From positions 1 to 43,471 of the forward strand of contig NZ_FMWS01000021.1 of assembly GCF_900103255.1 (NCBI RefSeq): DNA of 43,471 nucleotides, in the 5' to 3' direction. Both the position numbers and the translations under genes were made by a program. Shown in pieces: positions 1-43,471 of this stretch (within the stretch, counting starts at the first letter, position 1; each line of letters starts with the position of its first letter). Below the pieces are notes generated by a model. The model saw only the letters and a program-made list of their open reading frames with translations, made no database searches and had not been told where the DNA came from. This stretch comes from Gilliamella bombi. Its GTDB lineage: Bacteria > Pseudomonadota > Gammaproteobacteria > Enterobacterales > Orbaceae.

Positions 1-150
1 TATCACTGCGATGACGATTGGTTACGAGTAGGTTCGCGTCGAATGAGATGGGCATTTTTTGATTTTGATGCATCACGCGTAGTACCTACCGCTCACGAAA
101 ATAGACCTGTTAATATTGGTATGACACCAGTTATTTATCTTGGAGTTTAA
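1..150 (+). CDS. Phage tail fibre protein, C-terminal end (partial)
   Basis: An open frame enters from the left edge and stops with TAA at 148-150, giving 49 residues. The sequence ends in an ENRPVNIGMTPVIYLGV-like tail. Arg-Pro-(Val/Ile)-Asn-Ile followed by a short hydrophobic end is typical of the C-terminus of phage tail-fibre and tail-collar proteins. The start is outside the window. The tail-fibre assembly gene begins one base after the stop, which is the usual order in tailed phages and supports the call. The product would be the distal receptor-binding part of the tail. The exact phage type cannot be told from this piece. Confidence 0.7.
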   Translation, partial: YHCDDDWLRVGSRRMRWAFFDFDASRVVPTAHENRPVNIGMTPVIYLGV

Positions 151-151
151 T

Positions 152-681
152 ATGATTAATTATTATTTCGATAACAAAAATGAACTAAGACCATTCACAC
201 ATGAGCTAGAAGCTAATGATGATACATTATCGCCAGATAATGCGTTACGCATAGCGCCTGAATTCAAAACGGCTATTGTCCATGTGAACAAAACGGAAAA
301 TGGGTTTTAGTTGAGGACCACAGAGAGAAAACCGTATATAACATTGAAACGAAAAGTGCGGAAAAAATCGATTACCTCGGTAAAATCAAAAATGGTTATA
401 CAGAGCTTGAACCGTTCGAATTTTGTAAGTGGGACGGCAAAAAATGGGTATTAGATGAAGATGCAAAAAATGAACATATCATCAAAAATAATCAAAATTT
501 AAAAAACTCATTAATCAATGAAGCTAACGAAAAAATATCGTTACTTCAAGATATTATTGATTTAGATATGCAAGAAGCTGATGAAGAAGCGCAGTTAAAA
601 CAATGGAAAAAGTACCGCATTTTATTAACTCGTGTTGATGCGTCTGATATCAATGCTGTATTTCCCGCAAAACCTGAATAA
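152..681 (+). pseudogene. Tail fibre assembly protein (Tfa family), frameshifted
   Basis: Translation from the ATG at 152 runs 52 codons to TAG at 308-310. The rest of the protein continues in another frame from about 292 to TAA at 679-681. The joined product (about 175 residues) has the Tfa layout: an N-terminal region, then NGKWVLVEDHR and YNIETKSAEKIDYLG, a KWDGKKWVLDE segment, a helical stretch, and a C-terminal QLKQWKKYRILLTRVD...FPAKPE region. The break falls in the A run at 290-293. One extra A would restore Asn-Lys-Asn-Gly-Lys-Trp, so this looks like a single-base deletion. Tfa proteins help tail fibres fold and trimerise. It may be truly inactive, rescued by slippage, or a sequencing error. 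Confidence 0.75.
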
Positions 682-897
682 TCAAAACACACTATCAATC
701 TTCAACTTACAATATTCAACAGCGTCATGTAGTGTAACAAAATCGTCGATATCGTATAGTGTTTTCTGCGTTTGATAGAATACATAATTGTGCTCGTCGT
801 CGCTGTTGATAATGTAGCATTCGCCCGATAACTCTATTTCGTAATCTTCTGGCGTCATGCGTATGTAAATTGGTAGTGTGTAGTTTATTGTTATCAT
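682..897 (-). CDS. Small hypothetical protein next to prophage end
   Basis: This 71-residue frame ends right against the stop of the tail-fibre assembly pseudogene, on the opposite strand. The product is acidic and rich in Asp, Glu and Tyr (for example TPEDYEIELSGECY), with no signal peptide or membrane segment. I do not recognise the family. The codons give a balanced, protein-like composition, but no clear Shine-Dalgarno precedes the ATG at 897. Its position between the phage tail genes and the tRNA suggests a phage cargo (moron) gene, but that is inference from position only. Confidence 0.4.
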   Translation of the reverse strand: MITINYTLPIYIRMTPEDYEIELSGECYIINSDDEHNYVFYQTQKTLYDIDDFVTLHDAVEYCKLKIDSVF

Positions 898-1102
898 GAT
901 AAGCGAAAGAGTGAACTTTTGAGTATTTTATATTGATTGTATCTTGATGTGAATTTGTGATGTGGAATCACGATGAAATTTATGTATTATTTTTACTAGA
1001 ACAATTAAAAATGTGACAAAATATTACAACTGTATATTACAAGCTTATTACAAGAGGGTATTTTATGATAGTATTGAGATTGGCTTGAAGCCTTGTGAAA
1101 GA

Positions 1103-1190
1103 TGGCGGAAGCGCAGAGATTCGAACTCTGGGAGGGTCGCCCCTCGCCGGTTTTCAAGACCGGTGCTTTCAACCGCTCAGCCACACTTCC
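1103..1190 (-). tRNA. serT: tRNA-Ser(UGA)
   Basis: Read on the minus strand this is an 88-nt class II tRNA with encoded CCA. The acceptor stem is GGAAGUG with CGCUUCC, the D arm contains GGCUGAGCGGUU, and the anticodon loop CUUGAAA has anticodon UGA (serine, UCA codons). A long variable arm (GGCGAGGGGCGACCC region) precedes the T arm with GUUCGAAUC. The 3' end (1103) faces the phage genes, as expected if the prophage integrated into the 3' end of this tRNA. Confidence 0.96.
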
Positions 1191-1346
1191 GCAATGGCTG
1201 TGAATATTAAAGTAGACTTGCTTATTTGTAAATAGCTATTTTAATTTTTTTTATCGTTTGTTTTAAATTTCATCAAATTTCGAAGAAATTAAACAAACAA
1301 TAACGTATTCGCCTGCAAAATTAGTGTTGGATTTTGATTAATTGAG

Positions 1347-1352
1347 TATAAT
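1347..1352 (+). promoter_or_regulatory. Candidate -10 element of the tusE-ftsB-ispDF operon
   Basis: A perfect TATAAT lies 33 bases before the tusE start, in a region with no other gene. No good -35 hexamer sits at 16-18 bases upstream; TTAGTG at 1321-1326 is 20 bases away. It is the only -10-like candidate I see between tRNA-Ser and tusE, so it may serve the whole downstream gene run. Confidence 0.35.
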
Positions 1353-1384
1353 ACAACGCAAATAAAATAACGTACTTTGAAAAA

Positions 1385-1702
1385 ATGTTAGAGCAGATAG
1401 AAACTGATGAGAAAGGCTATTTAAAAAATTGGCAGGATTGGACTGTTGATTTAGTTCCAGAATTGGCAGCCAAAGAGTCCATTGAATTAACCGATGCCCA
1501 TTGGGAGGTTATTTTATTTGTTCGTGATTTTTACTTAGAATATAAAACCTCACCAGCTATTCGAGCTTTAGTCAAAGCAATGGAAAAAAAGTTTGGTGCA
1601 GAAAAGGGTAATAGTCGTTATTTGTATAAATTATTTCCAGACGGTCCTGCTAAACAAGCAACTAAACTTGCAGGCTTACCAAAACCAGTTAAATGCATAT
1701 AG
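1385..1702 (+). CDS. tusE: Sulfur transfer protein TusE (DsrC family)
   Basis: The 105-residue product matches TusE/DsrC in length and features: an internal [13 protein letters not shown] segment, the helix [10 protein letters not shown], and a C-terminal PKPVKCI in which the penultimate residue Cys104 is the sulfur-carrying cysteine of the family. TusE takes persulfide sulfur from the TusBCD complex and passes it to MnmA for 2-thiolation of U34 in tRNAs for Lys, Glu and Gln. TusA, which acts earlier in the relay, is encoded at 38381. The gene lies 21 bases before ftsB and probably shares its transcript. In E. coli tusE is not beside ftsB, so this junction is lineage-specific. No strong ribosome binding site precedes the ATG. 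Confidence 0.95.
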
Positions 1703-1723
1703 ATAAAGGATAATACTAAATTC

Positions 1724-2020
1724 ATGAGAAGATGGAAGCTACCTTTATTGTTATTAGCTGTACTGGGTTATCTGCAATATTCTTTATGGTATGGCAAAAA
1801 TAATGTGTACGATTATCAAGATAATGTAGAAATGTTAGTCAATTTGCGTGCCGATAATGAGAAGTTAAAGACTCGTAACGAACAGATGTTTGCTGAAATT
1901 AACGATTTGCAACGTGGCTATGAAGCAATAGAAGAGCGTGCTCGTAGTCATTTGGGTATGGTTAAACCTGATGAATATTTTTATCGAATTATAATTGATT
2001 CGGATACTAAAAAACGATAA
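1724..2020 (+). CDS. ftsB: Cell division protein FtsB
   Basis: This 98-residue bitopic protein has a short basic N-terminus (MRRWK), one membrane helix at about 5-22, and a periplasmic coiled coil with heptad Leu/Asn pattern (about 30-70), then an EERARSHLGMVKPDEYFYR motif that is highly characteristic of FtsB. FtsB joins FtsL and FtsQ at the septum and links the divisome to septal synthesis by FtsWI. Its stop codon overlaps the ispD start (TAATG), and ftsB-ispD-ispF is the standard gammaproteobacterial order. An AAAGGA ribosome binding site lies upstream. Confidence 0.95.
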   Translation: MRRWKLPLLLLAVLGYLQYSLWYGKNNVYDYQDNVEMLVNLRADNEKLKTRNEQMFAEINDLQRGYEAIEERARSHLGMVKPDEYFYRIIIDSDTKKR

Positions 2021-2733
2021 TGCATAACTTGAATAATCTTAATGATATCATTGCTATTGTACCGGCAGCAGGAGTTGGTTGCCGTATGAATAGTCAAATC
2101 CCTAAACAATATCTAAAAGTTGGTTCGAAGACCGTTTTAGAACATACTCTAAATAAATTATTAACGCATCCTCAAATCGCTCAAGTTATTGTTGTGATTA
2201 GCTCAGAAGATAATATATTTAATACCCTTTCAATTGCTCAGCACGATAAGATTAAAGTTGCTTTAGGTGGCAAAACTCGAGCTGATTCTGTTTTAGCCGG
2301 ATTAAAATTGCTAAATGATGAACAGTGGGCTTTAGTTCATGATGCGGCAAGACCTTGTGTGACTCATTGTGATATTACTCGGCTGATTGAAACAGTAACA
2401 ACTAAAAAACAAGGCGGTATATTAGCCACTCGTGTTAGTGATACGATTAAGCGAGCTTGTCAAAATAATGATACCATTATTGATTATTCTGAAGATCGGA
2501 CTTATTTATGGGGCGCTGCTACTCCTCAACTGTTTAATGCTGGCGAACTAAAATCATGTTTGCAACAAGCATTAAATGATCATGTTGCTATCACTGACGA
2601 AGCTTCAGCCATTGAGTATTGTGGTGGGCATCCTTTATTAATTGAGTGTCGTGGGGATAATATAAAAATAACCCGTCCTGAAGATTTAGCATTGGCTACT
2701 TTTTATTTAACTAAGCAGATTCCAAATAGGTAA
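2020..2733 (+). CDS. ispD: 2-C-methyl-D-erythritol 4-phosphate cytidylyltransferase IspD
   Basis: The 237-residue product carries the nucleotidyltransferase signature PAAGVGCRM at 15-23 with PKQY just after, and the VHDAARPC motif near 107-114. It activates MEP with CTP to give CDP-ME in the non-mevalonate isoprenoid pathway, in the cytoplasm. The start overlaps the ftsB stop by one base and the stop is five bases before ispF, so translational coupling is likely. An alternative in-frame Met is not needed: the N-terminus aligns with the family length of about 236 residues. Confidence 0.96.
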
Positions 2734-2737
2734 AAGT

Positions 2738-3223
2738 ATGAGAATAGGTCATGGATTTGATGTTCATAAGTTTGGTGGAGAGGGTCCTATAACTCTTGCT
2801 GGGGTAAAAATTCCTTATCAATATGGCCTTGTTGCTCACTCTGATGGTGATGTTGTGTTACATGCAATAACCGATGCTTTAATTGGCGCATTGGCATTAG
2901 GTGACATCGGTAAGCTATTTCCTGATACAGATCCTAAATATAAAGGTATAGATAGTCGAATATTATTGAAAGAGGTGTATACCCTTGTTCAAGCTAAAGG
3001 TTATGAATTAGTTAATTTAGATACTACTATTATTGCCCAAGAACCTAAAATGCGACCGCATGTTGATCAAATGCGAGTTAATATAGCAGAAGATCTGAAA
3101 GTTCATTTTGAACAAATTAGTGTAAAAGCAACAACAACTGAACAATTAGGCTTTACTGGGCGTAAAGAAGGCATTGCTTGCCAAGCGGTAGTGTTATTAA
3201 GTAAAAAATCCGAAACAGTTTAA
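2738..3223 (+). CDS. ispF: 2-C-methyl-D-erythritol 2,4-cyclodiphosphate synthase IspF
   Basis: This 161-residue protein has the full family set: [11 protein letters not shown] at the N-terminus (metal ligands Asp8 and His10), [31 protein letters not shown], and the C-terminal [18 protein letters not shown] loop. It cyclises CDP-ME 2-phosphate to MEcPP, two steps after IspD in the same pathway. Metal-binding and CDP-binding residues are all present, so it should be active. It is co-directional with ispD (4-base gap) and truD (21-base gap). Confidence 0.97.
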
Positions 3224-3244
3224 ATTATACAATAGGCAATAATA

Positions 3245-4267
3245 GTGTTAGCACAACTTAATTATTTATATGGCAAACCGACCACTAAAGGACAATACAA
3301 GCAACAATACGAAGATTTTAATGTGACAGAAGATCTTGGCTTTGAGTTGACTGGTGAAGGCGAACATGTTTTAGTTTTTTTGCAAAAACGTGATTGTAAT
3401 ACCATTTTCGTGGCTGAGCAGTTGGCTAAATATGTGGGAATTTCAACCAAGCTAGTAAGTTATGCTGGTTTGAAAGATCGCCGAGCGGTGACTGAGCAGT
3501 GGTTCAGTTTACATATGCCAGGTCAACAAACACCAGACTTTTCTGCATTTAATTTGGCGGGTTGTAAAATATTAAAAGTCACACGGCATAATAAAAAATT
3601 AAAAATTGGCGCATTAAAAGGTAATTATTTTAAAATAATTTTAAAATCGTTAAATAGTCAATCTGAAATTGAATCTAAATTAGCATTAATCAAACAGCAT
3701 GGCGTGCCTAATTATTTTGGTGAGCAGCGTTTTGGTCGTGATGAAAATAATATTACTCAGGCTATAAAATGGGTCAATGGCGAAATTTCGGTTAAGGATC
3801 GAAAAAAACGTAGCTTTTATCTTTCTGCGGCGCGAAGTGCGATTTTTAATAATATTGTCAGTCAACGCATTACCCAAAGTTTGCATCAAACCGTGCTCAA
3901 TGGCGATATATTACAATTAGCGCATCGTGGTAGCTGGTTTATTGCTCAAGCAGGCGAATTAGTTCAGTTACAAATGCGTTTAGAACAAGGCGAGATCAAT
4001 ATTACTGCACCAATGGTGGGGGATTCACCACTAGGTACATTATTTGATGCGCTGGAGTTTGAGCAAAAATGTTTAGAAAGTTGGTCTGAACTTAATGATC
4101 TATTTAAAAAAGAGCGAGTAGAAACAGCAAGACGGTCAATATTGTTACGAGCAGAGCAGCTTAATTGGCAATGGTTAGATGAGCATAGTCTCGAACTCAA
4201 TTTTTATTTGCCATCAGGTTGTTATGCAACAAGTGTGATACGTGAACTAATAATAGAAAATGAGTAG
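3245..4267 (+). CDS. truD: tRNA pseudouridine(13) synthase TruD
   Basis: The 340-residue product begins at a GTG codon and has the TruD signature [14 protein letters not shown] with catalytic Asp78, followed by [11 protein letters not shown] near 155-165. Length fits the family (E. coli about 349). TruD modifies U13 of tRNA-Glu. In E. coli truD is followed by surE and then pcm; here pcm follows after five bases and surE is missing from this spot. No other start with a good ribosome binding site would keep the N-terminal YLYGKP region. Confidence 0.95.
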
Positions 4268-4272
4268 CCCAA

Positions 4273-4899
4273 ATGCAAAATCTAAAAATGCAATCCCTAA
4301 TTGAATTCTTACGGCAACAAGGAATAAAAGACGAGCGCGTTTTAGATGCTATTGCGTCAATTCCTCGTGAACATTTTGTTGATGAGGCGCTTTCGCATCA
4401 AGCTTACGATAATCGTCCATTGCCAATAGGAAGCGGTCAAACTATTTCTCAGCCTTATATCGTAGCAAAGATGACTGAACTATTAAAATTAGAGCCTAAT
4501 TCAAAAGTACTTGAAATTGGAACAGGGTCGGGATATCAAACGGCTGTTTTAGCAAAGTTAGTCGAAAATGTCTGCTCGGTAGAACGAATAAAAAGTCTAC
4601 AATGGAATACCAAACGCCGTTTAAAGCAACTTGATATTCATAACATTGCAACACGCCATGGTGATGGTTGGTTAGGTTGGCCTGAACGTGGACCATTTGA
4701 TGGCATCATTGTTACAGCCGCCGCATCTGAAGTGCCACAAAGCTTACTAGAACAGTTAGCCGATAAAGGACGTTTAGTTATTCCTGTTGGCGAAAATAAA
4801 CAGGTTTTACAATTAATTGAGCGTGATGGCGATAATTTTGTAGCTAAAAATATGGGCGAGGTTATATTCGTGCCTTTGGTTAAAGGGGATGTTGAATAA
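4273..4899 (+). CDS. pcm: Protein-L-isoaspartate O-methyltransferase
   Basis: The 208-residue product has the PIMT features: the N-terminal [16 protein letters not shown], the [15 protein letters not shown] substrate loop at 51-65, and the SAM-binding [13 protein letters not shown] at 79-91, with the [21 protein letters not shown] region after it. It starts repair of isoaspartyl residues in damaged proteins by SAM-dependent methylation. A second Met at codon 6 is a possible alternative start. The usual downstream genes nlpD and rpoS are absent; a terminator and the convergent pnuC follow. Confidence 0.95.
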
Positions 4900-4918
4900 T
4901 TAGACTGCATCTCAAATA

Positions 4919-4953
4919 AAAAATAGAAAATAAAGCACTTATTTTCTATTTTT
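4919..4953. terminator. Bidirectional terminator between pcm and pnuC
   Basis: A perfect 15-bp inverted repeat (arms 4919-4933 and 4939-4953) with the 5-base loop AGCAC. The arms are A-rich on the left and T-rich on the right, so both strands end in a U tract. It sits between the convergent genes pcm (+) and pnuC (-), where a shared terminator is expected. Confidence 0.8.
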
Positions 4954-4995
4954 ATACTTAAACACAGTCTTTCCTGAAACTTTTTAACAAAATTG
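4950..4995 (-). repeat. Dispersed intergenic repeat, copy 1
   Basis: On the minus strand this reads TTTTGTTAAAAAGTTTCAGG, then seven variable bases, GTGTTT and AAGTATAAAA. Two more copies with the same core and spacing are at about 26301-26345 and 38625-38660. This copy lies just after the pnuC stop and runs into the shared terminator. Function unknown. Confidence 0.6.
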
Positions 4996-5001
4996 GAATA
5001 T

Positions 5002-5691
5002 TTACTCTGGCTGCTCAGAGCGTTTCCATTCACAAATTCCATAAATGGCATTAAACAGATAGATTAAATATTGTGTTGCGATAATGATATTGTCGGTATA
5101 GATATTTAAACCAATTACCAGTACATTTAATATAACCCATAAATACCAGTTAAACGCATATCGCATCATCAATAATAATTGAGCAACAATACCTAGACCA
5201 AATATAAAACAGTTAGTTATGAGCTGGTAGGTTGTATTGGTTGCACCAATTTTATCCGTTAAATAAATATTAATAAAAGCGGCAATAATAAGAAATATGA
5301 TTGTATATAAAAATGTGGTTTCATTGAGTGAGCGAACTTTAACGTTTTTATTATTATCAAGGTTTTTTTTCCAAGTGAATAAACCATAGATGTGTGAACA
5401 AAAATAGTAGACAGGCGGTAGTCCTGCACCAATATTGCCGCCAAGAACATTTGCACAACATTCTGCAACTACGGCAAACATACCTAATACATTTCCCATG
5501 TTTTTACGTTTTGCTAATAAGATAACGCATAGCAGACCGCAAAAAGCGCCTATGTAAGAAGTAGCGTAGCGTAAATCAAATTCAGTAAATGGGTCAGTGT
5601 ATAAAAATGCTAGTGTTACACATAATATACAAAAAAATGGATAGAATTTATTACGTCCAATTAAAATGGCAAGATTGCTTAATTTATTCAT
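5002..5691 (-). CDS. pnuC: Nicotinamide riboside transporter PnuC
   Basis: The 229-residue protein is almost wholly hydrophobic, with about seven membrane segments, and has PnuC-like features: the N-terminal region rich in Tyr and Phe, VAECCANVLGGNIGAGLPPVYYF, and a C-terminal YLFNAIYGICEWKRS, where Trp and Asn are typical of the substrate-binding core. PnuC lets nicotinamide riboside enter down a gradient that is kept up by phosphorylation inside the cell. The kinase is a domain of NadR, encoded six bases upstream, so uptake and trapping are in one operon. The same transcript probably ends at the hairpin at 4919-4953. Confidence 0.93.
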   Translation of the reverse strand: MNKLSNLAILIGRNKFYPFFCILCVTLAFLYTDPFTEFDLRYATSYIGAFCGLLCVILLAKRKNMGNVLGMFAVVAECCANVLGGNIGAGLPPVYYFCSHIYGLFTWKKNLDNNKNVKVRSLNETTFLYTIIFLIIAAFINIYLTDKIGATNTTYQLITNCFIFGLGIVAQLLLMMRYAFNWYLWVILNVLVIGLNIYTDNIIIATQYLIYLFNAIYGICEWKRSEQPE

Positions 5692-5697
5692 AATTTA

Positions 5698-6939
<1,242 letters not shown>

Positions 6940-6945
6940 TTATTT

Positions 6946-6963
6946 TGTTTTTTATTTTAAACA
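6946..6963 (-). promoter_or_regulatory. NadR box, proximal
   Basis: TGTTTTTTATTTTAAACA on the plus strand fits the 18-bp NadR operator pattern TGTTTA-N6-TAAACA with one mismatch. It lies directly downstream of the nadR -10 element, over the likely transcription start, where bound NadR would block initiation. Confidence 0.7.
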
Positions 6964-6964
6964 A

Positions 6965-6993
6965 AATATAAATCATTTTTATTTTTTGTTCAA
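6965..6993 (-). promoter_or_regulatory. Promoter of nadR-pnuC
   Basis: On the minus strand TTGAAC (6993-6988), a 17-base spacer, then TATATT (6970-6965). The -35 lies inside the distal NadR box and the -10 abuts the proximal one. An AGGAG ribosome binding site and the nadR ATG follow 34 bases further on. Confidence 0.6.
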
Positions 6994-7004
6994 TATATTA
7001 AACG
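6987..7004 (-). promoter_or_regulatory. NadR box, distal
   Basis: TGTTCAATATATTAAACG on the plus strand matches TGTTTA-N6-TAAACA with two mismatches. It covers the -35 hexamer of the nadR promoter. Its centre is 41 bp from that of the proximal box, close to four helical turns, which would put two bound repressors on the same face of DNA. Confidence 0.65.
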
Positions 7005-7166
7005 AAAAATAATTTATTTTTTTTACAACTATGCTAAAATTAATAGCAATTAAACAGATAGAATAATTACTTTATTACCATTGTTAGAGAGAATCATGTG
7101 CCATTTAACTTATAACATAATTATTTTTAAATAGTTATGAATTAGTTTTTATTTCAAAGGAACTAT

Positions 7167-8753
7167 ATGAAAATTCAGGAATTAGCTTTTTTAATTGCAT
7201 TTGCTTCTAGCAGTGTTTTTGCAAACAATAATGTAACACTTAATAAAGTCACGCTTTTTTTGCAAGGTGCAGAATTACAAGGGCAATCAACAGTGTCGTT
7301 GACCAAAGGGGAAAATGAAATTTTATTGACTGGAATTGCTGATGGTGTCAAGGCTAATTCAATTAATGTGGGATTTGGTAATGATGCTAATGTGAAAGTA
7401 TTGTCAACGTCATTAGATGATAGTTATGAAGGTGATAATAAAGAAAGTGAAGATATTAAGCCTTTACTTAATGAGTTAAAACAGTTACAAGAAAAACTTG
7501 ATACCACTGGAGTGCAATTAAAAGCCGTATCTGAACAAGTTAACCTTTTGCAAGGCAATCGTTTGGATCAATTGGTTAAAAATGCAAATGATAATTTTAG
7601 TGAAATGAAAAATACTTTGGATTTTGTTAAGAGCAATTTAGTTTCGACATTAAACGAACAAAACAGACTCCAAAAAGAAGTCAATCAAATAGAAGAGCAA
7701 ATAGCACAATGCCAAGATAAGATCGATAAACAGAAAGCTTTGATAAAAAACACAACCAATGCAATTATCGTGAAAATTTATTCTGATAAAGATGTTACAC
7801 TGCCAGTTACCTTGTCCTATGTTACGAATAAAGCTGGTTGGGCGCCGATTTATGATGTACGTGTTACTGATGTCAGTGCTCCGTTACAACTAACATATAA
7901 AGCCGATATTTATCAAAATAGTGGTTTAGATTGGCAAAATATTGATTTCAGTTTATCAACTTCTAAGCCAAGTGAAGGCATAACTGCTCCAAATTTAAAT
8001 CCTTGGTATATTGACATGTATATTGAAAAAGGTGGGTTTTTCTTCTCTAAGAGTGAGAAAGATTATGATGAAATCAGTGCAAGAAAGTCAAGATCAGTTT
8101 ACGCTAATGATGATAATGCATTAACCAATACATTGGGTATTAATACCCGTTTTGAGGTTAAATTACCTTATACCATTAAATCCAATAGTAAGAATAATAT
8201 CCTTACATTACAAAATAAAGAAGTTCAAGCAGAATATCATTATATTGCTATTCCTAAATTAGATAACAGTGTGTACTTACAAGCACAAATTATTGATTGG
8301 GATAAGCTTAATCTTTTACCAGGAAGGTCGACAGTCTTTTTTAATGGTAATTATGTTGGCGAAAGCTTTATTACCACTAAAGATCTAAAAGAGACACTCG
8401 ATATATCTTTAGGAAAAGATAAAAATATTTTTATTTCACGTGACCGTAATGTTAATGAAACATCAAAACCTTCGTTATTTGGTAATGATATTTCACAAAA
8501 ATATGCTTATACCATTGATGTAAAAAATGCCAAAACACTGCCTATTGATATTGTTGTTTATGATCAACTACCAACGATAGTCAATAAATCAGTTTCACTT
8601 GATGATGCAAAATATGACGGTGCAAGCTACAATAAAGAAACAGGCGAATTAGCATGGAAATTTAAGTTAAACCCAAGTGAAAATAAAAATCTTAACTTAA
8701 GTTTTAAACTGACTTATCCAAAAGATAAAGTTAACGATATAATTGGTTTATAA
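7167..8753 (+). CDS. DUF4139 (mucoidy inhibitor MuiA-like) secreted protein
   Basis: The 528-residue product has a signal peptide at about 1-19 (cut after VFA), an N-terminal beta domain like DUF4140 (VTLNKVTLFLQGAELQGQ), a coiled coil at about 95-195, then a DUF4139 domain with the telling VTLPVTLSYVTNKAGWAPIYDVRV and LTYKADIYQNSGLDWQNIDFSLSTS (in two parts). The family is found in many bacteria and some eukaryotes; a link to mucoidy is known only for its namesake, and the molecular role is unknown. It is predicted periplasmic. A good AAAGGA site precedes the ATG. recD follows after 20 bases and may be co-transcribed. Confidence 0.85.
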   Translation: MKIQELAFLIAFASSSVFANNNVTLNKVTLFLQGAELQGQSTVSLTKGENEILLTGIADGVKANSINVGFGNDANVKVLSTSLDDSYEGDNKESEDIKPLLNELKQLQEKLDTTGVQLKAVSEQVNLLQGNRLDQLVKNANDNFSEMKNTLDFVKSNLVSTLNEQNRLQKEVNQIEEQIAQCQDKIDKQKALIKNTTNAIIVKIYSDKDVTLPVTLSYVTNKAGWAPIYDVRVTDVSAPLQLTYKADIYQNSGLDWQNIDFSLSTSKPSEGITAPNLNPWYIDMYIEKGGFFFSKSEKDYDEISARKSRSVYANDDNALTNTLGINTRFEVKLPYTIKSNSKNNILTLQNKEVQAEYHYIAIPKLDNSVYLQAQIIDWDKLNLLPGRSTVFFNGNYVGESFITTKDLKETLDISLGKDKNIFISRDRNVNETSKPSLFGNDISQKYAYTIDVKNAKTLPIDIVVYDQLPTIVNKSVSLDDAKYDGASYNKETGELAWKFKLNPSENKNLNLSFKLTYPKDKVNDIIGL

Positions 8754-8773
8754 GTTAATAACAGAAATAGAAT

Positions 8774-10624
8774 ATGTTAAACGAGTGGTTAAACCAATTT
8801 AAACAAGATAGCCAAAGTAGTTTGCTTGATATTCATTTGGCAACGTTTTTAACACATAAAGCAAAGTTAAATGATGATATTACTATTAAACGATTTAGCT
8901 TTTTAGTTATGTCGCTTAGTAAAGAGGTAAGATCTGGTCATGTTTGCCTTGATCTTGCTTATTTAGATGAATCAACGATTGAATCACAGCTTTGGTTACA
9001 ATTAGATTCGCCAAATGCGCAAGATTGGAAAATTGCTCTTGAACAAGCTTATGATAGTCAGGTTGTGAGTGATGGAACAAATTTGTCTCCGCTTATTTTT
9101 ATTGAAAATAAACTTTATTTTCAAAGAATGTGGTTAGATGAACAAAATGTAGCTCAATATTTCAATCATACAGCTTTAGATAAAGAACTTAGCTACAATA
9201 CTGATTTAACCACTGTACTTAATCAACTTTTTATTCAGAATCAAACCGAAATCGATTGGCAAAAAGTAGCAGTTGCTGCTGCGTTAACTCGCAAAGTTGC
9301 TATTATTTCTGGTGGACCAGGTACAGGTAAAACAACCACTGTTGCCAAAATTTTAGCCGGAATTTTGTTAACCAATCCGCATGCTCGAATTATTACATCG
9401 GCACCTACAGGAAAAGCGGCATCAAGGTTAACCGAATCACTGAGTCGCACAATCGAGCAACTCGATTTTGCATCACTAAATATAAAAGCAGAAGCAATCA
9501 CTTTACATCGTTTATTAGGTGCAAAAGCAGATAATCGTTCATTTAAGCATGATAAGAATAATCCATTGCATGTCGATGTGTTAGTCATTGATGAAGCATC
9601 TATGGTTGATTTAAATATGATGGCAAGAGTAATTGAAGCATTACCTAATTCTGCTCGTTTAATTTTGTTAGGTGATAAAGATCAACTCTCATCAGTTGAA
9701 GCCGGAGCCGTGTTTGGTGACCTTTGTACCTTTATTTCGCATGGTTATAGTGAAGCACGGGCAAAAGAGCTAAGTCAATTGACTGGTTATGATGTACCAG
9801 CTTGCCAGCAAACAGCAAAAATTACTGATAGCATTTGTTTATTACAAAAAAGTTATCGTTTTAACGAATCATCTGGTATTGGATTGTTGGCTAATGCAGT
9901 CAAAGCTGGGTGCTCAACTTCTGTTAAAAAATTATTATTAGATGAATCATTAAGTGATATTCAGTATCATGCTCTTTCTTCACAACAGGCTTATGAAGAT
10001 GTTTTACACGATAGTATTAATCATTATAAACATTATTTAAATGTGATTAAGCAGAATGGCACTGATGATATAGCGTTGGTTTTATCTAAATTTGCTGAAT
10101 ATCGCTTACTTTGTGCTGTCAGAGAAGGACATTTTGGTGTCGAAGGTTTAAATAAACAAATTGAATTACTTTTAGCCAAAAACAAATTAATTTATTTGAA
10201 AAATAAAGAAGCATGGTATGTTGGTCGACCCATCATGATATTACGTAATAGTGCTTCATTAGGGCTATATAATGGTGATATTGGCATTACATTAAAAGCC
10301 GAGCATGATAGTTCAAAATTGCGTGTTTATTTCCCTTTTGCTGATGGATCTATTAAAGGATTTTCTCCATTTCGATTACCCGAACATGAAACGGCTTATG
10401 CCATGACAATTCATAAATCACAAGGTTCAGAATTCGATGATGTAAATATTATCTTACCAACTGATAATTCGCCGTTACTTAATCGTTCTTTACTTTATAC
10501 TGCTATTACCCGTGCTAAAAAAACGGTTTCAATTTATGCGACTGAAGCTATCTTGTTACAAGCAATTAAATCACAAACGCAAAGACATAGTGGTTTAGTC
10601 AGTTTATTGCAAAATAATAGCTGA
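8774..10624 (+). CDS. recD: Exodeoxyribonuclease V alpha subunit RecD
   Basis: The 616-residue product has the RecD layout: an N-terminal domain that contacts RecB/RecC, then a superfamily 1 helicase core with Walker A GGPGTGKTTT from about residue 180, VLVIDEASMVDL near 270, LLGDKDQLSSVEAGAVFGD after it, and the C-terminal motifs YAMTIHKSQGSEFDDV (about 540) and LYTAITRAKK. RecD is the fast 5'-3' helicase of RecBCD, which processes double-strand DNA ends. Length fits E. coli RecD (608). recB and recC are not adjacent, unlike the usual recC-ptrA-recB-recD order, so the partners must lie elsewhere or be absent. Confidence 0.94.
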   Translation: MLNEWLNQFKQDSQSSLLDIHLATFLTHKAKLNDDITIKRFSFLVMSLSKEVRSGHVCLDLAYLDESTIESQLWLQLDSPNAQDWKIALEQAYDSQVVSDGTNLSPLIFIENKLYFQRMWLDEQNVAQYFNHTALDKELSYNTDLTTVLNQLFIQNQTEIDWQKVAVAAALTRKVAIISGGPGTGKTTTVAKILAGILLTNPHARIITSAPTGKAASRLTESLSRTIEQLDFASLNIKAEAITLHRLLGAKADNRSFKHDKNNPLHVDVLVIDEASMVDLNMMARVIEALPNSARLILLGDKDQLSSVEAGAVFGDLCTFISHGYSEARAKELSQLTGYDVPACQQTAKITDSICLLQKSYRFNESSGIGLLANAVKAGCSTSVKKLLLDESLSDIQYHALSSQQAYEDVLHDSINHYKHYLNVIKQNGTDDIALVLSKFAEYRLLCAVREGHFGVEGLNKQIELLLAKNKLIYLKNKEAWYVGRPIMILRNSASLGLYNGDIGITLKAEHDSSKLRVYFPFADGSIKGFSPFRLPEHETAYAMTIHKSQGSEFDDVNIILPTDNSPLLNRSLLYTAITRAKKTVSIYATEAILLQAIKSQTQRHSGLVSLLQNNS

Positions 10625-10695
10625 TTCTGTTTTGATAAGAATATTTGAGTTTATTTTTTGAAAGATGATGTGTAATTCGAGGAAGAAATAATAAA

Positions 10696-10714
10696 ACAGG
10701 GCTAAAAGCCCTGT
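10696..10714 (-). terminator. Rho-independent terminator of the glt operon
   Basis: A 7-bp stem ACAGGGC/GCCCTGT with loop TAAAA (or TTTTA on the minus strand). On the minus strand it is followed by a T-rich stretch (TTTATTATTTC), so it ends the gltIJKL transcript. It may also act on recD read-through. Confidence 0.75.
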
Positions 10715-10724
10715 AATAATTAAA

Positions 10725-11450
10725 TTAATGGATAATTTTAGCTAAGAAGTCTTTAGCACGATCTGATTGTGGATTAGTAAAGAACTGCTCTTTTGAGGTA
10801 TCTTCAATAATTTCACCAGCATCCATAAAGATAACTCGGTGGGCTACCTTACGCGCAAAGCCCATTTCATGAGTAACCACCATCATAGTCATACCTTCAT
10901 AAGCCAGTTCAACCATAACATCTAGCACCTCGTTTACCATTTCAGGATCTAGTGCTGAGGTTGGTTCATCAAACAACATAACAATAGGATCCATACATAA
11001 CGCACGAGCGATCGCTACACGTTGTTGTTGACCACCAGAGAGCTGAGCAGGGTATTTATCTGCATGGGCAAGTAAACCAACACGCTCTAAAAGATTAAGC
11101 GCTTTTTCTCGAGCTTCTTCGTCTGTTCGACCTAACACTTTAATTTGTGCAAGTGTTAGATTTTTTAAAATAGTTAAATGTGGAAACAGTTCAAAGTGTT
11201 GAAATACCATACCTACTTTGGAGCGTAATTTAGCTAAGTTAGTCGCTTTATTTGTAACTTCTGTTCCATCAATAATAATTTTGCCTTTTTGTACAGGCTC
11301 TAAACAATTTACAGTTTTTATCAGGGTTGATTTTCCTGAACCTGAAGGACCACAAACAACAACAACTTCGCCTTTACCAACTCGAGTAGTGCAGTTTTTT
11401 AATACCTGAAATTGTCCATACCATTTTGAAATATTTTCTAAGGAGATCAT
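10725..11450 (-). CDS. gltL: Glutamate/aspartate ABC transporter ATP-binding protein GltL
   Basis: This 241-residue ATPase shows Walker [16 protein letters not shown], the Q loop [12 protein letters not shown], the ABC signature [15 protein letters not shown], Walker [15 protein letters not shown] and the switch histidine in VVTHEMGFA. These match the polar amino acid uptake subfamily, and the gene is last in a four-gene unit with the gltIJK order. It powers import of glutamate and aspartate across the inner membrane. Its ATG overlaps the gltK stop by four bases, so translation is coupled. Confidence 0.93.
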
Positions 11451-12127
11451 CGAGTAATCCTTTTCTTAAAATAATTAACTAGACGTGAAACGGTGAAGCA
11501 AATAACAAAATAAACTGCTCCTGTAAATAATACCATTTCAACGATTAAACCATCTCTATTGCCTACAATATTAACCGCACGATAGAAGAAATCCGCTAAA
11601 TTTAATGTATAAATAAGCGTTGTATCTTGGAATAATATAATCCCCTGCGTTAATAATAATGGAGCCATAATACGAAATGCTTGCGGTAAAATCACCATTC
11701 TTAATGCCTGACCTTTAGTCATGCCTAGTGCTAATGATGCACTGATTTGTCCTTTAGATACACTTTGAATACCAGCCCGAATAATTTCTGAATAGTAAGC
11801 TGCTTCAAATAATGCAAAAGCGATCAATGCTGACACAAAACGTATATCTGTTGTAGGCGGAAGATTTAAAATTTTTTCTAATAGTTGAGGCACAAGCAAA
11901 TAAAACCAGAGCAAAACCATCATTAATGGAATTGAACGGAATATATTTACATAGCATAAAGCAAACCAATGTAGCACTTTAATCGAAGAAAGTCGCATAA
12001 TGGCAAGTAGCGTTCCCCAAATAATACCAAAAATTACAGCGGTAAGTGTTATCTCTAAAGTTAATAACATACCTCTCATGATATAAGGTAAATTAGGTAG
12101 GATTTGTCCCCATTCTAAATCCATCAT
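11447..12127 (-). CDS. gltK: Glutamate/aspartate ABC transporter permease GltK
   Basis: This 226-residue permease has five or so membrane helices and the family EAA loop ([22 protein letters not shown]), the site that touches the ATPase. It starts with a [16 protein letters not shown] segment typical of the HisM/GltK type. It overlaps gltJ and gltL by four bases each. It pairs with GltJ to form the membrane channel. Assignment to K rather than J rests on gene order and length. Confidence 0.91.
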
Positions 12128-12864
12128 GATTTACCTCCTAATACGCCAGGAAGTCGTACTTTTTTCTCAATATATTGCATAGTAAACATTATAACGACAT
12201 TGATAAGTACATACCCAAATGTTATAGCTATGAATGATTCATAAGGTTGGCCTGCATGTTCAAGCAGTTGGTTTGCTTGTTTGGTTAATTCGACGTAACC
12301 AACAGTTGAAGCAACAGCCGAGTTTTTAACCATATTTAATATTTCAGATGTTAACGGTGGTAGAACACGTCGATAAGCGTTTGGTAATAAAATATATAAA
12401 TAGGTTTGTTTTAGGGTTAATCCTAATGCAATTCCTGCACTTTTCTGACCTGTAGGGATTGACTGAATAGCAGCTCTCACTTGTTCACAAATACGTGCAC
12501 CTGTGAATAATCCTAATCCTATGGTGGACATTAATAAAGTAAATATCATAGGGTCAAGACTATATAACCAGTCACGGATAGATTCTGGTACCAACGCTGG
12601 TACAACTTCAATCCAAAAGAATAAGTGAATGATTAACGGGATATTCCTAAAAACTTCAACATAACATGTACCTAAGCCAGATAAAAAGCGGTTAGGTAAT
12701 GTTCTCAGCACACCAAATAGCGAACCAACCAAAAAGGCAACAGTTCCTGATGTAATAACTAGCAATATGGTCATTTGGAAACCTAACCACAACCAGCCTA
12801 GATACGTTGTATCCCCAAATGGTGCTGGTTGAAGAAAAATCCCCCAATTCCAACTTGTTGTCAT
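12124..12864 (-). CDS. gltJ: Glutamate/aspartate ABC transporter permease GltJ
   Basis: The 246-residue permease opens with [20 protein letters not shown], a start much like E. coli GltJ (246 residues). It has several membrane helices and an EAA loop at [20 protein letters not shown]. It forms the translocation pore with GltK. It is separated from gltI by 91 bases that hold a small hairpin, so its expression may be set lower than that of the binding protein. Confidence 0.92.
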
Positions 12865-12914
12865 AAATACTCCAACATGTAAAAAAAAATGTAAATAGTA
12901 CTAAATAAGATGAT

Positions 12915-12934
12915 GGACGCAGTTACCTACGTCC
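12915..12934 (-). promoter_or_regulatory. Intercistronic hairpin between gltI and gltJ
   Basis: On the minus strand GGACGTA-GGTAAC-TGCGTCC forms a 7-bp stem with one G-U pair. There is no U tract, so it is more likely a 3'-end-protecting or partial attenuating hairpin after gltI than a full terminator. Such elements commonly let the binding protein be made in excess over the permease. Confidence 0.5.
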
Positions 12935-12955
12935 TTATGGGAAAATATCTGCGTA

Positions 12956-13864
12956 TTAATCTAATGCTTTATCATTAGGATGAGCGAAAAGTTCTTTCAT
13001 CTCAGAAGACATATCAAAGTTCATATTTAACCCTTTTGGTGGAATAGGTTGTTTAAACCAACGGTTATATGACTTTTCGGCGACACCGGATGTTTGTGCT
13101 TCTGAAATAGTTTTATCGACTAAAGCTTTAAATTGTGGGTCTTGTTTACGCAACATACAACCATAGGCTTCATAAGATAATGGTGTACCTACAATTTCCC
13201 ATTGTTCAGGTTTTTTTGCTTTGGAGCGCTCACCTGCTAATAATGCATCATCGATAAGAAATGCTGCTGCTCGTCCACTTTCAAGTGTGCGAAATGCATC
13301 ACCATGATCTTTGGTTGCAATAATACGAATATTTAACCCTTTTTCAGTATTGATTTTGTTGAGCATAACTTCGGATGTTGTACCAGAAGTTACGACCACA
13401 TTTTTACCTTTCAGATCGTCAATATCTTTAATATTGCTACTAGTTTTAACTAAAAAACGAGTGCCAACAATAAAGATCGTATTTGAAAAATCAACTTGTT
13501 GTTGACGAGAAAGATTATTGGTTGTTGAACCACATTCAAAATCGTAAGAACCATTTTGTAACAGTGGAATACGGTTTTGAGAAGTCAGCGGTAAGTATTT
13601 AACTTGCAAGTTAGGCATGTTTAACTCTTTTTTTACCGCATTAATAATAAGATCTGAGTAATCTTGAGAATAACCAACAACTGTTTGGTTATCACCATAA
13701 TATGAGAATGGGACTGATGATTCTCTATGTCCTACGACAATCACACCATTTTCTTTTACTTTAGCTAGTGTACCAGTTAATTCATCGGCAAATGCGGTAC
13801 TACTTACTAGACCTAACATTGCAAATGATAACACTAGTTTGGTTAATTTTGTCTTTTTGTTCAT
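12956..13864 (-). CDS. gltI: Glutamate/aspartate-binding periplasmic protein GltI
   Basis: The product is 302 residues from the preferred ATG at 13864. An upstream ATG at 13870 would add Met-Ser, but AGGAG touches it directly, whereas it sits six bases from the second ATG, the ideal spacing. A signal peptide (KLVLSFAMLGLVSSTAFA) is followed by the mature solute-binding domain with VGHRESSVPFSYYG, FECGSTTNN and AAFLIDDALLAGE, all typical of GltI. It captures glutamate and aspartate in the periplasm for GltJKL. E. coli also has gltI just downstream of lnt, so the neighbourhood is conserved. A TATAAT on the minus strand at 13935-13930 could be its -10. Confidence 0.94.
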   Translation of the reverse strand: MNKKTKLTKLVLSFAMLGLVSSTAFADELTGTLAKVKENGVIVVGHRESSVPFSYYGDNQTVVGYSQDYSDLIINAVKKELNMPNLQVKYLPLTSQNRIPLLQNGSYDFECGSTTNNLSRQQQVDFSNTIFIVGTRFLVKTSSNIKDIDDLKGKNVVVTSGTTSEVMLNKINTEKGLNIRIIATKDHGDAFRTLESGRAAAFLIDDALLAGERSKAKKPEQWEIVGTPLSYEAYGCMLRKQDPQFKALVDKTISEAQTSGVAEKSYNRWFKQPIPPKGLNMNFDMSSEMKELFAHPNDKALD

Positions 13865-14090
13865 ACTCATCTCCTACTGTTTATTTTGTATCATATTAAA
13901 TAATTTTAACATTTTTACAAAGGGCATATATTATAACTTATTTTTTAGCATAAAAGTACTTTTTACTGTTTATTTATCTATTATTGGAGCTAGATGTAAC
14001 CAGCAATTAACGCAATATTAGATTACTGATTACATCAAGACTTATTAAAACCCAATTATATTTAAGCAATAATTATGCCAGTATAGTGAA

Positions 14091-15632
14091 CTATAAACGT
14101 TTTTTTATAAAAAGTGAGATAAACATTAATGACATCAAAACTAAATAAGGCCAATTCCCCCATATAGCATAAGGCGTTAGGCCAGTTGTTGGTGATACAG
14201 ATGCAGATAATGCGCCTGTTTCAAATTGCGGTAATTTTTTAACAATATTACCATGTGGATCAATAATGGCTGTAATCCCTGTATTAGTACTACGAATTAA
14301 AGGTCTACCAAATTCAAGCGCTCTAGCTTGCGCCATTTGTAAATGTTGTTTAGGTCCAATACTATCACCAAACCAAGCATCGTTTGAAACAGTAAGTAAG
14401 AAATCTGTATCTGGAGAAAAATTTTGCCATATTAAATTAGATAAAATCACTTCATAACAAATGGCTGGGGTAAATTTAAAGCCTTTTATTTGTAATTGAG
14501 GTTGTTTTGTTTCGCCAGATTTCATTGAGGACATAGGAATGTTGAGCAATTCAGCAATTGGTTCAAGTACTGATTCTAACGGTGTAAACTCCCCAAAGGG
14601 CACTAGATGGTGTTTTTTATAACGGTTGATAGTTGGATATTGATAATGCTCCTTTTCTCCTAATACTAATAAAGTATTGTAGATATATCCATTAGATTGA
14701 TACCCATCTTCGCCAAAACGATAATCAATAATACCAACAGCTATTTCAGAATCATGGGCTCGGGCTTCGTTATCTAGATATTGTAAAAAAGATTGTTGAT
14801 TTATTTCGTAATCGGTGATGCTAGCCTCTGACCAAATGATAATTTTATCTTTACCAAAGTTTTGTTTAGTCAGTTTTGTATAGGTTTGTAGTGTGTTGTT
14901 AAGTTGTTCTCTTGTCCAACGAATTGACTGCGAAATATTTCCTTGAATTAAAACAAAATTAGCTGAACGAGTGTCATTAACTTTAGTCCAATTAATATTA
15001 TTGAATAAAATTGGTGCAAATAAGATCGCAAGTAGTGCAATAAATGCACCAAGCGTGTGCCTTTTTGGCGTTTTGCTATTTATTGTCTTTATGCAATAAA
15101 CAAATAATCCGCATAAAATTGTTAGCAGTAAATTAACACCATCAATCCCCAATATAGGAAAATAGCCTTTTAACGGACTATCTAGTTGGCTATAACCGAG
15201 TTGCAACCAAGCAAATCCGGTTAAAATATACCCTCGTAAGAATTCGGTTAATTGCCAAAGCACAGGAGCAAGAAGTACAAGTTGTTTAAATGAGAATTGT
15301 CCAGCAAAACGATTTGCCATCCTTAATAGAAAAGCAAATAGCATAGGATAGAGTGACAAGTATAGGATTAAAAAACCTAAAATGATAATAGCAATGAGAG
15401 CGGGTAACTCTCCATATTGCTTAATACTGATATAAACCCAATGGATCCCAGCGGCAAAATAGCCAATGCCCCAACTTAATCCCAGTAACATAGCTTGTTT
15501 TTTAGATCTATCAGCAATAAGCCATAAAAGACCGGCAAACGATACAAAAGCTAGAGGCCAAATATGAAATGGAGCATAACTAAAAACTGCTATACCACCA
15601 AAAATTAGGCTTAATAATATTTTTTTAAGCAT
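14091..15632 (-). CDS. lnt: Apolipoprotein N-acyltransferase Lnt
   Basis: The 513-residue protein has about six N-terminal membrane helices (to about residue 210), a periplasmic nitrilase-like domain and a last C-terminal helix. The catalytic triad can be placed at Glu269 (WSEAS), Lys340 ([14 protein letters not shown]) and Cys392 (TPAICYEV). It adds the third acyl chain to lipoproteins in the inner membrane, the final maturation step before Lol sorting. The start overlaps the end of corC by eight bases. Lipoproteins in this window such as MltB are its substrates. Confidence 0.95.
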
Positions 15633-16497
15633 TTTCAGATAACTCTAAATTAGGCACGGTAGCCCCATCAGGAATAGTCACATGCAATTGAATGATTCGT
15701 CTTCGATCTGCAATGGTAACTTTAAATTGATAGCCGTCAATGGTAATGGTTTCACCGCGTAAGGGTAAGCGTCCAAAATGTTGCATTACCAGTCCTCCAA
15801 TGGTATCCATCTCATCATCACTAAAATCAGTTGAAAATATTTCATTAAAATCTTCCACTAGAGTGAGGGCTCGCACAGTATAAACCGATTGCGTTAAGCG
15901 ACGAATATCGCGATCTTCAACTTCATCATACTCATCTTCAATATCGCCCACGATGAGTTCTAAAATATCTTCAATAGTCACAAGCCCCGAAACACCACCA
16001 AATTCATCAATAGCCATTGCCATATGATAGCGCTGCATACGAAACTCTTTTAGCATATGATCAACACGTTTACTTTCAGGTACAACAACGGTTGGTCTAA
16101 GGATTTTTTTCAAATCAAAATTATCGACGCCTTGGCGAATAAAAATCAACAGATCTTTTGCCAATAAAATCCCTTCAATGTGATCGCGATCTTCACTAAT
16201 AACAGGATAACGGGAATGCCCATGTTCAGAAATAATATCTAAACACTCATCAAGTGAATAATTGTCTTTTATGGTAACAATTTGAGAGCGGGGGATCATA
16301 ATATCGCGAATGCGTTGTTCGGCAATATCCATAACGCCTTCGATCATATCAAGCGTATCGGGATCGATAAGCTCGTTTTCTTCGGCTTCGCGGATCACTT
16401 CGATCAGTTCTTCTTTATCTTTGGGTTCTGAATGAAATAACTGACTTAACCATAATGCAAACCCTTTTTTAGGTCTCCGGTGATTATCATCACTCAT
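15625..16497 (-). CDS. corC: CorC/YbeX family CBS-domain protein
   Basis: This 290-residue soluble protein has a pair of CBS domains starting at [15 protein letters not shown] (about 62-76) and a C-terminal CorC-type domain ([20 protein letters not shown]). It lacks the membrane domain of larger CNNM/CorB relatives. It has been tied to Mg/Co efflux with CorA and, through its partner YbeY, to ribosome metabolism; the exact biochemical role is not settled. It sits between ybeY and lnt as in E. coli. A 117-base gap separates it from ybeY. Confidence 0.92.
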
Positions 16498-16614
16498 TTG
16501 TGCTTTTCCTTTCTTACTTTATTATTAATTTACTATTTTTGGTTTAGTTTACTTAATTTACTTACTAAAAAAGTTTGCAAAATAGCATATAACTAAACGA
16601 CCTATCGTACATTT

Positions 16615-17085
16615 CTATTCATCAATGGGTTGATAAGGATCTTCAAACCCCAACTGTAGCATAATATCAATTTCGATATTTTCCATTTCTTCAGCTTCAT
16701 CGTCAAGAATATGATCATAACCGAGTAAATGTAAACAACCATGCACAATCATATGTGCCCAGTGCGAAGTTAATGATTTATGTTGTTGCTCAGCTTCAGC
16801 TTCAACCACTTGCTTACAAATAATTAGATCACCCAATAAAGGAACATCGATCTCGATTGGAGATTCAAACGGAAAAGATAAAACGTTAGTTGGTTTATCT
16901 TTATGACGATAGGTACAATTTAATTGCTGACTTTCTTGTTTATCGACAATACGGATAGTGAGCTCGGCGTTATCCATAAACTGAGGTAAAATAACCTCTA
17001 ACCATTGCATAATTTGCGCTTCGGTAGGCAAATTTTGGTTATCTTCTGTAGCAATTTGCAAATCTAAAATAATTGCGCTCATCAT
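16615..17085 (-). CDS. ybeY: Endoribonuclease YbeY
   Basis: The 156-residue product has the zinc-binding motif [11 protein letters not shown] with His115, His119 and His125, and the upstream NVLSFPFE motif. YbeY is needed for 16S rRNA 3'-end maturation and ribosome quality control. In E. coli it follows ybeZ (PhoH-like); that gene is absent here, and rlmH lies upstream instead (15-base gap). A double Met start (MMSA) leaves two equal choices. Confidence 0.93.
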
Positions 17086-17100
17086 ATTTACCTTACTTTA

Positions 17101-17571
17101 TTATTCACGATGATAAGGATGATTAGTGGTTAAACTCCATGCACGGTAAAGGCTTTCAGCTACAATAACCCGCACTAAAGGATGAGGTAGGGTAAGTGGC
17201 GACAGTGACCAACTCTGTTCCGCCGCCGCTTTGCAAGAAGGAGATAATCCCTCAGGTCCACCAATTAATAAACTCACATCACGGCCATCTACTTTCCAAC
17301 GTTCTAATTGTTCAGCTAAATTATGCGTTGTGTAAGGTTTACCTGGAATATCAAGAGTCACAATGCGATTGCCTTTACTACAGGCACTTAACATTGCTTC
17401 GCCTTCTTTATCTAAGATCCGTACAATATCTGCATTTTTGGTACGTTTTCCAGCGGGGATTTCAATAAGCTCTAAAGGCATATCTTTAGGAAATCGTGAT
17501 TGATAATCATTAAAAGCAGTGGTAACCCAGTTTGCCATTTTATTGCCAACAGCAATAAGCTGTATCTTCAC
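17101..17571 (-). CDS. rlmH: 23S rRNA (pseudouridine1915-N3)-methyltransferase RlmH
   Basis: The GTG start at 17571 gives 156 residues beginning (f)[12 protein letters not shown], equal in register and length to E. coli RlmH (155). A longer frame from 17595 would overlap rsfS and add eight unrelated residues, so I reject it. GGAG sits eight bases before the GTG. Key features are [17 protein letters not shown], the SAM-pocket [10 protein letters not shown] and the end TTNHPYHRE. It methylates position 1915 of 23S rRNA in the assembled 70S ribosome. It follows rsfS by four bases. Confidence 0.95.
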
Positions 17572-17575
17572 GTGA

Positions 17576-17890
17576 TTAACTCCAAAGCTTCTCAAGTTCG
17601 TAAAGCTGACGGCTTTCTTCTTGCATTATATGTACAATGACCGCATCCATATCAACTACGACCCAATCGGCATCACTTTTACCTTCGCTACCTAACACCA
17701 AATGGCCTTGTTTTTTTGCTTCATCAAGTAAATGGTTAGCAATAGAGGAAACATGACGGTTTGAAGTGCCAGTACAAATAATCATATAATCGGTAATACT
17801 TGATTTGCCACGAACATCAAGGGTAACAATGTCTTTTCCTTTTAGAACATCAATCTTATCAATAATAAAATCTTGTAACGACTGTTGCAA
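17576..17890 (-). CDS. rsfS: Ribosomal silencing factor RsfS
   Basis: The 104-residue protein has the RsfS core: [22 protein letters not shown] (in one stretch), [12 protein letters not shown] and [15 protein letters not shown], with LYELEKLWS at the end. RsfS binds ribosomal protein L14 and keeps the subunits apart in starvation. rsfS-rlmH is a standard pair. The genes usually found next to it (nadD, holA, mrdA) are not here; ybeY-corC-lnt-glt follows instead. Confidence 0.95.
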
Positions 17891-17980
17891 AATAATCTCT
17901 CTTTTTATTAAAAATAAAGCGCCATTATAGCATATATTTTAAAAATAACGGTGATGATAACTTACACATATTTTTATTGA

Positions 17981-18355
17981 TTATTGGGATTGCTTTTTTC
18001 TTTTCTTTTTTGCTAGTTTATCTTCATGCAATTTTTTTATTTGTTCTTTTCTGTTTTTCTTTATTTGGTCTCTTTTCAATTTTTTTTGATTATTTATAGC
18101 TAAACGTTCCTCTTTATTTAGAGTATCTTTTATTGTATCTTTTGCTTTTCGCTTTTTTTCTCTATTTATGTTAAATTCCTCTAGCACCTCTGTTAACGAC
18201 GATATACCCAACAAGAATAAAAGTCCTAAAAATAAACCTAATAAAGATGGATATATTGGGTTGTAATCGTGACCCACGTGCGGAAGGATTCTAACCGTTG
18301 CTGCTTCTACAAAATTGGTACTAAATAAAAAAAGTAAGAAAAATATCGCTTTCAT
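17981..18355 (-). CDS. Hypothetical membrane protein with basic C-terminal tail
   Basis: I do not recognise this 124-residue protein. It begins with a signal peptide or signal anchor (FFLLFLFSTNFVEA), has a second hydrophobic stretch at about 36-52 (PSLLGLFLGLLFLLGISS), then a long Lys/Arg-rich helix-forming tail (about 63-124) that would lie in the cytoplasm or bind nucleic acid or phospholipid. It stands alone, divergent from the broken gene at 18589. Base composition is similar to its neighbours. The tail is low-complexity, so similarity searches may give false hits. Confidence 0.6.
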   Translation of the reverse strand: MKAIFFLLFLFSTNFVEAATVRILPHVGHDYNPIYPSLLGLFLGLLFLLGISSLTEVLEEFNINREKKRKAKDTIKDTLNKEERLAINNQKKLKRDQIKKNRKEQIKKLHEDKLAKKKRKKQSQ

Positions 18356-18588
18356 AATATATGCAATTTAATGGAATAATTTTCACGTATTTCATCTTAT
18401 ACAAATATATATAGAAGTTAAAGGAAATTTGAACAATAAAAAAGCAAAGTTTTATATTTGAATGGCACACATTTTCAAACAAAAAATTAGTGTTGCTGAT
18501 CCAATTTTTGTAAAAAATATTCAGGATTCTATACCGTCTGGAGATTAAAAAACGAAAATAATAATACGAAGATACACCTTATTTGATT

Positions 18589-19135
18589 ATGAAAAGTAAA
18601 TTAAAAATATCAAAAGACGATCCATTTTCAAGGAGAGAAGAACAGCATCTCATTAAAATTTATGATACCCAAGCAAATCAGTTTGTTGGTCAATTTGAAT
18701 TTCCTATTGATGAAAAAAGTCATTTTTCAGAATCTATTCCCTATGAATTAAGAAAATGGGACAACGATGATTTTTTATTGCTGATTGATAAACAAAAATT
18801 ATATCGATTAAATAAGCATAATAAAACTTTTGAATATGTTAATGATCCCATGTTTGCAAAACAACCCGAGTTTTCACAAGGATTGGCAGAAATTAAGTTT
18901 GTAAGCAAAGAATGGGGTGATAGTTTGTATGTGTATACCAATAAAGGGAAGCATTTTTATTTTTACTCTAATATGGGATATAAATGTATTTCAATATGTT
19001 GATATAACTAAAATTCTTTTAACTATTTTAACTATTGTTGTTAGTAGCATTATATTATGCCTTATTTGGGTATTACTTTTTAATAATGGCGAATACCGCT
19101 ATGATAAAAAAGAGGGTAATGTAGCCCAATTTTAA
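18589..19135 (+). pseudogene. Hypothetical membrane-anchored protein, frameshifted
   Basis: The frame from ATG 18589 (a TTG at 18583 is in frame) encodes a soluble domain of about 130 residues and stops at 19002. The next frame (+1) goes on at once with FQYVDITK, a strong membrane helix (ILLTILTIVVSSIILCLIWV) and a short charged tail, ending at 19135. Joining them near 18985 gives one protein with a C-terminal anchor, so a single-base insertion (or two-base loss) is likely. I cannot name the family. If the first stop is real, a soluble truncated product of 137 residues would remain. Confidence 0.5.
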
Positions 19136-19229
19136 AAAAATAATAGGTTGTTGATAAATAACTATTATTCTTGAAAAGATATCAACCAAAGTTTGTAAAT
19201 ATATCAAGCCAAATTATAAACTAATAAAG

Positions 19230-19247
19230 TTGTCAGTTGTTTGACAA
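19230..19247 (-). terminator. Weak hairpin after cydC
   Basis: A 6-bp stem TTGTCA/TGACAA with a six-base loop lies 31 bases beyond the cydC stop. On the minus strand it is followed by CTTTATTAG, which is only mildly T-rich. It may end the trxB-cydDC transcript, but the support is weak. Confidence 0.3.
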
Positions 19248-19278
19248 TATAGTAAATAAATACTCGGGTCAAATTTAA

Positions 19279-20910
19279 TTAAAACGAAATCATACGATCA
19301 AACAGCGGATTATCAGTCAAACGATGCGTAACCATGATTAGTGTTTTGCCTTTACATGTTTGCTTTATCAATTGGATAATTTGTTGTTCTGTTCGTTGAT
19401 CAAGGCTTTCTGTTGGTTCATCCATTAAAATTAAAGGGGAATTATGCAGTAATGCTCTTGCAATGCCTATACGACGAATTTCACCGCCAGATAAAGTACG
19501 CCCACCTTGTCCAATTAGCATATTTAAACCTTGTTCTGTAGTTAGTAATTTGTCCAATTCAACTTGATGTAGAACCTCAATAAGCTGTTGATCAGTTGCA
19601 TTAGGATTACCAATGAGTAAATTTTGCCGTAAAGTCTCACTAAAAATAGTAATAACTTGCGGAACCATTGCAATGGCTTGTCGCAAAGTTTTTTCATCCA
19701 GTTGATTTATTGGGGTATCATTAAAATAAATATTGCCGGAGCTTGCCTCCCAAGTCCGATTTACTAGGCTTAATAAAGTTGATTTACCACAACCTGTTTT
19801 ACCAATTATTCCAATATGTTCACCTTGTTCAACCGTTAAGGAAAAATCAGTTAATATCGCAAAAGGTTGATTTGGGTAGCTGAAATTAATTTGTTCAAAT
19901 TTTAATTTTGCTGTAGTTAAATCTATCGCTTTACCTTTAGAAACAAATTGAATGTCGGGCGTTTGATTAAAAATAGCCGTTGTGCGTGTGGCAGAAGTAA
20001 GTACTTGCCCTAAAAAAATAAATGCGCCAGGAATTGGCATAAGTATTTCAGCACTTGCAAGACTAACAAATACAAATAGTGCCACTAAAGGGGATAGGGT
20101 GTATTGGGTAATTAGCCACAGAACAAGCAACGTTAAAAAACCAGCAATCAGCACAATCAATGCGCTTGATAGTGCCATTAATGTTGATTGACGTTGCTGG
20201 TTATAAAGCCAGTTTGATTCAAGCTCATCAAGTTTAGCACGATAGCGTGGTTGTGCATTAAATAGGATAAGTTCAGCTTGTCCTTGTAGATAATTAATTA
20301 ATAATAAACGATATTCACTTTGTTGTTTAGCTAGTGTTTTGCCGAGTTGTTTTCCTGCTTGATAAAAAATGACCGGAACCACAAGTAAGGTGGCTGTAAG
20401 GATAATAGTAATAATTAACGCAATAGGTAAGTTTATATTTGCTAACCCAACAAACAAAACAACAATGGTAACAAGTGCGGTTACAATAGGTGAAAAAAGT
20501 TTTAGGTATAAGTGATCAAGTGCGTCAATATCGACAATAAAGCGATTAAGCAAGTCAGCCCGTTGGTAGTGGGCTAATTGATTGGCACTTAAGGGCAAAA
20601 TCTTACGAAAAGCTAACGTTCTTAAATAAGCTAAGATTTTAAATGTAGTATTATGATCAACTAAACGCTCCATATAGCGAGCGGCGGTTCGAATAATTGC
20701 CGCAGCACGAACACCAGCAGCAGGCAACATATAATTGAAAGTATACAAACCTGCAACGCCAACAAAAGCGGTAGAAGCCAAAAACCACCCTGATAATGAC
20801 AGCAAAAATACGCTGGCAAATAGGGTAAGAATTGACAAAAATAATCCCAATAAAATTTGCCCAAAATAGTGTTTATATAGTGCGATATAAGGGCGTAATA
20901 TAGCTAGCAT
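19279..20910 (-). CDS. cydC: Heterodimeric thiol exporter subunit CydC
   Basis: The 543-residue half-size ABC exporter has six membrane helices (first at about 17-45: LSLSGWFLAS region), GLYTFNYMLPAAGVRAAAIIRT near 55-75 as in E. coli CydC, then an ATPase with Walker A GIIGKTGCGKSTLL, signature LSGGEIRRIGIARAL and Walker B LILMDEPTESLD. With CydD it sends glutathione and cysteine to the periplasm and is needed for cytochrome bd assembly. It stops just after VTHRLTDNPLFDRMISF, some 30 residues before the usual end (573 in E. coli), so the C-terminal tail with the MDNGQIIEQG-type strand is missing. Confidence 0.93.
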   Translation of the reverse strand: MLAILRPYIALYKHYFGQILLGLFLSILTLFASVFLLSLSGWFLASTAFVGVAGLYTFNYMLPAAGVRAAAIIRTAARYMERLVDHNTTFKILAYLRTLAFRKILPLSANQLAHYQRADLLNRFIVDIDALDHLYLKLFSPIVTALVTIVVLFVGLANINLPIALIITIILTATLLVVPVIFYQAGKQLGKTLAKQQSEYRLLLINYLQGQAELILFNAQPRYRAKLDELESNWLYNQQRQSTLMALSSALIVLIAGFLTLLVLWLITQYTLSPLVALFVFVSLASAEILMPIPGAFIFLGQVLTSATRTTAIFNQTPDIQFVSKGKAIDLTTAKLKFEQINFSYPNQPFAILTDFSLTVEQGEHIGIIGKTGCGKSTLLSLVNRTWEASSGNIYFNDTPINQLDEKTLRQAIAMVPQVITIFSETLRQNLLIGNPNATDQQLIEVLHQVELDKLLTTEQGLNMLIGQGGRTLSGGEIRRIGIARALLHNSPLILMDEPTESLDQRTEQQIIQLIKQTCKGKTLIMVTHRLTDNPLFDRMISF

Positions 20911-22619
20911 AAATACCCCTTGATATCACAGTGTAGCTTACCATTAGCCAATTGCCAGATTTGTTTAAAATCTTCCATGTCATCTGTTTGATGAGTAATT
21001 GTAATGCTATTCGGGGCAATGTGCTGCTGATCCAAATTTTGGATGGTTTGTTTATCTAAACTAGCAGTTGGTTCATCAAGAATCAATAATTGACAGGGTT
21101 TTAGCATTGCTCTGGCTAAGGCGATCCGCTGTGCTTGTCCAACTGATAAACGTACCGCATCTTCGCCAACTTGGGTTTTAATGCCTTGTGGTAATTTAGC
21201 AATAACTTCGGTCAATTGGGTTTTGGCTATCACGTTATCCAGTTCATGGTTGGTTGCATTTTGTTTACCCAATAAAATATTTTCACGGATAGTACCATTA
21301 ATCAAGTAAGGATTTTGACCAATCCAGCTTACTTGCAGTTGCCAATCATTAATATCTAATTGATTAAATTCAATACCATTAATCTTTAGTGAGCCTTGAT
21401 AAGGTAAAAAACCGAGTAGTACTTGCATTAACGAAGTTTTACCCTCGCCACTAGTTCCTATTAGAGCTAATTTAAATGGTGCTTGCAAACTAAACGATAA
21501 TGGACCAACGATAGGTTGTTGTTCGTTAGATAATACAATTAAATTATCTGCTTCAATTGTTTTTAATGGTTCAGTCAATTTTATGTTTGTTATATTATCA
21601 TTGGCTTGTTTTGGTGCGATTTTTTTACTTAAAAAAGTTTCGATATTATCTGCTGCTGCGATTGCTTCAGCTTTGGCATGATAGTAAGTGCCCAAATCAC
21701 GTAAAGGTTGAAAGTATTCAGGGGCTAACATTAGCGCAAAAAAACCAGCAAATAAAGTAACAGTTCCATTATATGCACCAAAATCGAATTCGCCTAAATA
21801 CGAAAATCCAAAATAAACCGCCACAATGGCGATTGAAATAGAAGTAAAAAACTCCAATACGGCTGAAGATAAAAAGGCTATTTTGAGCACTTGCATAGTT
21901 TTAATACGAAAATCTTCAGAGGCAATGGCTATTTCGTTAGTTTGTTTTTCGCCTTGGTGGAATAATCGAATGGTATTGAGTCCTTTTAAACGATCTAAAA
22001 AATGACCGCTTAAATATGCGAGCGCTTTAAAATGACGACGATTAATATCAGCGGCTCCCATTCCCACTAAAATCATAAAAATAGGAATCAGGGGGGCGGT
22101 GCAAAGCAAAATTGTAGCAGCAGCCCAGTTAAATGGGAAGATAGCAATACAGATTAAAATCGGTGCCATGCCTGCCAATCGCATTTGAGGAAGATAACGG
22201 GCAAAAAAGTCATGCAATTTATCAACTTGTTCAATAAGCAATGTACTCCATGCGCCGCTCGTGCTTTGATTTAAATAAGCAGGTCCATGCAACTCAAGTT
22301 GATCAATTAATTGCTGTCGAATTTGCTGACGAACTTTTTTGCCTATGGCAAAGTTGATCTTTTCGCGTAGATAAATTAAGCCTGCTCGACCAAGTAACAC
22401 TGCAATTAGTGCGCCAAAAAAAGGCAGAATATCCACAAAATAGTGTTGTTCAATAATAATTTTTTGCAAAATTACAGCGAGTAATGCAGATTGAATAATA
22501 ACTAATATAGTTAAAACCAATCCGGTTAAAATTGAAGCACGCAAATTAGTTTTATGCATTTTTGCTTGCTGTTTTAACCAGCCAAGTAGATAGGTCTGGC
22601 GTTTTTTATCTAATGACAT
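20904..22619 (-). CDS. cydD: Heterodimeric thiol exporter subunit CydD
   Basis: The 571-residue half transporter has six membrane helices and the CydD-type segments LNQSTSGAWSTLLIEQVDKL and ARYLPQMRLAGMAPI. Its ATPase has Walker A GTSGEGKTSL, signature LSVGQAQRIALARAM and Walker B LLILDEPTASLD. The LSVGQ variant of the signature is usual for CydD. It overlaps cydC by seven bases and follows trxB by 15, so all three are probably one transcript. Same role as CydC. Confidence 0.93.
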   Translation of the reverse strand: MSLDKKRQTYLLGWLKQQAKMHKTNLRASILTGLVLTILVIIQSALLAVILQKIIIEQHYFVDILPFFGALIAVLLGRAGLIYLREKINFAIGKKVRQQIRQQLIDQLELHGPAYLNQSTSGAWSTLLIEQVDKLHDFFARYLPQMRLAGMAPILICIAIFPFNWAAATILLCTAPLIPIFMILVGMGAADINRRHFKALAYLSGHFLDRLKGLNTIRLFHQGEKQTNEIAIASEDFRIKTMQVLKIAFLSSAVLEFFTSISIAIVAVYFGFSYLGEFDFGAYNGTVTLFAGFFALMLAPEYFQPLRDLGTYYHAKAEAIAAADNIETFLSKKIAPKQANDNITNIKLTEPLKTIEADNLIVLSNEQQPIVGPLSFSLQAPFKLALIGTSGEGKTSLMQVLLGFLPYQGSLKINGIEFNQLDINDWQLQVSWIGQNPYLINGTIRENILLGKQNATNHELDNVIAKTQLTEVIAKLPQGIKTQVGEDAVRLSVGQAQRIALARAMLKPCQLLILDEPTASLDKQTIQNLDQQHIAPNSITITHQTDDMEDFKQIWQLANGKLHCDIKGYLC

Positions 22620-22634
22620 AAAGATCTTTACTGC

Positions 22635-23943
<1,309 letters not shown>

Positions 23944-24129
23944 ATGAGTAATCCTTCAAAAGAAAGTGTCGAAGCTGTACTTACAAAAATTAATTGGGCT
24001 CAAGAGATTTTAAATTCAGTACAACAAAATATTACCGATCCTCAGATTGGTAATATTTTATCTGGAATTGCCTTTATTATGGATTCAGCTTCATCTGAAG
24101 CCGAAGCGCTTTATCAATCAATTGAATAA
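23944..24129 (+). CDS. Small acidic helical protein (61 aa), unknown
   Basis: The ATG at 23944 is preceded by a strong AGGAGAG ribosome binding site five bases away; a longer upstream frame from 23815 has a low-complexity Phe/Leu/Ile-rich translation and no such site, so I choose the short form. The product (SNPSKESVEAVLTKINWAQ...ALYQSIE) looks like a helical hairpin, soluble, with a net negative charge. I do not recognise a family. A 10-bp stem terminator follows. It stands alone between trxB and the convergent nitroreductase, so it likely has its own promoter. Confidence 0.6.
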   Translation: MSNPSKESVEAVLTKINWAQEILNSVQQNITDPQIGNILSGIAFIMDSASSEAEALYQSIE

Positions 24130-24151
24130 TTAAGTTATCTATTTTTATCAA

Positions 24152-24183
24152 CACCTTCAATTTCCATTTTGTGATTGAAGGTG
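24152..24183. terminator. Terminator between the small protein gene and the nitroreductase
   Basis: A perfect 10-bp stem CACCTTCAAT/ATTGAAGGTG with a 12-base loop lies between two convergent genes. Both flanks are T-rich only in part, so it may work in either direction or mainly protect 3' ends. Confidence 0.6.
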
Positions 24184-24191
24184 CCTATTGT

Positions 24192-24863
24192 TTAATTCGT
24201 TTCGCTGTTATCAGATAGATACGTTGTTAAGTCTGAAAGTGGCCAACGAATATGCGCTGTTGGTTCATTAATTCGATAACCAAAAGCTAAGCAAAGTCCT
24301 ATCCCGAATGAGTCGCCACCAAATTGTGGAATATATTTTTCTAGAATCTTGATGACTTTATCATGATCGAATCCTCCAATAGCACATGAATCAATATCAC
24401 GAAATGCTGCTGCAGTCATCATATTGGCACTAGCGATATAGTCTTGCATTTCTGACCAGTGGTTGATGGTTAAACCGTCGGCTAAGCCTTGTTCGCAAAA
24501 ATTGATAAATCCTTGACAGGCAATATCAATATCGGTTTGATTATTGGGATCAGGTAAGGTGCGTGCAATTGTTTGTCGTAAATAATCGCTCTGTAACGTA
24601 AAATTATTGGCTTTGCGGTAAAGTACAATTACAAAATGTGAACAGCTGGTAACTTGTTCTTGGTTATAGCAAACATTACGTAATTCAACTTTTATCTTGT
24701 GACTATCTACAACCACAAAATGCCATGGCTCCATGCCAAATGATGAAGGAGATTGACGACCCGCTTCTAAAATGTATTTAATATCATCATCACTGATTTT
24801 TTTGGTATTATCAAATTTTTTACATGCATGTCTAAAGTCGAATGCTTGGGTTAGTTTGTCCAT
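24192..24863 (-). CDS. NAD(P)H-dependent nitroreductase (NfsB-like)
   Basis: The 223-residue product has the nitroreductase start FDFRHACKKFD (FMN phosphate-binding Arg), SPSSFGMEPWHFVVV for the flavin site, and a C-terminal GLCLAFGYR. Length is near NfsB (217). Such enzymes reduce nitroaromatics, quinones or flavins in the cytoplasm with FMN; the natural substrate cannot be told from sequence. It starts eight bases after the ampG stop in the same direction and may share its transcript. Confidence 0.85.
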   Translation of the reverse strand: MDKLTQAFDFRHACKKFDNTKKISDDDIKYILEAGRQSPSSFGMEPWHFVVVDSHKIKVELRNVCYNQEQVTSCSHFVIVLYRKANNFTLQSDYLRQTIARTLPDPNNQTDIDIACQGFINFCEQGLADGLTINHWSEMQDYIASANMMTAAAFRDIDSCAIGGFDHDKVIKILEKYIPQFGGDSFGIGLCLAFGYRINEPTAHIRWPLSDLTTYLSDNSETN

Positions 24864-24871
24864 ATTTTCTC

Positions 24872-26134
24872 CTAAGATTGGCTATTCCACGGGGCAACTT
24901 TTAACAATAATAACATACCAGGAAAAGCAAGAATAAAACATAACCAAAAAAAGTTTGTCCATCCTAAGTGTTCAACCATAAAACCGGTAGATGCATTAAT
25001 TAGAGTTCTTGGCACTGAAGCAATGCTGGTAAATAAAGCAAATTGTGTAGCGGTATAAAGTGGATTGGTTGTTTTAGCAATAAACGCTACAAAAGCAGCC
25101 GAACCAAGGCCGACACCAAGTGATTCAATCCCTATCACTATGGCTAATAACGTTTTTTGAAATATTCCTATTGTAGTAAAAGGTCCTTCTATCGAAAGCC
25201 AAATAAATCCTAAAATTGATATAACTTGGACAACACCAAAAGACCATAATGCTCGGTTTATGCCTATTTTGATCATCAAAATGCCACCCATTAATGCTCC
25301 AAACACACTTGGCCATAAAGAAGCATTTTTGGCAATCCAACCAATGTCGGGGCGACTATAGCCTATTTGTAAGTAGAAAGGCGTGGCTAAGGATGTAGCC
25401 ATGCTATCGCCTAATTTATATAAAAAGATAAATGTTAAAATCCATATGGCTGTTTTAAGTCCATTTCGATTAATAAATTCACTAAATGGCTTAATGATGA
25501 TATCTTCAAAAGTATGATTTTGGGGCGATTGGTTAATTGGTTCTTTTACTAGTAACGTCATAATGATAGCAGGCAGCATAAATAATGCAGTGATGATAAA
25601 AACACTATTCCAAGGCAAGGTATTTGATAATATTAGTGATAATGAACCTGGCACTAAACCTGCAATGCGATAAGCATTGGTATGAATACTATTACCAAGT
25701 CCTAATTCTTTATCAAGCAATAACTCTCGTCTAAAGGCATCAAGAGCAATATCTTGTGTAGCTGAAAATAGTGCAATAATAAAGCAAATGGTTGCTATTA
25801 ACCAAATATTCAATGAAGGTGAAAAAAATCCTAATATTGCGATAGAAAATATAAGTATTATTTGGGACCCAAGCATCCAACCACGTCGTCTCCCTAAATT
25901 AAAGAGCGAAATGTTATCCATCAATGGTGACCAGATAAATTTAAAAATATAGGGAATTTGCGTTAATGAAAAGGCTCCAATTGTTTTGATATTAATACCA
26001 TCACTTTCTAACCATGCAGGTAACAGTTGTAATAATAAATAAAAAGGAAGACCAGAAGCAAAACCTGTAAAAATGCAGATTAGCATCTTGGTCGTAAAAA
26101 TGGTTTTTAAAAGTGAATTCTGCGAGCTATTCAT
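24872..26134 (-). CDS. ampG: AmpG-type muropeptide permease
   Basis: The 420-residue major facilitator protein has about 12 membrane helices and the AmpG-like segments FASGLPFYLLLQLLPAWL, PYIFKFIWSPLMDNI, GRRRGW and TQDIALDAFRREL. AmpG imports GlcNAc-anhydroMurNAc peptides for cell-wall recycling and, in some species, influences beta-lactamase induction. E. coli AmpG is longer (491, with 14 helices); the extra C-terminal helices are lacking here. The lytic enzyme MltB, which makes these muropeptides, is encoded 1.3 kb away. Confidence 0.88.
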   Translation of the reverse strand: MNSSQNSLLKTIFTTKMLICIFTGFASGLPFYLLLQLLPAWLESDGINIKTIGAFSLTQIPYIFKFIWSPLMDNISLFNLGRRRGWMLGSQIILIFSIAILGFFSPSLNIWLIATICFIIALFSATQDIALDAFRRELLLDKELGLGNSIHTNAYRIAGLVPGSLSLILSNTLPWNSVFIITALFMLPAIIMTLLVKEPINQSPQNHTFEDIIIKPFSEFINRNGLKTAIWILTFIFLYKLGDSMATSLATPFYLQIGYSRPDIGWIAKNASLWPSVFGALMGGILMIKIGINRALWSFGVVQVISILGFIWLSIEGPFTTIGIFQKTLLAIVIGIESLGVGLGSAAFVAFIAKTTNPLYTATQFALFTSIASVPRTLINASTGFMVEHLGWTNFFWLCFILAFPGMLLLLKVAPWNSQS

Positions 26135-26300
26135 TATTTAACTTTATTGTTAGTTTTTGGCAAAGTGTTATCATAGCACACAACATATAAAAAATAATTC
26201 AGCAAGCCAAGATTGACCGTTTTATCCAAAGTCATGTTTTCAATATAAGAAAGTTATGCGCAATGACTTTTTGAAAGTTAGAGATTCATTATTTTAGCTA

Positions 26301-26345
26301 TTTTTTGTTAAAAAGTTTCAGGTAACTATGTGTTTCAGTATAAAA
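26301..26345 (+). repeat. Dispersed intergenic repeat, copy 2
   Basis: TTTTTTGTTAAAAAGTTTCA, then GG, seven variable bases, GTGTTT and CAGTATAAAA. It matches the copy at 4950-4995 (minus) along its whole length and the copy at 38625-38660 in the first half. It lies in the 270-base spacer between ampG and ldhA. The TATAAA at its end could act as a -10 for ldhA. Confidence 0.6.
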
Positions 26346-26404
26346 TTAATGTCAATAATTAATTAAGAGATTAACAAACTACCATTTAAAAGGGGTGTAG
26401 TAAT

Positions 26405-27406
26405 ATGAAAAGTTCAATTAAAGTGGCTGTCTTTAGTAGTAAACATTATGATAAAGAACATTTAGAAATCGCTAATAAAAAATATGGCTTTGATATCGAA
26501 TATTATGAACATAAACTTAGCTGTAAAACAGTGGTTACCGCCCAAGGTTATGACGCAGTTTGTGCATTTGTTAATGACGAAGTAGATAGAAAAGTACTAA
26601 AAAAATTAGCAAGTTATGGCATTAAGATTTTAGCGCTTCGTTGCGCTGGGTTTGATAATGTTGATTTAACTGAAGCTGAAAAGTTAGGTATCACGGTAGT
26701 TCGTGTGCCAGCTTATTCACCAGAAGCAGTTGCAGAACATGCAGTGGCTTTAATGATGACGTTAAATAGAAGAACGCATAAAGCCTATCAGCGTACTCGT
26801 GATGCTAACTTTTCGTTAGATGGATTAACTGGATTTAATATGCACAATCGTACTGCTGGTGTTATTGGTACGGGCAAAATTGGTCAAGCGATTATCCGCA
26901 TTTTGAAAGGTTTTGGTATGCATATTCTTGCCTATGATCCTTATCCTAATGATGTTGCAGTTGAATTAGGAGCGCAATATGTTGAGTTAGATGAGTTATA
27001 TGCAAAATCTGATGTGATTACGTTACATTGCCCTATGACACCTGAAAATTATCATTTATTGAATAAAGATTCTTTCCAAAAAATGAAAGACGGCGTGATG
27101 ATTATCAATACAAGTCGTGGCGCATTACTTGATGCAACCGCAGCTATTGATGCATTAAAGAAAACAAAAATTGGTGCTTTAGGCATGGATGTTTATGAAA
27201 ACGAACGTGATCTCTTTTTTGAAGACAAATCTAATGATGTTATTTTAGATGATGTGTTCCGTCGTTTATCTTCCTGCCATAATGTTATTTTTACGGGGCA
27301 CCAAGCATTTTTAACACAAGAAGCATTGTTAAATATTTCTGATACGACGTTAAACAATATTAAACAAGTTTCGGCAGGAGAATCATGCCCAAATATTGTT
27401 AAATAA
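26405..27406 (+). CDS. ldhA: D-lactate dehydrogenase (fermentative)
   Basis: The 333-residue D-2-hydroxyacid dehydrogenase closely matches E. coli LdhA (329): AVFSSKHYD at the start, LALRCAGFDNVDL, VPAYSPEAVAEHAVALMMTL, the Rossmann GVIGTGKIGQA, catalytic region INTSRGALLDATAAI and FTGHQAFLT with the catalytic His. It reduces pyruvate to D-lactate with NADH in fermentation. An AAGGGGTG ribosome binding site precedes the ATG. mltB follows after 55 bases. Confidence 0.95.
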   Translation: MKSSIKVAVFSSKHYDKEHLEIANKKYGFDIEYYEHKLSCKTVVTAQGYDAVCAFVNDEVDRKVLKKLASYGIKILALRCAGFDNVDLTEAEKLGITVVRVPAYSPEAVAEHAVALMMTLNRRTHKAYQRTRDANFSLDGLTGFNMHNRTAGVIGTGKIGQAIIRILKGFGMHILAYDPYPNDVAVELGAQYVELDELYAKSDVITLHCPMTPENYHLLNKDSFQKMKDGVMIINTSRGALLDATAAIDALKKTKIGALGMDVYENERDLFFEDKSNDVILDDVFRRLSSCHNVIFTGHQAFLTQEALLNISDTTLNNIKQVSAGESCPNIVK

Positions 27407-27461
27407 CAATAAATATTTTATGATGTTGTCGATTTTTAATTACTTAAAATATGGATTTTTT

Positions 27462-28535
27462 ATGCAGCGTATTGCCATTTTTATTAGTACAATTTTATTG
27501 CTTGTAGCTTGTAGTAGTAATAAATCTTCAACATCTCCCATGAAAGAACACCGTGGACATGCAAATGTTAAAGGCGGTGTCTATCTCGAAAAAGAGCACA
27601 ATCAATCTAAAACCGCTAGTGCGTCACTAGACATAGATAAAGAAAAATTTATTGATAGAATGGTTAGTAAGCATGGTTTTAATCGTCAACAACTCCGTAA
27701 TGTGCTTGCTCAAGCTAATAAGCTCGATTGGGTAATTAATTTAATGGATAAACAAGCACCAAAAGCAACCTCGCCAACGGCACCAAATGGTGCTTGGATT
27801 CGATATAAAAATAAATTTATTACACCAAGTAACCTTCCTCGTGGTGTTGAATTTTGGAATCAATACCAAAAAGAATTACAGCGTGCTTATAATGAATATG
27901 GTGTGCCACCCGAAATTATTGTTGGCATTATTGGCGTCGAAACAGGTTGGGGGAGAGTGATGGGTAAAACTAAAATCATTGATGCCTTGTCAACTCTTGC
28001 CTTTTACTATCCAAGACGTGCGAAATATTTTTCTGACGAATTAGAAGATTTTTTAGTTATGTGCCGAGATGAGGGGGTTGATCCCTTTGATTTAAGTGGA
28101 TCATTTGCTGGTGCTATGGGATATGGTCAATTTATGCCATCAGCATTTAGACGTCACGCTGTTGATTTTAATCATGATGGGCATATTGATTTATGGGATC
28201 CTGTTGATGCTATTGGTAGTGTGGCAAGCTATTTTAAATCATACGGTTGGCAACGTGGTAAAAAAGTGGCTGTAATGGCTGATGGCCAAGCACTATCACT
28301 TGATACTGGTTTTAGTACTAAATACTCCATTGAAACATTAGCAAAAGCAGGGTTAAAACCACAAAGCTCATTAGAAGGACATACGCAGGTAAGTTTATTG
28401 CGTCTTGATATGGGCGATCGTTACCAATACTGGTATGGATTACCAAACTTTTATACTATCACCCGTTATAACCACAGCACTCATTATGCAATGGCCGTTT
28501 GGCAATTAGGACTTGCAGTTAAAGAAGCAAGATAG
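27462..28535 (+). CDS. mltB: Membrane-bound lytic murein transglycosylase B
   Basis: From the ATG at 27462 the product is 357 residues (E. coli MltB 361) and starts with a lipoprotein signal peptide with lipobox LLVAC (lipidated Cys18). A longer frame from 27396 would add 22 residues and spoil the signal, so I reject it. The catalytic segment GIIGVETGWGRVMGK holds the acid Glu, followed by GAMGYGQFMPSAF and DLWDPVDAIGSVASYF. It cleaves peptidoglycan to 1,6-anhydro muropeptides at the outer membrane; AmpG then imports them. A terminator follows. Confidence 0.95.
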   Translation: MQRIAIFISTILLLVACSSNKSSTSPMKEHRGHANVKGGVYLEKEHNQSKTASASLDIDKEKFIDRMVSKHGFNRQQLRNVLAQANKLDWVINLMDKQAPKATSPTAPNGAWIRYKNKFITPSNLPRGVEFWNQYQKELQRAYNEYGVPPEIIVGIIGVETGWGRVMGKTKIIDALSTLAFYYPRRAKYFSDELEDFLVMCRDEGVDPFDLSGSFAGAMGYGQFMPSAFRRHAVDFNHDGHIDLWDPVDAIGSVASYFKSYGWQRGKKVAVMADGQALSLDTGFSTKYSIETLAKAGLKPQSSLEGHTQVSLLRLDMGDRYQYWYGLPNFYTITRYNHSTHYAMAVWQLGLAVKEAR

Positions 28536-28564
28536 TCATTTAATGGTATTGCATCAAAACTGAT

Positions 28565-28590
28565 AAGGTCGCTTTTGCGGCCTTTTTATT
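28565..28590 (+). terminator. Rho-independent terminator of mltB
   Basis: An 8-bp stem AAGGTCGC/GCGGCCTT (one G-T pair) with a TTTT loop, then TTTATTTATT, 30 bases after the mltB stop. It should end the ldhA-mltB transcript. Confidence 0.85.
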
Positions 28591-28613
28591 TATTAATGAT
28601 GTTTAAAAAATGA

Positions 28614-28813
28614 TTAATTTCGTTGCAAGCAATAATAAAATATACCAAAGAATTTAATTAATTTTTTAATCGATAATTTTTGTGCAAGTTGTGCACCTAC
28701 TTTAGCCATCGAGATGCTTGCTAGCATAATAACTAATACGTCACCACCAAAATACTAGCTAATAATCTAGCCAAGGATCCTATCAAAAGGAAGATAATAA
28801 ACTTAAAAATCAT
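28614..28813 (-). pseudogene. Remnant of a TauE/SafE (YfcA-like) membrane transporter
   Basis: On the minus strand an ATG at 28813 begins a hydrophobic MIFKFIIFLLIGSLARLLAS, like the first helix of TauE/SafE proteins, and stops after 26 residues. A second piece in another frame reads VLVIMLASISMAKVGAQLAQ and then, after one more shift, KKLIKFFGIFYYCLQ and stops at 28614. The Gly-Ala-x-Leu-Ala pattern followed by a Leu-Lys-x-Phe helix is typical of the C-terminal end of this family (sulfite/organosulfonate exporters). The middle of the gene (some 180 residues) is gone, and frames are broken at least twice. Confidence 0.6.
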
Positions 28814-29110
28814 ATTCAATCCTTAGAGTAGGGTAACCCAATCTATATAATTATTTGTTAAGCAAAAATTAAAATGAAAACATTGATTTTAATTACATAT
28901 TGCTAATATTTTATTGCAAATAATACAGTGATTTTACCTGAATAATTTAAAAGATCTTAATGATTCTCTTAGTAAAAAGTTTACTAACATTGTCATATTT
29001 GATCAATAAAGTAATAATCAAAATGATGACAGCGTGGTTAAAAACGATTATGTTATTTAATAAATTTGTAACTAATAAGAAGGTTAAAGATAAATTTAAA
29101 GGAGATAATT
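28814..29110. other. AT-rich intergenic region upstream of yhfA
   Basis: About 300 bases between the transporter remnant and yhfA. I see no open frame of protein-like composition, no RNA gene and no clear promoter. A GGAG site at its end serves yhfA. It may contain more of the decayed transporter's upstream region. Confidence 0.4.
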
Positions 29111-29530
29111 ATGAAAGATCGTTTAAAGTGGATTGATGAATTTGGTTTTTTAGGTGAAACTGCAAGTGGGCATTCGCTAGTGATGGATGGCGGTATTGAA
29201 CATGGCGGGCGTAATCGTGGAGCTCGTCCTATGGAGCTTTTGTTGCATGGTGCAGCTGGTTGTATGGCTTATGATATTATTGCAATTTTAAAAAATAAAA
29301 AAAAAGATGTTCGTGATCTTTGGATAGATATTGATAAAACTCAAGCAGAATCCTCCCCTAAAGTGTATACGTCAATTAATTTTCATATTGTCATTACGGG
29401 TATTAATATTGATAACGAAGCAGTCGAAACGGCAGTAAAACTTGCATCAGAAAAATATTGCAGTGCCTCTATCATGCTTGGTAAAACAGCGAAAATGTCT
29501 TATACCTATGAGGTTAAAGAATATCACTAA
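29111..29530 (+). CDS. yhfA: OsmC family protein YhfA
   Basis: The 139-residue protein aligns with E. coli YhfA (134): KWIDEFGFLGETASGHSLVMDG at the start (in two parts), RPMELLLHGAAGCMAYDI with the OsmC-type first cysteine, and EKYCSASIML with the second. Paired cysteines in OsmC/Ohr proteins reduce organic peroxides; YhfA itself has no proven substrate. A GGAG site is nine bases upstream. It stands alone with its own transcript. Confidence 0.9.
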   Translation: MKDRLKWIDEFGFLGETASGHSLVMDGGIEHGGRNRGARPMELLLHGAAGCMAYDIIAILKNKKKDVRDLWIDIDKTQAESSPKVYTSINFHIVITGINIDNEAVETAVKLASEKYCSASIMLGKTAKMSYTYEVKEYH

Positions 29531-29635
29531 AGTATGTTCTTATAACAAATAATTATAACCTAATAACAAGCTGATCTTAGCATGCTGCGCATTAATCATT
29601 TAATATTTCATCATTACTGATAATTGCGCTAGAGA

Positions 29636-30991
29636 ATGATTATGCAACAGTTAAATAAAAATATGCGATTCCGGGATTTGGTTATTCTGGGATTGCTTTT
29701 TATTGGTCCAGCAGCACCTGTAGGATTATTTGGTGTTTTAGATGCGATAAGTGATGGTGCAGTTGCTTTGGTTTATATCATAGCAACTTTTGTAATGGCA
29801 TTTACCGCGCTTTCTTATGCCAGAATGGCAAACGCTTTACCGCATGCGGGAGCTGTTTATGCTTATTGTTCTATTGGCATTCATCCTAGTGCTGGGTTTT
29901 TAGTAGGCTGGTTGCTGTTACTTGATTATATGTTTATCCCTGCGGTTGCGTACTTATTTAGCGGTATATCGTTCAATGCATTGATTCCCGAAGTACCAAT
30001 ATGGGTATGGACATGTTTAGCTGTTATGTTAACTACTACGCTGAATTTAGTTGGGGTTAGAAAATCGACTAAAATTACGTTAATCATCTTGATATTTGAA
30101 ATTATTATATTACTTGCTGTGTTATCTGTTGGTATTTGGATAATAGCCACTAATGGTAGTAACAGAGATTGGTTACAACCTTTTATTGGTGGTGATTTAT
30201 TCAGTTGGAGTAATCTATTTAATGCAGTGTCTATTGCTGTACTATCTTATTTGGGATTTGACGCTATTGCTACTTTTTCAGAAGAAAATGGCGGACCTCA
30301 TAATTTAGTTAGTAAAGCGATTATATGTTGTTTAATTTTAGCTGGGTGTTTATTTGTGCTACAAATTTATGTCGGTAGCTTACTTAACCCTTATAACCCT
30401 GAATATTTGCGTAGTCATCCAGAACTACAAGGTAAAGTTTACTATCATATTGTTAATCAAGAAATTAATCTGTGGTTAGGGTGGGCACTAGGTTTAATGA
30501 AAGCTATTGGTGCATCATTTGCAGCAATGGTTGGACAAGCCGCAGCAAGTCGTCTTTTATTCAGTATGGGGCGTGACAAACGTTTACCTTCATTTTTTGC
30601 AAAAGTAGGAAAAAAAAGTGGTGTACCGACAATGGCTATTATATTTGCAGCGCTATTTAATTTATGTTTAGTTGTTATTGCTGCTAATAATGCTAAAGGG
30701 TTGCCAACTTTAGTTTCATTTGTTGATATTGGAGCATTAACTGCATTTATCATGTTACATTTATCTGTAATTGGCTATTTTAAGTTTAAAAAAGGCTCAA
30801 AAGGATGGTTTTCGTGGTTTCTAGACGTCTTTATGCCTATTATAGGTATTGTAGTGCTATTACCTGTATTATTACATATTGATAACGATGCAAAAATGGT
30901 CGGTATTATTTGGTTAGCTATTGGAATGATCATTCTCTATTTAAACAAAAATAAAACCAAACTATTGTGGTTAGAGAAAAATAACAAATAA
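29636..30991 (+). CDS. APC superfamily amino acid/polyamine permease (PuuP-like)
   Basis: The 451-residue protein has about 12 membrane helices and resembles the PuuP/YeeF branch: LGLLFIGPAAPVGLFGVLDAISDG, ALPHAGAVYAYCSIGIHPSAGF, and the sixth-helix SYLGFDAIATFSEE, a hallmark of amino acid permeases. SRLLFSMGRDKRLP follows in the second half. The substrate (putrescine or an amino acid) cannot be settled by eye. Two in-frame ATGs (29636 and 29642) are possible starts. The next gene is a predicted amino acid exporter, 83 bases on. Confidence 0.85.
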   Translation: MIMQQLNKNMRFRDLVILGLLFIGPAAPVGLFGVLDAISDGAVALVYIIATFVMAFTALSYARMANALPHAGAVYAYCSIGIHPSAGFLVGWLLLLDYMFIPAVAYLFSGISFNALIPEVPIWVWTCLAVMLTTTLNLVGVRKSTKITLIILIFEIIILLAVLSVGIWIIATNGSNRDWLQPFIGGDLFSWSNLFNAVSIAVLSYLGFDAIATFSEENGGPHNLVSKAIICCLILAGCLFVLQIYVGSLLNPYNPEYLRSHPELQGKVYYHIVNQEINLWLGWALGLMKAIGASFAAMVGQAAASRLLFSMGRDKRLPSFFAKVGKKSGVPTMAIIFAALFNLCLVVIAANNAKGLPTLVSFVDIGALTAFIMLHLSVIGYFKFKKGSKGWFSWFLDVFMPIIGIVVLLPVLLHIDNDAKMVGIIWLAIGMIILYLNKNKTKLLWLEKNNK

Positions 30992-31074
30992 CAAATTCAA
31001 TACGTTTGTTATAAACTTATAGCATTTAGATTATATAATAAATTTTCTTATCTTTATTCTGGTGTTATAACTAA

Positions 31075-31701
31075 ATGCTATTGGAAATATTACGTGGTGC
31101 TTTCATTTCGGCTAGTTTAATTATTGCTATTGGTGCTCAAAATTTATTTGTACTCAAGCAAGGATTATTAAAAAATCATATCTTTTATGTGTCGGCAATT
31201 TGTTTTATTTGTGATTTTGCTTTAATGTCAATAGGGATTTTTGGGGTAGGTACTTTTATTCGTAGCAATTCTTTAATTACTAATATTTTAGCAATATCTG
31301 GGGCGATTTTTTTAATTTGGTATGGTTTTTGTGCGTTTAAAAGTGCAATTAAAGGCACAAGTAGCATACAAATAGAATCTCAATCTCTTAACAATAACAA
31401 CTCATTAAAAGTTGTATTGGCAACTTTGGCTGTTACTTTACTTAATCCTCATGTCTATTTGGATACTGTTGTTATTGTGGGTGGAATTGCTGGCACGTTA
31501 ACTAATGAACAAAAATTTGCATTTTTGGTTGGTGCCGTCAGTGTTTCATTCATATGGTTTTTTAGTCTTGGTTACGGAGCAAAATTACTCATACCGCTAT
31601 TTAGAAAGAAAAGAATGTGGGTAATATTGGACTGTATAGTTGGTGCTGTAATGTTCTATATTGCCTATTGTTTAGTTATGTATGTATTTGATATGCATTA
31701 A
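31075..31701 (+). CDS. argO: LysE/ArgO family amino acid exporter
   Basis: The 208-residue protein has about six membrane helices and the family start LLEILRGAFISASLIIAIGAQNLFVLKQG, given here only as a description of its Gly-Ala-Gln-Asn motif, and LAVTLLNPHVYLDTVVIVGG in the middle, as in ArgO/LysE. These export basic amino acids such as arginine and lysine, often to relieve excess from peptides. The gene symbol is by similarity in length and motifs; the true substrate is unproven. Confidence 0.8.
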   Translation: MLLEILRGAFISASLIIAIGAQNLFVLKQGLLKNHIFYVSAICFICDFALMSIGIFGVGTFIRSNSLITNILAISGAIFLIWYGFCAFKSAIKGTSSIQIESQSLNNNNSLKVVLATLAVTLLNPHVYLDTVVIVGGIAGTLTNEQKFAFLVGAVSVSFIWFFSLGYGAKLLIPLFRKKRMWVILDCIVGAVMFYIAYCLVMYVFDMH

Positions 31702-31757
31702 GCACATACATAACCAAAACGTTGAACTAATAATTATTATTTGGGAATTGTGTTAGG

Positions 31758-31863
31758 TTATTCTTGACAAGCTTGATATATATTATTTTTACAATATTGT
31801 TTAAAAGTAATGCTTAGCAGTTTGAATACCTTTTATAGTGCCATTTAGTTATTTCCCATTGCC
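31758..31863 (-). pseudogene. Ghost C-terminus of a Sel1-repeat protein (copy 2)
   Basis: On the minus strand, just past the stop of the 317-residue Sel1 gene, the sequence translates as LNGTIKGIQTAKHYF, then after a frameshift KQYCKNNIYQACQE and a stop. It aligns with the intact C-terminus of that gene (TYTAKYYFQQACQNNHQEAC). This is what remains of a further tandem copy whose front part is gone. Confidence 0.65.
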
Positions 31864-31878
31864 AATATTATATTTTTA

Positions 31879-32832
31879 TTAAAGAAGTTTCTTGACATGT
31901 TTACATGCTTCTTGATGGTTGTTTTGGCAAGCTTGTTGAAAGTAATATTTTGCAGTATAGGTATTTATTGCCACTCCCAATCCTTGTTGATAGATAATAC
32001 CTAAATTGTATTGTGCATCGGCATGATTTTGTTCAGCGGCAAACTGAAACCATCTTCTAGCTTCTGTATAATTTTTTTCAAACCATGAGCCATTATAATA
32101 TAACCAACCTAAGCTATATTGTGCTTCAGGATTTCCTCTTTGTGCAGATTGAGTGTCTAATTCTACACCTTTGGCAAAATCTTTTTTTAATCCACCTAAT
32201 CCATTGTAATACATATTTGCTAAATTATGCAGAGCATATATATTGCCTTGCTTAGCTGCTTGTTCATATAGTTCTCTAGCTTTGGTATAGTTTTTTTTGA
32301 CAACAATTCCAATATAATAAAATCTACCCAGATTGTTTTGAGCCTCTTTGTTGCCTAGTTGTACAGCTTTTTCGTAAAAATATTTTGCCTTAACATAGTC
32401 TTGGCTAATAGTATTATTATCTGAATTTTGTTCAATTCCTTTTAGATAATGTTTTTTTTCTGCAAATTCGTAAAGTGCCCCTAGATTAAATAGACCTAAA
32501 GCATAACCGCTTGAGGCTGCTTTTGCATAAAACTGCTTTGCTTTAAGCAAATTTTTCTTCACGCCGAGACCATAATTGTACATGTAGCCTAAACTTACTT
32601 GTGCATCGGCGTAATTTTGATTAGCCGATTTTTGGTACCATTCAATAGCTTTAGCATAATCTTGTTTAACGTTAAGACCGTACTGGTACATATAACCTAA
32701 CCGGTTTTGTGCTTCGGCACTATTTTGTTCTGTTGCTTTTTTATATTCAACATCAAAGTTATATTCTATATTTTGTGTTGCAAAAATAGGCGTATTTACA
32801 AATAAGTATATTATTAATAGTATTTTTTTCAT
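31879..32832 (-). CDS. Sel1-repeat (TPR-like) secreted protein, 317 aa
   Basis: A signal peptide (to about residue 18, ending IFA) is followed by about seven Sel1 repeats of the A-(E/D)-A-Q-x-x-L-G-x-x-Y-x-x-G-x-G-V-x-x-x-Y-x-K-A-x-x-W-(F/Y) type. The C-terminus has three cysteines (QQACQNNHQEACKH and one near). Sel1 proteins are solenoid scaffolds that bind peptides or other proteins; the partner is unknown. The repeat spacing is interrupted at about 120-140 by an insertion (KKHYLKGIEQNSDNNT). A neighbour of 201 residues at 32993 is a shorter paralogue in the same direction, and decayed copies of this C-terminus lie on both sides. Confidence 0.85.
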   Translation of the reverse strand: MKKILLIIYLFVNTPIFATQNIEYNFDVEYKKATEQNSAEAQNRLGYMYQYGLNVKQDYAKAIEWYQKSANQNYADAQVSLGYMYNYGLGVKKNLLKAKQFYAKAASSGYALGLFNLGALYEFAEKKHYLKGIEQNSDNNTISQDYVKAKYFYEKAVQLGNKEAQNNLGRFYYIGIVVKKNYTKARELYEQAAKQGNIYALHNLANMYYNGLGGLKKDFAKGVELDTQSAQRGNPEAQYSLGWLYYNGSWFEKNYTEARRWFQFAAEQNHADAQYNLGIIYQQGLGVAINTYTAKYYFQQACQNNHQEACKHVKKLL

Positions 32833-32867
32833 TTAACTGCCTCTTTATTTTGGGCCCAAATTTCTTA

Positions 32868-32987
32868 TTAAAGAATGTTTTTAACTTGTTTGCAAAACTA
32901 TTTGTGCTTATTTTGATAAGTCTATTGAAAGCAATGATTTAATGTATAGATATCTTTTGATATTTTTCCATTTTGGTGTAACAGATT
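32868..32987 (-). pseudogene. Ghost C-terminus of a Sel1-repeat protein (copy 1)
   Basis: The spacer between the two Sel1 genes translates on the minus strand as LLHQNGKISKDIYTLNHCFQ, stop, TYQNKHK, stop, FCKQVKNIL, stop. Against the intact C-terminus of the 317-residue gene (TAKYYFQQACQNNHQEACKH and VKKLL) it aligns without any gap over 25 codons, with about 11 identical residues and two CAA/GAA-to-TAG type changes. It begins right after the stop of the 201-residue gene. Confidence 0.7.
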
Positions 32988-32992
32988 AATTA

Positions 32993-33598
32993 TTAACAAC
33001 CGCAATCGTTATTACTAGCTTGCTTTTTCTTGGCCTGTTGTTTGGCTACAATGGCATTAACCTTTTTTGTTACAACATTTAAGTGATCTTTAGCATCGGA
33101 ATAGTTTTGTTCAGCGGCCTTAGCAAACCAGTGTTTAGCTTTAAAATAGTTCTTTTTAACCCCTGTACCATTGTAATAGAGTGTTGCTAATGTATATTGA
33201 GCAACGGCATCTCCTTTTTTAGCTGCTTTTGTATCCCACTCAATTCCCTTAGAATAGTTTTGTTTTGTTCCTTGTCCATTATAATACAATAAGGCTAAAC
33301 TGTGTTGAGCTGCGATATGACCTTGATTGGCAGCCTTTTCAAACCACTCTTTTGCTTTAATATAATCAGGTTGTGCTTTTAATTGCTCATCAAAACCATA
33401 TTCGAAACCTTTAAATTGCCGTTTTTTAGTATATGAGCCATCAGCGTACATAAGACCTACATGGTATTGCGCCTCTGCATCTTTTTGTTCTGTTGCTTTT
33501 TGATATTCTTCATTAAAATCAAATAATGTTTGTTGATCAGCATTAACAGCAATACTAAAACATAAAACTAATGATAGTTTTGCAAAAAACTTTAGCAT
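32993..33598 (-). CDS. Sel1-repeat (TPR-like) secreted protein, 201 aa
   Basis: This paralogue of the 317-residue protein has a signal peptide (cut after VNA near residue 20), the shared FDFNEEYQKATEQKDAEAQ start of the first repeat, and about four Sel1 repeats. It then ends in a different, Lys/Gln-rich tail (AIVAKQQAKKKQASNNDCGC). The Cys-Gly-Cys end is unusual. The C-terminal part shared with its neighbour has been replaced; its ghost lies directly downstream in another frame, which suggests the tail was created by a fusion or frameshift. Confidence 0.85.
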   Translation of the reverse strand: MLKFFAKLSLVLCFSIAVNADQQTLFDFNEEYQKATEQKDAEAQYHVGLMYADGSYTKKRQFKGFEYGFDEQLKAQPDYIKAKEWFEKAANQGHIAAQHSLALLYYNGQGTKQNYSKGIEWDTKAAKKGDAVAQYTLATLYYNGTGVKKNYFKAKHWFAKAAEQNYSDAKDHLNVVTKKVNAIVAKQQAKKKQASNNDCGC

Positions 33599-33701
33599 AC
33601 AACTTCCTTATAAATTAAATAACTTAATTATTCTATCGTATTTATCTGTTTAGTATAGCGTAATTAAATAAGTTGTTTATTAATTAAATATTGATGTCAT
33701 G

Positions 33702-33888
33702 AAATGGTGGGTCGTGAGCGATTATTCGGCACATCGTGTGCCTCACCCCTTCGGGGCCAACACTGCGTGTTGTTCAAATTTGTTCTAGACAAATTTGTCG
33801 AACGCTATCGTTCTCATCGCTTTTTTTTACTTGATTAGATTGATTGGATTTAGGAATTATTCAATAAAATGGTGGGTCGTGAGCGATT
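33702..33888 (-). repeat. rtT-like repeat of the tRNA-Lys 3' end with hairpin chain
   Basis: The last 19 nt of tRNA-Lys (33870-33888) recur at 33705-33723, with three more identical bases beyond the CCA, a 165-bp period. Between them lie five short perfect hairpins: 33728-33742 (GGCACA/TGTGCC), 33746-33756 (CCCC/GGGG), 33759-33771 (AACAC/GTGTT), 33775-33797 (CAAATTTGT/ACAAATTTG) and 33800-33813 (GAACG/CGTTC). AGCGAT at 33717-33722 can pair with ATCGCT at 33816-33821 and close them all. The layout, a repeat unit that ends in a copied tRNA 3' end, is like the rtT repeats after E. coli tyrT. Confidence 0.75.
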
Positions 33889-33945
33889 CGAACGCTCGAC
33901 CAACGGATTAAAAGTCCGCTGCTCTACCGACTGAGCTAACGACCC
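33870..33945 (-). tRNA. tRNA-Lys(UUU)
   Basis: 76 nt with encoded CCA. Acceptor GGGTCGT pairs with ACGACCC, D arm GCTCAGTTGGTAGAGC, anticodon loop with TTT, T arm GAGCGTTCGAATCGCTC. Last of three tRNAs transcribed leftward (Val-Val-Lys). Confidence 0.97.
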
Positions 33946-33955
33946 ATCTTAAAGA

Positions 33956-34031
33956 TGGTGGGTGATACCGGGTTCGAACCAGTGACCCCCTCCTTGTAAG
34001 GGAGGTGCTCTCCCAACTGAGCTAATCACCC
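33956..34031 (-). tRNA. tRNA-Val(UAC), second copy
   Basis: 76 nt with encoded CCA. Acceptor GGGTGAT/ATCACCC, anticodon TAC in CCCTTACAAGG, T loop GTTCGAACC. Identical over its whole length to the copy at 34067. Ten bases separate it from tRNA-Lys. Confidence 0.97.
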
Positions 34032-34066
34032 CAAGTGTTTCATTACTGAAACATCACGGTAAAGAT

Positions 34067-34142
34067 TGGTGGGTGATACCGGGTTCGAACCAGTGACCCC
34101 CTCCTTGTAAGGGAGGTGCTCTCCCAACTGAGCTAATCACCC
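34067..34142 (-). tRNA. tRNA-Val(UAC), first copy
   Basis: Same sequence as the tRNA-Val at 33956, 35 bases upstream of it. First gene of the Val-Val-Lys operon, like E. coli valUXY-lysV. Confidence 0.97.
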
Positions 34143-34159
34143 TTACCGTGTGGATGTGC

Positions 34160-34187
34160 ATTATAAGGCACGACTTATTTCAGTCAA
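34160..34187 (-). promoter_or_regulatory. Promoter of the Val-Val-Lys tRNA operon
   Basis: On the minus strand TTGACT (34187-34182), a 16-base spacer and a perfect TATAAT (34165-34160), followed by a fairly GC-rich start region (GCACATCC), as expected for growth-rate-controlled stable RNA promoters. An A/T-rich stretch lies just upstream and could act as an UP element. Confidence 0.85.
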
Positions 34188-34242
34188 CCTTTTTTTTTTA
34201 AATTCTCTAAAATCTACTCCGTTCGATTTAATTTTAAACATT

Positions 34243-34264
34243 TTTTGGGTGATAGTTCGCAAAA
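34243..34264 (+). promoter_or_regulatory. Candidate CRP-S (Sxy-dependent) site upstream of the competence operon
   Basis: The 22 bases start TTTTGGG and end TTCGCAAAA. The right half TCGCA with its AAA flank is exactly the CRP-S form (canonical CRP sites have TCACA). The left half keeps TTTTG.G but lacks the rest of TGCGA. A TATGAT at 34301-34306 would place it about 60 bases before the transcription start, the class I distance. Confidence 0.45.
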
Positions 34265-34345
34265 ATCGCTTTTGTCAGTTTTTATTTAGGAAAAGATGAT
34301 TATGATTAAGTGATGCTATTATCAGAAACAAGAAGATAATCCATC

Positions 34346-35296
34346 ATGATTTTTAATAAAAGTAGCGTCATTATTTATGTCGAACCTACAATTTTGCGCT
34401 ATAGGATTGAAAATTCAGTTAAGCGAAATGCTACAACAGCCACTAGCGAAGATCTGATTGTATTTAATTATCAAAATGAAAATGATATAGATATTTTTAT
34501 TGATGAGTTACGAAAAAAAATTTCTGAGCGTGCGGTATTTGAACTTAATTTGGATATCAATTTAATTCAAATACAACAATTAACCTTACCTGATGTAAAG
34601 CTAAATTTAAATGAATTGAGTTTATACGTTGAAGCTAACATCTATAAATTATTCCAAGTGTCGGCTAAAAGTGTATTTTTTGATTTTGTTTATTCAACTG
34701 AACATACAAAACAAATTACAGTGATGATAGTTGAACGTCATTATATTGAAAATTGGATCAATCTTTTTAAAAAGCATCAACGACTATTAACTTTTGTAGG
34801 TTGTCGATTTGAAAATAATAAAGTTAATTTTTTACCTTGGCGGCAAGAGAAACAAACAAAACATCAACGACAATTGACAGGCGTGGTTGTTGGATTTATG
34901 GGCATAATAAGTTGTTTGCTCTGTTATTTGTGGGTACACGCTAAAAATGATTTACAAACTTATGATGAAAAATTACTACACCAGCAAAAGATAGTACAAA
35001 AATTAACTGAAGAATTAGTTAATTATTTGCCTAATCCATCATTAAGCCAAAAACAAATTCAGCAATCCTTATTATTGCTTTCAGCGCAGTTACCTTCAGT
35101 AATTTGGCTTGATTCTTTCTATTATGAACCTAAAAAAGTAGCAATAGAAGGGCAAAGCTTTAGTTATGTCGAACTTACTCATTTTAACCAAAATTTGTTA
35201 ATGCTAAAAAATATCGCTAAAAGTCAAATAAAGACCGTATCGACCAATAAGAATAATTTATTTTTTGAAATGGAAATGGAACTTAATGAACAGTGA
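34346..35296 (+). CDS. PilM-PilN (HofM-HofN) fusion protein
   Basis: This 316-residue protein seems to join two components. Residues 1-160 resemble HofM/ComA (a degenerate PilM-like actin fold). NFLPWRQEKQTKHQRQ at about 160-175 is the hallmark start of PilN/HofN, normally the N-terminus of a separate protein, and is followed by one membrane helix (TGVVVGFMGIISCLLCYLW), a coiled coil and a small C-terminal alpha/beta domain. No stop or frameshift lies between. The PilM part is some 100 residues shorter than E. coli HofM (259). It would form the inner-membrane platform for DNA uptake with the next three products. Confidence 0.75.
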   Translation: MIFNKSSVIIYVEPTILRYRIENSVKRNATTATSEDLIVFNYQNENDIDIFIDELRKKISERAVFELNLDINLIQIQQLTLPDVKLNLNELSLYVEANIYKLFQVSAKSVFFDFVYSTEHTKQITVMIVERHYIENWINLFKKHQRLLTFVGCRFENNKVNFLPWRQEKQTKHQRQLTGVVVGFMGIISCLLCYLWVHAKNDLQTYDEKLLHQQKIVQKLTEELVNYLPNPSLSQKQIQQSLLLLSAQLPSVIWLDSFYYEPKKVAIEGQSFSYVELTHFNQNLLMLKNIAKSQIKTVSTNKNNLFFEMEMELNEQ

Positions 35297-35753
35297 TTTT
35301 TTCTATCGCCCAGTTTGGCAACAGTACGCATTGTGTATTTTATGTTGTTTAGCATTTTTTGTTATTGTTTATCAACTTTTTATTAAAGAAGGCCAGCAAC
35401 AAGCTGAGCTAAAGGCCGAGTTATATCAGCAAAAGATTACTGAAATTGAATTGTTACAGGCAAAAGTAAGGCGTTATCAGGCAAGTAAAAATAGTTTATA
35501 TAGTTTGATATCTGAAAAAGAATTAGCGTTGGCTATTGAACAAAATCATCTAACACTAAGTTCCTTTAAACATTATCAAACTGACAATACGGTTAATTGG
35601 GATATTGAATTAGAAGGGCAATTTTTTGATTTTATGGCTTTAATTTCATCATTAACGGATGATTTTTATTATCTTGATTTTCAGAATCTAAAAATCAGCA
35701 AGCAAGAACAGCAGTTACAGATCATGTTTACGCTCTTATTTAAAAAGTCATAA
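35286..35753 (+). CDS. PilO-like (HofO/ComC) inner-membrane platform protein
   Basis: The ATG at 35286 gives 155 residues. It overlaps the end of the previous gene by 11 bases; a longer frame from 35265 adds MKWKWNL and is less likely. One membrane helix (YALCILCCLAFFVIVYQLF) near the N-terminus is followed by a coiled coil and a small periplasmic domain, the PilO plan. It should pair with the PilN half of the fusion. Sequence similarity is low, so the call rests on layout and operon position. Confidence 0.7.
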   Translation: MNSDFFYRPVWQQYALCILCCLAFFVIVYQLFIKEGQQQAELKAELYQQKITEIELLQAKVRRYQASKNSLYSLISEKELALAIEQNHLTLSSFKHYQTDNTVNWDIELEGQFFDFMALISSLTDDFYYLDFQNLKISKQEQQLQIMFTLLFKKS

Positions 35754-35754
35754 A

Positions 35755-36126
35755 GTGAAACGTTATATCTATCAATTTATTAGTTTATTAATTGTTATCT
35801 GTTTTGAACTAAAGGCCGATGTGTCTTTAGAACGAGATCCTTTTCAACAAAATTACTCAGTTTCTTGTAGTGAGCAAACGACGTTACTGCTTGAACAAAT
35901 TCAAGTTTGGCATTTTAGGGGAAGCATGAATCAAATTGCTCAGAATTATCAGCAAATTTGGTTAACATCTGAAAATCAATGGTTAGCAATAACTGATGAT
36001 GTGGTGCCTAACGTTTTGTTTCCTTGGCGTTTGCAATCTTTATTAAACGATAAAATAACGTGGCAGGCCGATTTGCCTGATTATTGCCATAGTACTGTAT
36101 CATGGACAATGTCGCTAAATGAATAA
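35755..36126 (+). CDS. PilP-like (HofP/ComD) protein
   Basis: The 123-residue product starts at a GTG one base after the preceding stop. It has a signal peptide (to about 21) and then LERDPFQQ, which is the short Arg-Asp-Pro-Phe motif seen at the start of mature PilP proteins. The rest (LLLEQIQVWHFRG) fits the beta domain that touches the secretin. It overlaps the secretin gene by eight bases. PilP links the inner platform to the outer-membrane secretin. Confidence 0.75.
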   Translation: MKRYIYQFISLLIVICFELKADVSLERDPFQQNYSVSCSEQTTLLLEQIQVWHFRGSMNQIAQNYQQIWLTSENQWLAITDDVVPNVLFPWRLQSLLNDKITWQADLPDYCHSTVSWTMSLNE

Positions 36127-37456
36127 TAACAATAGTAAGAATCAAAAGCATCAATGGCTAGAACAATGTATTTGCAGATTGATTAAAGCAATAATAAGTT
36201 TGTTAGCTGTAATAATTTTTATATTTGTAACAATGATCATAAATACAACTTACGCAAATATGAAGCAATCAGTAAATGTCGATTCGCAACAAAATATCTC
36301 AATGACATTCTACCAAACCGACATTGCAATTATCTTACAAGCTTTAGCCGATAATCAGCAGATGAATTTAGTCATGACCGAAGATATACCAATTAAGCAA
36401 ACCATTAAACTCAACAACGTTGATTGGCACAAAGCGCTAAAGATCATATTAGATTCGGCAAATTTACAAGCCGAAATTGACGATAATATTTTGTTCGTAT
36501 CTAAAGCGATAGAACCAGAAGTTTTATTGAAAAAACAGCAATCTGAACAAAGAGAAAAAGAATTAAACCAACCACTTAATTCTTTGCCTATAGCTGTTAA
36601 TCATGCAGACCCAGCCACCTTAATTGAAACAATTCAACAACAAGGATTATTATCAGAACGGGGCAAGATTACGCTCGATAAGCGGACAAATTCGCTTATC
36701 ATTACCGATTTAGCTAAACAATTTGCTAATATCCAAAAATTAGTTAAAACACTGGATAAACCAATGCCTCAAGTTCATATTTCAGCGCATATTGTTACTA
36801 TGAATGAGGAGAGCATGTCAGAGCTGGGTATAAAATGGGGATATTCAGGAAAATCATCGCAATTATTAGATAAGTTCGATGTGGGGCTTGGAGCTAGTTA
36901 TCCCACCACAACTGTAGGTTTTAATTTGGCTAAAATATCTGGTCATTTACTTAATTTAGAGTTATCAGCGCTCGAATCTGAAAATCAACTTGAAATTATA
37001 GCCAGCCCAAATTTGTTAACAGCCAATCAAAATATGGCGTCGATAAAACAAGGTACTGAAATTCCTTACGAGGTTTCTAGTGGTAGTAATGGTGCAACAT
37101 CTATTGAATTTAAGCCTGCGGTGTTAGGGCTAGAGGTCACACCGAAAGTACTAACAGATGATAGGATGATTTTAGACTTATACATTACGCAAAATACGGC
37201 TGGTCGCTCAATAAAACGTAGTGATGGTGGTGAGGCGATAGCTATTGATACACAAGAGATCAAAACACAAGTTCAAATAAAGAATGGCGAAACAGTAGTT
37301 TTAGGTGGTATTTTTCAACAGCTTAACACCAATGGGCAACAAAAAGTACCTGGTGCGGGCGATGTGCCCATTATTGGAAATATATTTAAATATAATAGAA
37401 AAAAACAGCAAAAACGAGAGTTGGTTATTTTTATTACACCGCAATTGGTTGAGTAA
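36119..37456 (+). CDS. hofQ: DNA uptake secretin (HofQ/ComE, PilQ family)
   Basis: The 445-residue protein has a long N-terminal signal segment (IISLLAVIIFIFVTMIINTTYA), the N0/STN-type domain ISMTFYQTDIAIILQALADN with DIPIKQTIKLNNVDWHKAL, then an N1 domain, and a secretin core with VHISAHIVTMNEESMSELGI, GTEIPYE and the end GAGDVPIIGNIFKYNRKKQQ followed by ELVIFITPQLVE. Secretins form the outer-membrane channel for type IV pili or DNA uptake. Length fits HofQ/ComE (412-445) and not the longer PilQ. Last gene in the operon. Confidence 0.92.
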   Translation: MNNNNSKNQKHQWLEQCICRLIKAIISLLAVIIFIFVTMIINTTYANMKQSVNVDSQQNISMTFYQTDIAIILQALADNQQMNLVMTEDIPIKQTIKLNNVDWHKALKIILDSANLQAEIDDNILFVSKAIEPEVLLKKQQSEQREKELNQPLNSLPIAVNHADPATLIETIQQQGLLSERGKITLDKRTNSLIITDLAKQFANIQKLVKTLDKPMPQVHISAHIVTMNEESMSELGIKWGYSGKSSQLLDKFDVGLGASYPTTTVGFNLAKISGHLLNLELSALESENQLEIIASPNLLTANQNMASIKQGTEIPYEVSSGSNGATSIEFKPAVLGLEVTPKVLTDDRMILDLYITQNTAGRSIKRSDGGEAIAIDTQEIKTQVQIKNGETVVLGGIFQQLNTNGQQKVPGAGDVPIIGNIFKYNRKKQQKRELVIFITPQLVE

Positions 37457-37567
37457 ATGTTAACGGAGTTGTATCATACTTTAACTTGTTTTAGCAGTTG
37501 CTTTGATAAGTAAATATTGTTTTAAAGTATATTATTATTACCATTAATTATAAAAGTAGAGAATATT

Positions 37568-38371
37568 ATGCATGTTGTTGCTTCTGATTTAGACGGTACT
37601 TTATTAACTCCTGAACATAGCTTATCACCTTATACCAAGCAAGTCCTTCAAGCGTTACGTAAAAAAGGCATTCACTTTGTTTTTGCAACTGGCAGACACC
37701 ACATTGATGTCGCTCAAATGCGTGAAAACATGGAAATTGACGCCTTTATGATAACAGCAAATGGTGCTAGGGTGCATGATAGCGAAGGTAATCTAGTTTT
37801 TAGCCAAAGTATTTCCCCATCGCTTGCTAGTGAAATAGCTAAAATGAGTATGGATGATCCTTTAATTTATACTCATGTATATCGTGGTGATCATTGGTTA
37901 ATTAATAAGGAAGATACATATTCATTAGAATTCTTTCGAGACACAGATTTTACTTATCAATTATTTAATCCACTTAATTTTGACACTAGCGATATTGCTA
38001 AAATTTATTTTACGACAACGGATAATGCACTTTACCCGCATTTAGTCCAATTAAAGAATCGACTTGATGCAAAATTTGGTGACAAACTTAGCATTGCTTT
38101 TTCAACCTTAAATTGCCTTGAAGTGATGGCCGAAAATGTGTCTAAGGGTAGTGCACTAAAAAAAGTGGTAGAAAAATTAGGTTACAGTTTAAAAGATAGT
38201 ATCGCTTTTGGTGATGGCATGAATGACTACGAAATGTTAAAAGCCGCAGGTAAAGGTTGTATAATGCAAAACGGAAGCTCGGAATTAAAATCATTATTGC
38301 CTGAGTTAGAGGTTATTGGCTCTAACGCTCAAGATGCTGTACCACATTATCTAAGTAAACTGTTTTTATAA
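37568..38371 (+). CDS. yigL: HAD-family sugar/pyridoxal phosphatase YigL
   Basis: The 267-residue Cof-type HAD protein closely matches E. coli YigL (266). Motif I is ASDLDGTLL with nucleophile Asp7, then FATGRHHIDVAQMREN, ITANGARVHDSEGN, VSKGSALKKVVEKLGY, motif IV FGDGMNDYEML and the end EVIGSNAQDAVPHYL. It dephosphorylates small phosphorylated compounds such as pyridoxal phosphate and sugar phosphates in the cytoplasm. tusA follows after nine bases. Confidence 0.94.
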   Translation: MHVVASDLDGTLLTPEHSLSPYTKQVLQALRKKGIHFVFATGRHHIDVAQMRENMEIDAFMITANGARVHDSEGNLVFSQSISPSLASEIAKMSMDDPLIYTHVYRGDHWLINKEDTYSLEFFRDTDFTYQLFNPLNFDTSDIAKIYFTTTDNALYPHLVQLKNRLDAKFGDKLSIAFSTLNCLEVMAENVSKGSALKKVVEKLGYSLKDSIAFGDGMNDYEMLKAAGKGCIMQNGSSELKSLLPELEVIGSNAQDAVPHYLSKLFL

Positions 38372-38380
38372 TTATTAAAT

Positions 38381-38617
38381 ATGAATATAACTATTGACAA
38401 AGAACTCAACACGCTTGGATTGCGTTGTCCTGAACCTATTATGTTAATTAGAAAAGCGATCCGAGAACTATCTATAGGACAAGTTCTTTATGTGATCGCT
38501 GATGATTTTGCAACTACTCGTGATGTACCTAGCTTTTGCCGCCATATGGATCATCAATTACTGTCATTGCAAATAGAATCTCAACCTTATCAGTATTGGA
38601 TCAAAAAATCCCATTAG
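38381..38617 (+). CDS. tusA: Sulfur carrier protein TusA
   Basis: The 78-residue product has the TusA core [20 protein letters not shown] with active Cys16 in the CPxP motif and [15 protein letters not shown] near the end. It takes persulfide from IscS and passes it to TusBCD and then TusE (encoded at 1385). In E. coli tusA lies near rsmD-yhhL; here those genes are 3.5 kb downstream, a trace of the same neighbourhood. Confidence 0.95.
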
Positions 38618-38624
38618 TGTAACG

Positions 38625-38660
38625 ATTTTTATGGCAAAAAGTTTCAGGAAAGTAGGTGTT
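38625..38660 (+). repeat. Dispersed intergenic repeat, copy 3
   Basis: TTTTTATGGCAAAAAGTTTC, then AGG, seven variable bases and GTGTTT, eight bases after the tusA stop. It shares the core and spacing of the copies at 4950-4995 and 26301-26345 but loses the AGTATAAAA end. Confidence 0.55.
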
Positions 38661-38664
38661 TGTG

Positions 38665-39069
38665 TCAATTTAATTCGATTTGCTTTAAGTAAAAACGTAA
38701 TGTACGCCAATCATTAGGTTGAAGATTATCAACCATTAATAATAGCGTACAGCGTTTGCCATTATGTCGTGATTTTAAGTTTAAAATAATGATATAACGA
38801 AATATCAACGGTCTATGCATTAAGTACCAACGTTGTTTGTGCCAGTATATTTGATTGATACAGTGAAATAGCGCAAATTCGTCTTTAATAGTTTTGAAAT
38901 AACGTAGACTGTGCCACCATTCTATTATTAATAATAGAATAATAACAAAGGTATAACAATTTAAGTATGTGTTAGCAAACATAACTAAACAAAGTGCGAT
39001 TAACACTGAGTAAAAAAGAGTTGAAATCAGTAATTGTATCTTTGATATGCTAAGTTTTATGCTCCACAT
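38665..39069 (-). CDS. YgfX (CptA) family membrane protein
   Basis: The 134-residue protein has two adjacent membrane helices (about 12-48), a basic linker, and a beta-rich end with CTLLLMVDNLQPNDWRTLRFYLKQ that lines up with the end of E. coli YgfX (WLAADSMDEAEWRDLRRILLQQ). YgfX was described as a toxin that affects the cytoskeleton proteins MreB and FtsZ, with YgfY (SdhE) as partner. sdhE is not adjacent here, so it is an orphan in this location. It is convergent with tusA. Confidence 0.7.
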   Translation of the reverse strand: MWSIKLSISKIQLLISTLFYSVLIALCLVMFANTYLNCYTFVIILLLIIEWWHSLRYFKTIKDEFALFHCINQIYWHKQRWYLMHRPLIFRYIIILNLKSRHNGKRCTLLLMVDNLQPNDWRTLRFYLKQIELN

Positions 39070-39318
39070 AATTCATTCTTTACTTTAGTTAAATTAGGAT
39101 TATTTCATTCTTTTGCAAAAAATTACTTAAAATAAAGACAAATATGGGAGATAATGCGCATAATTTTTGTGTGTTTTAATAAACGAGCGATCAACCATAG
39201 ACTTTTTCTTTTAATGTCAATGTGAAGATCCAGAACTGAAGATAGTGTTACTAAATTTGGCGCAGAGAGAACTCTCGTGCCATTATTTTTGCCTTAAAAT
39301 TTAGAATAGGAAAGATTT
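39070..39318. other. Intergenic region between ygfX and mrcA
   Basis: About 250 bases between divergent genes. It should hold both promoters. A small palindrome GAGAG-AA-CTCTC near 39265 is the only structure I see. A weak AGGAAAG ribosome binding site precedes the mrcA GTG. Confidence 0.45.
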
Positions 39319-41859
39319 GTGATATTAATTAGAGTGTTAAAAATTATTCTAAAATTATTCATTGGCTTATTTCTTTGTGGCTTAATTATTGGTATTGCAG
39401 GTTATGCTCATTATTCAAAGGATCTTCCTGATGTCACTACATTAAAAGATGTTCGACTTCAAACACCAATGCAAGTATTAAGCAAAGATGGTGAATTAAT
39501 TGCCATTTTTGGTGAACGGCGTAGAACCCCTCTGAAATATGATGAAATTCCTCCAATAGTTATTAATGCGGTCATTGCAACTGAAGATGCTCGTTTTTAT
39601 GAACATTTTGGCATCGATCCAGTTGGTATTGCTCGAGCGATGTATATTGGTTTAAAGCAGAAAGGATTTTCTCAAGGTGGCAGTACAATTACGCAACAAG
39701 TCGCTAAGAACTTTTTCTTAACACCTGAAAAAAGTATAGCGCGTAAAGTCAAAGAAATGATTTTGGCTATCCGTATGGAAAAAGAGTTATCAAAAGAAGA
39801 AATCATGGCACTATACCTTAACATGATTAACTTCGGATCGAGGGCATATGGTGTTGCTGCTGCATCTTATACTTTTTTTGGTAAAACACCTGAACAGTTA
39901 ACTGTTGATGAAGCGGCTTTATTAGCTGGTTTACCAAATGCACCATCAGCTTACAACCCAATTTCACATCCAGAACGAGCATTGACTAGACGCAATTGGG
40001 TACTAGGACGAATGCTAGATCAATCCTATATTACTCAAGCAGAATATGACGAAGCGATTAAAAAACCGTTAGGCGCTAGCTACCACTCACCACAAATTGA
40101 GTTTTCGGCGCCTTATGTTGCCGAAATGGCACGTCAATTTATGTACGACAAATTTGGCGAAAATGCCTACACAGATGGCTATAAAGTCTATACAACTATC
40201 TCAAAAACCGATCAAATAGCTGCAACAGAAACAGTGCAAAAGCATATTATTGAGTATGATACCAGACATGGTTATCGTGGTGCTGAAAAAGTATTATGGC
40301 AACCAGACGAAGCACCATGGAATTCTGAACAAATCCAGCAAACTCTTAATAAATACATGTGCTATGGCGGAATATGTCCAGCGGTGGTCATGACATCTTC
40401 AGATAAAGAAGCAACAGCGGTATTATCTGATAAAAGTAATATTACTATTGCATATCAAAACATGAAATGGGCGCGTCCATTTATTAGCGATACAAGACAA
40501 GGCGCTTACCCAAGAAAAGTCTCTGACACCATCAAGGCAGGACAGTTAATTTGGGTCAAAAAAACTGATGATAATTGGGAATTATCACAAATTCCTGCTG
40601 TTAACGCTGCGCTAGTATCACTTGATTCAGACAATGGTGCAATCAAAGCGATTGTTGGTGGTTATGATTTTAATTTGAGTAAATTTAATCGAGCAACACA
40701 AGCACTAAGGCAATTAGGATCGAATATTAAACCATTTATTTATACCTCAACATTAGAGCAAGGTTTAACAATGGCTACGCTTCTTAATGATGCACCAATT
40801 GTTCGTTCTGCGGGTAGTGCTACATGGCGTCCTAAAAACTCACCACCTACCTATGCAGGACCTTTACGTTTAAGAATTGGCCTAGGAATGTCTAAAAATG
40901 TAATGATGGTAAGAGCATTGCGTGCAGTTGGTATAGATTATGCTGCGACTTATTTAGAGCGTTTTGGATTTCCTAAAGAAAATATTTCTTATAATGAATC
41001 GTTAGCTTTAGGTTCGGCATCATTTACGCCATTGCAAGTGGCAAGAGCTTATTCGGTGATCACTAATGGCGGTTATTTAATATCACCATATTTAATTGAA
41101 AAAATTGAGGAAAATGATGGTAAAGGTCTAATTTATCAGCATCAACCTTTAATTGCTTGTCACAATTGTACTGACGATGACGTCATTGTAGGGGCCACAC
41201 CAGTATCACTTGATAATGTTGAAAATGAATCAACCGAATTAGGTAATGAAGAGCCAGAGCAAGAAAATCTAAAAGCAGATGATAATATAATTTTACCTGA
41301 TATTGATACTGAAAATAAAGTCACTGATGTAACACCAAAATACGCACCGCATACGGTAAATAGTGGTATTGCATTTATTATGAAAGATGGTCTTCGATCC
41401 ATCGTATTTGGTGGTTCAGATTGGCAAGGTACTGCATGGCGTGTGAAAGCATTGGGTAGAAAAGATGTCGGTGGTAAAACTGGGACAACTAACTCATCTA
41501 AAGACGTTTGGTTTTCTGGATTTGGTGGCAATATTGTAACTACTGTTTGGATGGGATTTGATGATCATCGCCGTGACTTGGGGCGAACAGTCCGGGCTGA
41601 AGCAGGGGCAGTAACCGCAAATCCAATATGGGTTGATTATATGAAAGTTGCCCTAAAAGATGTACCAGTAATAGAAGATGTAAAACCTGCAAATGTTATT
41701 TCTGTTACTATTGATCAAAAAACAGGTCTATTACCTCAATCTGGATCTAAAACAATGTCAGAGTACTTTATAAAAGGTACCGAACCAACGACTTATGCGA
41801 CCCAAGAGGTGGGCACGAAAGTAACAGATTCAGAAGGTAATACTTCAGAACTATTCTAA
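39319..41859 (+). CDS. mrcA: Penicillin-binding protein 1A
   Basis: The 846-residue bifunctional enzyme starts at a GTG. It has a membrane anchor at about 7-29, a glycosyltransferase domain with catalytic Glu89 in ATEDARFYEHFGID and GGSTITQQVAKNFFL, and a transpeptidase domain with SNIK (Ser468-Lys471), SKN in the GMSKNVMMVRAL segment and KTGTT at 720-724. An acidic insertion (about 630-680, NVENESTELGNEEPEQE) lies between motifs. It polymerises and cross-links peptidoglycan. It follows the usual neighbourhood of the com/hof genes, though in the same direction rather than divergent. Confidence 0.95.
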   Translation: MILIRVLKIILKLFIGLFLCGLIIGIAGYAHYSKDLPDVTTLKDVRLQTPMQVLSKDGELIAIFGERRRTPLKYDEIPPIVINAVIATEDARFYEHFGIDPVGIARAMYIGLKQKGFSQGGSTITQQVAKNFFLTPEKSIARKVKEMILAIRMEKELSKEEIMALYLNMINFGSRAYGVAAASYTFFGKTPEQLTVDEAALLAGLPNAPSAYNPISHPERALTRRNWVLGRMLDQSYITQAEYDEAIKKPLGASYHSPQIEFSAPYVAEMARQFMYDKFGENAYTDGYKVYTTISKTDQIAATETVQKHIIEYDTRHGYRGAEKVLWQPDEAPWNSEQIQQTLNKYMCYGGICPAVVMTSSDKEATAVLSDKSNITIAYQNMKWARPFISDTRQGAYPRKVSDTIKAGQLIWVKKTDDNWELSQIPAVNAALVSLDSDNGAIKAIVGGYDFNLSKFNRATQALRQLGSNIKPFIYTSTLEQGLTMATLLNDAPIVRSAGSATWRPKNSPPTYAGPLRLRIGLGMSKNVMMVRALRAVGIDYAATYLERFGFPKENISYNESLALGSASFTPLQVARAYSVITNGGYLISPYLIEKIEENDGKGLIYQHQPLIACHNCTDDDVIVGATPVSLDNVENESTELGNEEPEQENLKADDNIILPDIDTENKVTDVTPKYAPHTVNSGIAFIMKDGLRSIVFGGSDWQGTAWRVKALGRKDVGGKTGTTNSSKDVWFSGFGGNIVTTVWMGFDDHRRDLGRTVRAEAGAVTANPIWVDYMKVALKDVPVIEDVKPANVISVTIDQKTGLLPQSGSKTMSEYFIKGTEPTTYATQEVGTKVTDSEGNTSELF

Positions 41860-41872
41860 TAAAGGATTTAGC

Positions 41873-42436
41873 ATGAATGGTTCAATAAGAATTATTGGCG
41901 GAAAATGGCGTGGGCGTAAATTGTCGGTACTAGACAAACAAGGATTACGCCCAACCACCGATCGAATCAAAGAAACTCTATATAACTGGTTAATGCCAGT
42001 TATACATGATAGTGATTGTTTGGACTGCTTTTCGGGTAGTGGCTCATTAGGTTTTGAAGCGGTATCAAGAGGAGCCCAAAGTGTTACTTTGCTCGAAAAA
42101 GATAAACAAGTAGCACAGCTACTTAGCAAAAATAAACAGATTATTGCTAGCAACGCAATCGACATTTATCATACTGATACTTTACAATGGCTAAACAGGC
42201 CAGCAGTAAAACAGTTTGATATTGTATTTATCGATCCGCCATTTCATCAATCATTAGTCGCAAAAACGGTTAACGAACTTGAAAATAACAACTGGCTAAA
42301 ACCGTTGGCTTATATTTATATTGAAACAGAAATACAGCATGATCTAACAACTTATATTCCAACTAATTGGCGCTTACATCGTGAAAAAATTGCAGGGCAA
42401 GTTCACAGCTATCTATTTATACGAGAAGATAATTAA
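41873..42436 (+). CDS. rsmD: 16S rRNA (guanine966-N2)-methyltransferase RsmD
   Basis: The 187-residue protein has the N-terminal IIGGKWRGRKL, RPTTDRIKETLYNWL, SAM motif LDCFSGSGSLGFEAVSRGA and catalytic motif DIVFIDPPFHQ. These are the standard RsmD features. It methylates G966 of 16S rRNA in the assembling 30S subunit. A gap of 13 bases follows mrcA, and the stop overlaps the yhhL start by one base. Confidence 0.95.
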   Translation: MNGSIRIIGGKWRGRKLSVLDKQGLRPTTDRIKETLYNWLMPVIHDSDCLDCFSGSGSLGFEAVSRGAQSVTLLEKDKQVAQLLSKNKQIIASNAIDIYHTDTLQWLNRPAVKQFDIVFIDPPFHQSLVAKTVNELENNNWLKPLAYIYIETEIQHDLTTYIPTNWRLHREKIAGQVHSYLFIREDN

Positions 42437-42705
42437 TGTTCATCTTTATTGGTAAAACTTTATACTCATTAATGTGGTTATTTTTATTATTTAACTTAAT
42501 CCATCCATATCCAAAACCGGCAAATGTTGTGGCCAATATTGGCTTAATCGCCTTTACTGTTACTCATGGTTTACAAGCATGGATGTTAAACTCAACCATG
42601 ACCAAACAAGAAAAACAACAAGACAAATTTAAAGTGTTACGGCTATTTTTATTTGGTGTTTTTGAATCACTTAGTTGGAAAGATAGTTTGAAAGACAAAA
42701 AATAA
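42436..42705 (+). CDS. yhhL: YhhL family (DUF1145) membrane protein
   Basis: The 89-residue protein has two membrane helices (about 5-22 and 29-48) with a short HPYPKPAN loop between, then a charged tail (MTKQEKQQDKFKVLR). This matches the small DUF1145/YhhL family, which follows rsmD in E. coli as well. Function unknown. Start overlaps the rsmD stop (TAATG). Confidence 0.85.
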   Translation: MFIFIGKTLYSLMWLFLLFNLIHPYPKPANVVANIGLIAFTVTHGLQAWMLNSTMTKQEKQQDKFKVLRLFLFGVFESLSWKDSLKDKK

Positions 42706-42718
42706 TAATAAAAAGAGG

Positions 42719-42746
42719 TTGCGAGATACAAAAATTTTTGTATAAT
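42719..42746 (+). promoter_or_regulatory. Promoter of tRNA-Gly
   Basis: TTGCGA, a 16-base spacer and a perfect TATAAT at 42741-42746, 31 bases before the tRNA. Confidence 0.75.
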
Positions 42747-42777
42747 GCTCACCACTTCTTACGAAGCACCTCAATAA

Positions 42778-42853
<76 letters not shown>

Positions 42854-43471
42854 ATAAAACATCTATTTAGTATAAAAGTAAATTTATATCCCATACGGTG
42901 TTAACTAACGAAAGTGATTAGTTGTGTGCAAGGCACAAAAAACACAGCAAAAACATTGTAATAAAAACAGAAATTAGCTAATAATTACTTAAATTAAGTA
43001 AAATAAAAAACTTTAATAAAATCAATAGTCCACCTGAGCTATTTTAGAGAAAACACACAACACGGCAAGGTTAATCTACCTATCTTTTAACTGTGTCGGA
43101 GTGCTTTGCTGATAGACTGAGGGCAGCACGCCAAATAGGACTGTTTGGTGAGTTTGTGCTTTGTTAGGGATGCCAATTTATCAGGAACAACTTGGCACTT
43201 TTTAGCAAAGCAAATAGGCTTAAAAAAGGCGAATATCATAATGATTCGAGTAAATCATACCGATGGTTAAGAGCGAGAGCGTTGGGTACCGTAGTTCATA
43301 TTTTGTATCTCATGTGAGTTGTAAGATGTTACGCTCAAAATTCTTAAATTAAACGTTACCACCAATATCAGTTATTCCGACAAAATTCAAAAGCTATAAA
43401 GCTAACACCCTATTTTAATTATAAAATTAACCTATCTATAAAGTCGAATTGTTTTCATCTTTACATTTCTT
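42854..43471. other. Region downstream of tRNA-Gly without an intact gene
   Basis: About 620 bases. The stretch 43060-43230 is richer in G and C than its flanks. On the minus strand it translates in part as GIPNKAQTHQTVLFGVLPSV, then YQQSTPTQLKDR, a stop, and INLAVLCVFSKIAQVDY. This loosely recalls Icd-like phage or satellite proteins, but no start or full frame exists. I see no copy of the tRNA-Gly 3' end within the window, so an integrated element could only be tested with the next part of the genome. Confidence 0.3.

Follow-up and report, generated by a model that had tools for sequence, protein, structure and literature searches.

The region immediately downstream of a tRNA-Lys gene in Gilliamella bombi, a bacterium of the bee gut (Orbaceae), carries a tRNA-linked repeat (TLR) of the RtT type, and this membership is well supported. 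The unit is probably part of the 3ˊ trailer of a transcript that also carries two tRNA-Val genes and the tRNA-Lys gene, from which processing would release it as a structured RNA. The window is the whole stretch of 43,471 nucleotides that was analysed, and its relevant features are listed below in the order of transcription. Scores labelled R1 come from a covariance model built only from 21 Gilliamella tRNA-Lys units.

34160-34187, minus strand: sigma-70-like promoter candidate (TTGACT, 16 nt, TATAAT) a short distance before the first tRNA-Val gene, with 11 of 12 consensus matches
34067-34142, minus strand: tRNA-Val(TAC)
33956-34031, minus strand: tRNA-Val(TAC)
33870-33945, minus strand: tRNA-Lys(TTT), whose 3ˊ end is repeated in the unit
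33824-33869, minus strand: A/T-rich spacer from the tRNA CCA to the structured unit; this is where the repeat evolves fast
33705-33823, minus strand: TLR, an RtT-like unit; 144 bits with R1, of whose 21 training units it is one, and 33.3 bits with RF00391 over 33705-33838
33809-33821, minus strand: the tRNA-Lys T-arm copied in inverted orientation (AGCGAT-GAG-AACG), which supplies the 5ˊ strand to both hairpin 1 and the outer stem, as judged from sequence and from other tRNA types
33816-33821, minus strand: 5ˊ arm of the 6-bp closing (outer) stem
33800-33813, minus strand: hairpin 1 (H1), from folding and covariation
33798-33806, minus strand: direct copy of the T-stem 5ˊ strand and T-loop start, AGCGTTCGA, as judged from sequence and from other tRNA types
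33775-33797, minus strand: hairpin 2 (H2), with loop CTAGA here and CNGGA in most relatives
33758-33772, minus strand: hairpin 3 (H3), from covariation
33745-33757, minus strand: hairpin 4 (H4), from covariation
33728-33742, minus strand: hairpin 5 (H5), with loop region CACGATG here and CAGGA(T/C)G in many relatives
33723-33797, minus strand: hairpin chain H2 to H5, which interrupts the copied T-loop and elsewhere also occurs without T-arm sequences
33717-33722, minus strand: 3ˊ arm of the outer stem, formed by the 3ˊ half of the copied T-arm, from folding and covariation
33702-33723, minus strand: repeat of the terminal 19 nt of tRNA-Lys (exact at 19/19 nt) together with three flanking bases
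32993-33598, minus strand: Sel1-repeat protein gene, the next gene on the same strand, from a Pfam scan

The first-pass annotation had described a repeat of the tRNA-Lys 3ˊ end (19 nt plus three flanking bases) 165 bp away, and this repeat is exact (33867-33888 is identical to 33702-33723) and far beyond chance expectation. The five hairpins that it placed within fewer than 90 bp are likewise real, with a span of 86 bp, as is the proposed 6-bp outer stem that uses the copied tRNA end. Specifically, the minimum-free-energy fold of the minus strand consists of this stem and the five hairpins, with a predicted energy of -41.67 kcal/mol (z -3.02; 2 of 200 shuffled sequences fold equally well). In the direction of transcription the unit, which is on the minus strand, follows the 3ˊ end of tRNA-Lys, and the order of tRNA-Val, tRNA-Val, tRNA-Lys and unit on one strand would permit a single transcript. 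No terminator-like site was found on the minus strand between 33500 and 34400, and the tRNA region holds four promoter-like sites compared to 2.8 in shuffled sequences, so that the site at 34160-34187 is to be read as a consensus match only. Together, a promoter-like site before tRNA-Val and the lack of a minus-strand terminator-like site before the unit favour readthrough into it. The full unit is present once in the genome from which the window derives, and a search at the second tRNA-Lys of that genome (contig C102) detected none.

Comparisons with Rfam models place the unit among known RNAs. The RtT model RF00391 matches positions 33705-33838 over its full length (model positions 1-130 of 130) with 33.3 bits and an E-value of 3.9e-5, although this is below the gathering cut-off of 45 bits. 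In the reverse direction, R1 recovers classical RtT units, with 62 matches (E up to 1) in 40 of 80 loci selected from RF00391 matches, and these units sit at tRNA-Tyr, tRNA-Pro, tRNA-Lys and tRNA-Ser. The GAUGAGAA and (A/G)UAAUC motifs and a tail derived from the local tRNA are also common to RtT and the window unit. Thus, what had been proposed as an analogy with rtT holds as homology. A tRNA is present in all but one of the 80 RtT-selected loci. In 68 of them (Tyr, Pro, Lys and Ser), the last 15 nt of the local tRNA are repeated with no more than two mismatches at a downstream distance of up to 1.5 kb, annotated tRNA ends excluded. A tail copy defined in this way (last 14-15 nt, at most two mismatches, which a decayed tRNA gene would also satisfy) is absent from 12 of these 80 loci and from 9/30 order-level and 13/29 class-level loci selected with R1.

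TLRs have been known since 1978. PMC8144298 describes 22 of them at ten loci in E. coli K-12, with 18-19 bp at the 3ˊ end that are identical to the gene upstream, and the suggestion that the Gilliamella unit represents a new class of element was therefore dropped. The features given there for E. coli TLRs, including RrA, RrB and RrF, are a location in a tRNA or rRNA operon, a 3ˊ end identical over 18-19 nt to that of the preceding gene, single or multiple copies at a locus, and several hairpins. The window unit lies downstream of Val, Val and Lys genes on the same strand, shares 19/19 nt with the 3ˊ end of the upstream gene, and occurs once in the window and in tandem in relatives. Because every testable TLR feature is present, we regard the unit as a new and divergent TLR member. 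It differs from the E. coli TLRs in its host genus, its association with tRNA-Lys, its diverged sequence, an AT-rich hairpin 2 and the lack of a GGA loop, and unlike the E. coli rrn TLRs it has no terminator pair around it.

Two further comparisons are informative. AaHKsRNA22 (RF02902), an sRNA of Aggregatibacter, has a hairpin chain of similar layout and matches the window unit over its full length with 32.9 bits, although the gathering threshold of 39.8 bits is not reached and 15 loci of family f9 (which we take to be Pasteurellaceae) have no tRNA within about 3 kb around each chain. Arrc20 and Arrc21 of Actinobacillus pleuropneumoniae are, according to PMC4986893, RtT-family RNAs located beside tRNA-Asn and tRNA-Lys and visible on Northern blots, but they belong to another family and are placed upstream of the tRNAs in that study; this comparison is by description. 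Matches to plastid and MicC models in Rfam E-value scans were taken for chance or tRNA antisense.

The unit is not restricted to the genome of the window. A DNA search with a 131-base query gave matches in 26/60 genomes, including the window's own, and all but one belong to the same genus. At least 95 of the 131 bases are covered in 16/60 genomes, and the remaining matches are to the tRNA end or to single hairpins. At the Val-Val-Lys site, tandem units occur in several relatives, with five in G030, four in G006, three in G029 and two plus a fragment in G022. In G015, nine matches spaced 168 bp apart and carrying tRNA-Lys tails lie at a contig end, with no tRNA on the 2.2 kb read, and eight of the 168-bp repeats are nearly identical. 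For arrays that lie at contig ends, unit counts are lower bounds. Sequence identity between units is 97.7% within an array (49 pairs) and 80.2% between genomes (370 pairs). The spacer is the most variable part, with 95% identity within an array and 58% between genomes, compared to a between-genome identity of 0.91 for the structured part.

Among 21 tRNA-Lys loci on named Gilliamella contigs, nine carry a strong unit (>100 bits; several of these are assemblies used to build R1), six carry a degraded unit (28.9-81.2 bits), and six have no detectable unit, so that R1 scores form a series that falls from 150 to 29 bits. All six loci without a detectable unit retain the Val-Val-Lys order. The degraded and undetected cases indicate that the Gilliamella unit is dispensable, and it turns over quickly. 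The loci from other Orbaceae that were located via leuS (L105 and L107-L111) do not include the tRNA-Lys end and hence are uninformative on absence.

With its training restricted to Gilliamella, R1 nonetheless finds matches in 84/247 genomes of the order, in 118/321 genomes of the class Gammaproteobacteria (101/243 genera) and in 53/299 genomes of a phylum sample. RF00391 matches 84/394 genomes of the order and RF02902 chains occur in 34/295. All of these searches considered no more than 8-14 candidates per genome under strict filters, and per-genome counts are thus lower bounds. By comparison, Rfam at its gathering cut-offs annotates RtT in one of 20 class-wide loci submitted to it (from a set of 29), and the family known from E. 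coli as TLRs therefore looks wider than current annotation suggests. Among the best class-wide R1 loci, 22/29 contain a tRNA or tmRNA gene. A tail copy of the local tRNA or tmRNA is found in 16/29 of these loci and in 21/30 of the best loci from the order (37/59 together), and the genes that supply the tail are those for tRNA-Lys, Ser, Gln, Arg, Tyr, Asp and Pro and for tmRNA. The R1-selected loci of the order that adjoin tRNA-Glu have no tail copy. Two loci (L359 and L434) have TLR-like units downstream of the tmRNA gene ssrA that carry the tmRNA 3ˊ end with no more than two mismatches in 14. Outside of the class, R1 matches in the phylum sample are confined to 32 genomes of family f215 and one of f230.

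The stems covary, which the first-pass annotation had named as the expected support for a structured RNA. In the 21 Gilliamella units, 98.3% of cells are paired, compared to 22-39% when stem partners are slid, and two-sided changes are observed in five pairs distributed over four of the five hairpins. The same units show no excess of further pair types (8, with 8.9 in shuffles). In a class-wide alignment of 85 distinct units, 95.6% of cells are paired and 36/37 pairs have two-sided changes, with 637 two-sided cells compared to 166.5 in shuffles (score 0.536 versus 0.164); these units come from 55 hand-chosen loci with tRNA-linked cases preferred, and their alignment is fitted to the model, which favours the pairing figures.

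Comparison of tRNA types shows how the unit is assembled. It begins with an inverted copy of the T-arm, in which the central TCG is replaced by GAG. The T-stem 5ˊ strand and TTCGA come next, followed by the hairpin chain, and the unit is completed by what remains of the T-loop and by the T-stem 3ˊ strand, acceptor strand and CCA. As judged from this order, the unit is a T-arm palindrome, composed of an inverted and a direct copy of the local T-arm, that is interrupted in the T-loop by a generic hairpin chain. The inverted copy pairs with both halves of the T-arm and in this way forms H1 and the outer stem. The four outer-arm bases form on average 3.12/4 Watson-Crick pairs with the T-stem 3ˊ strand of the local tRNA and 1.56/4 with that of non-local tRNAs, and all four are paired in 31% versus 1.3% of comparisons, in a set of 86 distinct units whose counts are not independent because they come from related genomes. 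In alignment A1, the 19-nt tail is exact in 5/21 Gilliamella units and has one or two extra bases inside in 15/21, and the last 15 nt are exact in 19/21.

The H2-H5 chain has a distribution of its own. Its sequence is found in 19/35 genomes of the genus, with a maximum of 26 matches in a single one (G022, tRNA-Lys units counted). The same chain is found in intergenic repeats (L173-L176, L178 and L179), in dispersed palindromes, and in the window's own genome at 25532-25642 of contig C42 (G000, locus L316; 53 bits), where no tRNA is present in the surrounding 3 kb. The expectation that the spacer would always lie next to a tRNA is therefore only partly borne out, since it recurs beside tRNAs in relatives whereas the hairpin chain also stands alone. 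In three genomes (G009, G016 and G019), the chain interrupts Rhs-type genes at one site (site A; L162, L163, L164, L168 and L171), and in these genomes and G017 it does so in the opposite orientation at a second site (site B; L165, L166, L167, L169 and L170). The Rhs label derives from a Pfam RHS match to one upstream piece (E 1.6e-16) and elsewhere from reading of the translations. The reading frame through the chain is broken at both places that were translated, no target duplication was seen at the chain-interrupted Rhs genes, and in G019 one contig holds both interrupted genes and an uninterrupted Rhs paralogue (L391). The chain resembles a module capable of moving.

The link to the RF02902 chains of f9 is more distant. 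R1, when applied to 33 chain loci, matched none of 12 f9 loci, nor L348, and these chains are thus tied to the window only through RF02902 below its cut-off, making the kinship weaker. At L321, and in part at L319 and L327, the f9 chain is flanked by inverted AAGTGCGGT-type sequences, an arrangement that would fit insertion into an uptake-sequence hairpin; we presume that these flanking sequences are the uptake signal. A speculative extension, which we consider improbable, is that the chain constitutes an independent mobile structured RNA module across Gammaproteobacteria. Such a module would lodge in hairpin-forming sites (copied T-arms at tRNA or tmRNA ends, intergenic palindromes and perhaps uptake-sequence hairpins) as well as in Rhs genes without target duplication, and would typically carry two GGA loops of the CsrA type. 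Next to tRNA and tmRNA genes, the module would become a TLR that ties CsrA availability to stable-RNA transcription, and the E. coli tRNA TLRs and the window unit would be degenerate remnants.

Loop sequences in the wider family are conserved in a manner that brings CsrA into consideration. Of the 85 units, 60 have GGA in the loop of H2 and 51 in that of H5 (21.7 and 19.6 after letter shuffling), but only one has it in the H1 loop, none in the H3 loop and six in the H4 loop; counted by locus, the numbers are 42/54 for H2 and 34/54 for H5. The H2 loop reads C-N-G-G-A, where N is free (top-letter frequencies of 0.82, 0.32, 0.90, 0.88 and 0.96), above stems of variable sequence. Both GGA loops are present in 47/85 units with a spacing of 43-57 nt (median 50). 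PMC8144298 gives GGA in a hairpin loop as the canonical CsrA motif, reports that three TLRs of E. coli rrn operons are transcribed, processed and bound by Hfq and CsrA in vitro, and assigns 19 tRNA-operon TLRs values below 0.01 in a predictor of CsrA antagonists. TLR RNAs with two GGA loops about 50 nt apart might titrate CsrA and couple tRNA transcription to the Csr system, a reading that we rate as quite doubtful. The GGA excess, the consistent spacing, the in vitro binding and the presence of csrA in the window's genome are all in its favour. Weighing against it are the low predictor values, the modest effects of RrB in vivo (PMC8144298), and the selection of the 85 units from 55 loci with tRNA-linked cases preferred. 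Also, the H2 signal may have been favoured by a search model with GGA in 20/21 training units, which hardly applies to H5 (4/21). The several GGA-bearing hairpin loops typical of CsrB/C-type antagonists are absent from the window unit, whose loops are CTAGA and CGA, and this copy argues against a CsrA role for itself.

For the window unit, we favour its reading as an RtT-type TLR in a tRNA trailer. RNA polymerase would read through the tRNAs into the unit, and the trailer would adopt a branched fold whose closing stem takes one strand from the copied tRNA 3ˊ end. Processing enzymes would then cleave twice, behind the true CCA and close to the copied one, and a structured small RNA of about 120-165 nt is the likely product, by analogy with known members. 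The match of the copied tail to the local tRNA might be maintained by selection on pairing or on processing, by conversion and unequal exchange among the repeats, or by both. Computation shows the anatomy, the homology, the covarying structure, the tandem amplification in relatives and the local-tRNA match on which this reading draws; transcription, cleavage and release are inferred. Points that count against it are the missed Rfam cut-off, the dispensability of the unit, the tail that is exact in a minority of Gilliamella units, the lack of a pair-type excess, the loci without a tail, and the original rtT starvation phenotype, which was retracted (PMC8144298, citing Bosl and Kersten 1994). 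Candidates that remain for function are a processing signal or trailer, CsrA binding in the GGA-bearing relatives, and functionless persistence.

The last of these would mean that the chain once entered a duplicated tRNA end and is now both maintained by tandem exchange and decaying, with its RNA idle, which is possible though on balance we doubt it. The falling R1 scores with six empty loci, the near-identity of units within arrays, including the eight repeats of G015, the occurrence of chains in Rhs genes and dispersed palindromes, and the loss of both GGA loops in the window unit all agree with such a history. Indeed, the earlier alternative of a mobile or decaying element has gained support from the decay series at the 21 loci and the uninterrupted Rhs paralogue beside interrupted ones. 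However, the two-sided changes in nearly all class-wide pairs and the conserved CNGGA loops over variable stems indicate that selection on the RNA structure operates, or has operated, in some lineage. Some of the pairing could instead be kept by template switching or conversion between T-arm copies (quasi-palindrome repair), which would maintain matched arms in the outer stem and H1 because these are inverted and direct copies of one sequence. We think this rather unlikely as the cause of the matching, because H2-H5 are unrelated to the tRNA and covary too, and GU pairs are present in the arms.

Rho-dependent termination is known from the tyrT repeats and suggests yet another role, in which the folded unit terminates or attenuates the tRNA transcript before the Sel1 gene, with Rho or RNA stability involved. 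The minus strand has no intrinsic terminator-like site between tRNA-Lys and this same-strand gene, and an attenuator role has been proposed for rtT-like elements (PMC2965389). Nevertheless, a long U-tract after the stem is absent and the Val-Val-Lys order persists at the six Gilliamella loci where no unit was detected, making this role unlikely. The 19-nt direct repeat at the tRNA 3ˊ end begins in the T-loop, which makes it a usual kind of integrase target, and could in principle be an attachment site left behind by an integrative element. Such a footprint is very improbable, since a conserved structured unit that occurs in tandem and at many tRNAs lies between the repeats. The first-pass annotation had named an integrase gene as the sign of an ordinary att site; a Pfam scan of 10 neighbouring ORFs (two of which matched no family) detected none, and the footprint was rejected on this basis.

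Apart from the rrn TLRs that it adds as CsrA binders, PMC8144298 ascribes no known function to TLRs; it also mentions a proposed role as an RNase E signal and the observation of RrA, RrB and RrF as discrete RNAs in E. coli. Other reports note a covarying tandem GA motif in RtT (PMC7657543) and a similarity to BIME/REP elements (PMC2965389). The listings and passages on RtT and TLRs that we found contain no mention of a T-arm palindrome, a class-wide spread beyond Rfam, a two-GGA pattern in tRNA-linked units, or a chain in Rhs genes. A covariance model for relatives, the dissection of the unit into T-arm palindrome and generic chain, and the conserved pattern of two GGA loops are the results of this analysis, and they make the purpose of TLRs and their matching to tRNAs directly testable.

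Several other genes are located near the repeat. Directly downstream of the tRNA and TLR region is an adjacent pair of Sel1-repeat genes on the minus strand (31879-32832 and 32993-33598). Divergent from the tRNA genes are PilN-like and secretin genes of the type IV pilus or type II secretion type (34346-37456, plus strand). Farther away, the minus-strand gene at 38665-39069 encodes a protein that matches the Pfam family Cpta_toxin (E 4.1e-23), a membrane-bound toxin of a toxin-antitoxin system.
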